Assembly (NCBI RefSeq): GCF_007097385.1
Contig: NZ_VJZS01000005.1
Coordinates: forward strand, 74,705 to 138,704
Length of the DNA stretch: 64,000 nt
Source: Flavobacterium sp. ZT3R18
Lineage (GTDB): Bacteria; Bacteroidota; Bacteroidia; Flavobacteriales; Flavobacteriaceae
Direction: 5' to 3'
Position numbers and translations under genes: made by a program. Of this stretch, positions 1 to 64,000 are shown piece after piece. Positions within the stretch are counted from its first letter, which is position 1. Every line of letters starts with the position of its first letter. Under the pieces are notes generated by a model that was not told where the DNA came from, did no database searches, and was given only the letters and a program-made list of their open reading frames with translations.

Positions 1-197
1 TTTATTGGCATTTGACATTGAAATACTATTCTTTTCATCACTCACAACTACTTTATTGTTCGCATTTGAATTGCTGACCTGAAGCGATTTTGAACTTATA
101 TTTACAGCAACGGCTTTATTGGCATTTGACATTGAAATACTATTCTTTTCATCACTCACAACTACTTTATTGTTCGCATTTGAATTGCTGACTTGAA
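1..197. repeat. Tandem repeat, 114-bp period (38 codons)
   Basis: Positions 1-78 recur at 115-192 without a mismatch, and similarity continues a few bases further. The period is 114 bp, a multiple of three, so the repeat stays in frame within the minus-strand gene. At least 1.7 copies are visible and the array continues off the left edge. Near-identity at DNA level points to recent duplication or gene conversion. Confidence 0.85.
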
Positions 198-786
198 CAG
201 CACTATCAATTGCTAATGCCGATTTAGAAATAGTAGCACATGAATTTTGATTCGCTACTATCGCATTTGATTTGGATTCATCCTTAACCTTTGGATTCAT
301 CCTTTTATTTTTCGGCTCATTGAAATTCTTAAATCCTGTATTTTTTTTCGTCTTAGAAGAAATAATCGGAACCGTTGTTGCGGCAACTTGATTACCATTA
401 TTCAAATCGATAAACTTAACATTTAACTTAACATTCTTATTGCCATTAACATTACTATTATTACTCCCATTGCTATTGTCATTGCCATTGACATTACTAT
501 TACTATTACTATTACTATTACTATTGCCATTGCTATTGCTATTGACATTGCTATTATTTTCAATACTCATTTCAAATCCATTTTCTGGATTAGAGTTAAA
601 ATACAAAATAGTTGGAACAGAAAGTCCAACTAATAAACTAGCAGCAATCGACCACCAAATAATGGCACGTTTCTTCTTTTTGGGTTGATCTAATTGCGCT
701 TCAATTTTATCCCATAACTCGGGAGGCGGAATACTGGAGAAGTTTTCCAATGAAGAAAAAATAGATTTTGCTTCTTTATTTTTCAT
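1..786 (-). CDS. Putative anti-sigma-like membrane protein with Asn-rich and 38-residue repeats (C-terminus outside window)
   Basis: Open without a stop from 786 to the window edge, so the C-terminus is missing. An in-frame TAA lies two codons before the ATG, which fixes the start. Residues 1-40 are soluble and charged (SSIPPPELWDKIEAQL), 41-65 form one membrane helix beginning IIWWSIAASLLVG, and about 70-115 are an Asn/Ser/Gly low-complexity tract. Further on, a 38-residue unit (VSNSNANNKVVVSDEKNSIS core) is repeated. It lies 79 bp behind an ECF sigma gene on the same strand. In Flavobacteria, proteins with this N-terminal layout next to ECF sigma genes are often anti-sigma-like, and some end in an outer-membrane barrel. 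That role is inferred from layout and context; the missing C-terminus would decide it. Confidence 0.7.
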   Translation of the reverse strand, partial: MKNKEAKSIFSSLENFSSIPPPELWDKIEAQLDQPKKKKRAIIWWSIAASLLVGLSVPTILYFNSNPENGFEMSIENNSNVNSNSNGNSNSNSNSNSNVNGNDNSNGSNNSNVNGNKNVKLNVKFIDLNNGNQVAATTVPIISSKTKKNTGFKNFNEPKNKRMNPKVKDESKSNAIVANQNSCATISKSALAIDSAVQVSNSNANNKVVVSDEKNSISMSNANKAVAVNISSKSLQVSNSNANNKVVVSDEKNSISMSNANK

Positions 787-865
787 GCGACGTTAATATT
801 TGCTTTTTTATGGAACATGGTATCGTCATTTTCTGTCTCTCTTTTGTTTTTGAAGCATGGCGATT

Positions 866-1411
866 TCATGCTATTTTACAGTTTAATACCACCAAAATTC
901 TTTTCTTCAAAATACTCTTGGCTCTATTCAAATTAGATTTCGATGTGCCTTCCGTTATTTCAAGCTGTTTTGCAATCTCTTTGTGTTTCATCTTTTCAAA
1001 AACAAACAAATTAAAAACCATTCGGTATTGGTCAGGTAATTCTTGAATGTATTCTAATAATTTTTCCTGTTCAATTGGGGCCAATTCTAATTCTTCTTCC
1101 TCTATAACATCCGTATCAAAAACATCCAGAAACAAAATGTCTTTTTTCTTTTTCTTCAGCGTTTCCAATAACTTATTGATAAAAATTCGTTTGATCCAAC
1201 CTTCAAAACTTCCCTCAAATTTATATTGTCCCATCTTTTGAAAAGCAATTACGAAAGCCTCCTGAAAAACATCTTTGGCATCGTCCTCATTTCTCATATA
1301 TTTAAGACATAACCCATACAAAACAGGAGAAAACAACTGATAAATTTTCAGTTGTGCTTCTCTGTCGTTTTCGGCGCACTTTTTAATATATAGTTCTATG
1401 TTTTCTTTCAA
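866..1411 (-). CDS. ECF-subfamily RNA polymerase sigma factor
   Basis: A 181-residue sigma-70 family protein of usual ECF length. Region 2 spans about residues 10-90, with the core-binding helix DAKDVFQEAFVIAF (44-57) and FEGWIKRIFINKLLE (69-83). An acidic linker (about 96-112) follows, then region 4 (about 118-172), containing the helix-turn-helix MKHKEIAKQLEITEGTSKSN that reads the -35 element. It would direct core RNA polymerase to a small regulon, probably including its own operon. The gene sits 20 bp after a small secreted-protein gene and 79 bp before a membrane protein that may restrain it. The inducing signal cannot be told from sequence. Confidence 0.93.
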   Translation of the reverse strand: MKENIELYIKKCAENDREAQLKIYQLFSPVLYGLCLKYMRNEDDAKDVFQEAFVIAFQKMGQYKFEGSFEGWIKRIFINKLLETLKKKKKDILFLDVFDTDVIEEEELELAPIEQEKLLEYIQELPDQYRMVFNLFVFEKMKHKEIAKQLEITEGTSKSNLNRAKSILKKRILVVLNCKIA

Positions 1412-1431
1412 GAAAATAGGTATTGAATTCG

Positions 1432-1755
1432 TTATTTTTTTCTTTTATTTTTAGTAAAATCGGCATTCACTATTGCATCTTTGAATGCTACTTTCTGATT
1501 ATTCAAAAACAAATCATCATTATTATACATTTGCCAAATATCTTCAACAAGAATAGATTTATCTTTTATAGTATTCTCAAAATTATTTTTGACCTTCCCT
1601 ACTGGTCTTATTTCCCCTTCATCTGTAAAGATAAAAATTTTCCAGGCCCAGCTTTCCATTATTTCTTTTTTAGACATTTGTTCAAAACCTGCATCATCAG
1701 AAGCGTAGGAACAAAAAGCAAAAAACACAACGCTAATCAATATTATTTTCTTCAT
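1432..1755 (-). CDS. Small secreted hypothetical protein
   Basis: A 107-residue protein with a clear signal peptide (KKIILISVVFFAFCSYAS, cleavage near residue 19) and a short mature part with no domain I recognise. The mature region holds SWAWKIFIFTDEGEIRPVG and a basic C-terminus (TKNKRKK). The gene lies between the PrcB-like lipoprotein gene (61 bp upstream) and the ECF sigma gene (20 bp downstream), all on the minus strand, so one transcript is likely. A role in envelope sensing or as an accessory to the sigma system is only contextual inference. Confidence 0.7.
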   Translation of the reverse strand: MKKIILISVVFFAFCSYASDDAGFEQMSKKEIMESWAWKIFIFTDEGEIRPVGKVKNNFENTIKDKSILVEDIWQMYNNDDLFLNNQKVAFKDAIVNADFTKNKRKK

Positions 1756-1816
1756 AAATATACTTTTAAAATATTATACCATTGAAACAAAACATATAAT
1801 TCTTTAGATTCTCTTA

Positions 1817-2668
1817 TTATTTGGATGCATCCAAAAATGAAATCTTACTATAGATATAATCCATAAACTTGACTAAATTTTCTTGACCTTTCTCTGGGTT
1901 ATTAAAATTTGTAAACTTAATATCGGTCACTACATTTCCTTGATGATATTCTATAAAACACCCGCCACCGTCTGCAATCAAATCATTTTTAAATTCTTTG
2001 GTTTGACCTTTAAGCGCTAGAAATTCTTGAGGAATGTGAGACACAAAACTGGAAAAATCTTCTTTTACGCCAAGTACTTCGTAACTCGCAGACGTTGTGT
2101 TCCCTATCAAAAACCGAATCGTTTTTACATCATCAATTCTATAAGTAGAAGAACAATTGCTTGGACAAAAAAAGCTATACCTCCCAATTACTACATAATC
2201 TACAATCTCTTTCACTTTCTTAAACAAAATGGGTTTATTAGATTTTGGAAGCAACACATAATCAGCAGGATACGTTATTGCAGTCGTTACGATTTCGTCT
2301 TTTTGTGGCTCTTTTTCAAAATACTCTACTGTGATTTGGCAATTGTCTTCTACAACAGCTTGTATTTTTATGGCATATCCGCCCGTTGGTTTTGGTCCTG
2401 CAAAAAGTCCCAATATTCTTTTCTGAGTAAAATCGGGTAACGCAACAGCTACAGTTTGACATGTAGTAAATAATTTTTGAACTTCTTCATTAGAATTTAT
2501 AATTAAAAAAGAAGGTTGTTTTGGGTTTTCTTTTAAAACGCCACAATAACTAAAACCCTCATAAAGAACATTGGTCGTATCACCACAATTTTCTAGATTA
2601 TTATCGGATGCTTCGGTACACGACCAAAAGGGTAGGACAACAAACAACATTAAAATTAAATTCTTCAT
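1817..2668 (-). CDS. Lipoprotein with PrcB C-terminal-like domain
   Basis: A 283-residue protein with a lipoprotein signal (LPFWSC, lipidated Cys17). Residues about 83-151 (GLFAGPKPTGGYAIKI, then TAITYPADYVLLPKSNKP) match the pattern of the PrcB_C domain: a G-x-K-x-TGGY start and a xxYPxxxVxLPK end. That domain is named for a Treponema protease-complex protein and occurs in many secreted Bacteroidota lipoproteins. The C-terminal 130 residues contain six cysteines in total with the linker (FFCPSNCSSTYRI, GGGCFIEY) and are unassigned. It is the first gene of the four-gene minus-strand run that includes the ECF sigma factor. Molecular function is unknown. Confidence 0.75.
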   Translation of the reverse strand: MKNLILMLFVVLPFWSCTEASDNNLENCGDTTNVLYEGFSYCGVLKENPKQPSFLIINSNEEVQKLFTTCQTVAVALPDFTQKRILGLFAGPKPTGGYAIKIQAVVEDNCQITVEYFEKEPQKDEIVTTAITYPADYVLLPKSNKPILFKKVKEIVDYVVIGRYSFFCPSNCSSTYRIDDVKTIRFLIGNTTSASYEVLGVKEDFSSFVSHIPQEFLALKGQTKEFKNDLIADGGGCFIEYHQGNVVTDIKFTNFNNPEKGQENLVKFMDYIYSKISFLDASK

Positions 2669-2846
2669 GTTCTATTTTAGTAAGGTTATAATAGTAAGAT
2701 GCACTTGTTATAAAAAGGTTGCGTGACAACAGTAAAAAAAATGTTGATTTGGTATCTGAATTGGAATAATTCGTGAAATTTTATTTTTTTAAAATTAAGT
2801 ACTCCGTATTAATCAGTACTTTTACTTTTTTAAAAAAGAAAAATTT

Positions 2847-4217
2847 ATGCTAACTATTCTTCCTTTATTATTGGTCTTTATTATTGCTCTCGCAATAGGT
2901 GTTTTTATGGGTAAACTTATATTTTCTGCCCGATTTCAGTCGGAAAAAGTAAGTCTTGAAGAGAAATTAATTGCGCTGAATTCTCAATTCAACCACCAAA
3001 AAGAACAATTTTTATTGGATAAAAACACTTTCGAAAAGCAACTGGAAGTATCCAATTCTGAAAAAGAAAACATCCGAAACGAAAAAGACAGTTTGGCCAT
3101 TCAACTTTCTAAAAAAGAAGTCGATTTTGAAAATCTTTGGGAGCGCAACAAGGAACAGAAAGAAGAAGTCGAAAAACTTCAAGAAAAATTTACCAAAGAA
3201 TTTGAGAACCTTGCCAATAAAATCTTAGAAGAAAAATCGAATAAGTTTACCGAGCAAAACAAAGAAAACATGAAAAACATCTTGTCCCCGCTACAAGATA
3301 AAATTCAGTTATTCGAAAAGAAAGTCGAAGACACACACAAAGAAAGTATCGATTACCATGCTGCTTTACGTCAACAAATACTTGGTTTGAAAGAAATGAA
3401 TATTCAAATGAGCAAGGAAACCATCAACTTGACCAAAGCATTAAAAGGCGATAGCAAAATGCAAGGAAACTGGGGCGAACTGGTTCTGGAACGCGTTCTC
3501 GAAAAATCGGGATTAGAAAAAGGGCGTGAATACGAAGTGCAACAAAGCCATACTACCGAGGAAGGTAATCGTGTGTTCCCAGACGTTGTGATCAATTTAC
3601 CCGATGGTAAAAAGATGGTCGTCGATTCTAAAGTTTCCTTGACTGCTTATGAGAAATACATTAATGAAGACGATGATGTAGTAAAAATAGGTTATTTAAA
3701 AGAGCATGTCAATTCGATAAAACGCCACGTAGAACAATTGGGCGATAAAAATTATCAGGATTTATACCAAATAGAAAGTCCCGATTTTGTTTTGCTTTTC
3801 ATTCCAATGGAACCTGCATTTGCCATAGCGCTCAATGAGGACACTTCATTATACAACAAAGCATTCGAGAAAAACATCGTTATTGTGACGCCTTCTACAC
3901 TATTGGCCACTTTACGAACGATTGATAGTATGTGGGCCAATCAAAAGCAACAGGAAAATGCGTTTGAAATAGCGCGTCAAGCGGGTGCATTGTATGATAA
4001 ATTTGAGGGTTTTGTAGCCGATTTAATAAAAATTGGCAAAAAAATAGACGAGAGTAAAGTAGAATACCAAGGCGCCATGAACAAACTGGTAGACGGAAAA
4101 GGAAATTTAATCATTAGCGTTGAAAAACTTAAAAAAATGGGAGCCAAAGCCAAAAAAGCTCTTCCAGACAGCATATTAAAAAGAGCCGAAACCGATGAGA
4201 ATTTACTTTTAAATTAA
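2847..4217 (+). CDS. rmuC: DNA recombination protein RmuC
   Basis: A 456-residue RmuC family protein, close to the E. coli length. Residues 1-23 are an N-terminal membrane anchor, about 30-190 are a long coiled coil rich in Lys/Glu, and about 200-440 are the RmuC domain. That domain is a PD-(D/E)xK nuclease-like fold with GNWGELVLERVLE (207-219) and the candidate catalytic residues Asp246 (FPDVV) and Asp260-Ser-Lys262 (VVDSK). RmuC limits inversions at short inverted repeats in E. coli and acts on DNA structures. Monocistronic; the next gene is 205 bp away behind a palindromic spacer. Confidence 0.95.
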   Translation: MLTILPLLLVFIIALAIGVFMGKLIFSARFQSEKVSLEEKLIALNSQFNHQKEQFLLDKNTFEKQLEVSNSEKENIRNEKDSLAIQLSKKEVDFENLWERNKEQKEEVEKLQEKFTKEFENLANKILEEKSNKFTEQNKENMKNILSPLQDKIQLFEKKVEDTHKESIDYHAALRQQILGLKEMNIQMSKETINLTKALKGDSKMQGNWGELVLERVLEKSGLEKGREYEVQQSHTTEEGNRVFPDVVINLPDGKKMVVDSKVSLTAYEKYINEDDDVVKIGYLKEHVNSIKRHVEQLGDKNYQDLYQIESPDFVLLFIPMEPAFAIALNEDTSLYNKAFEKNIVIVTPSTLLATLRTIDSMWANQKQQENAFEIARQAGALYDKFEGFVADLIKIGKKIDESKVEYQGAMNKLVDGKGNLIISVEKLKKMGAKAKKALPDSILKRAETDENLLLN

Positions 4218-4227
4218 AACCGCCGTA

Positions 4228-4384
4228 AGTTTTCAGTCTCAGTTTTCAGTTTTCAGTACAAAAGGGTGCTGATTTTAAAAACAGTACGAATACAACCTTA
4301 CTTTTTTACAAATATTGTTAAGAACGCGAATTACTATGTTTACAGACAACTCTGAAAACTGCGACTGCGACTGAAAACTGTGAC
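4228..4384. repeat. Imperfect inverted repeat, TTTTCAG motifs
   Basis: The spacer after rmuC has AGTTTTCAGT-type repeats at 4228-4257 and their reverse complement (CTGAAAACT with GCGACT repeats) at 4352-4384. About 95 unrelated bases lie between. It could fold into a long hairpin after the rmuC stop codon, but the arms are imperfect and no T-run follows, so a terminator role is unclear. Confidence 0.6.
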
Positions 4385-4422
4385 CTTAATACAAATCTCC
4401 TTTTAACCTAAAATTAAGACCA

Positions 4423-4977
4423 ATGGACAAAACCTTCAAAACAGTTGCTTCATCATATATTAGTATATCCGAGTTGATGCTACCATCCCACACCAATTTT
4501 AGCGGAAAAATTCATGGTGGATATATTTTATCGCTTCTCGACCAAGTTGCTTTTGCTTGTGGTTCTAAATTTTCAGGAAACTATTGTGTAACGGCTTCGG
4601 TAGATACGGTCAATTTCTTAAAACCTATTGAAGTGGGCGAATTAGTAACGATGAAAGCCTCCGTAAACTATGTTGGAAAAAGTTCTATGATCGTTGGTAT
4701 TCGTGTAGAAGCCGAAAACATTCAAACTGGCAATGTAAAGCATTGTAATTCCTCTTATTTTACAATGGTTGCCAAAGATAATGAAGGCAAAAGCATGCCT
4801 GTTCCTGGTTTAATTCTCTCTAACCTTGATGATGTGCGAAGATTTTGCAACTGTCTGAAACAAATAGCTCTAAAAAAAGAACGAGACTTACATGAAGAAA
4901 TCTTTGATTATAGTTCAGAAGAAACACTTTCTGCCTTAACAAAATACAATGTTCAACTCAAATTGGATTCTATTTAA
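4423..4977 (+). CDS. Acyl-CoA thioesterase, hotdog fold (YciA/BFIT type)
   Basis: A 184-residue single-hotdog protein that hydrolyses acyl-CoA to fatty acid and CoA in the cytoplasm. The hotdog helix carries N25-FSGKI-H31-GG-YILSLLD40, the arrangement used by this family (Asn/His-Gly-Gly and Asp). It is followed by beta strands ASVDTVNFLKPIEVGELV and ASVNYVGKSSMIVGIRVEAEN. The C-terminal 60 residues form an extra helical extension. The gene stands alone and is closed by a strong terminator 44 bp downstream. Chain-length preference cannot be read from sequence. Confidence 0.88.
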   Translation: MDKTFKTVASSYISISELMLPSHTNFSGKIHGGYILSLLDQVAFACGSKFSGNYCVTASVDTVNFLKPIEVGELVTMKASVNYVGKSSMIVGIRVEAENIQTGNVKHCNSSYFTMVAKDNEGKSMPVPGLILSNLDDVRRFCNCLKQIALKKERDLHEEIFDYSSEETLSALTKYNVQLKLDSI

Positions 4978-5020
4978 AAGAACTAGACTGATTTTTCAAT
5001 CTTTTCAAAACAAGAAAGTT

Positions 5021-5067
5021 AATCCTTGACTTAAGAATAAAAAATTCTTAAGTCAAGGATTTTTTTT
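5021..5067 (+). terminator. Strong rho-independent terminator
   Basis: An 18-bp perfect stem (5021-5038 with 5044-5061, arm AATCCTTGACTTAAGAAT) with a 5-nt loop, followed by a run of eight T at 5060-5067. It closes the thioesterase gene. Confidence 0.92.
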
Positions 5068-5218
5068 ACACTTTTTTAAGACTAATGTTACTAAAATTAC
5101 GTAACTTTAAGAGTGATATCGATGTATACAAAACACATAGTCCAATGATCCTGAAAGTTTTCGAGTTTGTTAGGTTAAATAATGAATCCAATTAGTATGA
5201 CCCTTTAATAGAAAAATT

Positions 5219-5758
5219 ATGAAAAAAATTACTCTATTATTTTTACTGTTAAACATCTATTTTGCTGACGCCCAAGAAAAATTGACCTCTTCAAAATGTG
5301 TAATTCATTTTGAAGCGTCTGTTCCGTTTTTTGAAGCTGTTGAAGCAAAAAACGATGCGGTTAATTGTATTTTAATTCCAGAAAAAAGTCAAATCACCTT
5401 TGTGGCCATTATCAAAAAATTTCAATTCAAAAGAGATTTAATGAAAGAGCATTTTAATGCCAATTATATGGAAAGTGATCGTTATTCTAAAGCTACTTTT
5501 AAAGGAATTATCGAAAAATTTGATATGAAAGATATTAATGAAATCGAGAAGGACTATCAAATAAAAGGTAAAATAGAAATTCACGGCGAATCAAAAGCAA
5601 TTATGGTTTCGGCAAAAATAAAAAGAGTAAAAGACGGCGTTCAAATCAATTCCCATTTTACGCTGAATTCAGATGATTTTAAAATTGAAATTCCTTCTAT
5701 TGTGATCGCCAAAGTTTCAAAATTGGTAAACACAGAGTTGGAATGTCTATTACAATGA
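5219..5758 (+). CDS. YceI-family periplasmic lipid-binding-like protein
   Basis: A 179-residue protein with a signal peptide (about 1-18, ending FADAQ) and a lipocalin-like YceI domain. The family pattern is visible: an early strand region ILIPEKSQITFVAIIKKFQF, then ANYMESDRYSKATFKG (the usual N-x-xMxxxxYPxATFxG element), and a late YQIKGKIEIHGESKAI strand (the usual L-x-G-x-LTI-x-G element). YceI proteins bind polyisoprenoid or fatty-acid ligands in the periplasm; the ligand here is unknown. The family often sits near respiratory or carotenoid genes, but nothing nearby supports a pathway. Confidence 0.88.
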   Translation: MKKITLLFLLLNIYFADAQEKLTSSKCVIHFEASVPFFEAVEAKNDAVNCILIPEKSQITFVAIIKKFQFKRDLMKEHFNANYMESDRYSKATFKGIIEKFDMKDINEIEKDYQIKGKIEIHGESKAIMVSAKIKRVKDGVQINSHFTLNSDDFKIEIPSIVIAKVSKLVNTELECLLQ

Positions 5759-5904
5759 ACTGTTTTTAGTGATTAGTGATTGGCCATCCACTTTTGGTAT
5801 CGTTAACGGCTAGTTACTTTTTACTAATCACTTTGTCTTTTCCCCTTTGCCTTTTGCTCTTTGCTCTTTGCTCTTTGCTTTTTTTTCTAACCACTAAAAG
5901 CTAA

Positions 5905-6816
5905 CTATTTGATACAATCTATAAGAGCTCTTTTCAAGTTTTTGAATTTAAATCTAAAACCTAGACTTTTTATTTTATCCGATGAAACCCTCCTACCGGT
6001 CAAAACAATCGAAGCCATTTCTCCCATTACCAATCGCAATACAAAAGCAGGCACATTTGGGAGCCAAATAAAATATCCATACTCTTTTGCCAATAATCTG
6101 GAAAAAGACGAATTTGTAGTACTATCATTGATGGTCGCATTATAGGCACCAATCATATTTTTATTTTTAATTGCTTCAAGATAAATCGCACACAAATCAG
6201 ATATATGTATCCAAGGCATATACTGTTTTCCAGACCCCAATGCCGACCCAAAACCTGTTTTAAAAACAAAGTTTAGCTTTTTCAAAACCCCTTCATTCTT
6301 TCCCAAAACCAAACCCGTTCGGATCTTAACCGTTCGGATACCTAAACCAGCAATTAAATCGGCGGATTGTTCCCATTTCTGGCAAGTTATTCCAACAAAA
6401 TCATTCCCCGGAAGCGTATTTTCGGTGCAAATCCCTTCTCCATTTAGAGCGCCATAGACTCCAATTCCAGAAGCCGACACAAAAGCCTCACTGTTTTTAT
6501 TATGCTTTTTCAAAACCGTATAAATCAATTCAGCTGATTGTGTCCTACTATCGATTATTTCGGTCTTTCTTTTAGTAGTCCATCTTTTTTCGGCAATATT
6601 CTCCCCTGCCAAATGAATGATATAATCCGCATGGAGTACTGCTTCTTCATCCATACTTTGACTGGAAACATCCCAAACATAATAGGTAATGCCTTCAGTG
6701 TTGGGTTTAGGGCTTCTCGTTAATATAGAAACCGTATAGCCTTTATCCAACAACATCCTCGTTAAATGCTTTCCAATAAAACCAGTTCCTCCCGTTATTA
6801 AAACATTCTTGTTCAT
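5905..6816 (-). CDS. TIGR01777-family NAD(P)-binding epimerase-like protein
   Basis: A 303-residue extended-SDR protein. The N-terminus VLITGGTGFIGKHLTRMLLDKG holds the GxxGxxG dinucleotide site (about residues 8-14), and HADYIIHLAGENIAEKRW is the TIGR01777 signature. SASGIGVYGAL replaces the usual Ser/Tyr active-site region. The C-terminal DUF1731-like part ends GFRFKFKNLKRAL. I chose the ATG at 6816 over one at 6855 because the homologous region begins there and a TATATTTG -10 box (6853-6860) overlaps the longer form. The substrate is unknown. It is often near photolyase genes in Flavobacteria, as here. Confidence 0.9.
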   Translation of the reverse strand: MNKNVLITGGTGFIGKHLTRMLLDKGYTVSILTRSPKPNTEGITYYVWDVSSQSMDEEAVLHADYIIHLAGENIAEKRWTTKRKTEIIDSRTQSAELIYTVLKKHNKNSEAFVSASGIGVYGALNGEGICTENTLPGNDFVGITCQKWEQSADLIAGLGIRTVKIRTGLVLGKNEGVLKKLNFVFKTGFGSALGSGKQYMPWIHISDLCAIYLEAIKNKNMIGAYNATINDSTTNSSFSRLLAKEYGYFIWLPNVPAFVLRLVMGEMASIVLTGRRVSSDKIKSLGFRFKFKNLKRALIDCIK

Positions 6817-6852
6817 AGCCATTAAAATTTGGGGCAATCTATTATAATTATA

Positions 6853-6860
6853 CAAATATA
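6853..6860 (-). promoter_or_regulatory. Candidate -7 box (TATATTTG) of the TIGR01777 gene
   Basis: Matches the TAnnTTTG consensus of the Bacteroidota primary sigma factor, 37 nt before the ATG at 6816. No clear -33 TTG at the right spacing. Its position rules out translation from 6855. Confidence 0.5.
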
Positions 6861-6946
6861 AGTCACTATACAGTTCGGCATTATTAATGTTTAGTTAAAC
6901 GTCGCTATTTTCATACTCAAAACTAGCGTGCAACTAGTATACAAAA

Positions 6947-7030
6947 TCATTTGGGCGTGTCACCATTAGGAAAAGGGGGCAACTCATAGCGTATATTTTC
7001 ATTCAAAGCTGGAGGTAATTTAAAATCACT
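6947..7030 (-). pseudogene. Possible coding remnant without start codon
   Basis: A 27-codon open stretch on the minus strand encodes a protein-like tail (LPPALNENIRYELPPFPNG, then DTPK and a TGA). A stop lies directly upstream in the same frame and there is no ATG. It overlaps the last codon of the photolyase gene by 5 bp in another frame. Composition looks coding rather than random, but the stretch is short and could be chance. Confidence 0.25.
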
Positions 7031-8321
7031 TCAAAATCCCCGCTTTATAAGTAGCAATAGCTCTGTCTCTGGCGAATGCGTGTTCTACCATAGGCTCGCA
7101 ATAACCCAAATCAAATTCAGAAATCCATTTGCGGATGTAGATTCCTTTTTCGTCAAATTTTTTGAGTTGGATTTCGGGATTAAAAACCCTGAAATAAGGT
7201 GCTGCATCGCAGCCCGTTCCCGCAGCCCATTGCCAATTGCCTACATTGGCGGACAAATCGTAATCCAATAATTTTTCGGCAAAATAGGCTTCGCCCCACT
7301 GCCAGTTGATCAGTAAATGTTTGCACAAAAAGCTCGCTACCACCATGCGTACTCTATTGTGCATATAGCCCGTTGCATTGAGCTGACGCATTCCCGCATC
7401 GACCATAGGATAGCCCGTAGTTCCCGTACACCAACGTTTGAAATCTTCTTCATTGTTGCGCCACTGTATGCCATCATAAGCCGATTTAAAATTATGGCTG
7501 ACAACTTTTGGGAAGCTAAATAAGATTTGCATAAAGAACTCTCTCCATATCAATTCACTCAAAAAAACATCGTTTTTACGAACCGCCCAATTGACTAACT
7601 TTCGAACACTTACTGTTCCAAAACGTAAATGAGGCGAAAGATACGAAGTACTATCGATAGCAGGAAAATCGCGGGTTTCGTGGTAATGGGTAATCTGTGT
7701 TAGGTTATACGGAATTACTTTTATGTCACTTTCTTCGAAACCTATTTGCTGCAAAGAAGGAAAATCAAAGTGGTTTTTGTAAAAATTGGAAAAGTAACTT
7801 TGGGTGTCATACTCCTGAATTGGCGCCATGGATTTGTATTTTTCCAACCATTTATTTTTGTATGGGGTGTAAATGGTATAGGGCAATCCATCGGCTTTGG
7901 TGATTTCGTTTTCTTCAAAAATCACTTGATCTTTGAATAAAAAACAAAGAGCATGGTTTGCTTTTGCTAAAGCATCAATAGCCAAATCTCTTTTGATGGC
8001 GTACGGCTCATAATCTTTATTGAAGAAAACACCCGAAATAGCAAATTCTTCAAAAAGGGATTCCCAAACCTCAGTTGTGGTTCCTTTTTTGATTAAAAGT
8101 GAACTCCCGATGGCATTCAGCTGTGTATTTATTTTCTGGAGAGATTCGTATATAAAACCAACTCGTGCATCATTTTTCGGCAAGCTATTCAAAATATCCG
8201 TGTCGAAAATAAACAAGGGAATCACAGGGTGTTTGGATTGCAAAGCATGATACAACGCCACATTATCATCCAGACGCAAATCGCGTCGGAACCAAAAAAT
8301 AGATACTTCTTGTTTTATCAT
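7026..8321 (-). CDS. phrB: Deoxyribodipyrimidine photolyase / cryptochrome family
   Basis: A 431-residue protein of the photolyase/cryptochrome class, usual length for a CPD photolyase. The N-terminal Rossmann antenna domain starts IFWFRRDLRLDDNVALYHAL (about residues 7-26). The C-terminal FAD-binding helical domain contains SELIWREFFMQILFS, GYPMVDAGMRQLNATGYMHNR and WQWAAGTGCDAAPYFRVFNP, including the Trp-rich electron-transfer and DNA-lesion region. It repairs UV-made cyclobutane dimers using light. I chose the ATG at 8321 because the antenna domain starts there; the frame extends 30 codons upstream to 8411 with unrelated sequence. Confidence 0.93.
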   Translation of the reverse strand: MIKQEVSIFWFRRDLRLDDNVALYHALQSKHPVIPLFIFDTDILNSLPKNDARVGFIYESLQKINTQLNAIGSSLLIKKGTTTEVWESLFEEFAISGVFFNKDYEPYAIKRDLAIDALAKANHALCFLFKDQVIFEENEITKADGLPYTIYTPYKNKWLEKYKSMAPIQEYDTQSYFSNFYKNHFDFPSLQQIGFEESDIKVIPYNLTQITHYHETRDFPAIDSTSYLSPHLRFGTVSVRKLVNWAVRKNDVFLSELIWREFFMQILFSFPKVVSHNFKSAYDGIQWRNNEEDFKRWCTGTTGYPMVDAGMRQLNATGYMHNRVRMVVASFLCKHLLINWQWGEAYFAEKLLDYDLSANVGNWQWAAGTGCDAAPYFRVFNPEIQLKKFDEKGIYIRKWISEFDLGYCEPMVEHAFARDRAIATYKAGILK

Positions 8322-8516
8322 TGTTTTTTGAATTGGTAAATACCTAATTGCTTTTTTACTAATTGCTCCAGTCTGAATAATTCCAAAATATCGAAAATAG
8401 GTACCCCACACGTATAATCCGCTAAAATTAATAAATTGAATCCTTTTATATCACTAATTTCTTTGCCAAACCTTAATTTTCTGACCCTTAATCCCTAAAT
8501 TCTCTTTATATTTGTG

Positions 8517-8524
8517 CCTTTCGA
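8517..8524 (+). promoter_or_regulatory. Candidate -7 box (TATATTTG) for purB
   Basis: A TAnnTTTG match 14 nt before the purB ATG at 8539, implying a very short leader. No TTG at the expected -33 distance. It excludes the upstream ATG at 8512. Confidence 0.5.
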
Positions 8525-8538
8525 AAAAACAACAAAAA

Positions 8539-9885
8539 ATGACTACATTAAACGAATTGAATGCTATATCGCCAATTGACGGACGTTATAGAAATAAGAC
8601 AATGTCTCTGGCTCCTTTTTTCTCTGAAGAAGCTTTAATCAAATACCGTGTATTAGTTGAAATTGAATATTTCATTACTTTATGTGAAGTTCCTTTGCCG
8701 CAATTAAAAAACGTCAACCCTACTATATTTGATAGTTTACGTGCTATTTATAAAAACTTCTCTACCGAAGATGCCCTTTGGATAAAAGAAACCGAAAAAG
8801 TAACCAACCACGATGTGAAAGCGGTTGAATATTTCATCAAAGACGCTTTTGAAAAACTGGGTTTATCAGAATACAAAGAGTTTATCCATTTTGGATTAAC
8901 TTCTCAAGATATTAATAATACGGCGATTCCTCTTTCGACAAAAGAAGCTTTTGAGAAAGTGTATATGCCATCGTTAATCACTTTAACCTCCAAGTTAAAA
9001 GACCTAAGCCAAGAGTGGAAAGACATTCCGATGCTAGCTCGTACACACGGACAACCTGCCTCTCCTACTCGTTTGGGTAAAGAAATTGGAGTTTTTGTTG
9101 AGCGTCTAGAAGAGCAAATGCGTTTGTTGTTTAACATTCCGTTTGCAGCCAAATTTGGTGGAGCTACCGGAAATTACAATGCGCACCATGTGGCTTACCC
9201 TCAAATTGACTGGAAACAATTTGGAAGTAAATTCGTGGAAGACAACTTGGGATTACACCATTCTTTTCCAACAACACAAATCGAACATTACGATCATTTT
9301 GCCGCATTTTTTGATGCTTTAAAAAGAATAAACAGTATCATTATTGATTTGGATCGTGACATTTGGACGTATGTTTCAATGGAATATTTCAAACAAAAAA
9401 TAAAAGCAGGAGAGATTGGATCATCGGCTATGCCACACAAAGTGAACCCAATTGATTTTGAAAACTCCGAAGGAAACTTAGGAATAGCAAACGCTATTTT
9501 CGAACATCTATCGGCAAAATTACCAGTTTCGAGATTGCAACGTGATTTGACAGACAGTACCGTTTTAAGAAATATTGGTGTACCAATAGGGCACACTTTA
9601 ATTGCTTTTGAAGCTACGTTGAAAGGATTGAACAAATTACTATTGAACGAACCTAAATTTCACGAAGATTTAGAGAAAAACTGGGCTGTTGTAGCCGAGG
9701 CGATTCAAACGATTTTAAGACGTGAAGCCTATCCAAATCCGTATGAAGCCTTGAAAGGTTTGACCAGAACGAATGAAGCGATTGATAAAAAAGCGATTCA
9801 TGATTTTATTGCAACACTCGATGTTTCGGATGAAATTAAAGCTGAATTGATGCAAATTACTCCAAGCAATTTCTTGGGGATTTAA
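8539..9885 (+). CDS. purB: Adenylosuccinate lyase
   Basis: A 448-residue member of the fumarase/aspartase superfamily. It cleaves SAICAR and adenylosuccinate, releasing fumarate, in purine synthesis. The N-terminus (NAISPIDGRYRNKT) is typical of PurB. His170 in ARTHGQPASPT is the conserved catalytic-region histidine, and the flexible signature loop GSSAMPHKVNPIDFEN holds Ser295-Ser296 and Lys301. Start set at 8539 because the conserved N-terminus begins there and the candidate -7 box lies at 8517-8524. Monocistronic, with the next gene 36 bp downstream. Confidence 0.97.
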   Translation: MTTLNELNAISPIDGRYRNKTMSLAPFFSEEALIKYRVLVEIEYFITLCEVPLPQLKNVNPTIFDSLRAIYKNFSTEDALWIKETEKVTNHDVKAVEYFIKDAFEKLGLSEYKEFIHFGLTSQDINNTAIPLSTKEAFEKVYMPSLITLTSKLKDLSQEWKDIPMLARTHGQPASPTRLGKEIGVFVERLEEQMRLLFNIPFAAKFGGATGNYNAHHVAYPQIDWKQFGSKFVEDNLGLHHSFPTTQIEHYDHFAAFFDALKRINSIIIDLDRDIWTYVSMEYFKQKIKAGEIGSSAMPHKVNPIDFENSEGNLGIANAIFEHLSAKLPVSRLQRDLTDSTVLRNIGVPIGHTLIAFEATLKGLNKLLLNEPKFHEDLEKNWAVVAEAIQTILRREAYPNPYEALKGLTRTNEAIDKKAIHDFIATLDVSDEIKAELMQITPSNFLGI

Positions 9886-9921
9886 AAAAAATAAAAACAC
9901 CTACAAAGTACAAAGTCAATT

Positions 9922-10695
9922 ATGAACAGAAAACTATCTACATTCATATTGCTTTGTACTTTTTTTTTATTTTCATGTGAAAAGGATAAGCCTACTATAA
10001 AACCCCAACCCGCACGTCCTAATGCCGGAGTAGTCATCACTTTTGACGACACTAGTGTTTACGAATGGTTTGAAACCGACAAAATATTAAGCAAGTATTC
10101 TTGGAAAGCTACCTTTTGCGTTTCTAAAATAAACACTTTAAACTATTCCGAAATAAATGAACTCTTGAAATTACAGCAGGAAGGACATGAAATTGCAGGA
10201 CATGGTTTTTATCATTTTGATGCTCCTAAATTTGTTGCCAAAAATGGAATTGACAAATACATTGATCAGGAAATAAATCCGATGTTGGATTTGATGCATT
10301 TTTATTCCTTTAAAGTAAACTCGTTCGCCTATCCTTTTGGTTTTAGAAATTCAGAGATTGACGCAGCTCTTTTTAAAAAATTTAAAATCATAAGAGGTAC
10401 CACCTATGGCGCAGAAGATCCTTTTTTTCAAAATTGCTATTTCAATAACTCCAAATTAGTTTTCGCAACAGGTATTGATACGGATCATCCTAATTTTAGT
10501 ATCCCGTATCTTATCAAATTATTGGATTACGCCAAACGAAAGCATAAAATACTGATACTTTTTGGTCATAAACCAGTATATAAAGTAACCGCCAATTACC
10601 AAACCCAAATGGAAACATTAGAACTGATTTGCAATTATGTCAAACAACATAATATGACATTTTACAGTTTATCTGAATTGAGTACTTTAAATTAA
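9922..10695 (+). CDS. Polysaccharide deacetylase (NodB-homology) lipoprotein
   Basis: A 257-residue lipoprotein (FFLFSC, Cys19) with a carbohydrate esterase 4 domain. Visible motifs are TFDD (residues 40-43, the base Asp and metal Asp) and GHEIAGHGFYH with His94 and His98 as metal ligands. FAYPFGFRNSEI is the motif-3 region and a late ILILFGHKPVY carries the last His. It would remove acetyl groups from an exopolysaccharide or peptidoglycan-like glycan outside the inner membrane. The 36-bp spacing from purB suggests possible read-through rather than a functional link. Confidence 0.87.
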   Translation: MNRKLSTFILLCTFFLFSCEKDKPTIKPQPARPNAGVVITFDDTSVYEWFETDKILSKYSWKATFCVSKINTLNYSEINELLKLQQEGHEIAGHGFYHFDAPKFVAKNGIDKYIDQEINPMLDLMHFYSFKVNSFAYPFGFRNSEIDAALFKKFKIIRGTTYGAEDPFFQNCYFNNSKLVFATGIDTDHPNFSIPYLIKLLDYAKRKHKILILFGHKPVYKVTANYQTQMETLELICNYVKQHNMTFYSLSELSTLN

Positions 10696-10995
10696 AATAT
10701 CGTTTCATTTCATTTCAATCCTAAAATGTGTTATTTTTATAAAAACACAATTAATACTGGCAGTTTCAGGGCTAACGCATCATAAAAAGTTAACACTAAT
10801 TACACTAATTAGCACTAATTTTAGTAATTCTAAAAATAAAATTACACTTATTTCATCTACGCTTGGCAGATTCGTGACCCGAGCAAAGCGAACAGACGAA
10901 ATAATATCCCATCCAAATTCGTGCTAATTAGTGTAAAAAAAACTTTAATGCGTTTGCCCTGATAATTTAAAGTCTGCATTGAAAAATAAAAATCT
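10696..10995. repeat. 300-bp gap holding a 195-bp inverted-repeat element (10767-10961)
   Basis: No gene is visible. Outer arms 10767-10780 (CAGGGCTAACGCAT) and 10948-10961 match in 13 of 14 positions in inverted order. Inner arms 10800-10821 and 10915-10936 (TTACACTAATTAGCAC core) match in 21 of 22. The apex (about 10858-10906) is less AT-rich. The AATTAGTGT-type arms resemble other palindromic spacers in this window, so this looks like a dispersed palindromic element, not a terminator. Confidence 0.7.
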
Positions 10996-13227
10996 ATGAG
11001 TGCAATAACTGAGACAACACAACACCTAGAACCTTTAATAACCGACTTAGGATTAATTCTAATGACGGCTGGAATCGCTGTTTTGATTTTCAAGAAGTTA
11101 AAGCAACCGCTAGTTCTGGGCTATTTAATAGCAGGATTTTTGGCTGGAAATCATTTTAATTTTTTTCCGTCTGTAACGGATATGAAAAGCGTTGAAGTTT
11201 GGGCTGAAATTGGGATTATCATTTTACTGTTTAGTTTGGGACTCGAATTCAGTTTCAAAAAATTAATGAAAGTGGGCGGAACTGCATCTGTCACTGCTAT
11301 TACTCAAATTATTACCATGACCATTCTGGGATTTATGGTTGGTCAATGGATGGAATGGTCTAAAATGGACAGTATCTTTCTAGGAGTTATGCTCTCTATT
11401 TCGTCGACAACCATTATTCTGAAAACATTTGATGAATTGGGGGTAAAAGCTCAAAAATTTGTCGGAAACGTTATTGGCTCCCTCATTGTTCAGGATATTA
11501 TTGCCATATTAATGATGGTTTTATTATCGACAGTTGCGGTTAGCGATCAGTTTTCTGGTGGTGTCTTAGTGCAATCGATTTTTAAATTGTTTTTTTTTCT
11601 AGTCCTTTGGTTTTTGGCAGGAATATTTATTATTCCAACCGTTCTAAAAAAAACAAAACACTTACTTTCCGATGAGATGCTGCTCATCATCTCACTCGCC
11701 TTATGTTTGATGATGGTAATGCTGGCTTCAAACGTTGGGTTTTCGCCTGCACTGGGTGCTTTTATCATGGGGTCTATCATTGCCGAAACTACGCAAGCAG
11801 AACATATCGAGCATTTGGTAAAACCCGTTAAAGATTTATTTGGGGCAGTTTTCTTTGTATCGGTAGGAATGTTAATAGATCCGGAAACTTTGTTTGAACA
11901 TGCGATTCCGGTTTTAATTTTATCCTTTGTTACTATTTTTGGACAATCCATAAGCTCTACTACTGGTGCATTACTTTCTGGACAACCCTTGAAAGAATCC
12001 GTACGAACTGGAATGAGTTTGTCTCAAATTGGGGAATTTTCGTTTATCATTGCCACATTAGGCATGACGCTAAATGTCACTAGTTCGTTTCTTTACCCAA
12101 TTGTTGTGGCGGTTTCGGCGGTCACTACGTTTACTACTCCTTTTATGATTAAACTTTCGGCGCCTTTTTCAGAGTATTTATCTAAAAAATTACCCCGAAA
12201 ATGGACCAAACGAATCGAACGCTACAGTGCCAACACACAAGCTATAAAAACCGTTAGCAATTGGCGAACTGTTCTTAACGCCTATTTGACACAAGTAATC
12301 GTGCTATCCGTAATCATTATGGCGGTAATTTTATTATCCTCAACTTATATTTTGCCTATGGTAAAAGAGTATCATTTAGGAAATGCCATGGGAGCTTTGA
12401 TTACGTTGGCTATTTTATCTCCTTTTTTATGGGCGCTCTCGTTACGAAGAGTGGCGGTAAAAGAAGTGGCTATTTTATTGGAAGAACGAAAATCCCGTGG
12501 ACCAATGGCCATGCTGTTTTTATTCCGAATTCTACTCTCTACCTTTTTTATTGGTTTTTTACTGAATATCTTTTTTTCTCCACGCATTGCATTTATCGCA
12601 TTCCTTATTGCTACTGCTCTTTATTTTGTTTTTCAAAAGAAACTCAACGCGCAATACCATAAAATCGAGAATCATTTCTTGGCCAATTTAAACGAAAGAG
12701 AGATCACCAAAGCCAGAAGAAGCCGAAGTGACTTATCGCCTTGGGACGGACATATGGCCTACTTTGAAATTGCAGCAGAATCTAATATTGCCGGAAAAAC
12801 ATTGCGGAAACTACAAATTAGAGAGCAAATGGGAATTAACATTGCTTCCATCAAGCGAGGTGATATCATGATCCACATCCCTATTGCCAACGAACGTCTT
12901 TTCCCGGGAGATGAGATTTGTGTTATTGGTACGGATGCTCAAGTACAGGAATTCAAAAAATATTTAGACCAACACGAAACGGATGTTTCCCCAGAAATTA
13001 CAGAACCTGATATTGTTTTACGCCAGATCGAATTAAAAAATCACACCTTTCTAGGAAAAAGCATCAAAGAATCTAATTTACGCGAAAAGACAAAAGGTTT
13101 GATTGTGGGGATTGAAAAAAGAGGAAAACGCATCTTAAATCCAGAGTCGAATGTTATTTTAGAAAAAGACGATATCCTGTGGATTGTTGGAGATAGAAAA
13201 TTATTAGGGGAATTGGTTCATGATTAA
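10996..13227 (+). CDS. Kef-type CPA2 monovalent cation:proton antiporter with two RCK_C domains
   Basis: A 743-residue inner-membrane protein. Residues about 10-400 form the Na+/H+ exchanger domain of about 12 helices, with the inverted-repeat hallmarks GYLIAGFLAGN, LLFSLGLEFSFKKL and SPALGAFIMGSIIAET. About 430-560 add further hydrophobic helices. Two C-terminal TrkA_C/RCK_C domains follow: about 590-665 (AGKTLRKLQIREQMGINIAS, GDEICVIGT) and about 672-743 (LGKSIKESNLREKTKG, DDILWIVGD). There is no NAD-binding RCK_N domain, unlike KefC. It would exchange K+ or Na+ for protons; ion preference and the ligand of the RCK_C domains are not readable. Monocistronic. Confidence 0.92.
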   Translation: MSAITETTQHLEPLITDLGLILMTAGIAVLIFKKLKQPLVLGYLIAGFLAGNHFNFFPSVTDMKSVEVWAEIGIIILLFSLGLEFSFKKLMKVGGTASVTAITQIITMTILGFMVGQWMEWSKMDSIFLGVMLSISSTTIILKTFDELGVKAQKFVGNVIGSLIVQDIIAILMMVLLSTVAVSDQFSGGVLVQSIFKLFFFLVLWFLAGIFIIPTVLKKTKHLLSDEMLLIISLALCLMMVMLASNVGFSPALGAFIMGSIIAETTQAEHIEHLVKPVKDLFGAVFFVSVGMLIDPETLFEHAIPVLILSFVTIFGQSISSTTGALLSGQPLKESVRTGMSLSQIGEFSFIIATLGMTLNVTSSFLYPIVVAVSAVTTFTTPFMIKLSAPFSEYLSKKLPRKWTKRIERYSANTQAIKTVSNWRTVLNAYLTQVIVLSVIIMAVILLSSTYILPMVKEYHLGNAMGALITLAILSPFLWALSLRRVAVKEVAILLEERKSRGPMAMLFLFRILLSTFFIGFLLNIFFSPRIAFIAFLIATALYFVFQKKLNAQYHKIENHFLANLNEREITKARRSRSDLSPWDGHMAYFEIAAESNIAGKTLRKLQIREQMGINIASIKRGDIMIHIPIANERLFPGDEICVIGTDAQVQEFKKYLDQHETDVSPEITEPDIVLRQIELKNHTFLGKSIKESNLREKTKGLIVGIEKRGKRILNPESNVILEKDDILWIVGDRKLLGELVHD

Positions 13228-13313
13228 AAAAAAGAGCCTCACCCCTCCTGATAATTATCGCGACTCCCAAAGAAGAGGGAGCTAAGAGCGAGGAATTTTG
13301 AATGATTTACTAC

Positions 13314-13350
13314 AAAAAAAGGTGTAAGAAATGAATCTTATACCTTTTTT
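13314..13350. terminator. Bidirectional terminator between antiporter gene and guaB
   Basis: Stem GGTGTAAGA (13321-13329) with TCTTATACC (13336-13344), 6-nt loop, flanked by A7 on the left and T6 on the right. It can therefore serve both converging genes. Confidence 0.85.
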
Positions 13351-13391
13351 ATTTTCTATTTTCTTTTTTCTATTTTCTAAATTCTAATTTT

Positions 13392-14864
13392 TTATCTCGA
13401 ATAATTCGGAGCTTCTTTTGTAATAGTTACATTATGAGGATGACTTTCAGTTATTCCGCTAGAAGTAATACGAACAAAACGTCCAGTCTCTTGCAAAGTA
13501 GGAATGTCTTTAGCACCACAGTAACCCATACCTGCACGAAGACCACCTATGAATTGTTGCATACTTTCGTTCAACTCTCCTTTATACGGTACACGACCCA
13601 CAATTCCTTCTGGAACCAGTTTCTTAACATCATCTTCTACATCTTGGAAATAACGATCTTTTGAACCTCCTTGCATGGCTTCTACAGAACCCATTCCTCT
13701 ATAAGATTTGAATTTTCTTCCTTCAAAAATAATAGTTTCCCCTGGAGATTCCATTGTCCCTGCTAGTAACGAACCTAGCATCACACAATCCGCACCCGCA
13801 GCGATTGCTTTAGGAATATCTCCTGTGTAACGAATTCCACCATCGGCAATTACAGGAACTCCTGTTCCTTTTAACGCAGCAGCTACTTCTAATACCGCCG
13901 AGAATTGTGGAAAACCAACACCCGCCACTACACGAGTGGTACAAATAGAACCAGGCCCTATTCCTACCTTTACACCATCAGCACCATTTTCTACCAAAAC
14001 CAAAGCTGCTTCTGGGGTAACAATATTACCAACAACTACATCTATTTGAGGGAATTTAGTCTTCACTTCTCTCAATACATTAGCTACTCCTTGATGATGA
14101 CCATGGGCAGTATCAATAATAATAGCATCGACACCCGCTTTTACAAGTGCTTCAGCTCGTTCAAGAGCATCACCAGTAACTCCAATGGCTGCAGCTACTC
14201 TCAAACGACCAAATTTATCTTTATTGGCATTTGGTTTTTGAGTCAATTTGGTAATATCTCTAAAAGTGATTAAACCAACTAACTCTTTTTTATCATTTAC
14301 TACAGGTAATTTTTCAATCTTATGTCCTTGTAATACTACCTCAGCTTGTTCTAATGAAGTTCCTTCGGCAACGGTTACTAGATTTTCGCTAGTCATTACC
14401 TCAACAATAGGTCTTGCTCCATTTTTTTCAAAACGTAAATCTCTATTGGTAACAATTCCTTTTAAAATTTTATTCTCATCCACAATCGGAATACCTCCAA
14501 TACCATATTCTCTCATGGCATTTTTAGCATCAGCAACGGTAGCACTCATTAATAAAGTAACAGGATCGATAATCATACCCGATTCCGCACGTTTTACTTT
14601 ACGTACTTTGGCAGCTTGTTGCTCGATTGTCATGTTTTTATGCAAAACACCGATTCCTCCTTCTTGCGCCATAGCTATAGCCATTGCACTTTCGGTTACG
14701 GTATCCATAGCTGCGGATACAATAGGAACATTAAGCGTTATATTTCTTGAAAATTTGGATTGGATACTCACTTCGCGAGGAAGAATATTTGAGTAATTGG
14801 GAACTAATAATACATCATCGTAGGTTAAACCTTCACCGATAATCTTAGAGTTGTGTGCTTTCAT
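13392..14864 (-). CDS. guaB: Inosine-5'-monophosphate dehydrogenase
   Basis: A 490-residue IMPDH that oxidises IMP to XMP with NAD+, the committed step of GMP synthesis. A TIM barrel is interrupted by a CBS-domain pair (about 95-205). The catalytic loop GIGPGSICTTR places the nucleophile at Cys308. GVPVIADGGIRYTGDIPKA, GSLLAGTMESPGE and the flap region near YFQDVEDDVKK are present. Start at 14864 (MKAHNSKIIGEGLTYDDVLL) is chosen because the conserved N-terminus begins there and a -7 box lies at 14891-14898. Monocistronic, convergent with the antiporter gene. Confidence 0.97.
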   Translation of the reverse strand: MKAHNSKIIGEGLTYDDVLLVPNYSNILPREVSIQSKFSRNITLNVPIVSAAMDTVTESAMAIAMAQEGGIGVLHKNMTIEQQAAKVRKVKRAESGMIIDPVTLLMSATVADAKNAMREYGIGGIPIVDENKILKGIVTNRDLRFEKNGARPIVEVMTSENLVTVAEGTSLEQAEVVLQGHKIEKLPVVNDKKELVGLITFRDITKLTQKPNANKDKFGRLRVAAAIGVTGDALERAEALVKAGVDAIIIDTAHGHHQGVANVLREVKTKFPQIDVVVGNIVTPEAALVLVENGADGVKVGIGPGSICTTRVVAGVGFPQFSAVLEVAAALKGTGVPVIADGGIRYTGDIPKAIAAGADCVMLGSLLAGTMESPGETIIFEGRKFKSYRGMGSVEAMQGGSKDRYFQDVEDDVKKLVPEGIVGRVPYKGELNESMQQFIGGLRAGMGYCGAKDIPTLQETGRFVRITSSGITESHPHNVTITKEAPNYSR

Positions 14865-14890
14865 GTTGCAATTTGTAGTTGAATTGCGTG

Positions 14891-14898
14891 CAAATGTA
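14891..14898 (-). promoter_or_regulatory. Candidate -7 box (TACATTTG) for guaB
   Basis: TAnnTTTG match 26 nt upstream of the guaB ATG. No TTG within 17-23 nt upstream, so it is only a half-promoter match. Confidence 0.45.
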
Positions 14899-15025
14899 CA
14901 CAATCTTAAGCAAAAAAGCATCTTACTCCCCGAATTTATTTTTAAATTGCAGTGTAAACTAAACTCTTTTTCAATAGTTTCCTTTATTTTTTCATTAAAA
15001 CTAAAGAAAAAATTCTCTTTTTATT

Positions 15026-17596
15026 ATGACTCCAACAAACCACTCCATAATAGGCCTAACAAATACTGAAGTTGAACAATCCCGAATCCAAAATGGAATC
15101 AATTCAATTGAACATCAAGACAAAAACAATTTACTTTCCTCTATCATTGAAATGGTAAAAGAACCCATGTTTTTGTTGCTGTTAACAGCCACCGCTATTT
15201 ACTTTATAACAGCCGATTATGGTAACGGAATATTTATGGGAGTCGCTATAGTATTAGTCTCCACTATTTCACTTTATCAAGAATCCAAGAGTCGAAATGC
15301 TATTGAAGCACTCCATAAATTATCACAACCCAAAAGCAAAGTCATTCGTAATGGCGAATTGGTAGAAATTCCAAGCGAAGAAATAGTATTGGGCGATTGC
15401 ATTCAAACCGAAGAAGGAACCTTTATTCCTGCTGACGGAATCATTATTCAGTCTAATGATTTTTCGGTAAACGAATCCATAATTACGGGGGAATCCTTGG
15501 CTGTTTTTAAAAATGAAAAATCCGAAAATAATACTATTTTCCAAGGAACCATCGTCGCTTCTGGCTTGGCCATTTGCAAAGTAACTGCTATAGGAAACCA
15601 AACCCAACTGGGAAAAATAGGAAAAAGTTTAGAAAACATTGCCGAAGAAAAAACACCATTACAAATACAGATTGGGAATTTCGTCACTAAAATGTCCATT
15701 ATAGGATTAATTATTTTTGCAATTGTATGGGGAGTAAATTATTACAACTCCAGAATTCTTTTAGACAGTTTGTTAAATGCATTAACTCTGGCGATGAGTA
15801 TTATTCCCGAAGAAATACCAGTAGCTTTTGCCACCTTTATGGCTTTGGGAGCATGGCGATTAATGAAAATAGGAATCATTGTCAAACAAACCAAAACGGT
15901 TGAAACCTTGGGAAGTGCCACCGTAATTTGCACTGACAAAACAGGAACAATTACTGAAAACAGAATGAGTTTGGCACAATGGTATCTTTTAGAAACAGAT
16001 TCTTTCAATGGCAATGGCAATAATTTCAATGGCAATTTCAATGGAAATGGAAATGGCAATGGCAATGGCAATGAAAATAACAACTTATCTTTAAACGAAG
16101 AAGAATTACTGAGCCTTTCTATGTGGGCCAGTGAACCCATTCCTTTTGACGCTATGGAAATTGCTTTGCACGATGCTTACGCAAAAATAGGAATCAAAGA
16201 TGAACGTCCCAATTACAAAATGGTCCATGAATATCCTTTAAGTGGGAAACCACCCATGATGACCCACATTTTTGAAAACAAAAAAGGGGACCGAATCATA
16301 GCCGCCAAAGGAGCTCCCGAAGCCTTAATTGCCTGTTCTCATTTATCCGAAAAACAAACCAATCAAATTCTAAAAGCAATGCAATCGATGGCAGAAAAAG
16401 GGTATCGCGTTTTAGGTGTTGGTGTTACTAATTTCTCAGGCAACAATTATCCAAAAACACAACAAGAATTTTCATTTGATTTTAAAGGACTTGTTGCCTT
16501 TTATGACCCTCCAAAAGCCAATATAAAAGAAGTCTTTGAAACTTTTTACAAAGCGGGAATTCAAGTGAAAATTGTTACTGGAGATAATGCTTTAACAACA
16601 GCAACCATTGCCAATCAAATTGGTTTTAGAAACTCTGGAAAAATCTTAAACGGAGACGAACTTATGACTATGGATGATGCTACTTTGAAAGAGAAAGTTA
16701 TGGAAACCAATATTTTTACCCGAATGTTTCCCGAAGCCAAATTAAAAATCATAAAAGCTTTAAAAGCAAACAACCAAATTGTAGCCATGACTGGCGACGG
16801 GGTAAACGACGGTCCTGCCTTAAAATCGGCTCATATTGGTATTGCGATGGGCAAAAAAGGAACCGAAATAGCCAAACAAGCAGCCAACTTAATTCTTATA
16901 GACGATGATTTTTCAAAAATGACCGAAGCCATAGCAATGGGGCGAAAAATCTACATCAATCTAAAAAAAGCTATTCAATACATCATATCCATTCATATTC
17001 CAATTATTTTGATTGTCTTTATCCCGTTAGTTTTGGGTTGGATCTATCCCAATATTTTTTCACCCGTGCATATCATTTTTCTGGAGATTATTATGGGCCC
17101 CACTTGTTCCATAATTTACGAAAACGAACCTATGGAGAGTTATCTAATGTCGCAAAAACCGCGTCCTTTTACCAATACCTTTTTCAGTCTAAAAGAAATT
17201 ACCATCAGTATTATTCAAGGAATTGCAATTACTGTTGGACTTTTATTTATATACCAATATGGGGTACAAAACACTCTTTCTGAAAATAACACACGAACCA
17301 TGGTTTTCCTAACATTGATAGCGTCCAATGTCTTTCTGACACTTGCTAACCGTTCTTTTTACTATTCGATATTTACCACTTTAAAATATAAAAACAATTT
17401 GGTATTGCTTATTATTGGATTAACGATAGCGGTCACCACTTCTATATTGTTTGTTCCTGTTTTTAGAACGTTCTTTATGTTTGACAACATCACTTTCCCG
17501 AAAATAGTTTTAAGTATCGTAGTTGGTTTTATTTCGGTATTTTGGATAGAAATTTTTAAAATGTTCAGAAGAAGAAAAGAGAAATCAATTTCGTGA
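15026..17596 (+). CDS. Cation-transporting P-type ATPase with Asn-Gly insert
   Basis: An 856-residue P2-type ATPase. The N-terminal cation-ATPase segment is followed by the actuator domain with TGES (154-157) and the M4 motif PEEIP (261-265). The phosphorylation site DKTGT has Asp304, the nucleotide domain has KGAPEAL (428-434), and the hinge is TGDGVND (589-595). Six C-terminal membrane helices follow. It resembles Ca2+/heavy cation pumps, but M6 reads FLEIIMGPTCSIIYENEP in place of the usual N-x-x-TD motif of Ca2+ pumps, so the ion is uncertain. Between the phosphorylation site and the nucleotide domain, residues about 327-353 are an (Asn-Gly)n tract encoded by a hexanucleotide repeat. Confidence 0.92.
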   Translation: MTPTNHSIIGLTNTEVEQSRIQNGINSIEHQDKNNLLSSIIEMVKEPMFLLLLTATAIYFITADYGNGIFMGVAIVLVSTISLYQESKSRNAIEALHKLSQPKSKVIRNGELVEIPSEEIVLGDCIQTEEGTFIPADGIIIQSNDFSVNESIITGESLAVFKNEKSENNTIFQGTIVASGLAICKVTAIGNQTQLGKIGKSLENIAEEKTPLQIQIGNFVTKMSIIGLIIFAIVWGVNYYNSRILLDSLLNALTLAMSIIPEEIPVAFATFMALGAWRLMKIGIIVKQTKTVETLGSATVICTDKTGTITENRMSLAQWYLLETDSFNGNGNNFNGNFNGNGNGNGNGNENNNLSLNEEELLSLSMWASEPIPFDAMEIALHDAYAKIGIKDERPNYKMVHEYPLSGKPPMMTHIFENKKGDRIIAAKGAPEALIACSHLSEKQTNQILKAMQSMAEKGYRVLGVGVTNFSGNNYPKTQQEFSFDFKGLVAFYDPPKANIKEVFETFYKAGIQVKIVTGDNALTTATIANQIGFRNSGKILNGDELMTMDDATLKEKVMETNIFTRMFPEAKLKIIKALKANNQIVAMTGDGVNDGPALKSAHIGIAMGKKGTEIAKQAANLILIDDDFSKMTEAIAMGRKIYINLKKAIQYIISIHIPIILIVFIPLVLGWIYPNIFSPVHIIFLEIIMGPTCSIIYENEPMESYLMSQKPRPFTNTFFSLKEITISIIQGIAITVGLLFIYQYGVQNTLSENNTRTMVFLTLIASNVFLTLANRSFYYSIFTTLKYKNNLVLLIIGLTIAVTTSILFVPVFRTFFMFDNITFPKIVLSIVVGFISVFWIEIFKMFRRRKEKSIS
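16004..16084 (+). repeat. Hexanucleotide microsatellite (AATGGC units) in the P-type ATPase gene
   Basis: About twelve 6-bp units of AATGGC/AATGGA/AATTTC, in frame, coding Asn-Gly or Asn-Phe pairs (residues about 327-353). Copy number changes would add or remove two residues without frameshift. Confidence 0.9.
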
Positions 17597-17600
17597 ATCG

Positions 17601-19004
17601 TTATCGATTACTCCCCCCAGAGATTATATTAAATCCTATTTGAAAGGACAGAGCATTTGCCTTGGCGAGATCCGTATAAGCCAAAAGATTATCAGCGAGT
17701 ACATAAAAATTTGCAATCCCAATTTTAGTGTACAATCCTAAACCAATATTTTTATAAGAATAAGAATCTAATGTATATGTTGCTTTCATTTGTAACCCAT
17801 TGAAAAACCTTCTTCTATAATAAGCTGTCAAAGCCATCATAGGCGCTCTTGGAGTAGACATAGAAAAAAGCTGAGCTCCAACGGCGCTTCTATACCAAGA
17901 ATCTTCATCGGTATCACAATTGCATTCCGTTTGCCTTTCTTCCTCGAATGAATATTGATAGGAAGAATAAAACTTTAATGGTCGCTGTGTTGCATAAGCT
18001 GTATATAATGTGTCTAACGGAATTGCATCTTTAAAATCTTGATAGGCACTGTTTATCGAGCCATTAGAATTAAAATCGGTAATGACACCTTTAAAATCAT
18101 AATTCCCCTTCAAAGTATAACTTTTTACTTCCTGTGTGTGTTTTATATATCCAATATCTACTAAACTAGCAGTAATCTGAATATTTTTTTTCGGATAATA
18201 GGTTAAACCAACATCAAAACCCAATCCTAAATTCCCTCCTAAAAGTGCTTTCTGCTTCACATCTTCTACCATATCACTTCCAAAATCACCATCATAATTT
18301 TCGTCTAGATACTTTGCAGCTCCCGAAGTATTCAGTGTTAAATTGGATCGGATAGACTGATCGTAGATTAAATTTTTGCCTTGTACCGTGTGAAAATAAC
18401 CTGAATTATGAGTTGATGTAGCATTAAAAATACTGGAATAAATTTTCCCTCGTACTCCAAAAGTCATTTTTTTATTGATTGGTTTATTGAATCCAATATG
18501 AAGCACCGATAATAATTCGGCTTTCACACTCAAATCGCCCAGATTAAATGATTTCCCAACATAATCTTTATTCCCATAAACACTCAATATTGCAATGTCT
18601 GTTGGAATGTAAATAAACGAATCAAACTCTTGATACATCCCAAAAGAAACATACGATCTATCCTCCGGCTCCCCTATTCTAAATCCTGCACTAAACAGTT
18701 CTAATTGCTGATTGGCCGTAACATAATCATTCCTATTTGTTTTTGCAATTACCTCTTTTATCTTGGTGTTAAAATCGACTCCATTATTAGCAAACAAATC
18801 ATAGGCATTGATGCCTTTAGAACCAATATTAGCCGAAATACCAGATAATAATGGCACGCCAAGAAACCATTTGTATTTTACATCAGCTCCGGGATTTGTC
18901 AATAATGATTGAGGTAATGGAGTGAAATTATATAATATTTCTTTGTTTTGAGAGGAACAATAGAAAGAAACAGACAGGTATAAAAGGATTACTATTTTTC
19001 TCAT
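17601..19004 (-). CDS. DUF5723-family outer-membrane beta-barrel protein
   Basis: A 467-residue protein with a signal peptide (residues 1-18, SVSFYCSSQ). The rest is alternating amphipathic strands typical of an outer-membrane barrel, e.g. FGVRGKIYSSIFNATS and YYRRRFFNGLQMKATYTLDS. The start (FTPLPQSLLTNPGADVKYKWFLGVP) and general pattern fit DUF5723. Function is not known. Its start overlaps the end of the upstream lipoprotein gene by 4 bp, so the two are translationally coupled and probably act together in the outer membrane. Confidence 0.8.
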   Translation of the reverse strand: MRKIVILLYLSVSFYCSSQNKEILYNFTPLPQSLLTNPGADVKYKWFLGVPLLSGISANIGSKGINAYDLFANNGVDFNTKIKEVIAKTNRNDYVTANQQLELFSAGFRIGEPEDRSYVSFGMYQEFDSFIYIPTDIAILSVYGNKDYVGKSFNLGDLSVKAELLSVLHIGFNKPINKKMTFGVRGKIYSSIFNATSTHNSGYFHTVQGKNLIYDQSIRSNLTLNTSGAAKYLDENYDGDFGSDMVEDVKQKALLGGNLGLGFDVGLTYYPKKNIQITASLVDIGYIKHTQEVKSYTLKGNYDFKGVITDFNSNGSINSAYQDFKDAIPLDTLYTAYATQRPLKFYSSYQYSFEEERQTECNCDTDEDSWYRSAVGAQLFSMSTPRAPMMALTAYYRRRFFNGLQMKATYTLDSYSYKNIGLGLYTKIGIANFYVLADNLLAYTDLAKANALSFQIGFNIISGGSNR

Positions 19005-19552
19005 TTCACATCAAAATATGCAGTTATACTTGAGCTTAATTCAACCCTTCCTGTACTATTTGCTGTTAATGGTGGTCCAGCAAGCATCTCAATAGAAAAA
19101 ACCATTTTGGTTGTGTTTTTTAAAATATCGACATTAGTACCCGAAAATATTTCGTTTCTTTCTACCAAAATTTCAGTACCATTAGAGGCTGGTACATTCA
19201 TTGGAGACATACTATAAATAGGCCTATCCATTTTATCCAAAAAAGTAACATTCAAAACATAAGCTCTAGCAATGGTGTTTTTGATTCTAAAATACAAATC
19301 AGCTTTTACCAAATCATTTTCGATAAAAGAAGTAGTGAAAAAATCGACATTAGAGCTATAAGAAAAAACAGATCGCTCTACACCATTTATAACAAAATTT
19401 GGAGCTTTTGCTTCAAAATAGGCTAGATTCGTGGTGAAAACGGGCTGTACATTAAAATCATTAGCTTGATTAAAGTCTAAATCACTACTACACGAAAAAG
19501 AAAGCAACAGTAGTAGAATGCCAATCATTCTTTTAAAAAATGAGTACTTCAT
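19001..19552 (-). CDS. Hypothetical lipoprotein paired with DUF5723 protein
   Basis: A 183-residue protein with a lipoprotein signal (LLLSFSC, lipid-modified Cys21) and a beta-rich mature part (VFTTNLAYFEAKAPNFVING, KADLYFRIKNTIARAYVLNV). No domain recognised. It overlaps the DUF5723 barrel gene by 4 bp; the pair is likely a surface or periplasmic assembly in the outer membrane. Its own promoter should lie in the 125-bp gap upstream, but I see no clear consensus match there. Confidence 0.78.
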   Translation of the reverse strand: MKYSFFKRMIGILLLLLSFSCSSDLDFNQANDFNVQPVFTTNLAYFEAKAPNFVINGVERSVFSYSSNVDFFTTSFIENDLVKADLYFRIKNTIARAYVLNVTFLDKMDRPIYSMSPMNVPASNGTEILVERNEIFSGTNVDILKNTTKMVFSIEMLAGPPLTANSTGRVELSSSITAYFDVK

Positions 19553-19677
19553 ATCCTTGTTATTTAGTTATAGAATAGTATTACATACAATCTTGAAACT
19601 AAAATAAAGAAACGACAAATATTCTATTTTATTTAATTTTAATCTGTTTTTTTTAGAGCAACTTGAGTGCTTTTCTT

Positions 19678-20541
19678 TTAGTGAAAATCTCCAAATAATT
19701 TAGAAGCTTCATTATAAGCACTTTCAAAACTCATTGGACTGCAATTGGTATTTTCCTTTTGGACAGTAAAATAGGACAGTAATTTTTCTGTCGGCATATT
19801 ACCCGTCAAATTATCTGTAGCCATAGGACAGCCTCCAAAACCTTGAATGGCACCATCAAAACGATGACAACCTCCCTTATAGGCAGCATCAACTTTTTCA
19901 TACCACTTATCGGGCGTGGTATGCAAATGCGCTCCAAATTCAATTTGAGGATATTGTGGAATCAGACTGGAGAATAAATATTGAATCACATCAGGTGTTG
20001 AGCTACCTACCGTATCCGAAAGGGATAAAATTTTGACACCCATAGCGGCTAATTTTTCGGTCCATTGCGCTACAATCTCCACATTCCAAGGATCTCCATA
20101 CGGGTTTCCAAAACCCATAGAAAGATAAGCAACTACCTCTTTATTGGTTTTATCGGCAATATTTAAAATTTCTTGCAGAGTTACCAAAGACTCCGCAATG
20201 GTTTTATGCGTATTTCGCATTTGGAAATTCTCTGAAATCGAAAAAGGAAATCCTAAATACTGAATTGCATTATGTTGTGAAGCCAGAGTTGCTCCTTGCG
20301 TATTGGCTATAATGGCCAATAACTTGCTTCGGGTTTGAGATAAATCAAGTTGTTCTAAAACGGCAGCAGTATCTTGCATTTGAGGAATGGCTTTTGCCGA
20401 AACAAAACTTCCAAAATCAATAGAATCAAAACCAACACGCAATAAGGACTGAATGTACGCTACCTTTCTTTGGGTAGGAATAAATGATTTTATGCCTTGC
20501 ATAGCATCTCGTGGGCATTCGATAATTTTTATTGGCTTCAT
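19678..20541 (-). CDS. Hydroxymethylglutaryl-CoA lyase-like enzyme
   Basis: A 287-residue DRE-TIM metallolyase. The N-terminus KIIECPRDAMQGIKSFIPTQRKVAYI corresponds to the E-x-PRDGLQ motif of HMG-CoA lyases, here with Ala-Met. SLSDTVGSSTPDVI, HLHTTPDKWYEKVDAAYKGG and FGGCPMA (catalytic-Cys loop) follow. It would split HMG-CoA to acetoacetate and acetyl-CoA at the end of leucine breakdown. The Asp-Ala-Met substitution in the PRDG(L)Q motif leaves a little doubt about the substrate. Start at 20541 preferred over 20550. Confidence 0.85.
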   Translation of the reverse strand: MKPIKIIECPRDAMQGIKSFIPTQRKVAYIQSLLRVGFDSIDFGSFVSAKAIPQMQDTAAVLEQLDLSQTRSKLLAIIANTQGATLASQHNAIQYLGFPFSISENFQMRNTHKTIAESLVTLQEILNIADKTNKEVVAYLSMGFGNPYGDPWNVEIVAQWTEKLAAMGVKILSLSDTVGSSTPDVIQYLFSSLIPQYPQIEFGAHLHTTPDKWYEKVDAAYKGGCHRFDGAIQGFGGCPMATDNLTGNMPTEKLLSYFTVQKENTNCSPMSFESAYNEASKLFGDFH

Positions 20542-20599
20542 AACCACCAAATGTATAAAAAAGGTTTTGACTTACAAAGAAAGAAAATTCATCATCCTA

Positions 20600-21619
20600 C
20601 TATTTTTTTGACAAAATTGCCTTATTGATTTTCTTTATCAATGCAGGTCCTTCATAAATAAAACCAGTGTACAACTGAATTAAACTTGCTCCCGCTTCTA
20701 ATTTTTCTAAGGCATCTTCGGCAGAATGTATTCCTCCCACTCCAATAATAGGAAATGATTTATTACTCTTTTGAGAAAGAAAACGAATTACCTCGGTAGA
20801 ACGTTTTGTCAAAGGTTTTCCAGACAATCCACCCATTTCTGTTTTTGCTTCCGATTGCAATCCTTCACGAGAAATAGTCGTATTGGTTGCGATTACACCC
20901 GCAATTTTTGTTTCATTAACAATATCAATAATATCCAACAATTGGTCATCCGTAAGATCGGGAGCAATTTTTAGTAACACTGGCTTTTGCTTTGGCTTAG
21001 CCAAATTCTTATTTTGCAAGGTTTGCAACAATTGGGTAAGCGGTTCTTTATCCTGTAATGCTCTCAAATTTGGAGTGTTGGGAGAGCTCACGTTTACTAC
21101 AAAATAATCTACATAATCGTATAAAGCGTCAAAGCAAATCTCGTAATCTGATGTCGCTTCTTCATTTGGAGTCAATTTATTTTTGCCAATATTACCTCCT
21201 ATAAGAACACCCTTATTTTTCTTTAATCGTTCTACCGCTTCTTGAACTCCTCCGTTATTAAACCCCATTCTATTGATAATAGCCGAATCTGCTTTAAGAC
21301 GAAACAAACGTTTTTTAGGGTTTCCTTCTTGTCCTTTTGGTGTGAGTGTTCCTATTTCTATAAATCCAAAACCTAGATTAGAAAGCTCTTGATACAAAGA
21401 AGCATCTTTGTCAAATCCAGCTGCTAAACCAACCGGGTTTTTAAATTTTAAACCAAAAACCTCCGTCTCTAATCTTTTATCATTGACTTCATATAGTGAT
21501 TTAAAAAGAGTTGGGAATCCCGGTATTTTAGATACCGTTCTTATCAAGGAGAAAGTAAAATAATGCACTTTTTCAGGATCAAAACAAAAAAGTATAGGAC
21601 GAATAAAAAACTTGTACAT
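20600..21619 (-). CDS. pyrD: Dihydroorotate dehydrogenase (quinone), class 2
   Basis: A 339-residue class 2 enzyme that oxidises dihydroorotate to orotate and passes electrons to quinone at the inner membrane. The N-terminal amphipathic membrane helices ([21 protein letters not shown]), which mark class 2, are present. The FMN-barrel signatures are [29 protein letters not shown] (catalytic Ser) and [20 protein letters not shown]. Length matches E. coli PyrD (336). It lies 58 bp upstream of the HMG-CoA-lyase-like gene on the same strand. Confidence 0.96.
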
Positions 21620-22013
21620 GGTTCAAATATTGATTTGCACAAAAGTAAAGAATAGTTTTTAGTTTTTAGGTATGGATTACCCTTAAAGCATTTCAATTTT
21701 TAAATAGTTGGTCTTTTAATTTATTTTATATGACTATCCGTTAAGTAGACCATGATTGATTTTCTTTACACAGATTCCACAAATTTCCACAGATTAATTT
21801 GTAGAAATTTGTGGAATCTGTGTAAAAAAAATACATTCAAATTTCTACGTTTATTTAATAATTGGCCTATTAATCTTATTGGCATTAGTTGCGGACACAC
21901 ATATTATTTTATTTAGATACAGAACAATTTGATTGAGAATTATATTTTTAACAAAAAGAAAAATCGACGCTCTGGAGTGTCTATTTTTCTTTTCAATCAA
22001 AGATTTCGAAAAT
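21620..22013. repeat. 394-bp gap with a 22-bp perfect inverted repeat (21765-21826)
   Basis: No gene is supported here. Arms 21765-21786 and 21805-21826 (TTTACACAGATTCCACAAAT core) pair perfectly over 22 bp around an 18-nt loop, and A8 follows the right arm. A TACTTTTG box at 21640-21647 (minus strand) is a candidate pyrD -7 element. The hairpin belongs in style to the other ACACGAATT / ACACTAATT palindromes of the window. Confidence 0.8.
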
Positions 22014-22553
22014 TTACTTAGCCATAGCCGCATTAATTACAGCTCTATCAACATATTGATGTACTTCGTCAATTTTGTCATTGCCATCAAAATGGAAATC
22101 AGTATGTATCCATTGCGTCATCGATTTCCCCCCTTTGTATTTGGCTGTTGTTTTATACCATGCCAATAACCAAATTCCTTTAGTTTTTACATTTTCCAGA
22201 CTGTTCACTTTTATGGGCAACCAAATATCATTTTCGAAAGTGATGGTTTCAATCACATTTGCTCTTCTGTCTCTCCAGTATTTATCAATGGCGGGTTTCC
22301 CAATTAAGCTATCGCCACTGTTCCAATAATATTTAGCATTGTCGGAGTAATTGGACATCCAGGTATCCATATCTCCTTTTTCTAAAGCTGCTAGACTTTT
22401 TTTGCCCTTCTCAGTATATTTAGGGTCGGCAAATTCGGCGGGTTTACTTATGGTATCAACAGAAGCGGATTCTGCTTTCTTTTCGGCAGTTTCTTCTTTC
22501 TTGCAGCTTACAAATACTGAAGCGCACAAAACAAATAAAAAAATCTTTCTCAT
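22014..22553 (-). CDS. NTF2-like (SnoaL-type) lipoprotein
   Basis: A 179-residue protein from the ATG at 22553, with a lipoprotein signal (CASVFVSC, Cys17) and a linker rich in Glu/Lys. The NTF2/SnoaL-like cone fold covers about residues 45-179: SLAALEKGDMDTWMSNYSDN, YYWNSGDSLIGKPAIDKYW, and strands GIWLLAWYKTTAKYKGG and DFHFDGNDKIDEVHQYVD. Members bind small ligands or act as simple enzymes; nothing indicates which. The gene stands alone. Confidence 0.82.
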   Translation of the reverse strand: MRKIFLFVLCASVFVSCKKEETAEKKAESASVDTISKPAEFADPKYTEKGKKSLAALEKGDMDTWMSNYSDNAKYYWNSGDSLIGKPAIDKYWRDRRANVIETITFENDIWLPIKVNSLENVKTKGIWLLAWYKTTAKYKGGKSMTQWIHTDFHFDGNDKIDEVHQYVDRAVINAAMAK

Positions 22554-22919
22554 AGTTTTAAACATTTAAATTAATATTAAAAAATAGTTTGATTTTCGGA
22601 CTAACAAAAATTTTACACGAATTTCACGAATTAACACGAATTCCGGATCAAAATTGAATCTGATTTCAAAAAAAAACAATTTCACAATGCAATTTGTGCA
22701 AATTTGTGTAATTCGTGTCTGCTTTCCTTTAAATCCTACGTTAATTTTGTGTAGGCTGAATAGTAACAAAAATTGTTTGATTTTCGGCTAAGTCTTATTT
22801 TGAAAAGGAGCATAAATTTAACCATAAAAAACATACCATCAATTAAATACGAATAAAAATAATTATAAAACACTAAACATCAGTAACTTTACTCTACATC
22901 TTCATTAAATTCAAGACCA
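22554..22919. repeat. 366-bp gap with imperfect palindrome and direct repeats
   Basis: No gene seen. TTTGATTTTCGG with flanking AACAAAAA occurs at about 22588-22611 and again at 22764-22790. Between them is an imperfect palindrome: ACACGAATTTCACGAATTAA (22614-22633) against AATTTGTGTAATTCGTGT (22701-22718). The layout, a palindromic core between short direct repeats, resembles a dispersed repeat element. Confidence 0.55.
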
Positions 22920-22925
22920 TTGAAA

Positions 22926-23561
22926 ATGTATAAAAACAAACTTAAAGACAGGAAAGAAGCTGGCATTTTGCTTTCGGAAAAACTAAAAAAGAACCAAGAT
23001 GGTAACTCCATAGTTCTCGCCATTCCTAGAGGTGGAGTCCCTGTAGGCTATGAAATTGCCCAAAAGTTACATCTTCCCTTAGACATTATTCTTTCAAAAA
23101 AAATAGGTCATCCTATGAATAAAGAATTTGCCATTGGAGCAATGACTATAGATACAACAATAATAGACGAGCATCCGGGCATTCCCGAACAATATATAAC
23201 CGATGAAATTATTCGGCTAAAAAAATTATTACGAGAAAAACACCAGCTTTATATGGGTAATCGCGAACCGTTAGCTGTAAAAGGCAAAAATGTGATTGTG
23301 GTGGATGACGGCATTGCAACTGGCAATACTTTATTAGCATGTATTAGCATGTTGAGAAAAAGAAAACCAGCAAAAATAATCGTTGCCGTGCCTGTTTTAC
23401 CTTTGGATGTTCTAGAAATATTCAAACAGCAAACGGATGAGTTTGTCTATCTCATTACCTCAAGCAATTTCAGATCCGTTGGCGCATTTTACGACCAATT
23501 TTACCAAGTTGAAGATGACGAAGTAATTCAAATGCTACGAATCATAAACCCTATTGCTTAA
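22926..23561 (+). CDS. Predicted phosphoribosyltransferase
   Basis: A 211-residue type I PRTase-fold protein. The N-terminal part carries AIPRGGVPVGYEIAQKL and ILSKKIGHPMNKEFAIGAM, and the PRPP-binding loop is VIVVDDGIATGNTLLACISML. The family is often fused to, or followed by, a dienelactone-hydrolase-type protein. Here a short remnant of such a protein seems to follow (23577-23693). I chose the ATG at 22926; a TTG two codons earlier is also possible. Substrate base is unknown. Confidence 0.85.
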   Translation: MYKNKLKDRKEAGILLSEKLKKNQDGNSIVLAIPRGGVPVGYEIAQKLHLPLDIILSKKIGHPMNKEFAIGAMTIDTTIIDEHPGIPEQYITDEIIRLKKLLREKHQLYMGNREPLAVKGKNVIVVDDGIATGNTLLACISMLRKRKPAKIIVAVPVLPLDVLEIFKQQTDEFVYLITSSNFRSVGAFYDQFYQVEDDEVIQMLRIINPIA

Positions 23562-23576
23562 AAAAATTACTGCCTC

Positions 23577-23693
23577 ATGAAGAAATCAAATATAGATGTC
23601 TCTTTCTCTACCGTTCCGTTGAAGGGAGATTTGAACATTCTATTTACCGATACCAAAACAGGAAAGCCGAAAACTGCATTTTTGAAAGAGTAG
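23577..23693 (+). pseudogene. 38-codon ORF, probable remnant of a dienelactone-hydrolase-type gene
   Basis: A short ORF starting 15 bp after the phosphoribosyltransferase stop. The sequence NIDVSFSTVPLKGDLNILF resembles the very start of dienelactone/alpha-beta hydrolases (V-x-x-x-x-x-LKGDLxI). It then diverges and stops, with no nucleophile elbow or catalytic residues. Because such hydrolases commonly follow this PRTase family, I read it as a truncated remnant. It could instead be a genuine small protein. Confidence 0.45.
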
Positions 23694-23712
23694 GCATTAA
23701 TAACTTAATACT

Positions 23713-24123
23713 ATGAAAAAGACTCTTATTTTTCTAATCCTTTTGCTTTTTACAGCTAAAGGCTTTAGTCAGACAATTCCAAGCACAGAATTTTCCAAAG
23801 AAGATTATTTGCAAAAAAGTAAAACCCAAAAAACCACTGGCTGGGTATTTCTTTCGGCCGGGGTGGCCATAACTATAGTAGGAGTCATTGGCTTTAGTAA
23901 TACTTATGACGACTGGAGCGACAACTCAACAGACACTTATGGTGTTTTAATTCTTAGCGGCCCGCTCATTGCCTTGGGGAGTATTCCTTTTTTCATAAGC
24001 TCCGGAAGCAATGCGAGAAAAGCGGCAACCCTCTCCTTAAACTACCAACCTATTCTTATTCCCAATCAAGGCTCTTTAGTTCAAAGTTCGCAGCCTTCTT
24101 TATCAATAGCAATCACTTTTTAA
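23713..24123 (+). CDS. Hypothetical membrane protein with signal peptide
   Basis: A 136-residue protein with a signal peptide (IFLILLLFTAKGFSQ, residues 5-19) and two hydrophobic helices: VFLSAGVAITIVGVIGF (about 45-61) and YGVLILSGPLIALGSIPFFI (about 75-94). The tail (ATLSLNYQPILIPNQG) looks like beta strands. No domain recognised; similar small proteins are common in Bacteroidetes. It is followed by a bidirectional terminator shared with carB. Confidence 0.72.
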   Translation: MKKTLIFLILLLFTAKGFSQTIPSTEFSKEDYLQKSKTQKTTGWVFLSAGVAITIVGVIGFSNTYDDWSDNSTDTYGVLILSGPLIALGSIPFFISSGSNARKAATLSLNYQPILIPNQGSLVQSSQPSLSIAITF

Positions 24124-24126
24124 CGT

Positions 24127-24155
24127 AAAAAGCCCCAAAATGGGGCTTTTTCAAT
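24127..24155. terminator. Bidirectional terminator between hypothetical gene and carB
   Basis: 10-bp perfect stem AAAAAGCCCC / GGGGCTTTTT (24127-24136 with 24142-24151), 5-nt loop, A-run on one side and T-run on the other. Confidence 0.93.
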
Positions 24156-24170
24156 ATTATAAATTTAAGT

Positions 24171-27023
24171 TTATTTACTCAAATACATTTTTCTTCTAGA
24201 GTACAATTCGTAGAATTGATCATCCTTTAAGTCATCAATAAACAAAATGCTTTCTCCTGTCGATTTCATTTCTGGTCCTAATGCTTTGTTCACATTATGG
24301 AATTTACTGAAAGAGAAAACCGGTTGCTTGATGGCAAATCCTTTTAACTGTGGGTTAAAGGTAAAATCGGTTACTTTACTATGCCCTAACATTACTTTTG
24401 TTGCATAATTTACATACGGCTCGCCATACGCTTTTGCAATAAAAGGAACCGTTCTAGAAGCTCTAGGATTGGCTTCAATGATATAAACCGTATCGTCTTT
24501 TATAGCAAACTGAATGTTGATTAAACCAACCGTTTTTAGTGCCAAAGCAATATTATGAGTATGATCTTTTATTTGTTGCATCACAAATTCACCCAAGTTA
24601 AATGGTGGCAAAGTCGCATTACTATCACCAGAGTGTACTCCACAAGGCTCGATATGCTCCATTATACCTATGATATAAACATTTTCACCATCACAAATCG
24701 CGTCAGCTTCTGCTTCTATCGCTCCGTCTAGGTAATGATCCAAAAGCAATTTGTTTCCTGGGATCGTTTTCAATAAATTGATTACGTGTTCTTCTAACTC
24801 TTGCTTGTTGATTACGATTTTCATTCCTTGACCTCCTAATACATAAGAAGGACGAATCAATAATGGAAAGTCTAAAGTATCTGCCAAGGCTGAAGCTTCA
24901 TCAGCCGTTTCTGCAATTCCAAATTGTGGAAAAGGAATTTTTAATTCAGTCAACAAATCAGAGAAACGTCCTCTATCTTCGGCTAAATCAAGTGCGTCAA
25001 AACTCGTTCCTATAATTTTAATACCGTACTTAGATAATTTTTCGGCTAATTTAAGAGCCGTCTGACCTCCTAATTGCACAATTACCCCTTCTGGTTTTTC
25101 ATGTTGAATGATGTCGTAAATATGTTCCCAGAAAACCGGTTCAAAATACAATTTATCAGCAGTGTCAAAATCAGTCGAAACCGTTTCTGGATTACAGTTA
25201 ATCATGATAGTTTCATACCCGCACTCTTTGGCGGCAAGCACTCCATGTACACAAGAATAATCAAACTCGATTCCTTGTCCAATTCTATTTGGCCCTGAGC
25301 CTAGAACAATTATTTTCTTTTTATCAGTTACGATACTTTCGTTATCTACATAACGTGTTCCATCAGCTTTTTCTATTTCAGCTTCAAAAGTAGAGTAATA
25401 ATAAGGTGTTTTGGCTTTGAACTCTGCCGCACAGGTATCAACCAATTTAAATACACGGTTGATGTTTTTTGCAGTACGCAAATCGTGAACTTGACTTTCA
25501 AGACAACCCACCATGTGAGCAATTTGTCTATCGGCAAAACCTTTTTGTTTGGCTTCAAGCAACAATTCTCTTGGCAAGGTATCCACTTTATAATTAGAAA
25601 TTTCTTTTTCTAATGTATAAAGCTCTTCGTATTGTTTTAAGAACCACATATCAATTTTTGTGATTTCATGAATGCGACTCAACGGGATTCCCATTGCAAT
25701 AGCATCATAAATCACAAAAACACGATCCCAACTCGCAAAAGTTAGTTTCTCGATAATTTGCTCATAATTTGTATATCCTTTTCCATCGGCACCTAGACCG
25801 TTTCTTTTTATTTCTAATGACTGAGTCGCTTTGTGCAATGCTTCTTGGAACGAACGTCCAATTCCCATCACTTCCCCTACCGATTTCATTTGAAGTCCCA
25901 ACGTTCTGTCGGCACCTTCAAATTTATCAAAGTTCCAACGTGGAATTTTCACAATCACATAATCCAACGTTGGTTCAAAAAGAGCCGAAGTAGATTTTGT
26001 AATTTGATTTTGCAATTCATCTAGATTGTACCCCAAAGCTAACTTAGAAGCAATTTTTGCAATAGGATAACCCGTTGCTTTTGATGCCAATGCTGATGAA
26101 CGAGACACACGAGGATTGATTTCGATAGCTACGATATCTTCTTTTTCGTCTGGAGAAACAGCAAACTGTACATTACATCCTCCAGCAAAGTTCCCGATAC
26201 TTCGCATCATTAATATAGCGTAATCACGTAATTTCTGGAAAGTTTTATCAGACAGCGTCATGGCTGGCGCAACAGTGATTGAATCTCCAGTATGAATTCC
26301 CATTGGATCCATGTTTTCGATAGAACATATAATAACCACATTATCGTTCTTGTCTCTCAATAATTCCAATTCGTATTCTTTCCAACCCATTAAAGCTTTA
26401 TCGATTAAAACTTCGTGAATTGGCGATGCTTCTAAACCTCTAGTTAAAAGCTCATCAAAATCTTCTTTTTTGTAAACAATTGCAGCTCCAGTTCCACCCA
26501 AGGTAAAAGAAGGACGGATTACCAGTGGAAAACCGAACTCTTGCGCAATTTCTTTTCCTTGAAGGTAAGAAGTAGCTGTTTTTGCAGGTGCAGTAGGAAC
26601 ATTTATTCTTTCTAACAATTGTTTAAATTGCTCTCTATCCTCAGTAATATTGATTGCATTCACATCAACCCCAATCAATTTCACTCCAAAATCTTGCCAG
26701 ATTCCTTTTTCATCCGCTTCTAAACACAAGTTCAACGCCGTTTGTCCTCCCATGGTTGGAAGTACCGCATCAATTTGAGGATGCTCTTTTAGGATTTGGA
26801 TGATTGATTTAGTAGTTAAAGGCAATAAATAAACATGATCCGCCATAGAAGGGTCTGTCATAATTGTAGCAGGATTCGAGTTGATCAAGATCACTTCGAT
26901 TCCCTCTTCACGAATAGAACGTGCAGATTGAGAACCCGCATAATCAAATTCACACGCTTGACCAATTACAATTGGACCTGAACCTATTATTAAAACCGAC
27001 TTTATAGATGTATCTTTTGGCAT
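24171..27023 (-). CDS. carB: Carbamoyl-phosphate synthase large subunit, without MGS domain
   Basis: A 950-residue CarB. Duplicated ATP-grasp halves are visible: IGSGPIVIGQACEFDYAGSQ and later LGSGPNRIGQGIEFDYSC; PLVIRPSFTLGGTG and PLLIRPSYVLGGQG. It makes carbamoyl phosphate for pyrimidines and arginine with the CarA glutaminase, which is not in this window. The protein ends at FYELYSRRKMYLSK, just after the second synthase half, so the C-terminal allosteric MGS domain present in E. coli CarB (1073 residues) is absent. Start at 27023 (MPKDTSIKSVLIIGSG) preferred over 27056. Confidence 0.95.
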   Translation of the reverse strand: MPKDTSIKSVLIIGSGPIVIGQACEFDYAGSQSARSIREEGIEVILINSNPATIMTDPSMADHVYLLPLTTKSIIQILKEHPQIDAVLPTMGGQTALNLCLEADEKGIWQDFGVKLIGVDVNAINITEDREQFKQLLERINVPTAPAKTATSYLQGKEIAQEFGFPLVIRPSFTLGGTGAAIVYKKEDFDELLTRGLEASPIHEVLIDKALMGWKEYELELLRDKNDNVVIICSIENMDPMGIHTGDSITVAPAMTLSDKTFQKLRDYAILMMRSIGNFAGGCNVQFAVSPDEKEDIVAIEINPRVSRSSALASKATGYPIAKIASKLALGYNLDELQNQITKSTSALFEPTLDYVIVKIPRWNFDKFEGADRTLGLQMKSVGEVMGIGRSFQEALHKATQSLEIKRNGLGADGKGYTNYEQIIEKLTFASWDRVFVIYDAIAMGIPLSRIHEITKIDMWFLKQYEELYTLEKEISNYKVDTLPRELLLEAKQKGFADRQIAHMVGCLESQVHDLRTAKNINRVFKLVDTCAAEFKAKTPYYYSTFEAEIEKADGTRYVDNESIVTDKKKIIVLGSGPNRIGQGIEFDYSCVHGVLAAKECGYETIMINCNPETVSTDFDTADKLYFEPVFWEHIYDIIQHEKPEGVIVQLGGQTALKLAEKLSKYGIKIIGTSFDALDLAEDRGRFSDLLTELKIPFPQFGIAETADEASALADTLDFPLLIRPSYVLGGQGMKIVINKQELEEHVINLLKTIPGNKLLLDHYLDGAIEAEADAICDGENVYIIGIMEHIEPCGVHSGDSNATLPPFNLGEFVMQQIKDHTHNIALALKTVGLINIQFAIKDDTVYIIEANPRASRTVPFIAKAYGEPYVNYATKVMLGHSKVTDFTFNPQLKGFAIKQPVFSFSKFHNVNKALGPEMKSTGESILFIDDLKDDQFYELYSRRKMYLSK

Positions 27024-27126
27024 TTTATTATATATTGTAGTTATTATTTTTATCACTTAAAGCTTGAAGTTTGTTACATTCTTCAAATCTTAACTTAAAA
27101 AGTTCATTACCGCTTGGGTATAAAAA

Positions 27127-27157
27127 AAGGCGATACTAAAAAAAAGTAACGCCTTAT
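27127..27157 (-). terminator. Terminator of rpmH
   Basis: Stem AAGGCGATAC (27127-27136) with GTAACGCCTT (27146-27155), one internal mismatch. On the minus strand it is followed by U7 (27122-27128). Confidence 0.8.
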
Positions 27158-27174
27158 TTATGTTTATACAAACA

Positions 27175-27336
27175 TTATTTTTTGTGTCTTGGTTCACAAG
27201 AAACAGTCAATTTATGTCTTCCTTTAGCTCTTCTACGCGCAAGAACTTTTCTTCCATTAGCAGAAGCCATTCTGTCCATAAATCCGTGCTTATTTCTTCT
27301 TTTTCTTTTCGATGGTTGAAACGTTCTTTTGCTCAT
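27175..27336 (-). CDS. rpmH: 50S ribosomal protein L34
   Basis: A 53-residue basic protein: it begins [19 protein letters not shown], continues [20 protein letters not shown] and ends SCEPRHKK. The TFQPSxxKRxxxHGFxxRM core is the L34 signature. It binds 23S rRNA in the large subunit. A good promoter (TTG-N19-TATATTTG) lies 71 nt upstream and a terminator directly follows. No dnaA or rnpA gene is adjacent, unlike in many bacteria. Confidence 0.97.
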
Positions 27337-27407
27337 TGCTTTGTATCTTTAAAAATCTTAATTATGTGTCTATTCGTTTTGAATAACCGTTATTCTAAAA
27401 CCGAGTG

Positions 27408-27437
27408 CAAATATACAAAGAGTTTTTTTTCTGGCAA
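27408..27437 (-). promoter_or_regulatory. Promoter of rpmH (TTG-N19-TATATTTG)
   Basis: Read on the minus strand, TTG (27437-27435) is separated by 19 nt from TATATTTG (27415-27408). It matches the Bacteroidota consensus exactly. Confidence 0.75.
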
Positions 27438-27471
27438 GTAGTTTTTTAAAAATATTTTTAATTCCTTTTAC

Positions 27472-27479
27472 TATCTTTG
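27472..27479 (+). promoter_or_regulatory. Candidate -7 box (TATCTTTG) for the TPR protein gene
   Basis: TAnnTTTG match 23 nt before the ATG at 27503; the -33 region is only T-rich. Confidence 0.5.
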
Positions 27480-27502
27480 CTCTCTTAAAATCATTATACA
27501 TT

Positions 27503-28018
27503 ATGTTTCACAAAAATATCAAACTTATTATCGCCGGACTTATCATAGTTACTGGCATTTGGCAATTTACAGAGAGCAATATCGGGAATGGGATTTTCCT
27601 TATATTATTAGCTGGAATCCCTGTTTTTTTATATTTCAAAAACGAATTTATCCTACTTGCCTTCTTAAAATTGAGGAAACAAGATTTTGAAGGAGCAAAA
27701 AAATGGCTAGCTTACATCAAAAATCCAGAAACAGCTTTAGTAAGAAAGCAACAAGGTTACTTTAATTACCTACACGGAATCATGCTTTCGCAAACGAATA
27801 TCAATCAAGCCGAAAAATACTTCAAGAAAGCTATCGAATTGGGTTTGTCTATGGATATGGATTTGGCTGTAGCCAAATTAAATCTTGCAGGAGTCGCCAT
27901 GACACGTAGAAGAAAACTAGAAGCCACATCCTTATTGAACGAGGCTAAAAAATTAGACAAGCAAAACATGCTAAAAGATCAAATTGCCATGATGAAAGAA
28001 CAAATGAAAAAAATATAA
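27503..28018 (+). CDS. Membrane-anchored TPR-like protein
   Basis: A 171-residue protein with two N-terminal membrane helices (LIIAGLIIVTGIWQF, about 8-22, and GIFLILLAGIPVFLYF, about 29-45). A cytoplasmic helical part follows with TPR-like repeats: GYFNYLHGIMLSQTNINQAE then KYFKKAIELG (about 85-115), and LAVAKLNLAGVAMTRRRKLEATSLLNEAKKL (about 120-152). TPRs mediate protein contacts; partner unknown. Divergent from rpmH, closed by its own terminator. Confidence 0.82.
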   Translation: MFHKNIKLIIAGLIIVTGIWQFTESNIGNGIFLILLAGIPVFLYFKNEFILLAFLKLRKQDFEGAKKWLAYIKNPETALVRKQQGYFNYLHGIMLSQTNINQAEKYFKKAIELGLSMDMDLAVAKLNLAGVAMTRRRKLEATSLLNEAKKLDKQNMLKDQIAMMKEQMKKI

Positions 28019-28054
28019 ATTTTTCAGTTTTAAACATTAATTTTTACCATATTC

Positions 28055-28089
28055 AAAAAAACCACTCTAATTTTAGGGTGGTTTTTTTT
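28055..28089 (+). terminator. Rho-independent terminator
   Basis: Stem AAAAAACCACTCT / AGGGTGGTTTTTT (one G-U pair) with a 6-nt loop and an eight-T tail, closing the TPR gene. Confidence 0.9.
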
Positions 28090-28135
28090 ACATTATAAGC
28101 ATTACATCGGATTAATATGTAATTTAACGTTATTT

Positions 28136-28167
28136 TTGCATTAATTAACAGAAGAATGGTATTTTTG
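28136..28167 (+). promoter_or_regulatory. Promoter (TTG-N21-TATTTTTG) of the thioredoxin-like gene
   Basis: TTG at 28136-28138 and TATTTTTG at 28160-28167, 26 nt before the start codon. A second TATTTTTG at 28131-28138 overlaps the -33 element. Confidence 0.6.
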
Positions 28168-28192
28168 CTAAACAGCTAAAAACCAATGATTT

Positions 28193-28888
28193 ATGCGTAA
28201 ATTTTTACTTACATTAATTTTGTCTTTATCCTTAACAGCTTCATACTGTCAAGACACAATTAAGTATTTATCTGATGCAATTAAAGAAAACATAAATCCC
28301 TACAAGAAAGCAAGCAACAGCGCCTACGAAAAAAGGAATTTTGAAGAAGGCAAAAATCTTTTTGATACATTAGTAAAAAACAAACTTATAGGAACTAAAT
28401 TTGATGATTTTAACATAAAAGTTTACAAGGACAAAAATGTAAAAATAAACAGGATCAACAAGCCTATTTTTATAATTACCTATGCCTCTTGGTGCGTAAT
28501 TACAAAAGGAGAGATTCCTGCTTTAAACATACTAGCTAAAGAACACCGCAATGACATGCAAATTATCGTGATTTTTTGGGATAAGAAAAGTGATATTAAA
28601 AATATTGCCTATAAATTTAGTGACGACATTAAAGTTTGCTATGCCAATGAAAACTATGCAAAAGATGCTCACCTTGTTTCTACCATTAAACACACATTAG
28701 GATTTCCAACTTCAATATTTATAGATGAGAATAAAAATGTAGTTAACATAAAACATTTTGAAAACGTCATTAAACTAAAAACTCCTATAAAACAAGCTAT
28801 CATTACTAGTTATAATTACTTTAGCAAAGACATTAATGAAAACCTTGTAAATACTATATCCAATAACAAGAGATTTACCACTAACTAA
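28193..28888 (+). CDS. Secreted thioredoxin-like protein with one active-site Cys
   Basis: A 231-residue protein with a signal peptide (LILSLSLTASYCQ, cleavage near 20), about 45 helical residues, then a TlpA/AhpC-type thioredoxin fold (about 62-195). The active-site region reads YASWCVITKGEIPAL: Cys101 is present but the second position of CxxC is Thr104. The cis-Pro loop LGFPTSIFID (Pro172) is intact. With one cysteine it cannot do the normal dithiol cycle; it may act on mixed disulfides, or be a chaperone-like relic. The stand-alone gene has its own promoter. Confidence 0.82.
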   Translation: MRKFLLTLILSLSLTASYCQDTIKYLSDAIKENINPYKKASNSAYEKRNFEEGKNLFDTLVKNKLIGTKFDDFNIKVYKDKNVKINRINKPIFIITYASWCVITKGEIPALNILAKEHRNDMQIIVIFWDKKSDIKNIAYKFSDDIKVCYANENYAKDAHLVSTIKHTLGFPTSIFIDENKNVVNIKHFENVIKLKTPIKQAIITSYNYFSKDINENLVNTISNNKRFTTN

Positions 28889-28924
28889 GTCCTATATTTC
28901 TCATAACACTTCTTTACCCCTAAT

Positions 28925-29590
28925 CTAAACTGTATTACCCATAATTATTGAAGGCAAGTTGGCATTCAACCATTTGTATTTATTAAGAATCATAATATGT
29001 GTTCCCCCACTTACAACAATACAGTTTTTTATGTATTTAATTGGAAAAACATCATCCGAATCCCCATGTATGTGAATCACATTTTGATCAACAACGGTTC
29101 GATCCCACAAGACAACCTGTTCTATTGCCCAATCTAAATAACGCTTATCTCGAACCGAAAGGAATTTTTCGTACAATTTAAGCCTTTGATTTACTTTTTC
29201 ACCAAATGAAAACTTAGCCAAACTTTCCATATTTTGAACCAAACTTAATGGGATCAGTTTATAAGCCTTAGTACTTTTTGCAACAATCATCCTTCTTGGA
29301 AATTCGAGATTGGTTTTTACACTAGAAATAATAATTATTTTCCTAGCAGCTACAAAACCTGCTATTTCCTGAACTAAAATGCCTCCAAACGAGACTCCAA
29401 TCAACACTGGATTTTCATGTTTTATCTTTAGCGTCATTCGTTTAGCATACTCGGCTAAACTTTCTTTTTCAAAAGGAATTTCCCACTCCAAAAACACCAT
29501 CTCAAATTGATCAGTAGGAAGTTTAATCCTCTCAAAAATAGAAATGCTTGCCGCCAAACCTGGCATAAAATACACTGGAATTTTACTCAT
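28925..29590 (-). CDS. Alpha/beta hydrolase
   Basis: A 221-residue cytoplasmic protein. The oxyanion region VYFMPGLAASISIFERI, the nucleophile elbow GVSFGG (Ser about 68) and a late acid-His region (HIHGDSDDVFP, then GGTHIMILNK with His near 202) give a complete Ser-Asp-His triad. It lacks a large cap domain. Substrate unknown. It converges on the thioredoxin-like gene with only 36 bp between stops. Confidence 0.83.
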   Translation of the reverse strand: MSKIPVYFMPGLAASISIFERIKLPTDQFEMVFLEWEIPFEKESLAEYAKRMTLKIKHENPVLIGVSFGGILVQEIAGFVAARKIIIISSVKTNLEFPRRMIVAKSTKAYKLIPLSLVQNMESLAKFSFGEKVNQRLKLYEKFLSVRDKRYLDWAIEQVVLWDRTVVDQNVIHIHGDSDDVFPIKYIKNCIVVSGGTHIMILNKYKWLNANLPSIIMGNTV

Positions 29591-29857
29591 AACTAATTTA
29601 AATCATTTATTGTTTTTCTATGCATAAATTACTGCAATTTATTAAAAAGAGTCTCAAAATACTAATTAAAGACTTTATTTAAAACACAAAAATATTCAGC
29701 TACTACAAAAACCAATTAGCATCCTTTAGAATCAAAAAAAACAAGATTGACTCTTCAATAAATAAAAGATAAATCCTATCTTTACCATTACCCTATCTCG
29801 AGGAAGATAAAATTAAATTTTAAAAGAGTTTGATTTATAATTCGAAACTAAAACAAG

Positions 29858-31243
29858 ATGATAAAATACCCTGTACTTTCATTTTTCTTCTTTTTTTCTA
29901 TTACCTACAGCTATTCACAAATAGAAACATCGGCTTCGTTGCATGACGCGATTTACAAGGCAATCGAAATAAACACCTCCATTAAAAACAAAGTAATCGA
30001 AATTGAAAAATTAAACCTGCAAGAAAAAGGCGTTCGCAACAAATACATCCCAACCGTTGAAGCCAATGCCCTTTATTCCTATTTCGACAGCAACTTAACC
30101 CTCGACCTGCCTACTTCAACAATACCTATCGTCAATTATCCTTTATTCGACAAAAAAGCAACTTATGATAATACCGGTAATTTTTTTATCGGAAGTGTGA
30201 TGGCCAAAACCGTTTTATTTAGCGGTTTCCAAATCCCCAATGGAGCCAATGCCATTAAACAAAAAGCAATAGGTACCACTTATTTAAAAGATTCCGAAAA
30301 AGATGCAATAATAAAGGACGTCATTAATACTTTCGACCAATTAAAACTTCTAGATGAAACTGAAAAGCTCATAAATGACAGCGATAAAAGGTTAAAATCC
30401 GAAACCAAAAGAGTTTCAAAAGCTATTGAACAAGGTCTTGCAGTTCCTTATGATAGAGATAAAATAAAATTGGCACTATTAGAATTAGAATCCAAAAGAG
30501 TTGAATTTACAGGGAAACGCACCTTACTTTATAAAAAATTGAAATATCTAACTGGTTATTCTGACGAAGAAATTAATGCTGTTCAATACAATCTAATTCC
30601 TTATTTAATCGCTGAAGAAAAGTTAAGCACCGAAAACAAACAAGAAATCAAAGCATTAGAATCATTCAAACTAGCTAGCGAGTACCTCCTAAAAAAAGAA
30701 AAAGGAACCTATCTTCCTACTGTAGGGGCTTTTGGAGGAATTGTATATTCTAGCTTATTTAATGTAAATGGAACCACTTCGGTTGTTCCCGTTATCAATC
30801 AGCCTTTAAATCTAGGTTTAAACGAGTTCTCTTTAAGTCCACTTTTGACAGTAGGAGCCGCACTGAAATGGGAAATTTTTGCTGGTTTTGAAAGGGAACA
30901 CAAAGTACACGAAGCCAAATTAAACATTGAGCAGATTCAAAATCAAATTGATGACACCAAACAAAAACTGCAATTACTGCTCGAAAACAACCTTGTGAAT
31001 TATTCCGTTTTATTAAAAAAAATCGAAATATCAACACAACAGGAAAAAATAGCCAACAACAATCTCAATCTAGCTTTGAAACAATATAAAGAAGGACTAA
31101 TTAATGTTTCAGAACTTTTGGAAGCAGAGAATGACTATTATAAAGTATCGGTAACCAAACTAAATACATTAATAGAACAACGATTATCAGCTATAGAAAC
31201 CATAATTACTACTGGCGAATTATCTAATAAATTATCTCAATAA
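29858..31243 (+). CDS. TolC-family outer-membrane efflux protein
   Basis: A 461-residue protein with a signal peptide (FFFFSITYSYSQ, cleavage near 21) and two OEP repeats. The helical hairpins are typical of TolC: ASLHDAIYKAIEINTSIKNK at the start of the first repeat and LNLALKQYKEGLINVSELLEAENDYYKV in the second. It forms the outer-membrane channel for the exporter encoded by the next two genes (spacers of 12 and 2 bp), so they are one operon. Its promoter is not obvious in the 267-bp gap upstream. Confidence 0.93.
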   Translation: MIKYPVLSFFFFFSITYSYSQIETSASLHDAIYKAIEINTSIKNKVIEIEKLNLQEKGVRNKYIPTVEANALYSYFDSNLTLDLPTSTIPIVNYPLFDKKATYDNTGNFFIGSVMAKTVLFSGFQIPNGANAIKQKAIGTTYLKDSEKDAIIKDVINTFDQLKLLDETEKLINDSDKRLKSETKRVSKAIEQGLAVPYDRDKIKLALLELESKRVEFTGKRTLLYKKLKYLTGYSDEEINAVQYNLIPYLIAEEKLSTENKQEIKALESFKLASEYLLKKEKGTYLPTVGAFGGIVYSSLFNVNGTTSVVPVINQPLNLGLNEFSLSPLLTVGAALKWEIFAGFEREHKVHEAKLNIEQIQNQIDDTKQKLQLLLENNLVNYSVLLKKIEISTQQEKIANNNLNLALKQYKEGLINVSELLEAENDYYKVSVTKLNTLIEQRLSAIETIITTGELSNKLSQ

Positions 31244-31255
31244 AAAATCAATGCT

Positions 31256-32209
31256 ATGAAAAGAGCTCATACCATATTATTCCTAACACTTATTGCAATT
31301 AGCTGCAAAAATCCAAAGCAGGACACCCTTATTCAAGGGAAAGTTGAGAATGAACAAATTGCAGTTGTAAGCAAAATTCCAGGAAAAATTATAAAAATAC
31401 TGGTAAAGGAAGGAGATTTTGTAAAAAAAGGAGATACCCTTGCCATTCTTGATATTCCTGAAGTGGATGCTAAAAAAAATCAAGCCGAAGGGGCACTGCT
31501 ATCCGCAAAAGCACAATACACAATGGCTGTAAAAGGAGCAACCAACAATCAGATTCTACAACTTGAAGCCAAAAAACAAGGACTAAAAGAACAATATGAA
31601 TTTGCTCAAAAATCGATCAAACGATTAAGCAATATGCTCAAAGACTCATTGGTTTCGCAACAAACTTACGACGAAGCATTTGCTAAATACCAAGGAGCCC
31701 AAGCGCAATACAACGCCGTTATAGCCGAATTGGATGACGCCAAAAAAGGAGGTCGCATCGAACAACAAAACATGGCGTTGGGACAACAAGAAAGAGCTTT
31801 GGGAGCTTTACAAGAAGTGGAAACAGCCAACAAAGAACGCTATATTATTGCCCCGCAAGACATGGATATCGAAACCATAACCCTAAATATAGGAGAACTG
31901 GCATTGCCTGGATATACCTTATTTAATGGCACTATCAGCAGTGGCACTTACTTTCGATTTACAGTGCCGGAAAGCAAATTGAACAAAATAAAAAAAGGCC
32001 GAGAAATTACCGTTTCAATTCCCTACGCCAAGAAGAGTATTAAAGGGATTATAACTTCCATAAAACAATTAGGCGCTTACGGCTCTATTGCCACCGCTTA
32101 TCCCGATTATGAAATGCAGGAAAGCTTATTTGAAGTAAAAATAACCCCAATAAACAGTGCCGAAAACAAAGATTTGATCACAAAAACAACGGTCACTTTA
32201 TCCTTATAA
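31256..32209 (+). CDS. HlyD-family membrane fusion lipoprotein
   Basis: A 317-residue adaptor with a lipoprotein signal (LIAISC, Cys17). The biotinyl-lipoyl-like half motif KIPGKIIKILVKEGDFVKKG lies near residues 40-60. A long coiled-coil hairpin (about 70-190) and a beta-barrel part (GELALPGYTLFNGTISSG, REITVSIPYAKKSIKG) follow. It joins the inner-membrane permease to the TolC-like channel. Located between the two in a tight operon. Confidence 0.92.
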   Translation: MKRAHTILFLTLIAISCKNPKQDTLIQGKVENEQIAVVSKIPGKIIKILVKEGDFVKKGDTLAILDIPEVDAKKNQAEGALLSAKAQYTMAVKGATNNQILQLEAKKQGLKEQYEFAQKSIKRLSNMLKDSLVSQQTYDEAFAKYQGAQAQYNAVIAELDDAKKGGRIEQQNMALGQQERALGALQEVETANKERYIIAPQDMDIETITLNIGELALPGYTLFNGTISSGTYFRFTVPESKLNKIKKGREITVSIPYAKKSIKGIITSIKQLGAYGSIATAYPDYEMQESLFEVKITPINSAENKDLITKTTVTLSL

Positions 32210-32211
32210 CT

Positions 32212-33369
32212 ATGCGAGACTTCTTTTCTTTACTAAAAAGAGAATTTCAATTCTTTTGGCAAAATAAAATTCTCCGAGTGCTTTTTATTGGAGCGCCCAT
32301 CCTGTATGGCGTTTTGTTAGGCTACGTTTATGGCAAAGGAAAGGTCACTGATTTGCCCATCATCGTTGTCGATCAGGACAGAACTGAAATGAGCGCCAAA
32401 GTCATACAAATGTTTGAAGACAATGAAGTCATCAACATTGCCACTGTCTTATACGATCAAAACAACCTTTCTGATATCGCTATCGAAAAGGAAGCCAATT
32501 GCGTAATCATTATTCCTAAAGGATTTCAAAAAATGGTGTTTACAAAAAAATACCCCGAAATTATCACTATTGTAAATACTGCCAATGTTTTAACGGCAAA
32601 TTACGCCTCATCTGCCGTACTATTATGTCTTGGCACTTTAAAAGCGGGCGTTCAACTCGAAACCCTCCGTAAACAAGGCACTCCAGAAAAACTATTAGAG
32701 ACCCAATACGAACCTTTCAAAACAACCTTCCTAAAAAAATACAATCGAAGCACCAATTATATGTATTTCCTTTGGCCTGGAGTTCTGGCAACTGTTTTAC
32801 AGCAAGTATTACTTTTGGCGTTAGCACTCTCCTTTGCCTCTGAATTTGAGAATAACACTTTCAAAGATTTAGTAGATAAATGCCCTTCAGTTGTAAAAAT
32901 GATGGCCGTAAAGATCATTCCTTATATGATTATGAGCTTTGGGATATGGCTTTTATATTGGGCATTTGCAACTTGGTTCCGAATACCTTTCTTCAACAAT
33001 TTAGGCACCTTAACATTTGTCGCCGGAATTTTTGTGCTCTCTGTATCTTTTATCGGAATATTGGTTAGTATTCTAATTCCAAACCAATTGAAAGCAACCG
33101 AAGTTTTAATGGTTATAGCAACCCCCAGTTTTATTTTGAGTGGTTTCACATGGCCTTTAAGCCAAATGCCGGTTTGGGTACAAAGTATAGCAAATGTAAT
33201 TCCACTTACCCATTTTCTAAAAGCATTTAGAATCTTAAGCGTAGAAAACGGTAAACTTTATCAAACTTATGGATCTATTTGGAATATGATAATCATCGGA
33301 ATTGTATGCGCCCTACTCTCCTATCTTGCGTTGTATTTTAAGAAAAGAACCATCTTGAAAAACGCATAA
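32212..33369 (+). CDS. ABC-2 type transport permease
   Basis: A 385-residue integral membrane protein of the YhhJ/YbhR type. One N-terminal helix (LFIGAPILYGVLLGYVYG) is followed by a periplasmic domain of about 130 residues and five C-terminal helices, with the conserved GFTWPLSQMPVWVQSIANVIPLTHFL near the end. It starts 2 bp after the HlyD gene stop. ABC-2 permeases normally need a nucleotide-binding protein; none is in this operon. The nearest ATPase is an ABC-F protein on the opposite strand, which is not a transporter subunit. Confidence 0.92.
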   Translation: MRDFFSLLKREFQFFWQNKILRVLFIGAPILYGVLLGYVYGKGKVTDLPIIVVDQDRTEMSAKVIQMFEDNEVINIATVLYDQNNLSDIAIEKEANCVIIIPKGFQKMVFTKKYPEIITIVNTANVLTANYASSAVLLCLGTLKAGVQLETLRKQGTPEKLLETQYEPFKTTFLKKYNRSTNYMYFLWPGVLATVLQQVLLLALALSFASEFENNTFKDLVDKCPSVVKMMAVKIIPYMIMSFGIWLLYWAFATWFRIPFFNNLGTLTFVAGIFVLSVSFIGILVSILIPNQLKATEVLMVIATPSFILSGFTWPLSQMPVWVQSIANVIPLTHFLKAFRILSVENGKLYQTYGSIWNMIIIGIVCALLSYLALYFKKRTILKNA

Positions 33370-33370
33370 A

Positions 33371-33404
33371 AAAAAGGCAAGAAGCATAAAACTCTTGCCT
33401 TTTT
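33371..33404. terminator. Bidirectional terminator after the export operon
   Basis: 12-bp perfect stem AAAAAGGCAAGA / TCTTGCCTTTTT with a 10-nt loop; serves the permease gene and the converging ABC-F gene. Confidence 0.92.
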
Positions 33405-33428
33405 CACTATTTGAAAAGAAATTAAAAT

Positions 33429-35063
33429 CTATTTCTCAATCTCTTTCATGCTATCCATTTTCTTGTGTGCCAAGAAACCAGTAATATCTTCAAAATGCTC
33501 AACTACACGTTTGTTTCCAAATTCAAAAACCTTAGTAGCCAAACCGTCAAGGAAGTCACGATCGTGAGAAACTAAAATTAATGTCCCATCAAAATCACGC
33601 AAAGCATCTTTGATAATGTCTTTGGTTTTCATATCCAAGTGATTCGAAGGCTCATCCAAAATCAACAAATTAACAGGTTCCAACAATAATTTAATCATTG
33701 CCAAACGCGTTTTCTCTCCACCCGAAAGCACTTTTACTTTCTTGGTAACATCATCGCCATGAAACATGAAAGCGCCCAAAATATCTTTAATCTTAGTTCT
33801 AACATCACCTACGGCAATATCATCAATAGTTTCAAAAATAGTGGCATTTTCGTCTAATAGAGCCGCTTGATTTTGGGCAAAATAACCAATTTGAGAATTG
33901 TGTCCAATTTCAACAGAACCACTATCAATTCCAATTTCTTTCATTATGGCTTTGATCATAGTCGATTTTCCTTCCCCATTTTTCCCAACAAAAGCTACTT
34001 TTTGACCTCTTTCAATCACAACATTGGCATCTTTGAAAACCACATGATCTCCATAAGATTTTGACATCTCTTTTATAATTACAGGATATTGTCCGGAACG
34101 AGCTGCTGGTGGAAATTTTAGTTTCAATGCCGATGTATCTACTTCATCCACCTGAACAATAACCAGTTTCTCTAACATCTTAACTCGAGACTGAACCGCA
34201 TCTGTTTTAGAAAACGTCCCTTTAAAACGATCGATAAAAGTCCTATTATCGGCAATCATACGTTGCTGCTCGTCGTATGCTTTTTGCTGGTGCATACGTC
34301 GGTCTTTTCTAAGTTCTAAATAGTGAGAATACTTGGCTTTATAATCGTAAATCCTCCCCATTGTCACTTCAATAGTACGATTGGTAATATTATCCACAAA
34401 AGCTCTATCGTGCGAAATTACCACAACCGCTTTGGCTGAATTGATCAAGAAATCTTCCAGCCATTGAATACTTTCGATATCCATGTGATTGGTTGGCTCA
34501 TCCAATAAAATCAAATCTGGTTTTTGCAAAAGGATTTTAGCCAATTCAATTCGCATTCTCCAACCTCCTGAGAATTCAGAAGTTTGACGAGTGAAATCTT
34601 CACGAACAAAACCTAAACCAATTAGAATTTTTTCTACTTCGGCCTCATAATTCACTTCTTCAATCGCATAGAATTTCTCGCTTAAGTCCGAAACTCTTTC
34701 GATTAATTTCATGTAAGCGTCACTTTCATAATCGGTACGAATGGTCAATTGCTCATTGATTTCGTCGATCTCGGCTTTCATTCCAAAAATTTCTCCAAAG
34801 GCTTTTGAAGTTTCCTCCATTACCGTTGCTCCATCTGTCGTTAATAAATGCTGTGGCAAATAAGCAACAATGGCATCTTTTGGTGCCGAAATATTTCCGG
34901 TGGAAGGTTTGCTTTGTCCTGCAATAATCTTCAAGAGTGTTGATTTACCTGCTCCATTCTTACCCATAAGGGCTATTTTATCATTTTCATTTATAGCAAA
35001 AGACACATCACTAAAAAGTGTTGTTCCTCCAAATTGAACTGAAATATCGTTAATTGTTATCAT
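33429..35063 (-). CDS. ABC-F family ATPase
   Basis: A 544-residue protein of two fused nucleotide-binding domains and no membrane helices. Walker A motifs are GKNGAGKST (about 34-42) and GKNGEGKST (about 352-360). ABC signatures are SGGWRMR and SGGEKTR, with Walker B motifs LILLDEPTNHMD and LLILDEPSNHLD. The linker between domains is of the YbiT/ABC-F kind. ABC-F proteins act on the ribosome, either regulating translation or protecting it from antibiotics; length and linker do not single out a resistance type. A clear promoter lies upstream. Confidence 0.92.
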   Translation of the reverse strand: MITINDISVQFGGTTLFSDVSFAINENDKIALMGKNGAGKSTLLKIIAGQSKPSTGNISAPKDAIVAYLPQHLLTTDGATVMEETSKAFGEIFGMKAEIDEINEQLTIRTDYESDAYMKLIERVSDLSEKFYAIEEVNYEAEVEKILIGLGFVREDFTRQTSEFSGGWRMRIELAKILLQKPDLILLDEPTNHMDIESIQWLEDFLINSAKAVVVISHDRAFVDNITNRTIEVTMGRIYDYKAKYSHYLELRKDRRMHQQKAYDEQQRMIADNRTFIDRFKGTFSKTDAVQSRVKMLEKLVIVQVDEVDTSALKLKFPPAARSGQYPVIIKEMSKSYGDHVVFKDANVVIERGQKVAFVGKNGEGKSTMIKAIMKEIGIDSGSVEIGHNSQIGYFAQNQAALLDENATIFETIDDIAVGDVRTKIKDILGAFMFHGDDVTKKVKVLSGGEKTRLAMIKLLLEPVNLLILDEPSNHLDMKTKDIIKDALRDFDGTLILVSHDRDFLDGLATKVFEFGNKRVVEHFEDITGFLAHKKMDSMKEIEK

Positions 35064-35068
35064 TTTAA

Positions 35069-35108
35069 AGTTTAGAAGGTTTATAAAGTTTAGAAGTTTA
35101 GCTTCTAC
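35069..35108. repeat. Copy of the AGTTTAGAAGGTTTATAAAG repeat
   Basis: 40 bp, 37 of which match 43459-43498. It lies in the predicted 5' leader of the ABC-F transcript, between its promoter and start codon. Here the repeat has only a short partner arm (TAGAAGTTTAGCTTCTA), unlike the long hairpin at 43459. Confidence 0.75.
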
Positions 35109-35124
35109 CTTTTTTTTGAAGGTG

Positions 35125-35154
35125 CAAAGATAGATTAATTAAAGAATTGGACAA
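35125..35154 (-). promoter_or_regulatory. Promoter of the ABC-F gene (TTG-N19-TATCTTTG)
   Basis: On the minus strand TTG (35154-35152), 19 nt, TATCTTTG (35132-35125). It gives a leader of about 55 nt containing the dispersed repeat. Confidence 0.75.
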
Positions 35155-35284
35155 CACAATTAGATTCTTAGACTTCTTAGATTTTTCTTAAAACTAGAAA
35201 TTCGACAATTTACATAGTAATCTATGCAAATCATCGAATTAAAATATTTAGGTATAATCAATAAGTCTAAGAAGTCCAACCAAA

Positions 35285-36460
35285 CTACTCTTTCCTCCAT
35301 TTTTTTGTCAACTCAAAAACATGTTCTAAAATTGCGGCTTCTCTTTCGTCGAACTCTACATTTCTGCGGCTCATAACTATCCTTGCGGTTTCGAAAGCTT
35401 TTTTGGTTATATATGTGGTAAATCCCGAAGCTCCTCCCCAAGAAAAACTAGGAACGAAATTACGAGGAAACCCACTTCCAAAGATATTGGCACTCACTCC
35501 TACCACAGTACCGGTATTAAACATGGTGTTTATCCCGCATTTGCTATGGTCTCCCATCATTAATCCACAAAACTGAAGTCCTGTTTTCGCGAAACCTTCT
35601 GTTTCATAACTCCACAATTTCACTTCTTCGTAATTATTTTTCAGGTTTGAATTGTTGCTATCCGCACCAATATTACACCATTCCCCTAAAACAGAATCAC
35701 CTAGATATCCTTCATGCCCTTTATTGGAATTTGCAAAAAGAACTGCATTTTTAACTTCGCCCCCAATTCGGGAATGAGGTCCAACTGTAGTAGCTCCGTA
35801 AACTTTGGCGCCCATTTTTACCTGCGCATTTTCGCATAAAGCAAATGGTCCACGAATTACGGAACCTTCCATAATTTCTGCATCTTTGCCTATATATATT
35901 GGTCCCGTTGACGCGTTTAAAGTCACAAACTCTAATTTCGCCCCTTCTTCTATGAAAACATTTTCGGATGCAATAACATTTACACTTTTGGGTATAGGCT
36001 GTGATTTTCTATCTTCGGTTAAAAATTCAAAATCCTCGCGAATAGACTCGTCATTTTTGGAGAAAATATCCCAAGTATGTTCTATGGTTATACACTCTTC
36101 ATTATATTCAATGATCTCATAAGTATCAAAATCTACCGATTCTTGATCTTCTTGAGTATAAAAAGCAATCACTTCATCACCTTTGAAAATAGCTTGATTC
36201 GGCTCTAAATTACTTACCATTTCAGCCAAAACATCATTAGGAAGAAAAGAAGCATTTATCATTACATTTTCTTCTAATTCTACCATCGGATATTTGTCCG
36301 ATAAATACTCTTCGGTTAAAGTTGTTGTAGTGGAACCTAAACGCATTTCCCATTTTTGACGAATCGTCATAATTCCAACAAGAATATCTGCAACAGGACG
36401 AGTAAAGGTAAAGGGTAATAATGCATTTCGAGCGGGGCCGTCAAAAAGTATGTAGTTCAT
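35285..36460 (-). CDS. GlmU-family putative sugar nucleotidyltransferase / acetyltransferase
   Basis: A 391-residue protein of the GlmU-like family (TIGR03991) common in Bacteroidetes. The N-terminal half (NYILFDGPARNALLPFTFTRPVADI) is a reduced nucleotidyltransferase-like domain. The C-terminal half (about 165-350) is a left-handed beta-helix with hexapeptide repeats (AKVYGATTVGPHSRIGGEV, SVLGEWCNIGADSNNSNL). It may make UDP-GlcNAc-type precursors, or be a regulatory relative of GlmU. The classic L-x-x-G-x-GTRM nucleotide motif of GlmU is not visible. Confidence 0.85.
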   Translation of the reverse strand: MNYILFDGPARNALLPFTFTRPVADILVGIMTIRQKWEMRLGSTTTTLTEEYLSDKYPMVELEENVMINASFLPNDVLAEMVSNLEPNQAIFKGDEVIAFYTQEDQESVDFDTYEIIEYNEECITIEHTWDIFSKNDESIREDFEFLTEDRKSQPIPKSVNVIASENVFIEEGAKLEFVTLNASTGPIYIGKDAEIMEGSVIRGPFALCENAQVKMGAKVYGATTVGPHSRIGGEVKNAVLFANSNKGHEGYLGDSVLGEWCNIGADSNNSNLKNNYEEVKLWSYETEGFAKTGLQFCGLMMGDHSKCGINTMFNTGTVVGVSANIFGSGFPRNFVPSFSWGGASGFTTYITKKAFETARIVMSRRNVEFDEREAAILEHVFELTKKWRKE

Positions 36461-36580
36461 AAATTGGATTGTAAATTGTTAAAATATGATTTGGTTATCA
36501 CGGCAAAGTTACAAATATTTTTATATGTTTATCGAAATGGAATCCTCCTTAATGCAGGGATTTCTTGTATAAATTCCATA

Positions 36581-36608
36581 AAAAAAGCCTCGCAAATTGC
36601 GAGGCTTT
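36581..36608 (-). terminator. Terminator of rpmE2
   Basis: Stem AAAGCCTCGC / GCGAGGCTTT around AAATT; on the minus strand it continues into a run of U. Confidence 0.9.
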
Positions 36609-36632
36609 AGTGTATTTGAAAACAAGTTAAAA

Positions 36633-36884
36633 TTATTTAACGTGTTTCGCGTATTTAGTTTTGAATTTATCAATACGTCCTGCAGTATCGATAAGTTTAG
36701 ATTTACCTGTGTAAAAAGGGTGAGAAGTTCTAGAAATCTCCATTTTTACAACTGGATATTCAACACCGTCAACTGTAATAGTTTCTCTTGTATCTGCAGT
36801 AGATTTAGTGATAAAAACATCTTCGTTTGACATGTCTTTAAAAGCAACTAATCTGTAATTTTCTGGGTGTACACCTTTTTTCAT
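36633..36884 (-). CDS. rpmE2: 50S ribosomal protein L31, type B (zinc-independent)
   Basis: An 83-residue L31 starting [20 protein letters not shown], with [20 protein letters not shown] as the conserved core. It has no cysteine, so it is the type B (C-minus) form that does not bind zinc. In other bacteria type B replaces the zinc form under zinc shortage. It binds the large-subunit central protuberance. It has a strong promoter (TTG-N18-TAAATTTG) and its own terminator. Confidence 0.97.
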
Positions 36885-36993
36885 CTTGAATCTTTTTTAT
36901 TTGTTAATTATAACTTGTCTTGAAGCTTTTCTTCTAACAGAAAAGGTATAAACGCATTATAACTTTTTGTTTTACAATATTATTTTGAGTTTG

Positions 36994-37022
36994 CAAATTT
37001 ACACTTATTTTCCAATATACAA
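36994..37022 (-). promoter_or_regulatory. Promoter of rpmE2 (TTG-N18-TAAATTTG)
   Basis: On the minus strand TTG (37022-37020), 18 nt, TAAATTTG (37001-36994), leaving a leader of roughly 100 nt. I saw no Zur-like palindrome. Confidence 0.7.
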
Positions 37023-37064
37023 ACCTTTGCGTGACTTTTTTTATATCATGGTAAAAAACATTTT

Positions 37065-37098
37065 TTGCACGCCATTATATTGGGAATTGTTATCTTTG
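37065..37098 (+). promoter_or_regulatory. Promoter of the DUF4199 gene (TTG-N23-TATCTTTG)
   Basis: TTG 37065-37067 and TATCTTTG 37091-37098, 22 nt before the ATG at 37121. Confidence 0.6.
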
Positions 37099-37120
37099 TT
37101 GATTAATAAAAATAGTCTCT

Positions 37121-37663
37121 ATGGAAAATAATGTATCGCCAGCAAAATCTGGTGTTTTGTATGGTGTTTTATTCGGTATTATAATGGTATTGGAATTCGT
37201 TATTATGTATGTAGTAGGAATGAAATCATTAATCAATACAAGTGTTGGATCAATTGTAAACATTGCTAACTACATAATACTACCTCTGTTATTTGTATAC
37301 ATAGGTTGTACAAATTACAAGAAAAATATTAACAACGGATTTATATCTCTTACAGAAAGTCTCAAAACAGGAATTTCTATAACTTTTCTCGCTGCACTTA
37401 TATATGCTGTTTTTAATGTTATTTTTAATTTCATTTTTCCTGAATTCATTGATGAAATGATAGCTATTACCAAAGAAGGTATGCTAGCCAAAAACCCAAA
37501 TATGACAAGTGAACAAATTGAAATGGGACTTTCAATGGTTAAAAAATTCATGAATCCTTTAATTGTTTTACCTGTAACATTAGCCATGTATTCTTTCTTT
37601 GGCTTGATTTATTCCCTAATTATAGGTGCAATAGTAAAAAATGAAAAACCACAAAGCTTCTAA
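37121..37663 (+). CDS. DUF4199 membrane protein
   Basis: A 180-residue integral membrane protein with four helices: GVLYGVLFGIIMVLEFVIMY, IVNIANYIILPLLFVYIG, GISITFLAALIYAVFNVIF, and PLIVLPVTLAMYSFFGLIYS near the end. A soluble loop between helices 3 and 4 carries MLAKNPNMTSEQIEMGLSMV. Layout matches DUF4199, which regularly precedes a glycosyltransferase gene in Flavobacteria, as here (next start 4 bp away). Function unknown; possibly partner of the glycosyltransferase. Confidence 0.85.
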   Translation: MENNVSPAKSGVLYGVLFGIIMVLEFVIMYVVGMKSLINTSVGSIVNIANYIILPLLFVYIGCTNYKKNINNGFISLTESLKTGISITFLAALIYAVFNVIFNFIFPEFIDEMIAITKEGMLAKNPNMTSEQIEMGLSMVKKFMNPLIVLPVTLAMYSFFGLIYSLIIGAIVKNEKPQSF

Positions 37664-37667
37664 ATTA

Positions 37668-38624
37668 ATGAACTTATCTATACTCATACCGCTTCTTAAC
37701 GAAGAGGAATCCCTGCAAGAATTGTACACTTGGATCATTTCGATTATGAAATCGAACAATTACAGCTACGAAATCATTTTTCTGGATGACGGAAGTACTG
37801 ATGAATCTTGGAACATCATAGCAGGATTTGCCACTGAGAATCCAAATGTAAAAGGGATTCGATTCATGAAAAACTTCGGTAAATCTCAAGCGCTACATGC
37901 TGGTTTCGCTAAGGCAAAAGGCGATGTGATTATTACCATGGATGCCGATTTGCAAGACAGTCCAGACGAGATTCCGGGTCTGTACGAAATGATTACCACT
38001 CAAAAATACGATTTGGTTTCGGGCTGGAAAAAGAAACGTTACGACTCTGTTGTCGCCAAAAATCTACCTTCAAAACTATTTAATTGGGCGGCCAGAAAAA
38101 CATCTGGAGTAGAACTGAATGATTTTAATTGCGGACTGAAAGCCTACAAAAACGTAGTGGTAAAAAACATTGAAGTATCCGGAGAAATGCACCGATACAT
38201 TCCAGTTTTGGCAAAAAATGCCGGTTTTGGAAAAATTGGCGAAAAAGTAGTGCAACATCAAGCGAGAAAATATGGAGAAACTAAATTTGGAATGGAACGT
38301 TTCATCAATGGTTTCTTGGACTTGATAACGATTTGGTTTCTTTCCCGATTTGGAAAAAGACCAATGCATTTATTTGGTGCTATGGGTTCCTTTATGTTTA
38401 TTGTTGGTTTTTTATCGGCTGGTTATATTGGGATTTCAAAACTATACCACATGTATATGGGGATGAATTACAATTTAGTAACCAGTAATCCTTGGTTTTA
38501 TATTGCATTAACGACGATGGTTCTAGGAACACAATTGTTTTTGGCAGGATTTCTAGGGGAGATTATTTTGAGAACCAAAAATAATGAGGAGCGCTATAAA
38601 GTTTCTAGTGAAGTGAACTTTTAA
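37668..38624 (+). CDS. Family 2 glycosyltransferase, DPM/GtrB type
   Basis: A 318-residue enzyme: an N-terminal GT-A domain (LSILIPLLNEEESLQELYTW, FLDDGSTDESW, MDADLQDSPDEIPGL with the D-x-D metal site) followed by two membrane helices (FGAMGSFMFIVGFLSAGYIG and WFYIALTTMVLGTQLFLAGF). This is the layout of polyprenyl-phosphate glycosyltransferases, which transfer a sugar from a nucleotide donor to undecaprenyl phosphate. Start at 37668 preferred because the catalytic domain begins there and the 37641 ATG would overlap DUF4199. Confidence 0.9.
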   Translation: MNLSILIPLLNEEESLQELYTWIISIMKSNNYSYEIIFLDDGSTDESWNIIAGFATENPNVKGIRFMKNFGKSQALHAGFAKAKGDVIITMDADLQDSPDEIPGLYEMITTQKYDLVSGWKKKRYDSVVAKNLPSKLFNWAARKTSGVELNDFNCGLKAYKNVVVKNIEVSGEMHRYIPVLAKNAGFGKIGEKVVQHQARKYGETKFGMERFINGFLDLITIWFLSRFGKRPMHLFGAMGSFMFIVGFLSAGYIGISKLYHMYMGMNYNLVTSNPWFYIALTTMVLGTQLFLAGFLGEIILRTKNNEERYKVSSEVNF

Positions 38625-38724
38625 TTTTTTATTGGTTTAGAGAATAGAACAGTAAAAAACTATTTGACAGACTAAATTTTAAATAAAATTAATTATAAGA
38701 ACTGAGTTTCTCGCTTTACGGGTC

Positions 38725-38803
38725 TAGCCCTGATAGTAGCGGCATCCTTTTCTTGTCTCCTTTAGACAAGAAAAGATACAGCGGATAGCAGGAATTAGCT
38801 CCT
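38725..38803 (+). ncRNA. Structured element, copy 1 (Flavo-1-like)
   Basis: Shares TAGCCCTGAT, CGGCATCC, GATACAG and AGCAGGAA blocks, in order, with 62820-62897. The blocks pair (CCTG with CAGG; GC before GGCATC with GC after GATACA) around a hairpin of 11 bp (38748-38758 with 38764-38774). The hairpin sequence differs wholly from that of copy 2 although both pair perfectly, and one inner pair is G-C here but A-U in copy 2. That indicates a conserved structure. It resembles the Flavo-1 RNA class in lineage and size, but I cannot run a covariance search. It lies 59 bp before the phosphohexomutase start. Confidence 0.6.
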
Positions 38804-38862
38804 AATGAAGCTAATGTTCTTCCTTAACAAAACAGAATAACAATTTAAACTAAATATTTAAG

Positions 38863-40590
38863 ATGCACATAGCACAAAACATTTTAGACGCAGTAAACGA
38901 ATGGTTAACCCCAACATTTGATAACGAAACACAAGTAGCCATCAAAGAATTAATGACTACCTCGCCAAAAGAATTAGAAGAGAGTTTTTATAAAAATTTG
39001 GAGTTTGGTACTGGTGGGATGCGTGGTGTAATGGGCGTTGGAAACAACCGCATCAATAAATACACGTTGGGTAAAAATACTCAAGGACTTTCTAATTATT
39101 TACATACTGTTTTTCCGGAGCAAGTTTTGAAGGTTGTAATTGCCTATGATTGCCGTCATAACAGTCAATCTTTGGCCAAAGTGGTTGCCGATGTTTTCTC
39201 TGCCAATGGGATTCAGGTTTATTTATTTTCGGACTTGAGACCTACTCCAGAATTGTCTTTTGCACTTAAATATTTAGGTTGTCAATGCGGGATTGTACTA
39301 ACTGCTTCGCACAATCCACCAGAATACAATGGTTACAAAGTGTATTGGGAAGATGGTGGGCAAATCGTTCCGCCCGAAGATGAAGCTATTATTAATATCA
39401 TTGAAAATTTAAATTACAACGAAATCAAATTTTCGGCAGACGAAAGTTTGATACAGTATATAGATACAGAAATTGACGAAGCTTTTGTAAAATCGTCTGT
39501 TGATAATGCTAGTTTCAATACTCCAAAGGAAGCGAAAGACAACCTGAACATTGTATTTACTTCTTTGCACGGGACTTCTATTATGTCGGTTCCTGCAACT
39601 TTGGAAAAAGCGGGTTACAAGAATGTAAACATCGTTCCGGAACAAGCCAAACCGGATGGAAATTTCCCAACCGTAAAATCGCCAAACCCAGAAGAACCAG
39701 AAGCATTGACGATGGCGCTTGCTTTGGCAGACAAACTGAATGCTGATATTGTTGTGGGAACCGACCCAGATTGCGACCGTTTGGGAGTGGCTGTTCGAAA
39801 CAACGAAGGCAAAATGATTTTGCTAAACGGAAATCAAACGATGATTTTGATGACCGCTTTCCTATTAGAACAATGGAAAAAAGCGGATAAGATAAACGGA
39901 AAACAATTCGTGGGTTCTACTATCGTTTCTACTCCAATGATTATGGAATTGGCGACTGCTTATGGTGTAGAATGTAAAGTGGGATTGACAGGCTTTAAAT
40001 GGATTGCCAAAATGATTAAAGACTTCCCAGAGCTAGAATTTATTGGAGGAGGAGAAGAAAGTTTTGGATATATGGTTGGCGATGCCGTTCGTGATAAAGA
40101 TGCCGTTGCTGCTACTTTATTGATTTGCGAAGTTGCGGCACAGGCCAAAGCCAATGGCAGTTCAGTGTACAATACTTTGTTACAATATTATGTAGATTAC
40201 GGTTTCTACAAGGAGCATTTGGTTTCTATCACTAAAAAAGGAATAGAAGGATTGGCCGAAATCAACCAAATGATGGTTTCCCTACGCGAAAATCCATTAA
40301 AAGAAATCAACGGAGAAAGAGTGGTTATGATGGAAGATTACAAGTCATCAATAGCAAAAAACTTGTTTACAGATGAGGAAGAAACTATGAAGATTCCTAA
40401 ATCTGATGTACTAATCTACTACACTGAAGATGGTTCGAAAATATGCGCCAGACCAAGCGGGACGGAGCCTAAAATTAAATTTTACATCAGTGTAAACACC
40501 CACTTAGACAGCGTTGACAATTTTATCGAAGTTGAAGAGATATTGAACGAAAAAATTAAAAACATAATTATTGCAATGCAATTGAACTAA
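38863..40590 (+). CDS. Phospho-sugar mutase (phosphoglucomutase/phosphomannomutase)
   Basis: A 575-residue alpha-D-phosphohexomutase. It contains FGTGGMRGVMGVG near residue 46, the active serine loop TASHNPPEYNGYKVYW (about 147-162), the metal loop GTDPDCDRLG, the sugar loop GGGEESFGYMVGD, and the phosphate-binding loop RPSGTEPKIKFYISV near the C-terminus. It interconverts hexose 1- and 6-phosphates in the cytoplasm. Length and motifs match the PgcA type. The nuclease and exporter genes follow within 8 and 0 bp. Confidence 0.95.
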   Translation: MHIAQNILDAVNEWLTPTFDNETQVAIKELMTTSPKELEESFYKNLEFGTGGMRGVMGVGNNRINKYTLGKNTQGLSNYLHTVFPEQVLKVVIAYDCRHNSQSLAKVVADVFSANGIQVYLFSDLRPTPELSFALKYLGCQCGIVLTASHNPPEYNGYKVYWEDGGQIVPPEDEAIINIIENLNYNEIKFSADESLIQYIDTEIDEAFVKSSVDNASFNTPKEAKDNLNIVFTSLHGTSIMSVPATLEKAGYKNVNIVPEQAKPDGNFPTVKSPNPEEPEALTMALALADKLNADIVVGTDPDCDRLGVAVRNNEGKMILLNGNQTMILMTAFLLEQWKKADKINGKQFVGSTIVSTPMIMELATAYGVECKVGLTGFKWIAKMIKDFPELEFIGGGEESFGYMVGDAVRDKDAVAATLLICEVAAQAKANGSSVYNTLLQYYVDYGFYKEHLVSITKKGIEGLAEINQMMVSLRENPLKEINGERVVMMEDYKSSIAKNLFTDEEETMKIPKSDVLIYYTEDGSKICARPSGTEPKIKFYISVNTHLDSVDNFIEVEEILNEKIKNIIIAMQLN

Positions 40591-40598
40591 ATCAATAA

Positions 40599-41633
40599 AT
40601 GGACAAACTTGACACAAATGACACTCCTCAACTATTAAATTCGATTATCGATTTAATAGATCAAACGCGTCATTTTGTTGCCAAAACGGTCAATCAAGAA
40701 CTGACTTTACTGTATTGGAATATTGGTAAAAGTATCAATGATGAAATTCTAAAGAACGACAGAGCTGATTATGGTAAGAAAGTAATTTTAGGCTTAAGTC
40801 AAGAACTACAAATCAGATACGGAACAGGCTTTAGTAAAAGAAACCTACATAGCTTTATAAAACTAAGCACTGTTTTTCAAGATATTACAATTGTGCAGAC
40901 ACTGTCTGCACAATTGAGTTGGTCTCACTTATATTCAATTATCAATATAGAAAACCAGATAAAAAGGGAATTCTACATACAAATGACAGTTCACGAAAGG
41001 TGGAGCGTAAGAACTTTGCAAGAACGAATAGACAGCATGCTTTTTGAAAGAACGGCTATAAGCAAAAAACCAGAACAAACTATTGTCAATGAATTAAAAA
41101 CATTAGAAACCGAAAAGAAAATAAGTCCAGATTTAGCTTTTAGGGATCCTTATTTTTTAGACTTTTTAGGTTTACATGATAGTTATTTTGAAAGAGACTT
41201 AGAAAGTTCTATTTTGGCACAGCTTCAACATTTCATAACTGAGATGGGAAGTGAGTTTGCTTTTTTAGCCCGTCAGAAAAGAATAACTATTGATAATGAA
41301 GATTTTTATATCGATTTACTGTTTTACCACCGAGGATTAAAAAGTCTAGTCGCCATAGATTTGAAACTTGGAAAATTCAAAGCTAATTACAAGGGTCAAA
41401 TGGAATTGTATCTTCGTTGGTTAGAAAAAAACGAGCAAAAGGAAGGTGAAAACAAACCCATTGGCCTAATTCTTTGTAGCGAAAAATCTCCCGAGCAAAT
41501 CAATTATTTAATGCTTGATAATCACGAACATATCAAAGTAGCAGAATATTTGACTCAATTACCCGAAAAAAAATTATTGCTAGAAAAATTGGAAAAAGCC
41601 ATAGCTATAGCAGAAAACAACAACAGAAAATAA
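40599..41633 (+). CDS. YhcG-type PD-(D/E)xK nuclease (DUF1016)
   Basis: A 344-residue protein. DUF1016_N, a helical DNA-associated domain, covers about 15-165 (LLYWNIGKSINDEIL, GTGFSKRNLHSFIKL, QLSWSHLYSIINI, RWSVRTLQERIDSMLFERT). The C-terminal nuclease domain (about 175-330) contains FYIDLLFYHRGLKSLVAIDLKLGKFK, with Asp239 and Asp254-x-Lys256 as the core catalytic residues and Gln267 after them. The family occurs near restriction-modification loci and on mobile DNA. Here it stands 8 bp after the mutase gene and abuts the exporter ATG, with no methylase nearby. A role in defence is possible but not shown. Confidence 0.9.
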   Translation: MDKLDTNDTPQLLNSIIDLIDQTRHFVAKTVNQELTLLYWNIGKSINDEILKNDRADYGKKVILGLSQELQIRYGTGFSKRNLHSFIKLSTVFQDITIVQTLSAQLSWSHLYSIINIENQIKREFYIQMTVHERWSVRTLQERIDSMLFERTAISKKPEQTIVNELKTLETEKKISPDLAFRDPYFLDFLGLHDSYFERDLESSILAQLQHFITEMGSEFAFLARQKRITIDNEDFYIDLLFYHRGLKSLVAIDLKLGKFKANYKGQMELYLRWLEKNEQKEGENKPIGLILCSEKSPEQINYLMLDNHEHIKVAEYLTQLPEKKLLLEKLEKAIAIAENNNRK

Positions 41634-43460
41634 ATGAACAATTTTAAAAGAATATTCCCTTTTGTCATTCCGTACACGAAGTATGCTTATATGAACATAT
41701 TTTTTAATGTACTATATGCCCTTTTTAGCACGCTTTCTTTTGTATCCTTGATTCCGATGATGCAGGTTTTATTTGATCAAACCAAAAAAAATACGACAAT
41801 GCCAGTTTACAAAGGTATTTGGGAGCTAAAGAAATATGGCGAAGATTACTTAAGTTATTACATTACCCACACTACTGATACGTTTGGTGTAGGACGCACC
41901 TTGACTATAATGGTCGTGATAATCATTTCTATCTTTTTACTTAAAAATTTATGTGATTATCTAGCGATGTTTTTTATCACCTTTTTACGAAATGGCGTTT
42001 TGAGAGACATGCGAAATGCCATGTACAAAAAAACTATTGAATTGCCTTTGGCTTTCTATTCTGAAAAAAGAAAAGGAGATGTGATTTCTAGAATTTCTGG
42101 CGATGTCAATGAGGTTCAAACTTCTTTCTTGTCTATTTTGGAACTCATTGTAAAAGAGCCCCTTACGATTGTTTTTACTTTGATTACAATGGTTACCATC
42201 AGTGTGCAATTGACCCTATTTGTATTTATTTTCATTCCTGTTTCGGGTTATGTTATTTCCCTTATCGGAAAACAATTAAAAAAACAATCGACTAAAGCAC
42301 AAGAAGAACAAGGAATCTTTTTATCGACTATCGAAGAAACAATGGGCGGATTGAAAGTGGTAAAAGGCTATAATTCAGAAAATTACTTCAACCGCATTTT
42401 TCAAGAATCGACTCAACGTTTTTTCTTGTTATCGAATAGTATTGGTAATCGCCAAAACCTAGCTTCTCCAGCCAGTGAGTTTATGGGAATTATGGTTATC
42501 GCTATTTTGCTTTGGTATGGCGGACACATGGTTCTGATCGACAAAACACTGAATGGCGCATCGTTTATCGCCTATATGGGATTGGCATACAACATTCTTA
42601 CCCCTGCAAAATCTATTTCGAAAGCATCATACGCCATCAAAAGAGGAAATGCAGCTGCAGAGCGTGTTTTAGAAATCTTGGATCAAGAAAACCCAATTAC
42701 CAGTAAAATCGACGCTGTAGAAAAATCAACTTTCGAATCCGAAATTGCGATTCAGAACATCAACTTCAAATATGAGGATGAAAATGTTTTAAAAGATTTT
42801 TCACTTACCGTAAAAAAAGGACAAACTATTGCTCTTGTGGGACAATCTGGAAGCGGAAAAAGTACTATCGCCAATTTGCTAACTCGTTTTTATGATGTAA
42901 ATGAAGGAACTATTGCTATCGATGGAATTGCCATAAAAGATTTGAATTTGCAGTCGCTACGTGGTTTGATGGGATTGGTAACACAAGACAGTATTTTATT
43001 TAATGACACTATAAAAGCCAATATTTCATTAGGAAAACTAGACGCAACCGATGAGGAAATCATCGAAGCTTTAAAAATAGCCAATGCTTACGAATTCGTA
43101 AAAGACCTCCCAAAAGGCATTTACACCAACATTGGAGATAGCGGAAACAAACTTTCTGGAGGTCAAAAACAACGACTATCCATTGCCCGTGCTGTTCTGA
43201 AAAACCCTCCAATTATGATTCTGGATGAAGCTACATCGGCATTGGATACCGAAAGCGAAAAATTCGTTCAAGTCGCACTAGAGAACATGATGCAAAACAG
43301 AACTTCTATTGTGATTGCACATCGTCTTTCGACTATTCAAAAAGCCGATTTGATTGTCGTAATGCAAAAAGGAAAAATCGTAGAGCAAGGAAAACACGAA
43401 GACCTTATTGCTATGAATGGGACTTATAACAAATTGGTAACGATGCAATCCTTTGAATAG
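41634..43460 (+). CDS. ABC transporter, fused permease-ATPase (MsbA-like)
   Basis: A 608-residue half-transporter. Six membrane helices occupy about 10-330, then an ATPase domain with Walker A GQSGSGKST (about 403-411), signature LSGGQKQR, Walker B IMILDEATSALD and the H-loop VIAHRLS. MsbA-like exporters flip lipids such as lipid A-core or polyprenyl glycans at the inner membrane. The ATG directly follows the nuclease stop codon, implying translational coupling. The substrate cannot be told. Confidence 0.93.
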   Translation: MNNFKRIFPFVIPYTKYAYMNIFFNVLYALFSTLSFVSLIPMMQVLFDQTKKNTTMPVYKGIWELKKYGEDYLSYYITHTTDTFGVGRTLTIMVVIIISIFLLKNLCDYLAMFFITFLRNGVLRDMRNAMYKKTIELPLAFYSEKRKGDVISRISGDVNEVQTSFLSILELIVKEPLTIVFTLITMVTISVQLTLFVFIFIPVSGYVISLIGKQLKKQSTKAQEEQGIFLSTIEETMGGLKVVKGYNSENYFNRIFQESTQRFFLLSNSIGNRQNLASPASEFMGIMVIAILLWYGGHMVLIDKTLNGASFIAYMGLAYNILTPAKSISKASYAIKRGNAAAERVLEILDQENPITSKIDAVEKSTFESEIAIQNINFKYEDENVLKDFSLTVKKGQTIALVGQSGSGKSTIANLLTRFYDVNEGTIAIDGIAIKDLNLQSLRGLMGLVTQDSILFNDTIKANISLGKLDATDEEIIEALKIANAYEFVKDLPKGIYTNIGDSGNKLSGGQKQRLSIARAVLKNPPIMILDEATSALDTESEKFVQVALENMMQNRTSIVIAHRLSTIQKADLIVVMQKGKIVEQGKHEDLIAMNGTYNKLVTMQSFE

Positions 43461-43532
43461 TTTAGAAGGTTTATAAAGTTTAAAAGTTTAGTTTCTATGC
43501 TAACCTTTTAAACTTTATAAACCTTCTAAACT
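43459..43532. repeat. 28-bp perfect inverted repeat after the exporter gene
   Basis: Arms 43459-43486 and 43505-43532 (AGTTTAGAAGGTTTATAAAG core) pair without mismatch around an 18-nt loop. The left arm overlaps the exporter stop codon. No T-run follows, so it is not a standard terminator; it may stabilise the 3' end. The left arm has a second copy at 35069-35108. Confidence 0.9.
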
Positions 43533-43554
43533 TTTAAACTCATACCCCTTAATT

Positions 43555-44256
43555 ATGTACCTGAACAATCCCAACATAAAACTTCCGCAAGATCCAGATA
43601 CCATTGTATGGAAATATCTGGACTTGTCGAAGTTTTTGGATTTATTGCTTTCGCAAAAACTGTTCATGTCACGGTCGGATAAATTTGAAGACCAATACGA
43701 AGGCACTTTTAGCGAACCTACATTTGAGGAAATCAAAAAACTGGCTACAAACAATCCTGACTTTTTAAATTACTACAAAACCCATCGAGAGAAAGTCGCC
43801 ATTAGCAGTTGGCACATCAATGAATACGAATCGTTTGCCATGTGGCAAATTTTCACTCAAAACAGCGAAGGATTAGCCATACAATCTACAGTAAAAAGAC
43901 TTCAGGATGCTTTGGTTCCCGAAAAAAATTACAAGCAATTCATTGGCGAAGTCAATTACATCGATTACAAAAAAGAGTATATTCCGTTTGATGATCTATT
44001 TTTTCCATTTTTGTTCAAACGAAAAAGTTTTCAGTACGAACGTGAAGTACGCATCATTACCGATGTGGCAGATAACAACATCAAATTAAATGATGGTTTA
44101 AAAATAAATGTGGACATTAGCCAACTAATCGAAAAAATCTACATCCATCCCAAATCCGAGAATTGGTATAAAAAACTGGTAATTCAATTGGTAACACAAC
44201 TAGGATTTGATTTTGAAATCGAAAAATCAGATTTAGAAAGTGATATTTTGATTTGA
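43555..44256 (+). CDS. DUF2971-family protein
   Basis: A 233-residue soluble protein. The start VWKYLDLSKFLDLLLSQKLFMSRSDKFEDQYEG is the typical DUF2971 opening (aromatic residues, L-x-F/L-x-x-x-x-x-F-xDPFE). SSWHINEYESFAMWQIFT and later KYERE-like YEREVRIITD complete the family pattern. Function is unknown; DUF2971 genes are common in accessory regions and near defence genes. It is followed 31 bp later by an antitoxin-like gene. Confidence 0.8.
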   Translation: MYLNNPNIKLPQDPDTIVWKYLDLSKFLDLLLSQKLFMSRSDKFEDQYEGTFSEPTFEEIKKLATNNPDFLNYYKTHREKVAISSWHINEYESFAMWQIFTQNSEGLAIQSTVKRLQDALVPEKNYKQFIGEVNYIDYKKEYIPFDDLFFPFLFKRKSFQYEREVRIITDVADNNIKLNDGLKINVDISQLIEKIYIHPKSENWYKKLVIQLVTQLGFDFEIEKSDLESDILI

Positions 44257-44287
44257 GATTTTATAACTCCCAACAAATTATTTTGTT

Positions 44288-44521
44288 ATGAACGCTATTC
44301 GACAATTTATTGAAGTAAAAAACAACTCTTTTAATGTTGTGCTTCCGGAAGGATTTACAGCCAAAACAGTCGAGGTAATTATTATGCCAACCGTTGAAAA
44401 TTACAGCATTCTAGATTCTCACAAAGATATAGTTTTAGAGCGAATTAAAAACCCTCAAACTCCTGTTGATGCTTTTGAAATGATTGCTCAACTCGAAAAA
44501 GAAAATCTTGATAAGTTATAA
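44288..44521 (+). CDS. Antitoxin-like small protein, partner missing
   Basis: A 77-residue protein. The N-terminal half has short beta strands ending in a conserved-looking EVIIMP (IEVKNNSFNVVLPEGFTAKTVEVIIMP), similar to AbrB/DUF2281-like antitoxins of Bacteroidota. The C-terminal half is a helix with an acidic tail (AFEMIAQLEKENLDKL), as used for toxin binding. No toxin gene follows: instead there is a palindromic element (44564-44689) and coding debris. Identification as antitoxin is inference from size and layout. Confidence 0.55.
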   Translation: MNAIRQFIEVKNNSFNVVLPEGFTAKTVEVIIMPTVENYSILDSHKDIVLERIKNPQTPVDAFEMIAQLEKENLDKL

Positions 44522-44563
44522 AAGACAAGCCGACCCCAAGAGTTAAACCGTTTTGACGTTAAA

Positions 44564-44689
44564 TTTACTGGAATAGCAATTAGGAGTATTTGTCATTTCG
44601 ACCTTTTGGGAGAAATCACATAATGTGAGCAACTAATGTGATTCCTCCTTCGTCGGAATGACAAAATACGAGTTTTTTATTCCAGTAAA
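44564..44689. mobile_element. 126-bp MITE-like element with 12-bp terminal inverted repeats
   Basis: TTTACTGGAATA (44564-44575) and TATTCCAGTAAA (44678-44689) are perfect terminal inverted repeats. Inside, TATTTGTCATTTCGAC and GTCGGAATGACAAAATA pair again with one mismatch and one bulge. The core holds AATCACATTAGTTGCTCAC on the minus strand. It has no coding capacity, so any movement would need a transposase elsewhere. GTCATTCCGACGAAGGAGG-type palindromes are common in Flavobacterium spacers. Confidence 0.65.
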
Positions 44690-44761
44690 AACAAAGAGAT
44701 AATTATGTTATTTCTACTTATCTTGATCCTGATGATAGTTGGATAAACAACATTTAAGCAT

Positions 44762-44790
44762 AAAAACCCTCGAAATTGCGAGGTTTTTTA
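44762..44790 (+). terminator. Weak terminator-like hairpin
   Basis: AAAAACCCTCG pairs with CGAGGTTTTT with one bulged C, followed by T6. Confidence 0.55.
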
Positions 44791-44925
44791 TTGTCTTTAC
44801 TTGTTTTACTTGACTTTGTTTGTGGGCACAGATTGCAAATCTGCGCTATCGTTGCGAACACATATCCGAGCCGTTGGGGCTTTTATTCATTCTACTTAGG
44901 GCTTTTTCGGCTATTTTTGCTAGAT

Positions 44926-45807
44926 GTTAGCTGCCGTTTTTTGACTTGTTTTCTTTTTCAACAGTTAATTCTTCAATTAATTCCTTAAAAATTCTATTAA
45001 ATTCATCAGGTTTTTCAAGCATTGGGTAATGTCCTGTTCTTGTGATGATTTTGTAATTATAGTTCTTAAAATATTTTAGATTGCTTTCTATATTTGTTGG
45101 CGTTGCATCAGAATTAATTGCTCTTACAGGAATATCTACCAATTTTGCTATTCTTTTAATATCCATTTCATATAAAGGCTTGAGTGCATTTATTGCTAAA
45201 TCAAAATTATTTTGAATAAATTCGTTTTGAAGTTGATTTTTTATAGTTATAGGAGTTTCTGCAACAAAAAGATATTGTGGCAAAATATTTTCAACCGCTG
45301 ATTTGAAATCTTTGCGATAATTACTAAACATAAACTGTTCGGCTTGTTCTGGAGTAAATTCTTGGTCTAAATCTTTTAAAGTGTCGACCAAAATAATAGC
45401 TTTTACTTTGGGTAAATCTTTAAACGCTTCAATTACATATGCTCCTGACATTGAATGACCAACAAGTATAATTTCGGAAGTGTCAATTTGATTTATAACC
45501 GTTTTTATATCGTCTGCGTATTGTTCGCCAGTCCAATTTCGTCTTGTTTTGTCAGATTTTCCGTGACCACCTAAATCAATTTTAACAATATTATACTTTT
45601 CTTTAAAAAAAGATTCTTGACTATTCCACCAATTTACGTTACCGAGCCAACCATGCACAAAAACTATGGAAGTATTTCCTTTTCCTGTTTCTGTATAGTG
45701 AATATTTACGTTGTCTGTAGATGAAATGTATTTTTCCATTGATTCGTTCTCTTTGTTAATTTCTTGAGTTTTATTTTTAGTTGTCGGTCTTTAAACTGGC
45801 AGCTAAC
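44926..45807. repeat. 10-bp inverted repeats flanking a hydrolase gene
   Basis: GTTAGCTGCC at 44926-44935 and its exact reverse complement GGCAGCTAAC at 45798-45807 bracket the alpha/beta hydrolase gene. The left copy overlaps the end of the gene by ten bases; the right lies 58 bp before its start. The layout recalls a gene cassette, but classical attC core consensus is not met. Confidence 0.5.
44927..45739 (-). CDS. Alpha/beta hydrolase
   Basis: A 270-residue protein. SIVFVHGWLGNVNWW carries the oxyanion hole, LGGHGKSDK is the strand-4 loop, and GHSMSG holds the nucleophile Ser (about residue 96). A cap region spans about 125-200, and the histidine is in TRTGHYPMLEKPDEFN near 240. A late Asp (INSDATPT) completes the triad. 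It resembles esterases and haloperoxidase-like hydrolases. It sits alone in an accessory-looking stretch between short inverted repeats, which suggests recent acquisition. Confidence 0.85.
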   Translation of the reverse strand: MEKYISSTDNVNIHYTETGKGNTSIVFVHGWLGNVNWWNSQESFFKEKYNIVKIDLGGHGKSDKTRRNWTGEQYADDIKTVINQIDTSEIILVGHSMSGAYVIEAFKDLPKVKAIILVDTLKDLDQEFTPEQAEQFMFSNYRKDFKSAVENILPQYLFVAETPITIKNQLQNEFIQNNFDLAINALKPLYEMDIKRIAKLVDIPVRAINSDATPTNIESNLKYFKNYNYKIITRTGHYPMLEKPDEFNRIFKELIEELTVEKENKSKNGS

Positions 45808-45859
45808 TTGTAAATTGGCACATTACATAGCTAATTTTTTCTTTTATACTTAAAAAAAA

Positions 45860-46582
45860 TTAAATAGGATTATAGCTTTCCACTTTCCAATCCTTGCTTG
45901 ACAAATCGATGTAATTGTAATGCACTACATCTTTACTGTCGAATTTTCCGTTTTTATTGGTGTCCTCAACGGTTCTGAAATACAAACGATTTTTGGATTC
46001 GATTAAATTCCAATCGATTAATTCTTGAAAATCAGTGGATACTTTCGTGAATTTATCGCCGCTTATTTTACTTAGATACAATGCCTTAATATCGCTAGTG
46101 TCGAGTTTCCCGTCTTTATTAGAATCCATATCATACATCGTATAAACCATAATTTGATTTTTGGTCTTATCGGCAACCGTTTTTAAGTAAGTTGCTGTTT
46201 GAATCAAAACAGGTTTATCCGTCAATGCTTTTATAGAATCGGAGTCTATTCTTTGGAATTTCATATTTTGCAAATAGCCTGTAATTTCATACTCGGATGC
46301 ATTTGATATGGTAAAACTCAAATCATTCACACTCGAAGAACCGTATTTATTTTTGGTTCCTTTTTCATAAACACTCAAATCTCCTACGGGATGAATCAGA
46401 TAATTAGTCCCTTGCATTTGTATAGGCAAATCCGCAATTTTTATTTGAGTCGAATCGGCTTTAGTGAGTTCTCTCGTCACTTTTGAGGCATCATAAATCA
46501 CTTTCGGCTTCTCTGATTCTTCTTTACAGCTTGCTAAAAGTAAAAGTGAAATTCCTATATAGACAAAATGTGATGTTCTCAT
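45860..46582 (-). CDS. Lipoprotein with two EF-hand-type calcium loops
   Basis: A 240-residue protein from the ATG at 46582, with a lipoprotein signal (SLLLLASC, Cys18). The C-terminal third has two calcium-loop matches: DSNKDGKLDTSD and DTNKNGKFDSKD, about 55 residues apart, each with D-x-N-x-(D/N)-G-x-(L/F)-D spacing. This recalls EF-hand or dockerin-type loops. Mature part otherwise beta-rich. It lies 147 bp after the TonB-dependent receptor gene on the same strand. Role unknown; calcium binding is inferred. Confidence 0.78.
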   Translation of the reverse strand: MRTSHFVYIGISLLLLASCKEESEKPKVIYDASKVTRELTKADSTQIKIADLPIQMQGTNYLIHPVGDLSVYEKGTKNKYGSSSVNDLSFTISNASEYEITGYLQNMKFQRIDSDSIKALTDKPVLIQTATYLKTVADKTKNQIMVYTMYDMDSNKDGKLDTSDIKALYLSKISGDKFTKVSTDFQELIDWNLIESKNRLYFRTVEDTNKNGKFDSKDVVHYNYIDLSSKDWKVESYNPI

Positions 46583-46660
46583 AATAATTTTAATATTAAA
46601 AAATAAACTCAAATGTAATCATTTTTAAAAATGGAAAGGGAAATATACCGCAGATTTATT

Positions 46661-46688
46661 CAATTGCAATATCAATTGCAATATCAAT
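46661..46688. repeat. 12-bp tandem repeat (CAATTGCAATAT)
   Basis: 2.3 copies in the short spacer between the lipoprotein gene and the TonB-dependent receptor gene. No function evident. Confidence 0.7.
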
Positions 46689-46729
46689 GGTAAGGCAAAT
46701 TCAAAAAAATCTAAAATCTAAAACACTCA

Positions 46730-49195
46730 TTACAACCTCGCACTTAACTTCAAATTAAAAACGCGGGTTGTCATATAATTCGGAATAGCATATTCTGTTT
46801 TGGTGTACACATCTCGAACCCAAGTATTGGTTATGGCATTTTGATTGTTAAAGAGATTGAAAATTTCAAAACCTAAAGACAATTCTTTTAGATTCTTCAA
46901 AAATTTCTTACTGGACATCCCCATTTTTTGATCGATAAACACTTTGGAAAACCCAACATCTACACGGCGGTAATCATTCAATCGGTTTTGGTACAAATAC
47001 GGATCTGCATAAGAGGGAGAACCTCCTGGCAATCCTGTATTGTAAACCAAATTAAGATACAATTTTACACTTGGAATCTTTGGCATATAATCTTGGAACA
47101 AAAGACCAAACTTCAATCGTTGATCGGTTGGTCTGGCAATATCCCCTTTGTTATCGATATTCTCTTCGGTTTTTAGATAGCCAAAACTAATCCAAGAATC
47201 GGTTCCGGGAACAAATTCCCCATTCAATCGAACATCAAGCCCTTGCGCATAGGCCGTGGCATTATTGGCAGCCGCATAACGTATCCTCACATTATCAACC
47301 GTGTATGGATTTACATCTGACATTTTTTTGTAATAGGCTTCGGTTACCAATTTAAAAGGTCGTTCCCACATCTTGAAACTATAATCATTCCCCAAAACAA
47401 CATTTATCGATTTTTGAGCTTTCGTATCGGGTTGCACTACGCCATTATAATCGCGCAACTCCCTATAAAACGGCGGCTGGTTGTAAACCCCAACTGTAAA
47501 CCTAAAAAGCATATCTTTTTTCCAATCGGGTTTGATAGCAAATTGAGCTCTCGGACTAAAAACAGTTTGAAGATTACTTTTCAAATTATCGCCTGTAACC
47601 TCCCAACTTTGCATTCGTGCACCCAGATTGCACCATATTTCATTTGAACCTAAATTGTCTTTTCTTCCCCATTGTGCATAGGCCGAAAATCTATTGATAT
47701 CCGTAAAATTAGTAGCGCTTACATATTGGTACGGAACCAACAATCCCGCAAAAGGTTGGTAAGGTTCATCTTTTTTAGGCAAAAAAAGTGGCGGTCGTAT
47801 GGAGAAGCCAGCCGAATCGATAACTTCCCATTCTGATACTCGATCCCGAATAGATTCTTTGGTGTATTTCACTCCCCATTCGATTTGATTTTGCTTCCAA
47901 TTTTTAAAACCTTTTACTTCTAAATTAGCAATTAAGGCGTCCAAATTATTACGGGCATGATTGAGCTGAGAACCAATCCCTCTCGAAAAGGCAACATCTC
48001 CATAAGTATCAGATCCGATATTAGCATCCACTTCACCCAATCGATATTGGGCATAAATATCAAAATATTCTTGTTCAATGGTATGAAATACAGATCCGAT
48101 AAATTTCAAGGTAAAAGTATCACTCACTTCATAAGTACTTTTTAAAGCACCGAAGTACGTATCGTATTTATCTTTTTCCCTACCTTCATAATAAACCCCA
48201 AGAACCATCGGCGCACTAGCAGTCCCAAAATTGGTCTGACGAGTAAGCGGTTGGTATAAATATTTATTTTGAGAAATATTCCCCAAGAAACTCCATTGCC
48301 ATTTGCGAGAAGCTTGATAATTGATATTGGTTTGAATATCGGCAAAAGAAGGAGTGTAATTCGTCTGGGTTTCTTGGCTGTTGACCAAAAGGCTATTATT
48401 TCTATATCTAATACCCGTAATTGCCGTCCATTTTTTATCTTTAGAAACCGCATCAACAGCTAGGCTTCCGCCAAGAAGACTCATTTCGAGAGAAGTTCCA
48501 AACTGTGTTGGATTCCTATAGGTAATATCTAAGACTGAAGACATTTTATCGCCATACTTCGCCTGAAATCCTCCAGCCGAAAATTCTATATTTTGAACCA
48601 GATCCGTATTGATAAAACTCAACCCTTCTTGTTGCCCCGATCGAATTAGGAAAGGACGATACACTTCGACTTCATTGACATAAACCAGGTTTTCGTCATA
48701 ATTTCCACCGCGTACTGAGTATTGTGTACTTAGTTCATTGTTTGAATTTACTCCTGGCAATGTTTTTAAAACGTTTTCGATACCTGCATTGGCACCAGGG
48801 ATAAACCGTATGTCTTTGGCATCAAAAGTAATAATCCCTTGAACCGCTTTTTTGTTTTTACTGTTTATTATAACCTCACCCATTTGTTCCTCCTGATCAT
48901 TCATGTGTATATTAAAAACATACACTTCCTTTGGTTTCAAAGTGATTTTAAGACTACTCTTTTTCAAAGAAACATGAGTAAACTCTATAACCACTTTTTG
49001 ATTGGATGGAATAGCAATTTTATAAAAACCACTCTCATTAGACTGGCTCTTATTATTCAAACAAGAAACATTTACATTCTCTAATGGAAGATTGTCTTTG
49101 TTCAAAATAACTCCTTCTACATAAGACGCTTGGGCTGATGAAGTAAAACCAATACAGAAAAGTGCAAAACAAAATAGGATTCTTAAATTATTCAA
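46730..49195 (-). CDS. TonB-dependent outer-membrane receptor
   Basis: An 821-residue protein with a signal peptide (FALFCIGFTSSAQA, about 1-23). A carboxypeptidase-regulatory-like domain (VEGVILNKDNLPLENVNVSC, about 27-105) precedes the plug (VLKTLPGVNSNNELSTQYSVRGGNYDENLVYVNEVEVYRP, about 142-185) and a 22-strand barrel ending in an aromatic/Leu strand (RVFNLKLSARL). It takes up an unknown ligand using TonB energy. The N-terminal domain is the usual Bacteroidota extra. Lies 12 bp after an M23 peptidase gene on the same strand; no SusD partner is adjacent, so not a classical sugar locus. Confidence 0.93.
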   Translation of the reverse strand: MNNLRILFCFALFCIGFTSSAQASYVEGVILNKDNLPLENVNVSCLNNKSQSNESGFYKIAIPSNQKVVIEFTHVSLKKSSLKITLKPKEVYVFNIHMNDQEEQMGEVIINSKNKKAVQGIITFDAKDIRFIPGANAGIENVLKTLPGVNSNNELSTQYSVRGGNYDENLVYVNEVEVYRPFLIRSGQQEGLSFINTDLVQNIEFSAGGFQAKYGDKMSSVLDITYRNPTQFGTSLEMSLLGGSLAVDAVSKDKKWTAITGIRYRNNSLLVNSQETQTNYTPSFADIQTNINYQASRKWQWSFLGNISQNKYLYQPLTRQTNFGTASAPMVLGVYYEGREKDKYDTYFGALKSTYEVSDTFTLKFIGSVFHTIEQEYFDIYAQYRLGEVDANIGSDTYGDVAFSRGIGSQLNHARNNLDALIANLEVKGFKNWKQNQIEWGVKYTKESIRDRVSEWEVIDSAGFSIRPPLFLPKKDEPYQPFAGLLVPYQYVSATNFTDINRFSAYAQWGRKDNLGSNEIWCNLGARMQSWEVTGDNLKSNLQTVFSPRAQFAIKPDWKKDMLFRFTVGVYNQPPFYRELRDYNGVVQPDTKAQKSINVVLGNDYSFKMWERPFKLVTEAYYKKMSDVNPYTVDNVRIRYAAANNATAYAQGLDVRLNGEFVPGTDSWISFGYLKTEENIDNKGDIARPTDQRLKFGLLFQDYMPKIPSVKLYLNLVYNTGLPGGSPSYADPYLYQNRLNDYRRVDVGFSKVFIDQKMGMSSKKFLKNLKELSLGFEIFNLFNNQNAITNTWVRDVYTKTEYAIPNYMTTRVFNLKLSARL

Positions 49196-49207
49196 CTGCT
49201 GTGTTTT

Positions 49208-50905
49208 TTATTGTTTTTGATTTCTTTGAAAATGAGTTTCAAAGATAGAAGAATTCCCTACATTATCAACTACTACCACTTTTAATTCATTGTCACCTTC
49301 TGCTACAATTCCGTCATTAAAATCGTGGGTCAAAAGTCTCGTTTTGTTATCATATTCCATCAAAATCCATTTTCCATTAAGATAGCCATTATAGAATTTT
49401 ATTCCAGACAAACTATCGGATATACTCACTTGAAGTAGTTTTTGATTGTCTAATTTTTTCCCTTCAATAGACTTTGCAATCGTAATGACTGGCGGAATCG
49501 TATCCAAAACTAATTTATACTGACCTAAAGTCTTCACTTTCGTCTCATAAACATTGTCTTTTCGACGGGTCGTATTGTAACCTACCTTCCCCCCATTTAT
49601 TCGTCCAATAAAAACTTTATCTTTTTGATCGGCAAGATAACTGTCATTTTCCATAGTAATGGTAAAATTGATATGCACAGGAACCGTATCGTCATGTACC
49701 GTCAAAATAGTATTCTTCACATCAAAATTCAAATTAAAGTCATCATAAAATGTCCCTGCTGGAAAGAAAACGGAATTTTTATCTTTTTCAAAAAGGCAAT
49801 CTTTTGACGCTTTTACCACATAATTCGAGACAACTTCTTCTTTTTCTATTATGGTCGAAAGCGTATCATATGCTACAGGAATAGTAATCGTGGTTTTATT
49901 TCCATAAAAATCTGAAACCTCCAAACGACAAACCGAAGTCAAATTGGGCAGTACTGTAATAACACCATTGGTTTCATCTGTTTTAATTACACTCAGATTA
50001 TAGGATGGATTCATAAATAACTTTTGAATCCTTTGCTGTGTTTTTTTGTAAAAGGAATAATCGATAAATGCATTCACATACCGCATTTCATCAAAAGAAT
50101 AGGTATTAAATTGATATCCAAAAATAGATTTTCCGTTACATGATAAGTCCACATTAAAAACTCCATTTTTGTTAAAAGAAACATCATCATAATCGAAAGT
50201 GGCGATGCCAAAACCAATTTTCCCGTTGGCAACCACTTTGTCTGCCAAATAAGTTCCGTCTTTCTGCAAGGACAAATTGATTGCGATAGGGCGTTGTGCA
50301 TGATTGACCGTAGTTTTTGGATCTAAAGGGTAAGCATACAAATTTGAAACTATTGGTTTCTTCGTGTCTTTCATTAAAGCATCAAAACCAAAAAACATGG
50401 GGTTAATGATTTTCTCCGTTTTTGTATCTCTAAATTCAAAATGCAGATGAGGCCCTTCGGAAGCCCCTGTATTTCCTGAAACTCCAATTAATTGTCCTTT
50501 TTTAACGGGCATTTCATTGGGCTTGAAATACATCTCGATTTCAAAAGACTGCTCTTTGTAATGCGTTTTCTTTATAAAATTTTGAATAGAATCAGCAGCT
50601 TTTTGCAAATGGCCATACACCGAAGCAAATCCGTTTGGATGATCAATATAAATTGTTTTTCCGTTACCAAAAGTGGAAATTTTAATCCTTGAAACATAGC
50701 CATCAGCCACAGCATACACGTTTAACCCTTCTCTTTGCTGGGTTTTCATATCAAAACCCGCATGAAAGTGATTCGGTCTCAATTCTCCGAAATTCCCGGA
50801 TAATTGCATCGGAATATCAATTGGAGAACAAAAATAGTTTTTGGGATAATCGGTTTGAGCAAAAAGAGCACTAGAGAAAAGGAACAGGAAAAAAGAAAAT
50901 TTCAT
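49208..50905 (-). CDS. Secreted M23 metallopeptidase
   Basis: A 565-residue protein (ATG at 50905 or 50911) with a signal peptide (FFLFLFSSALFAQ). An N-terminal LytM/M23 domain covers about 30-170: RPNHFHAGFDMKT carries the first zinc His and Asp, and GPHLHFEFRD the H-x-H. The remaining 380 residues are beta-rich domains of unknown role, ending in an Ig-like NELKVVVVDNVGNSS. M23 enzymes cut peptidoglycan cross-links or bridges. First gene of the pair with the TonB-dependent receptor. A candidate TACATTTG -7 box lies at 50934-50941. Confidence 0.9.
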   Translation of the reverse strand: MKFSFFLFLFSSALFAQTDYPKNYFCSPIDIPMQLSGNFGELRPNHFHAGFDMKTQQREGLNVYAVADGYVSRIKISTFGNGKTIYIDHPNGFASVYGHLQKAADSIQNFIKKTHYKEQSFEIEMYFKPNEMPVKKGQLIGVSGNTGASEGPHLHFEFRDTKTEKIINPMFFGFDALMKDTKKPIVSNLYAYPLDPKTTVNHAQRPIAINLSLQKDGTYLADKVVANGKIGFGIATFDYDDVSFNKNGVFNVDLSCNGKSIFGYQFNTYSFDEMRYVNAFIDYSFYKKTQQRIQKLFMNPSYNLSVIKTDETNGVITVLPNLTSVCRLEVSDFYGNKTTITIPVAYDTLSTIIEKEEVVSNYVVKASKDCLFEKDKNSVFFPAGTFYDDFNLNFDVKNTILTVHDDTVPVHINFTITMENDSYLADQKDKVFIGRINGGKVGYNTTRRKDNVYETKVKTLGQYKLVLDTIPPVITIAKSIEGKKLDNQKLLQVSISDSLSGIKFYNGYLNGKWILMEYDNKTRLLTHDFNDGIVAEGDNELKVVVVDNVGNSSIFETHFQRNQKQ

Positions 50906-51116
50906 TTGCAAATATTTATTGTATTTTATCGGTCAAATGTAATTCGCATAACATCATTAGTGCTTGCGACCGATTTTGGAATATGCTCATTTCATAGAAT
51001 ACATTTTTGCTAAGATAAAAAAAGCAACTAAAACTCACAAGACAAAACAAAACCAAAATACAATAAACTGATTTTTAACTAATTGGTTTTTTTAATGTAA
51101 AAAAATCGATAAAATA

Positions 51117-51146
51117 TTGTAATAATAAAAAGGAATACTAACTTTG
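51117..51146 (+). promoter_or_regulatory. Promoter of the coiled-coil/zapA operon (TTG-N19-TAACTTTG)
   Basis: TTG 51117-51119, 19 nt, TAACTTTG 51139-51146, 28 nt before the ATG. Confidence 0.8.
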
Positions 51147-51174
51147 TAAGATTAAGTAATGAATAGGAATTATA

Positions 51175-51465
51175 ATGAGTGTGATTGCAGAAATAATTGA
51201 TACTCTTGAAAATAAGGTTGGAAAACTTTTTTTTAAAATTAAAACTTTAGAAAAAAACAATCAAGATATAACTTTAGAATTAAGAAATGCTGCAGTGTTA
51301 CTACAAACTCAATCAACAGAGATTGAATCATTAAAAACACAATTAGAAACACTCAAGATAGCCAATACATTATTAGGCAGTGACGAAAATAAAAGAGATA
51401 CAAAGCTTAAAATAAATTCAATAATTCGTGAAATTGATTACTGTATAGCACAGCTATCAGATTAG
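51175..51465 (+). CDS. Small coiled-coil protein upstream of zapA
   Basis: A 96-residue, nearly all-helical protein with heptad repeats (ENKVGKLFFKIKTLEKNNQD, ESLKTQLETLKIAN). The C-terminus is well ordered (LLGSDENKRDTKLKINSII). Its place 8 bp before zapA and its coiled-coil form recall ZapB-like division factors, but no homology is implied. In Flavobacteria this small gene is commonly found directly before zapA. Confidence 0.8.
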   Translation: MSVIAEIIDTLENKVGKLFFKIKTLEKNNQDITLELRNAAVLLQTQSTEIESLKTQLETLKIANTLLGSDENKRDTKLKINSIIREIDYCIAQLSD

Positions 51466-51473
51466 TAAAAAAT

Positions 51474-51767
51474 ATGGATGAAAAGCTTAAAATTAAAATA
51501 TCAATTGCAGACCGAGTGTACCCGTTAACGGTAGATTTCTCTCAGGAAGAAGGACTTAGAAGTGCTTCTAAAAAAATTGATGCTATGATAAAGCAATTTG
51601 AAGAAAATTATGCCGTTCGAGACAAACAAGATGTATTGGCCATGTGCGCCTTACAATTTGCTTCTCAAGTAGAACAAAAACATATTGATAACGCTATAAA
51701 TGGAGATGAAACCATTGAAAGATTAAACAAAATCAATACAATTTTAGATCAATATCTCGAAAATTAA
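51474..51767 (+). CDS. zapA: Cell division protein ZapA
   Basis: A 97-residue ZapA. The N-terminal beta-rich dimer head is KLKIKISIADRVYPLTVDFS, followed by EEGLRSASKKIDAMIKQFE and a long C-terminal coiled coil (QFASQVEQKHIDNAI...). ZapA bundles FtsZ filaments at the division site. Length (97) is normal for the short Bacteroidota type. It is followed by the 6S RNA gene, as ssrS follows zapA in E. coli. Confidence 0.94.
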   Translation: MDEKLKIKISIADRVYPLTVDFSQEEGLRSASKKIDAMIKQFEENYAVRDKQDVLAMCALQFASQVEQKHIDNAINGDETIERLNKINTILDQYLEN

Positions 51768-51787
51768 ACGTTCTTTACACAAACTAA

Positions 51788-51957
51788 GATACTGCCTACA
51801 TTAGTTCATATTTGGTAAACTCAACACTAACAATTTAGAATGAGCAAATCATCACTACTAAAGCATGCCACGCTTCGGCGAGGAAACTTGAACAGTGAGT
51901 TAGCTCAAAACTTGTCTTTCCGAGTTTATACAAGCAATCTAATGTAGGCTTTTTTAT
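51788..51957 (+). ncRNA. ssrS: 6S RNA (6S-Flavo type)
   Basis: About 170 nt between zapA and rny. A closing stem of 11 bp (GCCTACATTAG 51794-51804 with CTAATGTAGGC 51939-51949) is directly followed by T6. A second helix (TAAACTC 51816-51822 with GAGTTTA 51922-51928) lies inside, then a large internal bulge and an apical hairpin with CGC-TTCG-GCG near 51871-51880. This is the 6S plan of a long interrupted rod mimicking open promoter DNA, which binds housekeeping RNA polymerase. Position next to zapA supports the call. Confidence 0.88.
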
Positions 51958-51975
51958 ATATAAATTTTAACAAAC

Positions 51976-53538
51976 ATGGACATCTTAACAATAATTATTT
52001 CGGGAATTACGGGTATTGCAGCAGGATTTGGTATCGCCAAAGTCATTGAGAAAAGTAACATCTCTAATTTAATTAAAAGCGCAAAAAAAGAAGCAACTTC
52101 TATCCTAAAAGACGCTAATCTTGAAGCAGAAAACATTAAAAAAGATAAAATTCTTCAAGCAAAAGAAAAATTTATCGAATTAAAATCTGAACACGAACAA
52201 GTAATTCTATCCAGAGACAAAAAAGTAGCCGAGGTAGAAAAAAGAGTACGTGACAAAGAATCTCAAATTTCTAACGAATTATCAAAAGCGAAAAAGGTAA
52301 ATGATGATTTTGAATCAAAAACTAAAGAATACACTTCTAAAATTGAAAATTTAGACAAAAAACAAGTAGAAGTAGATAAACTTCATAAAAGTCAATTGCA
52401 ACAATTAGAAGTAATCTCTGGATTATCTGCTGAAGAAGCCAAAAACCAATTAGTAGAAGGCTTAAAAGCCGAAGCTAAGAGCAAAGCCATGTCGCATATT
52501 CAAGATACTATCGAAGAAGCTAAATTAACGGCACAACAAGAGGCAAAGAAAATCATCATTAACACCATCCAAAGAGTTGGAACTGAAGAAGCAGTAGAAA
52601 ACTGCGTATCTGTTTTCAACATAGAATCAGATGACGTAAAAGGTAGAATTATTGGTCGTGAAGGAAGAAATATTAGAGCATTAGAAGCTGCCACCGGCGT
52701 AGAAATCATTGTAGATGACACTCCAGAAGCTATTATCCTTTCTTGTTTTGACCCTGTACGTAGAGAAATTGCTCGTTTGGCATTGCATAAATTAGTTACT
52801 GACGGACGTATTCACCCAGCTCGCATTGAAGAAGTAGTTGCCAAAACAACCAAACAAATTGATGATGAAATCATTGAAGTTGGAAAACGAACTGTTATCG
52901 ATTTAGGAATTCATGGTTTACACCCTGAATTGATAAAAGTAGTAGGTAGAATGAAATACCGTTCTTCTTACGGACAAAATTTATTGCAACACTCTCGTGA
53001 AGTTTCTAAACTTTGTGGAATTATGGCAGCCGAATTGGGATTGAATGTTAAACTTGCCAAAAGAGCAGGATTACTTCACGATATTGGTAAAGTTCCAGAT
53101 GCGGAAAGTGATTTACCACACGCTTTATTAGGAATGCAATGGGCTGAAAAATATGGTGAAAAAGAAGAAGTTTGCAACGCCATTGGAGCACACCACGACG
53201 AGATAGAAATGAAGTCATTATTGTCTCCAATCATTCAGGTTTGTGATGCTATTTCGGGAGCTAGACCAGGAGCCAGAAGACAAGTATTAGACTCTTACAT
53301 TCAACGTTTAAAAGACCTTGAAGAAGTAGCTTACGGATTTAGCGGTGTAAAAAACGCTTATGCCATTCAAGCCGGTAGAGAACTACGTGTTATTGTAGAA
53401 AGCGAAAAAGTTTCTGATGATAATGCAGCAACTTTATCTTTCGAAATTTCACAAAAAATCCAAACTGAAATGACGTATCCAGGTCAAGTAAAAGTTACGG
53501 TAATTAGAGAAACCAGAGCCGTGAATATCGCGAAGTAA
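51976..53538 (+). CDS. rny: Ribonuclease Y
   Basis: A 520-residue RNase Y that cleaves mRNA from the membrane and starts mRNA decay. Residues 1-22 are a membrane helix, about 30-200 a long coiled coil, 210-270 a KH domain ([12 protein letters not shown] at 223-234), and 320-420 an HD domain with His368-Asp369 (GLLHDIGK) and [10 protein letters not shown]. The usual C-terminal domain follows. The gene is downstream of the 6S RNA. Confidence 0.96.
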
Positions 53539-53559
53539 AATTCTAAATCTCAAAATTTT

Positions 53560-53604
53560 AAATTCCAAATTCCAATTATTACAAATTGTAATTTGGAATT
53601 TTTT
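53560..53604 (+). terminator. Terminator after rny
   Basis: AAATTCCAAAT (53560-53570) pairs perfectly with ATTTGGAATTT (53591-53601), 20-nt loop, then T-run to 53604. Confidence 0.65.
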
Positions 53605-53605
53605 A

Positions 53606-53637
53606 TTGAATTTTATTTGAAATTTAAACTAACTTTG
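53606..53637 (+). promoter_or_regulatory. Promoter of the Uma2 gene (TTG-N21-TAACTTTG)
   Basis: TTG 53606-53608 follows the rny terminator directly; TAACTTTG is at 53630-53637, 16 nt before the ATG. Confidence 0.7.
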
Positions 53638-53653
53638 TTTAAAACTATCTAAT

Positions 53654-54226
53654 ATGGGACTTCCTGAAATAAAACATATAACTGAAAAGGAATATTTGGA
53701 TGCTGAACGTTTAGCAACAGTAAAGCACGAGTATTATAAAGGAGAAGTTTTTGCTATGAGTGGAGCTTCGTTTTCGCATGCCAAAATTTCGATGAATTGC
53801 TCGTTTGAATTAAGCCTTAAATTAGATGGAAAAGATTGCCAACCTTATGGTAATGATGTTCGAATACATATTCCTAAAAACAGCTTATATACCTACCCTG
53901 ACCTCACTATCATTTGCGGAGAAATAGCAGAAACGGATGATCATTTTGACACCGCTACAAATCCTTCTGTTATTTTTGAAATATTATCTCCTTCTACAAA
54001 AAATTATGACAAGGGAGGTAAATTTACTTTATACAGAAATATTAATACTCTGAAAGAATACATTCTAATTGATTCTGAATGTATTTCTGTCGAAAAATTT
54101 ACTCGAAATCAAGACAACACATGGACTTTTGAAGAATATATTTCAATAGAAAATAGCCTTCCTATTTCAACTGTTGGTATCGAAATGCAATTATCTAAAA
54201 TATATAAAGGGGTTAAATTCAAATAA
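53654..54226 (+). CDS. Uma2-family (DUF820) putative PD-(D/E)xK endonuclease
   Basis: A 190-residue protein. N-terminal [33 protein letters not shown] is the family opening. The nuclease-like core holds [10 protein letters not shown] (the PD part) and [26 protein letters not shown] (the E-x-x part). [15 protein letters not shown] is the last conserved strand. Uma2 genes are many in cyanobacteria and some Bacteroidota; their role is uncertain and may relate to transposon or DNA repair. It has its own promoter and stands alone. Confidence 0.87.
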
Positions 54227-54299
54227 AAAGATTGTAGATTAACATTTTTAGATTTCTATCGAAATAACACACCCTTACCATGCATTTTTACAACACAGA

Positions 54300-55202
54300 T
54301 TATACAGTTTTCCTTGGATGAAAAGTATTAAGGACTTCGGTTAAAAATTTTCTATCCAAATGGACATAAATTTCTGTTGTCGTGATAGACTCATGACCCA
54401 GCATTAATTGAATCGAACGCAAATCAGCTCCGTTTTCTAAAAGATGGGTAGCAAAAGAGTGCCTCAATGTATGAGGACTTATGCTTTTATTCAAATCAAT
54501 TTTTACAGCCAAATCTTTGATAATAGTAAAAATCATTGCCCGAGTCAATTGCCTCCCTCTTCTGTTCAAAAACAAAGTATCTTCAAATCCTTTTTGAATA
54601 TTGAGCTGGGTTCTAATGTTGTTTTTATAAATTTCAATAAACTTTTGAGTTAAATCTCCAACAGGGACAAAACGTTGTTTATTCCCCTTCCCTGTTACTT
54701 TGACAAAACCTTCCTCAAAAAACAAATCCGATATCTTTAAGGCTACCAATTCTGAAACTCGAAGTCCACAGCCGTATAAAGTTTCCAGTATTGCACGATT
54801 GCGCTCTCCTTCATTCGAACTCAAATCAATTGCCGAGATAAGCGCATCAATTTCGACAACAGCCAATGTATCGGGTAACTTACGTCCTGTTTTTGGAGTT
54901 TCTATCAACTCCATCGGATTATCATTTCTAAAATCTTCGAATATTAAATACGAAAAAAAACTTTTCAACCCTGAAATTATCCTAGCCTGAGATCTAGGAT
55001 TCACTTCTTTAGAAACGTTATAAATGAATTGCTGTACTGTTTCTTCCTTTATGACAACAGGCGAAACCTGAATCTCATTTTGCGCCAAAAACAAGCACAA
55101 CCGTTCCATATCAAAAGAATAATTATCAATGGTGTTTTTTGATAATCCTCTTTCAATTTTCAGATACGACTGATAACTTTTTATATACGACTGCCAATTC
55201 AT
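54300..55202 (-). CDS. xerD: Tyrosine recombinase XerD
   Basis: A 300-residue site-specific recombinase. The N-terminal SAM-like domain (about 1-90) is followed by a catalytic domain with Arg148 (GCGLRVSEL), Lys172 (VTGKGNKQR), His244 and Arg247 (SPHTLRHSFATHLL), His270 (MLGHES) and the nucleophile Tyr279 (TEIYVHL). Full-length and intact, so it is the chromosomal dimer-resolution enzyme rather than an integrase of a mobile element. Start at 55202 preferred over 55250. Confidence 0.95.
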   Translation of the reverse strand: MNWQSYIKSYQSYLKIERGLSKNTIDNYSFDMERLCLFLAQNEIQVSPVVIKEETVQQFIYNVSKEVNPRSQARIISGLKSFFSYLIFEDFRNDNPMELIETPKTGRKLPDTLAVVEIDALISAIDLSSNEGERNRAILETLYGCGLRVSELVALKISDLFFEEGFVKVTGKGNKQRFVPVGDLTQKFIEIYKNNIRTQLNIQKGFEDTLFLNRRGRQLTRAMIFTIIKDLAVKIDLNKSISPHTLRHSFATHLLENGADLRSIQLMLGHESITTTEIYVHLDRKFLTEVLNTFHPRKTV

Positions 55203-55231
55203 AGCAACAAAGTAAAGACTTTTTTGGCCAT

Positions 55232-55257
55232 AAAAAAACCTCCCGAGCAAGGAGGTT
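55232..55257 (-). terminator. Terminator of the outer-membrane barrel gene
   Basis: AACCTCC / GGAGGTT stem around CGAGCA; on the minus strand followed by U7. Lies inside the 5' leader of xerD. Confidence 0.8.
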
Positions 55258-55282
55258 CATATAATTTTACAACTATTTTAAA

Positions 55283-55885
55283 CTACCATTTGTATAGCAA
55301 TCCAAATTTTGGTTGAGCGAAAATATTGTTAAACAAATTCACATTTACAACTAAGTCGCTACTACTAGACCCATTTTCCGGTTTGGCATTATTATAACTT
55401 AAAATTTCAGCTAGCGTAAATGTAGCAGCCCATTTAGGCGCGAAGAAATAGTTGATTCCTAAATCAATATTGGCTTTGATGTCATTATTCATATTAGTCG
55501 TATTATTCAAATATTCTAATTTTGTATGATTGTAACCTAAACCTGCCTCGCCATAAGCCTTAAAATTACCTAAACTCAAGAAATAATATCTTGCAAACAC
55601 TCCAATTCCGAACGAACTTGATTTATCAAGGTTATTGCTATTGGGCAAATAAGATACCGATGAAATATTAAAATCTCCACCTATAGCCCATTTCTCATCT
55701 AAAAAACAACCAAACTTAGGTGTTAATGCAAAATAATCATTGCTACTATCTCCTGTAGTTAAAGTAATCCCGCCCTCAAGCCACATATTCCCTTTAGAAA
55801 AAGTCGCTTTGGGCATTCCAGAATCTTGTGCATTTGCATAACTAAACGCAAATATCGCTACTAATAATACACTAATTTTTTTCAT
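55283..55885 (-). CDS. Outer-membrane beta-barrel protein
   Basis: A 200-residue protein from the ATG at 55885, with a signal peptide (LLVAIFAFSYANAQ, cleavage after 20). Eight predicted amphipathic strands follow, e.g. NMWLEGGITLTTGDSSNDYF, WAIGGDFNISSVSYL, SFGIGVFARYYFLS and KAYGEAGLGYNHTKLEYL, and the last residue is an aromatic (LLYKW), the barrel-insertion signal. Size fits an OmpA/OmpW-like small barrel. Function unknown. It has the best promoter on this side and a terminator, so it is probably well expressed. Confidence 0.88.
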   Translation of the reverse strand: MKKISVLLVAIFAFSYANAQDSGMPKATFSKGNMWLEGGITLTTGDSSNDYFALTPKFGCFLDEKWAIGGDFNISSVSYLPNSNNLDKSSSFGIGVFARYYFLSLGNFKAYGEAGLGYNHTKLEYLNNTTNMNNDIKANIDLGINYFFAPKWAATFTLAEILSYNNAKPENGSSSSDLVVNVNLFNNIFAQPKFGLLYKW

Positions 55886-55910
55886 CTTGTTTGTTTTTTG
55901 CTTGTTTATA

Positions 55911-55939
55911 CAAAAGTAAATGTACGAAATACTAACCAA
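55911..55939 (-). promoter_or_regulatory. Promoter of the barrel gene (TTG-N18-TACTTTTG)
   Basis: On the minus strand TTG (55939-55937), 18 nt, TACTTTTG (55918-55911). It gives a leader of about 20 nt and rules out the upstream ATG at 55939. Confidence 0.75.
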
Positions 55940-56200
55940 AATGCGTTAACTAAAACTTAATTTAATCATAAAAGAAGGTTTGAGTTCCTTAATCTTAAAA
56001 AATAAACAAAAATATAAACGACTAAAAACAAAATACTTAACAGAATAGTATCAAAATAAAAACACACAAGACTAGATTGTATAAGGTTTTTTCTTAATAA
56101 AATAAATCCACGCCCGCTTTATTAAAAAAACAAAGGTTTTTTGATAAAAATGTCATCCATATTCACCATGGATTAATTATTTTTACAAAAAACAAACCTT

Positions 56201-56614
56201 ATGAAAATAGCCATCGTTAATGGTCCCAATTTAAATCTACTCGGAAAAAGAGAGCCCGAAGTTTACGGTACTCAAACATTTGAAGATTATTTTGAAATTT
56301 TAGAAAATAAGTTTCCTCAAATACAATTGACTTACTACCAAAGCAATATTGAAGGAGAATTAATTGGCAAAATACAAGAATTGGGTTTTACTTACGACGG
56401 TATCATTCTTAATGCTGGTGCCTACACCCATACTTCTATTGGGATTGGAGACGCTATCAAAGCAGTAAGCACTCCTGTAATCGAAGTTCACATTTCGAAC
56501 ACTTATGCTCGTGAGAGTTTCAGACATCAGTCTTATATCTCAGGAAATGCAAAAGGTGTAATTCTTGGTTTTGGTTTAAAAAGCTATGATTTGGCAATAC
56601 AATACTTTTTGTAA
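56201..56614 (+). CDS. aroQ: 3-dehydroquinate dehydratase, type II
   Basis: A 137-residue type II dehydroquinase for the third step of the shikimate pathway. NGPNLNLLGKREPEVYG holds the flexible-loop Arg17 and catalytic Tyr22. NAGAYTHTSIGIGDA and EVHISN with catalytic His97 follow. Length is slightly under the usual 145-150. It is monocistronic, with the shikimate genes not nearby. Confidence 0.96.
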   Translation: MKIAIVNGPNLNLLGKREPEVYGTQTFEDYFEILENKFPQIQLTYYQSNIEGELIGKIQELGFTYDGIILNAGAYTHTSIGIGDAIKAVSTPVIEVHISNTYARESFRHQSYISGNAKGVILGFGLKSYDLAIQYFL

Positions 56615-56701
56615 TACTTTTTTAACAAAATTTTATTAAAAGCCGTGCATTATTATATGTAACATCCCTTACAAAGAAGCGTCAAACATAAAACTACATT
56701 T

Positions 56702-59167
56702 ATGAAAAACGCTTTTTTGTTGCTATTCCTATCTATCAGCTTATTCAATTTTGCTCAAATTAAAGGAAAACTATCCGATGAAAAAGGGAATCCTCTGCCT
56801 TATGTTACCGTATATGAAGATAATACTTACAATGGAACTACTACAAACGAACAGGGATATTACGAACTAAACATAAAAAAAATAGGCAGGCACTCGATTG
56901 TGTTCCAATTTTTAGGCTTTAAAACTCAAAAGATAGCCATCGACGTCCTCACATTTCCTCATAGTTTGGATGTAAAATTGATCGAAGAAAGTCTTTCTTT
57001 AAATGAAGTTGTGATTAATTTAAAAGACAATCCCGCGAACCAAATTATAAAAAACGCTATTGCGAATAAGAAAGTAAACATCGAAAAAACGGCTAAATAC
57101 AAAGCCGATTTTTATTCCCGAGGTATCTTCCGAATCAAAGATGCTCCCAAAAAGATTCTAGGGCAAAAACTGGACATGTTTGATGAAGTGCTAGATTCAA
57201 CCCGAAGTGGCATTCTCTATTTATCGGAAACCGTTTCTAAAATTGCTTTTCAGAAGCCCGATAAAATGAAAGAGACTATTATTGCCTCCAAAGTAAGTGG
57301 CAAGGATAATGGGTTCAGTTTTAATAATGCCGCTTCTGCTAATTTTGATTTTTATGATAATTATTTACCTTTTGATGTCAATGTGGTTTCTCCTATTGCG
57401 GACAATGCTTTTGGTTATTACAAATACAAATTCGAAGGGTCGTTTTACAATGAAAACAACCAACAAATCAATAAAATAAAAGTCACTCCAAAAAGAGCGT
57501 CTGAGCCTGTCATGGAAGGCTACATTTATATCGTAGAGGACAGTTGGGCTATTTATGCTGTCGATGTTTCTATTAAAGGAGATCAAATGCAAAATCCCGC
57601 TTTGAATTTATTGACTTTAAAACAAAATTTCAGTTATAATACTACTTCTAAAATTTGGATAAAAAACACTCAATCAATCGATTTTACTTTTGGAATGTTA
57701 GGCATCAATATATCAGGCAGATTTACTTATGTCTTCTCTAATTTTGAGTTTGATCCTCCTTTTACAAAAAAAACATTTACTAAAGAGATATTGTCTTTTC
57801 AAGAAAATGCCAATAAAAAAGATGATGCGTATTGGAATACCATCCGTCCCATTCCTTTAACCATCGAAGAAAGTACAGATTACACCAAGAAAGACATTCT
57901 TCAAACCAAGAAAAAATCACAGGTATATCTTGATTCTATCGATAAAAAAAAGAATAAATTTCACTTTCCAGATATAATTATGGGCTACACCTATAAAAAC
58001 TCCTTTCAAAAATGGTCAGCCAATTATGGAGGCTTACTAACTGGAATCAATTTCAATACCGTGCAAGGCTGGAAAATTGCTACCGGGTTATCCTATACAA
58101 AAACCGACCGTGAAAAAGGGAAATACACTCGATTTGGGGCTGATTTTGATTACGGCTTCTCCGAAGCTCAATTCAGAGCAACAGGAAGTTTTATCCATAA
58201 ATTCAACAATATCAATAAAAGCGAAATTCAAATTTCTGGAGGAAGTCGTATAGCGCAATTTAACGGAGATAACCCAATATCAGAGTTATTGAACTCTGTT
58301 ACCACTTTATTTTTTAAAGAAAATTTCATGAAGATTTATGAAAATAATTTTATTTCTTTATTGTATCAACGGGAAGTTACAAATGGAATTTTCCTCAAGG
58401 CCAAAGTTGATTATTTAGAAAACAAACCTTTATTTAACAACACGGATTACACTTTTTTACAAAAAGACAAAGACTACACTTCTAATAATCCATTGGCTCC
58501 AAATGACAATATAACACCAGCTTTTGAAAAATACAATTTAGTAAAAGCCAAAATAGAAGCTAATATTAATTTTGATCAAGACTACATTTCCCGCCCTGAC
58601 GGAAAGTACAACCAATCAAATGATAAATATCCCGTGTTGACTTTTGGATTTGAAAAAGGATTTGCGGGAAGCGAAAAGAAATATGAGTTTGACCATGCAA
58701 AAGCCAAGATAACTTATAACGCTACCTTAGGAAACAAAGGTATTCTATCTCTAAACGCAAAAGGAGGTAAATTCTTTAATGCCGACCAAATCTCATTTAT
58801 TGATTACAAGCATTTTAATGGAAACCAAACTTATATCGGGTTGTCAGAAAGCTATTTGAATGTGTTTAATTTAATGCCTTATTATACCAATAGCACCAAT
58901 GACAGCTATTTTGAGTTGCATACCGAACACAACGACAAAGGCTATATAATGAATAAAATCCCGTTATTGAATAAGTTAAAATCGAATTTAGTTTTAGGCT
59001 ATCACTTACTTGCGGTACCACACACAAGTCCTTATGCTGAATACAGTGTAGGTTTGGACAATCTTGGTTTTGGAAAGTTCAAAATATTTCGACTGGATTA
59101 TGTGCGTTCCTACCAAAATGGATTTCAAAAAGACGGTGTAATCGTTGGATTGAAGTTTTTGAATTAA
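56702..59167 (+). CDS. DUF5686 outer-membrane protein with carboxypeptidase-like domain
   Basis: An 821-residue protein with a signal peptide (LLLFLSISLFNFAQ, about 1-18). A carboxypeptidase-regulatory-like domain (IKGKLSDEKGNPLPYVTVYE, about 19-100) leads into a DUF5686 region (KTAKYKADFYSRGIFRIKDA, YIVEDSWAIYAVDVSI) and a long beta-rich barrel with periodic aromatic residues ending KDGVIVGLKFLN. It resembles a TonB-dependent receptor without a plug. Function unknown; the family is widespread in Bacteroidota. The terminator directly follows. Confidence 0.87.
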   Translation: MKNAFLLLFLSISLFNFAQIKGKLSDEKGNPLPYVTVYEDNTYNGTTTNEQGYYELNIKKIGRHSIVFQFLGFKTQKIAIDVLTFPHSLDVKLIEESLSLNEVVINLKDNPANQIIKNAIANKKVNIEKTAKYKADFYSRGIFRIKDAPKKILGQKLDMFDEVLDSTRSGILYLSETVSKIAFQKPDKMKETIIASKVSGKDNGFSFNNAASANFDFYDNYLPFDVNVVSPIADNAFGYYKYKFEGSFYNENNQQINKIKVTPKRASEPVMEGYIYIVEDSWAIYAVDVSIKGDQMQNPALNLLTLKQNFSYNTTSKIWIKNTQSIDFTFGMLGINISGRFTYVFSNFEFDPPFTKKTFTKEILSFQENANKKDDAYWNTIRPIPLTIEESTDYTKKDILQTKKKSQVYLDSIDKKKNKFHFPDIIMGYTYKNSFQKWSANYGGLLTGINFNTVQGWKIATGLSYTKTDREKGKYTRFGADFDYGFSEAQFRATGSFIHKFNNINKSEIQISGGSRIAQFNGDNPISELLNSVTTLFFKENFMKIYENNFISLLYQREVTNGIFLKAKVDYLENKPLFNNTDYTFLQKDKDYTSNNPLAPNDNITPAFEKYNLVKAKIEANINFDQDYISRPDGKYNQSNDKYPVLTFGFEKGFAGSEKKYEFDHAKAKITYNATLGNKGILSLNAKGGKFFNADQISFIDYKHFNGNQTYIGLSESYLNVFNLMPYYTNSTNDSYFELHTEHNDKGYIMNKIPLLNKLKSNLVLGYHLLAVPHTSPYAEYSVGLDNLGFGKFKIFRLDYVRSYQNGFQKDGVIVGLKFLN

Positions 59168-59188
59168 ACTTACCTCTTAAAAATAAAG

Positions 59189-59231
59189 AACCCAATACAT
59201 TTATAAATTGTATTGGGTTTTATTTTTTTTT
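59189..59231. terminator. Terminator between DUF5686 and CDF genes
   Basis: 11-bp perfect stem AACCCAATACA / TGTATTGGGTT (59189-59199 with 59209-59219) followed on the plus strand by TTTTATTTTTTTTT. On the minus strand the T-run is weak. Confidence 0.88.
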
Positions 59232-59246
59232 GGATTGAAATCATTT

Positions 59247-60122
59247 TCAGTTGGGTTCAATATGAATTAAGACATGTCCCAACTCTGGTATTTTCTCTCT
59301 CAACGTATCTTTGAGTTTATGTGATAAATCGTGTCCTTCTTTTACCGTTATCGTACCATTTACTCTGGCATGAAGATCGACATGATATTTCATTCCAGCT
59401 TTACGAATGAAACATTTTTCGGTATCGATAATTCCATCTACTTGAAGGGAAACTTTTCTAATTTCTTCGACCAAATCATCATATAAATGTTCGTCCATGA
59501 TTTCGCCAAGAGCGGGTCTAAAAATGAGGTAACTATTATAAAGTATGAAAACCGAGGCGAACAAAGCAGCCCAATCATCTGCGGCTTCATACCCCTTTCC
59601 TAAAAACAAGGCGATAGAAATCCCAATGAAGGCCGCTACCGAAGTTATCGCATCACTTCTATGATGCCAAGCATCGGCTTTGAGAGAAGAACTATTGGTT
59701 TCCTTGCTTCTTTTCATTACCAAACGAAACGAATACTCTTTCCAAAGAATAATAGCTCCAAGCACAAAAAGTGTCCAAGGTTTGGGTAATTGGTGCGGCG
59801 TTTGAATGTTTATAATACTTTCGTATCCTATAATTGTTGCCGATGTAATTAGAAATCCAACCACTAAAAAGGTAATTAATGGTTCGGCTCTTCCATGTCC
59901 ATACGGATGATTATCATCTGCTGGCCTGTTGGAGTATTTTATACCAAATAAAACCAACAATGAAGCAAAAATATCAGTAGTTGATTCTATAGCATCTGCA
60001 ACCAAGGCATAGGAATTCCCAAAAAAACCAGCTAATCCTTTTATAAGAGCCAATGCAGTATTCCCAATTATACTAAAATAGGTTGCCTTTATGGCTTTTT
60101 GCTCATTCGTTTTGTCGTCCAT
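59247..60122 (-). CDS. Cation diffusion facilitator (zinc/iron exporter type)
   Basis: A 291-residue CDF protein with six membrane helices (residues about 10-210) and a cytoplasmic beta-alpha domain. Metal-site residues: NSYALVADAIESTTDI in helix 2 (with Asp), DNHPYGHGRAEPL in the first loop, and DAWHHRSDAITS (His-x-x-x-Asp) in helix 5. The C-terminal domain has GMKYHVDLHARVNGTITV and HVLIHIEPN. It exports Zn2+ or another divalent metal against protons. Metal specificity not readable. Confidence 0.92.
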   Translation of the reverse strand: MDDKTNEQKAIKATYFSIIGNTALALIKGLAGFFGNSYALVADAIESTTDIFASLLVLFGIKYSNRPADDNHPYGHGRAEPLITFLVVGFLITSATIIGYESIINIQTPHQLPKPWTLFVLGAIILWKEYSFRLVMKRSKETNSSSLKADAWHHRSDAITSVAAFIGISIALFLGKGYEAADDWAALFASVFILYNSYLIFRPALGEIMDEHLYDDLVEEIRKVSLQVDGIIDTEKCFIRKAGMKYHVDLHARVNGTITVKEGHDLSHKLKDTLREKIPELGHVLIHIEPN

Positions 60123-60137
60123 TTTTTTATTGTACTA

Positions 60138-60193
60138 AAAATCGCTTAAACAAACTAATTTTAAATGAAAATTAAATTTATTTAAGCGATTTT
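60138..60193 (-). terminator. Possible terminator of murA
   Basis: AAAATCGCTTAAA (60138-60150) pairs with TTTAAGCGATTTT (60181-60193) perfectly over 13 bp with a 30-nt loop. The minus-strand T-run after it is short (TTTTTAG). Confidence 0.4.
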
Positions 60194-60212
60194 AAAAATT
60201 GATTATTTATTG

Positions 60213-61523
60213 TTATTCTCGAACTATTTTGGCTCCAATAGCTCTTAAACGTTCGTCTATACGCTCGTATCCTCGATCTATTTGTTCTATATTTTGAATA
60301 ATACTTGTTCCTTTGGCCGATAATGCTGCAATCAATAACGAGATTCCTGCACGAATATCTGGTGAAGACATTGTTGTTGCCTTAAGCTGTGATTTGAAAT
60401 CATGTCCTATAACTACAGCCCTGTGCGGATCACACAGCATGATTTTTGCTCCCATGTCTATCAATTTATCTGTAAAGAACAAACGGCTTTCAAACATTTT
60501 TTGATGAATCAATACATCTCCTTTGGCTTGCGTAGCAACTACCAAAACGATGCTCAATAAGTCTGGCGTAAATCCTGGCCATGGCGCATCGGCAATGGTA
60601 AGAATTGAACCATCAATATCTGTTTTTACTTCATAACCATCTTTGTGTTCTGGGATAAAAATATCATCTCCTCTTCTTTCTAGTGTAATTCCTAATTTTC
60701 TAAAGACATTTGGAATCACTCCTAGATTCTCCCAACTCACATCTTTGATTGTAATTTCGCTTCTTGTCATGGCCGCAAGACCAATCCAAGAACCAATTTC
60801 AATCATATCTGGAAGAATTCTATGCTCGCAACCACCTAGTTTTTCAACTCCTTCTATGGTTAGTAAATTAGATCCAACTCCTGTAATATTGGCTCCCATG
60901 GAGTTCAACATTTTACAAAGTTGTTGCAAATAAGGCTCACAAGCAGCATTGTAAACCGTTGTTTTTCCTTTGGCCAAAACAGCTGCCATAACAATATTAG
61001 CAGTTCCGGTTACTGATGCTTCATCCAATAACATATCGGCACCCACTAGCCCATCGGGAGCTTCTACTCCATAAAAATGGTCTTCTCTGTTGTATCTAAA
61101 TTTGGCACCAAGATTAATAAACCCTTCAAAGTGAGTATCTAATCTTCTTCGTCCTATTTTATCTCCTCCTGGTTTTGGGATATATCCTTTTCCGAAACGT
61201 GCCAAAAGTGGCCCAACAATCATAATAGAACCACGAAGTGATCCGCCTTCTTTCTTGAATGCTTCGGTTTCTAAATAATCAACATTTACTTCATCTGATT
61301 GAAAAGTATAAGAACCAGAACCTATTTTCTCGATTTTAACGCCCAAATTACCTAAAAGCGTAATCAATTTATTGATATCAATAATATCTGGGATATTATT
61401 GATTGTTACTTTTTCTGGGGTTAAAAGTACGGCACACAAAATTTGTAATGCTTCATTTTTGGCTCCTTGTGGTGTGATTTCTCCTTTTAGACGAATGCCA
61501 CCCTCTATTTTAAAAATTCCCAT
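60213..61523 (-). CDS. murA: UDP-N-acetylglucosamine 1-carboxyvinyltransferase, Asp active-site variant
   Basis: A 436-residue MurA that adds enolpyruvate from PEP to UDP-GlcNAc, the first committed step of peptidoglycan synthesis. KNEALQILCAVLLT, GGSLRGSIMIVGPLLARFG and ERIDERLRAIGAKI are clear. The loop that carries the catalytic Cys115 in E. coli (PGGCTIG) reads PGGDKIG, so Asp121 replaces the Cys. MurA with Asp works in other bacteria but is not alkylated by fosfomycin. The third gene of a minus-strand run after DUF493 and DUF4290, though 111 bp separate it from DUF4290. Confidence 0.96.
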   Translation of the reverse strand: MGIFKIEGGIRLKGEITPQGAKNEALQILCAVLLTPEKVTINNIPDIIDINKLITLLGNLGVKIEKIGSGSYTFQSDEVNVDYLETEAFKKEGGSLRGSIMIVGPLLARFGKGYIPKPGGDKIGRRRLDTHFEGFINLGAKFRYNREDHFYGVEAPDGLVGADMLLDEASVTGTANIVMAAVLAKGKTTVYNAACEPYLQQLCKMLNSMGANITGVGSNLLTIEGVEKLGGCEHRILPDMIEIGSWIGLAAMTRSEITIKDVSWENLGVIPNVFRKLGITLERRGDDIFIPEHKDGYEVKTDIDGSILTIADAPWPGFTPDLLSIVLVVATQAKGDVLIHQKMFESRLFFTDKLIDMGAKIMLCDPHRAVVIGHDFKSQLKATTMSSPDIRAGISLLIAALSAKGTSIIQNIEQIDRGYERIDERLRAIGAKIVRE

Positions 61524-61634
61524 GTGTTTGTTTTAAGATTCTTAGATTCTAATTTTCTATGTTTCTAAGTTCCCTATGTACTTTTTTGTTCAGCAACTTA
61601 GTGACTTAGTGTCTTAGTCTCTCTTTTTAATTAG

Positions 61635-62342
61635 TTATTTCTTGATAAACGGTTTTGGTTTCCCCGTTTTAGTATTTTTATTACTTTGAATTTTAGGTTG
61701 TCCAGCAGGAGTTATCTTATTGGAAATCCTTTTATTGGTTCGTAATAAATCGGTGGTGTTTAATAATTCTTCTGAACTTTGAATTAAATTCAATTTCCCG
61801 TCTGATAATTCATAAAGGTGTTCAAAAATCACATCGTCTTTTACGGTGTCTTTGTTCCAGCTTAAATAGGATTTTTTCATGTGATTGGCAATTACTTTTA
61901 CCAATGCATTTTTCATTTCGCCATCTTCCCATTTATTGGCAACATCAATCATATATTTGATATTGTTACCATAATACCTGTATTTTGGAAAATTCTGAGG
62001 GTATTTTAAAACATCGGGTTTGAGTTGTAAAACTTCTCGCGATGGAATTGGATAAGGCGAATTGGCTGCCAATTTAAAATCGGACATGATGAAAAGTTGA
62101 TCCCATAGTTTATGCTGAAAATCAGGCACGTCTCTAAGATGAGGATTCAAACTCCCCATTACTTGAATGATGTATTTTGCCGCTTTGTTGCGTTCTACAT
62201 CATCTTCTATAACAGTTGCCTGCTCGATCAATTTTTGCAAATGACGACCATATTCTGGAATGATTAAGTGCTCTCTTTCAGAATTGTATTCTAAATTAAA
62301 AACGACATCATTCGCTATTTCTTTTTTATATTTTTCGACCAT
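61635..62342 (-). CDS. DUF4290 protein
   Basis: A 235-residue soluble helical protein matching DUF4290: LEYNSEREHLIIPEYGRHLQ, QVMGSLNPHLRDVPDFQHKLWDQLFIMSDF, and YPQNFPKYRYYGNNIKYMID. The C-terminal 40 residues are basic and disordered (KTGKPKPFIKK). It is found next to murA across Bacteroidota; function unknown but perhaps envelope-related. It starts 2 bp after the DUF493 stop, so is translationally coupled. Confidence 0.9.
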   Translation of the reverse strand: MVEKYKKEIANDVVFNLEYNSEREHLIIPEYGRHLQKLIEQATVIEDDVERNKAAKYIIQVMGSLNPHLRDVPDFQHKLWDQLFIMSDFKLAANSPYPIPSREVLQLKPDVLKYPQNFPKYRYYGNNIKYMIDVANKWEDGEMKNALVKVIANHMKKSYLSWNKDTVKDDVIFEHLYELSDGKLNLIQSSEELLNTTDLLRTNKRISNKITPAGQPKIQSNKNTKTGKPKPFIKK

Positions 62343-62344
62343 AA

Positions 62345-62641
62345 TTATAGGGAAACTATACCTTTTATTGTAGAAACTTCTTGGTACTTATCTATTATTT
62401 CTTGTGAATCTTTGACCTCTAAATCTATTGAAATACTGGTAAATTTTCCTGTTTTTGACTTTGTTGTTTTAATTACAGCTCCCATACAATCAAAAGCCTC
62501 TTCGACTTTTTTGATGTTTTCGTCGGATGTGGGAACTATGAATTTAAACAAATATTCTGCGGGCCAAGTGTTACTATTATCTAACTCAACCTTCAGTCTT
62601 TCGTAAAATTCTGCGGTTTCTCTTTCTTTATCGTTGTCCAT
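62345..62641 (-). CDS. DUF493 (YbeD-like) protein
   Basis: A 98-residue single-domain protein (about 20-96) of the ACT-like fold: YLFKFIVPTSDENIKKVEEAF, KTGKFTSISIDLEVKDSQEI and YQEVSTIKGIV. Family members such as E. coli YbeD are small regulatory-domain-like proteins with no known enzyme activity. A candidate -7 box TATATTTG lies at 62661-62668 (minus strand). Confidence 0.85.
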   Translation of the reverse strand: MDNDKERETAEFYERLKVELDNSNTWPAEYLFKFIVPTSDENIKKVEEAFDCMGAVIKTTKSKTGKFTSISIDLEVKDSQEIIDKYQEVSTIKGIVSL

Positions 62642-63014
62642 TCTTAAATTAAAATAAAAGCAAATATACGGTTTTGAATTTAGAATTTAGAATTTAGAAT
62701 TCAGAATTGCGTCTAGAATTTAGGTTTTTTTAAAACCAAGATGTGTATCAACTTATTTTGAGTTTAAAAGCAGCTTTAATCCAACAAAATATCTCCAAAA
62801 AAAAACAATTACTTCCTTTTAGCCCTGATGGAAACGGCATCCTTTTTATAAGGCTATTTTTCTTAGCCTTATAAAAAGATACAGTGTACAGCAGGAACCC
62901 ATATCTCCCGAAAATGAAACAATCATTCGCTCCTGAACAAACTGATAAAAATCCTAGGGTATTTTTTTTAAAATAACGATAACTTTAAGTATTTTTGCCG
63001 TTTAATTACAGAAA
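62642..63014. other. 373-bp divergent gap with 9-bp repeats, promoters and Flavo-1-like copy
   Basis: Contains TATATTTG at 62661-62668 (minus, for DUF493), about four 9-bp GAATTTAGA units at 62676-62708, the structured element at 62820-62897 and TATTTTTG at 62990-62997 (plus, for the AAA ATPase). No gene seen. Confidence 0.7.
62820..62897 (+). ncRNA. Structured element, copy 2 (Flavo-1-like)
   Basis: Same blocks as copy 1 (TAGCCCTGAT, ACGGCATCC, GATACAGT, AGCAGGAA). The hairpin is 13 bp (62843-62855 with 62865-62877) and its sequence is unrelated to that of copy 1, so pairing and not sequence is kept. It lies upstream of the AAA ATPase gene but before a likely -7 box at 62990, so may be a separate transcript rather than a leader. 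Confidence 0.6.
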
Positions 63015-63548
63015 GTGCAGAAAGAAATTATTGTTATCATTGGTGGCCCTGGTACGGGGAAAAGTTCTATTATCGATAGTTTGGTTGCAAAAGGCTATTG
63101 TTGTTATCCCGAAATTTCTCGTGAAGTAACGCTTGAGGCTCAAAAAAGAGGGATTGAGCAATTGTTCCTAGAAGATCCTTTACTGTTTAGCCAAATGCTG
63201 CTTGATGGCAGAGTTAAGCAATACAATAATGCTCAAAATGAAGCACATACAATGGTGTTTATCGATCGTGGCATTCCTGATGTTGTAGCCTACTTGGATT
63301 ATATTGGGGATTCTTATCCAGATCATTTTGACTTGGCTTGTCGCGAAAATAATTACACTAAAATTTTTATTCTTCCGCCTTGGGAAGAGATTTACCAAAG
63401 TGACAGCGAGCGCTACGAAAATTTTGAACAAGCAAAAACTATTTACAAACACCTTATAGAAACCTATCAGAAATACGGGTACCATCTAATTGAAGTGCCA
63501 AAAGATAGTGTAGATAACAGAATTCTTTATATATTAGATAAAATTTAG
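63015..63548 (+). CDS. AAA-family ATPase/kinase-like protein
   Basis: A 177-residue P-loop protein starting with GTG. Walker A is GGPGTGKSS (about 9-17), a Walker-B-like MVFIDRGIPD follows near residue 82, and later helices include DSERYENFEQAKTIYKHLIE. It fits the small AAA_28-type ATPases with a kinase-like fold. Substrate unknown. The next gene, recQ, starts 22 bp downstream on the same strand. Confidence 0.85.
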   Translation: MQKEIIVIIGGPGTGKSSIIDSLVAKGYCCYPEISREVTLEAQKRGIEQLFLEDPLLFSQMLLDGRVKQYNNAQNEAHTMVFIDRGIPDVVAYLDYIGDSYPDHFDLACRENNYTKIFILPPWEEIYQSDSERYENFEQAKTIYKHLIETYQKYGYHLIEVPKDSVDNRILYILDKI

Positions 63549-63570
63549 CGTTCTCTGAAACCTGAACTCT

Positions 63571-64000
63571 ATGCAAGAAGCATTAGCTATTCTTCAAAAA
63601 TATTGGAAACACGACAAATTTAGATCTCTTCAAAATGAAATAATTGATTCGGTTTTGAGCGGTCAGGATACTTTTGCCTTGATGCCAACAGGAGGTGGAA
63701 AATCAGTTTGCTTTCAGGTTCCTTCCATGATGAAGGAAGGAATATGCTTGGTGATCTCGCCATTGGTAGCGTTGATGAAAGACCAAGTTGCTAATTTGCA
63801 AAAGCGCGACATTAAAGCAATCGCTTTAACAGGTGGCATCAAATCTGACGAGATGATTGATTTGCTAGACAATTGCCAATTCGGGAATTATAAATTTCTG
63901 TATGTATCTCCAGAGCGATTACAATCGGATTGGATTATGGATCGGATAAAAAACCTCCCCATAAACCTGATTACTATCGATGAGGCGCATTGTGTTTCGC
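63571..64000 (+). CDS. recQ: ATP-dependent DNA helicase RecQ (N-terminal part, cut by window end)
   Basis: 143 complete codons of a RecQ helicase: KHDKFRSLQNEIIDSVLSG (the Q-motif region), TGGGKSVCFQVP (Walker A), VISPLVALMKDQV (motif Ia), YVSPERL (motif Ib/c) and DEAHCVS (motif II), which is cut at the window edge. RecQ unwinds DNA in recombination repair. Confidence 0.95.
   Translation, partial: MQEALAILQKYWKHDKFRSLQNEIIDSVLSGQDTFALMPTGGGKSVCFQVPSMMKEGICLVISPLVALMKDQVANLQKRDIKAIALTGGIKSDEMIDLLDNCQFGNYKFLYVSPERLQSDWIMDRIKNLPINLITIDEAHCVS

Follow-up and report, generated by a model that had tools for sequence, protein, structure and literature searches.

The gene at the left edge of the window (a stretch of 64,000 nucleotides, G000:C55:74705-138704 of a 4.96-Mb genome) very probably encodes a dual-membrane-spanning (Dma/Reo-type) anti-sigma factor that controls the ECF sigma factor of its own operon. 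In the mechanism that we infer, a cytoplasmic module of ~41 residues would hold the ECF sigma factor of the gene next upstream, a single helix would pass through the inner membrane, a long disordered strap rich in Asn, Ser and Lys would cross the periplasm, and the outer membrane would house an OmpA-like barrel of eight strands, one of whose loops is long and variable. If the barrel were misinserted, pulled or bound to something outside, the protein would probably be cut or altered and the sigma factor freed. Stepwise proteolysis is known for other anti-sigma factors, and its role in the release proposed here is a guess. The freed sigma factor would then transcribe its own operon, composed of genes for a PrcB_C lipoprotein, a small secreted protein, the sigma factor and the anti-sigma factor, and in relatives might also transcribe other small lipoprotein genes from promoters of the form ACGCAACC[AT]TTT-N11-CATCT. 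Computed support comes from the layout of the protein, the predicted fold of its barrel, the gene order, and a promoter motif together with its link to carrier genomes. We regard the protein as a Flavobacterium member of the Dma kind rather than a new kind, the class being set by the four-part layout and the adjoining ECF sigma factor. What is added here is repeat-driven variation of the tether and a candidate regulon of lipoproteins, an RNA and a microprotein.

Within the window, the anti-sigma frame occupies positions 1..786 of the reverse strand, with its ATG at 784-786, and stays open to the window edge over 262 codons (residues 1-262 of at least 607). Extension of the contig leftward recovered the whole gene (L009:7668-9491), comprising 607 codons, three of them X from a 7-N assembly gap, and thereby the C-terminus (...FNVGLNLSF), which had been out of view in the preliminary description of the window. 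The layout given there, namely a short cytoplasmic part, one helix, an Asn/Ser tract and 38-residue repeats, all after an ECF sigma gene, holds in the sequence. The cytoplasmic N-terminal module (residues 1-41; 664..786, reverse strand) carries in the alignment F..PPPELW..IE..L followed by a Lys-rich stretch with which it ends. Hydropathy places a single transmembrane (TM) helix at ~residues 42-60 (607..663, reverse strand), where the AF2 model of the orthologue L045 has a low-confidence helix (41-65). A linker of at least 312 aa and a C-terminal domain of ~235 residues follow. The linker includes an Asn/Ser tract at residues 74-118 (433..567, reverse strand), part of a hexanucleotide microsatellite, and 38-residue (114-nt) tandem repeats (1..197, reverse strand) that run left into the assembly gap. 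The gap lies at L009:8699-8705, inside the repeat region, and the apparent period across it is 201 nt against the 114-nt unit; because the repeats run into it, their copy number and length are lower bounds. At the threshold used, one hydropathy peak was counted in 29 of 30 proteins, the peak of L036 being 1.6. All 30 proteins L010-L039 end in Phe, but so do only 5 of 19 wider relatives, and the residue is therefore not a family-wide mark. Profile comparison with anti-sigma and barrel families, proposed as a check in the preliminary description, gave no family over the cut-off for this protein in either Pfam or NCBIfam. Weak matches such as that to PF09610 (E 0.0047) fall on the membrane helix.

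The neighbouring gene (866..1411, reverse strand; 181 aa, TTG start as listed) encodes an ECF sigma factor according to both Pfam (Sigma70_r2, 1.4e-11; Sigma70_r4_2, 1.4e-16) and NCBIfam. A search with the barrel in 100 related genomes gave a match in 44, with at least 50% identity in 18, the genome of the window included. A search for related loci yielded 130 relatives, of which 80 were kept; these nearest named relatives of the barrel come from Flavobacterium or Flavobacteriaceae (78), one Flavobacteriales MAG and one '[Flexibacter] sp.'. Of the 80, 78 have an upstream homologue of the ECF sigma gene, and the contigs of the other two end inside the linker. The spacing between the two genes is 0-68 nt in 77 of the 78 testable relatives and 601 nt in L059, where the reading frame is broken. 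Segment statistics were computed on 76 proteins, leaving out L055 and L056 (contig ends in the linker), L059 (N-terminus in another frame) and L093 (start not caught by the motif used, although the gene is intact, with a linker of 191).

These comparisons bear on the possibility that we are dealing with an ordinary secreted or outer-membrane protein, its hydrophobic segment being an export signal, its C-terminal domain a plain outer-membrane barrel and its sigma neighbour a coincidence. The likeness of the C-terminal domain to plain OmpA/OmpW barrels and the lack of an anti-sigma family match in Pfam or NCBIfam would both fit such a protein. We nevertheless consider it very unlikely, since sigma and anti-sigma genes adjoin in nearly all testable relatives and the part through the helix is the best conserved, with a mean pairwise identity of 0.79 for the N-terminal part with TM, 0.69 for the barrel and 0.34 for the aligned columns of the linker (77 proteins including that of the window). 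It is further opposed by a positive-inside charge pattern, K+R averaging 6.75 in the 15 residues before TM vs 1.0 after it (n=76), and by the fact that the module, joined to other C-terminal parts, again adjoins an ECF sigma gene (23 of 23 chosen cases, see below). The reading first suggested from the window, an anti-sigma-like protein with a long extracytoplasmic part, draws good support from its layout, from the order of the genes and from the pattern of charges.

Searched with a profile built from 21 rows, the N-terminal module turns up in 81 of 296 genomes of the phylum. Twenty wider matches were selected, for the most part because their reading frames are long, and each is preceded by an ECF sigma gene in the same orientation; by eye, 19 of them show the order module-TM-linker-barrel and one (L178) is FecR-like. 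The layout also extends to proteins from other families of the phylum. A second set of 20 was picked for short frames and, together with L151-L153, makes up the 23 proteins in which the module is joined to a short frame or another C-terminal part; a sigma gene lies directly upstream in every one, L151 and L152 being only partly in view. The module being the common element beside sigma genes with differing C-terminal parts, we take it as the putative sigma-binding part, for which this is the best available evidence. The frames of L153 and L222-L241, directly behind ECF sigma genes, are 203-293 aa long including the module, and several share conserved C-terminal tails. In L151 and L152 (both 1488-3225) the module is followed, judging by eye, by a TonB-plug-like stretch and a VWA-like domain, with an ECF sigma gene adjoining and the frame running off the locus.

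The C-terminal domain is predicted to be an 8-stranded OmpA-like barrel of the outer-membrane type, as had been suspected before the C-terminus was seen. AF2 was run on orthologues, and the barrel model is that of the F. laiguense orthologue L045, built with an alignment of 44 orthologues; the L045 barrel is 86% identical to that of the protein under study. The model has eight long strands (pLDDT 84.6). Its top PDB match in Foldseek is OmpA (1bxw, E 6e-6), and VIA-align gives Z scores of 16.4 to an OmpA model entry (9a2m), 15.7 to OmpW (2f1v) and 15.5 to a solved OmpA (9fzc). A 51-residue loop (71-121), poorly predicted at 74-94, is the least conserved part of the barrel (0.53 vs 0.81 for the strands) and would be extracellular judging by the topology of the model. 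In the full-length L045 prediction, helices 4-12, 22-33 and 41-65 are all of low confidence, residues 66-217 have no structure, a helix spans 218-241 and the barrel begins at 256; pLDDT stays below 50 up to residue 222, with block means of 32-49 over residues 1-60. The OMP_b-brl_2 profile (PF13568) matches eight other places in the genome of the window, not the anti-sigma barrel. Signalling of the FecI/FecR kind, by way of a separate TonB-dependent receptor, likewise combines an ECF sigma factor, an inner-membrane regulator and an outer-membrane barrel. We consider it extremely unlikely here, given that the barrel is fused to the regulator and is predicted to be of the 8-strand OmpA type rather than a TonB-dependent receptor, that no FecR match was found at E<=1, and that no receptor-like cluster appears among the neighbour clusters shown (by eye, with Pfam on some).

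In the 76 proteins the part before TM measures 39-45 aa (sd 0.95) and the barrel 225-238 aa (sd 3.4), while the linker ranges over 164-453 aa (median 319.5, sd 67), values that may be underestimates because many assemblies are draft and repeats can collapse. The linkers of close relatives are rich in N (17%), K (13%) and S (12%). Their differences in length are largely in-frame repeats, mostly of 33 aa. Tandem Repeats Finder detected arrays in 37 of the 76 linkers and in none of the 76 N-terminal parts, barrels or sigma stretches; the main periods are 29-40 aa, and both unit and copy number vary by species. Among pairs whose barrels are 80-90% identical, the linkers differ by a median of 38 aa and a maximum of 167, against 1 and 10 for the barrels. 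Sensing of the envelope by length had been proposed, the repeat linker then acting as a ruler of set length that is drawn taut when the periplasm widens. All measured linkers are indeed long, those of 31 wider relatives spanning 136-300 aa (L178 left out, barrel starts taken from motifs chosen by eye, and the lower limit not unbiased, the set having been chosen mainly for long reading frames). Yet a ruler is hard to reconcile with linkers that change this much, to a large extent by in-frame repeats, between near-constant end domains, and we regard it as very improbable. The linker is best read as a slack tether rather than a fixed-length ruler: according to the length data, the strap must be long enough but would be free otherwise.

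The Asn/Ser tract consists of 45 residues, among them 22 N, 12 S and 4 G. In the 38-residue repeats, DNA positions 1-83 and 115-197 are 99% identical at a spacing of 114 nt, equal to the 38-residue period, and VSNSNANN occurs twice, at residues 199 and 237. The exact hexanucleotide pattern of the tract was found at four places in the genome of the window and at none in the sister genome G030; a search of four other Flavobacterium genomes turned it up in one. The sister orthologue L044 lacks an Asn tract. Further AATRGY hexanucleotide arrays of the same genome lie at G000:C69:166908, C70:127377 and C11:30975. Two of the four arrays (C69, C70) fall between called frames of 100 aa or more. A different run, of poly-Thr, stands in the linker of the F. 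sufflavum orthologue L093 as an independent simple-repeat insertion. That the tract and the repeats themselves bind or sense something, e.g. peptidoglycan, might be thought from the confinement of tandem repeats to the linker. We rate this as highly improbable, because the tract is a microsatellite of the genome of the window, absent from the sister, and the repeats are conserved neither in unit nor in copy number; moreover, linker identity is low, AF2 assigns the region no structure and L093 has poly-Thr instead. The data suggest that the Asn tract arose by recent microsatellite growth tolerated by a disordered strap. The Asn-rich repeats are probably a fast-evolving spacer rather than the working part of the protein.

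The anti-sigma gene is the last of a four-gene unit that can be followed across 81 loci (the 80 relatives and that of the window), with the PrcB_C lipoprotein in 74, a small lipoprotein in 59, the sigma factor in 79 and the anti-sigma factor in 81; a MepB-like gene follows downstream in 65. In the window, the first gene (1817..2668, reverse strand) encodes a lipoprotein-like protein with a PrcB_C domain (Pfam PF14343, 1e-13), and the second (1432..1755, reverse strand) a small secreted protein of 107 aa. The place of the latter is taken in most relatives by another small lipoprotein, the protein found in the clade of the window forming a cluster of 6. Upstream of the first gene, GCAACC is present in 74 of 74 sequences, 51-61 nt before the ATG, and is followed by [CTA]ATCT at a distance of 15 nt in 68 and 14 nt in 6; GCAACC-N15-[CT]ATCT appeared in 0 of 14,800 mononucleotide shuffles. 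The fuller pattern stands ahead of the operon in 74 of 74 loci, and the predicted ECF promoter of the window, ACGCAACCTTTT-N11-CATCTT (2696..2724, reverse strand; 27 nt before the first gene), matches it in full.

Allowing at most one mismatch to ACGCAACC[AT]TTT-N11-CATCT[AT], carrier genomes contain 62 sites distributed over 18 of 18, vs 2 for the backwards control. The 18 non-carriers, drawn from the 20 genus members in which the barrel search found nothing, hold 1 site in total (control 0). Genomes whose barrel match is only distant are in neither set, and the two sets also differ in clade and genome size. In the genome of the window, beyond the operon, the core pattern is no better than chance (2 vs 2 backwards; 24 vs 24 at up to 3 mismatches). 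We read out 63 sites, namely the 62 and one two-mismatch site in the genome of the window. Most stand before small lipoprotein genes: 43 of the 63 precede a frame of at least 90 aa, the median distance being 29 nt, and a lipobox-like Cys near the N-terminus occurs in 38 of these 43 target frames, compared with 105 of 764 mechanically called neighbourhood frames searched with the same pattern. A second core match in the genome of the window, C66:106174, is followed after 29 nt by a lipoprotein gene that falls into one cluster with targets from other species; what speaks for it is position and homology, the count itself being that of the backwards control.

Another 18 sites belong to a unit without a long frame, in which a first promoter is followed by an RNA and a further promoter by a basic frame of 34 aa (MKEKIELLYNKN...). 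The RNA, roughly 120 nt long, closes with a terminator-like hairpin of 13 bp. A search of 150 Flavobacterium genomes gave the 34-aa frame in 29, with two weak matches among them. Of the 29 loci, 28 were read: both promoter cores are at fixed places in 26, one core is present in one, and none in one. The locus left out is L300 (G017), where the match (E 5e-4) was taken as spurious, lying just upstream of that genome's barrel. Tandem units with each part behind a ACGCAACC-type promoter are seen at L242, L248, L255, L261, L262, L317, L320 and L272-L298. In an alignment of 26 of the RNAs, both partners have changed in 4 of the 13 base pairs of the hairpin; a closed frame of 20 aa or more is present in 14 of the 26, and the RNA may thus have a coding role. 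A model of the RNA gave strong matches (E<1e-9) in 10 of the 18 carriers, mostly the genomes that trained it; weaker ones (E 4e-4 to 0.01) occur among the carriers as well as in 4 of 10 non-carriers and were taken as chance. Neither the frame search nor the RNA model at E<=0.01 detected the unit in the genome of the window. In nine loci the RNA unit has no Rfam match at gathering thresholds, and a Flavo-1 match at L254:980-1057 is unrelated to it; for the microprotein, neither Pfam nor NCBIfam gave a match over the cut-off. We consider it an evenly balanced proposition that in Flavobacterium a one-protein two-membrane anti-sigma factor governs a sigmaE-like outer-membrane response, its outputs being small lipoproteins (PrcB_C and others) and, in one subclade, two further products that are each read from a separate ACGCAACC-type promoter, a terminator-ended small RNA of ~120 nt and a basic microprotein of 34 aa. 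The strap would then be a free-running tether of tandem repeats, forming a natural series from 164 to 453 aa.

The founding Dma paper reportedly appeared in PNAS in 2024. In E. coli, sigmaE and RseA join outer-membrane stress to a membrane anti-sigma factor and an ECF sigma factor that acts on its own operon and on small RNAs. The system proposed here would follow the same logic, but sensor and anti-sigma factor, separate in E. coli, would be one chain, and the RNA and microprotein are only candidates, absent from the genome of the window. If real, the RNA/microprotein unit would be an envelope-stress small RNA in this phylum, where, to our knowledge, few are known. In PMC13088901, Dma proteins are described as having an N-terminal anti-sigma domain, a TM helix, a long disordered tether and a C-terminal beta-barrel, with an ECF sigma gene adjacent; Dma1 and Dma2 of Bacteroides thetaiotaomicron act through their sigma factors on vesiculation, and Dma2 also on glycan genes and vesicle cargo. 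The four-part layout and the adjacent ECF sigma gene are shared with the present protein, the comparison being one of layout and the present sigma being placed at the level of ECF. The Flavobacterium system differs from Dma1/Dma2, as described there, in its neighbours (PrcB_C lipoprotein, small secreted protein and, in many relatives, MepB-like gene downstream), in a linker that varies strongly by tandem repeats, and in the promoter motif proposed here. Reo, from the EcfO-Reo pair of Bacteroides fragilis and Phocaeicola vulgatus, is proposed in PMC13114119 to sense outer-membrane stress and is likewise described as reaching through every compartment between the cytoplasm and the cell surface; the EcfO-Reo regulon includes NigD proteins, which are grouped with surface lipoproteins when their release is explained. 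It belongs to another lineage, and the present system differs in its candidate targets, which are the PrcB_C protein and further short lipoproteins. Among open-licence papers, we came across none that deals with a Dma regulon in Flavobacterium, with the promoter of such a regulon or with a tether made of tandem repeats.

Proteins of the Dma type have been described only recently, from work on gut Bacteroides, and according to PMC13088901 their signal and a large part of their mechanism are still to be settled. Flavobacterium offers many aligned orthologues whose tethers naturally cover a broad range of lengths, together with a candidate regulon and a candidate promoter that could report activity. 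With these it becomes testable whether the tether passes on tension, registers insertion of the barrel or binds a ligand.

Two incidental features lie around the anti-sigma gene. Between it and the sigma gene (778..869, no strand assigned) is a copy of a dispersed ~95-bp repeat, with 14 similar places elsewhere in the same genome; in the three loci that were read, the repeat is just upstream of the start codons of unrelated genes. The corresponding spacer measures 14-68 nt in the sister species L044-L049, and L044 seems to keep a remnant of the repeat. RNA folding of the spacer gave nothing special (z -1.08), and Rfam at gathering thresholds had no match in window positions 1-9000. On the other side, the anti-sigma gene has a convergent neighbour (L009:3349-7557) encoding a protein of 1402 aa with an endonuclease/exonuclease/phosphatase domain, an MBG_2 domain and a type IX secretion tail.
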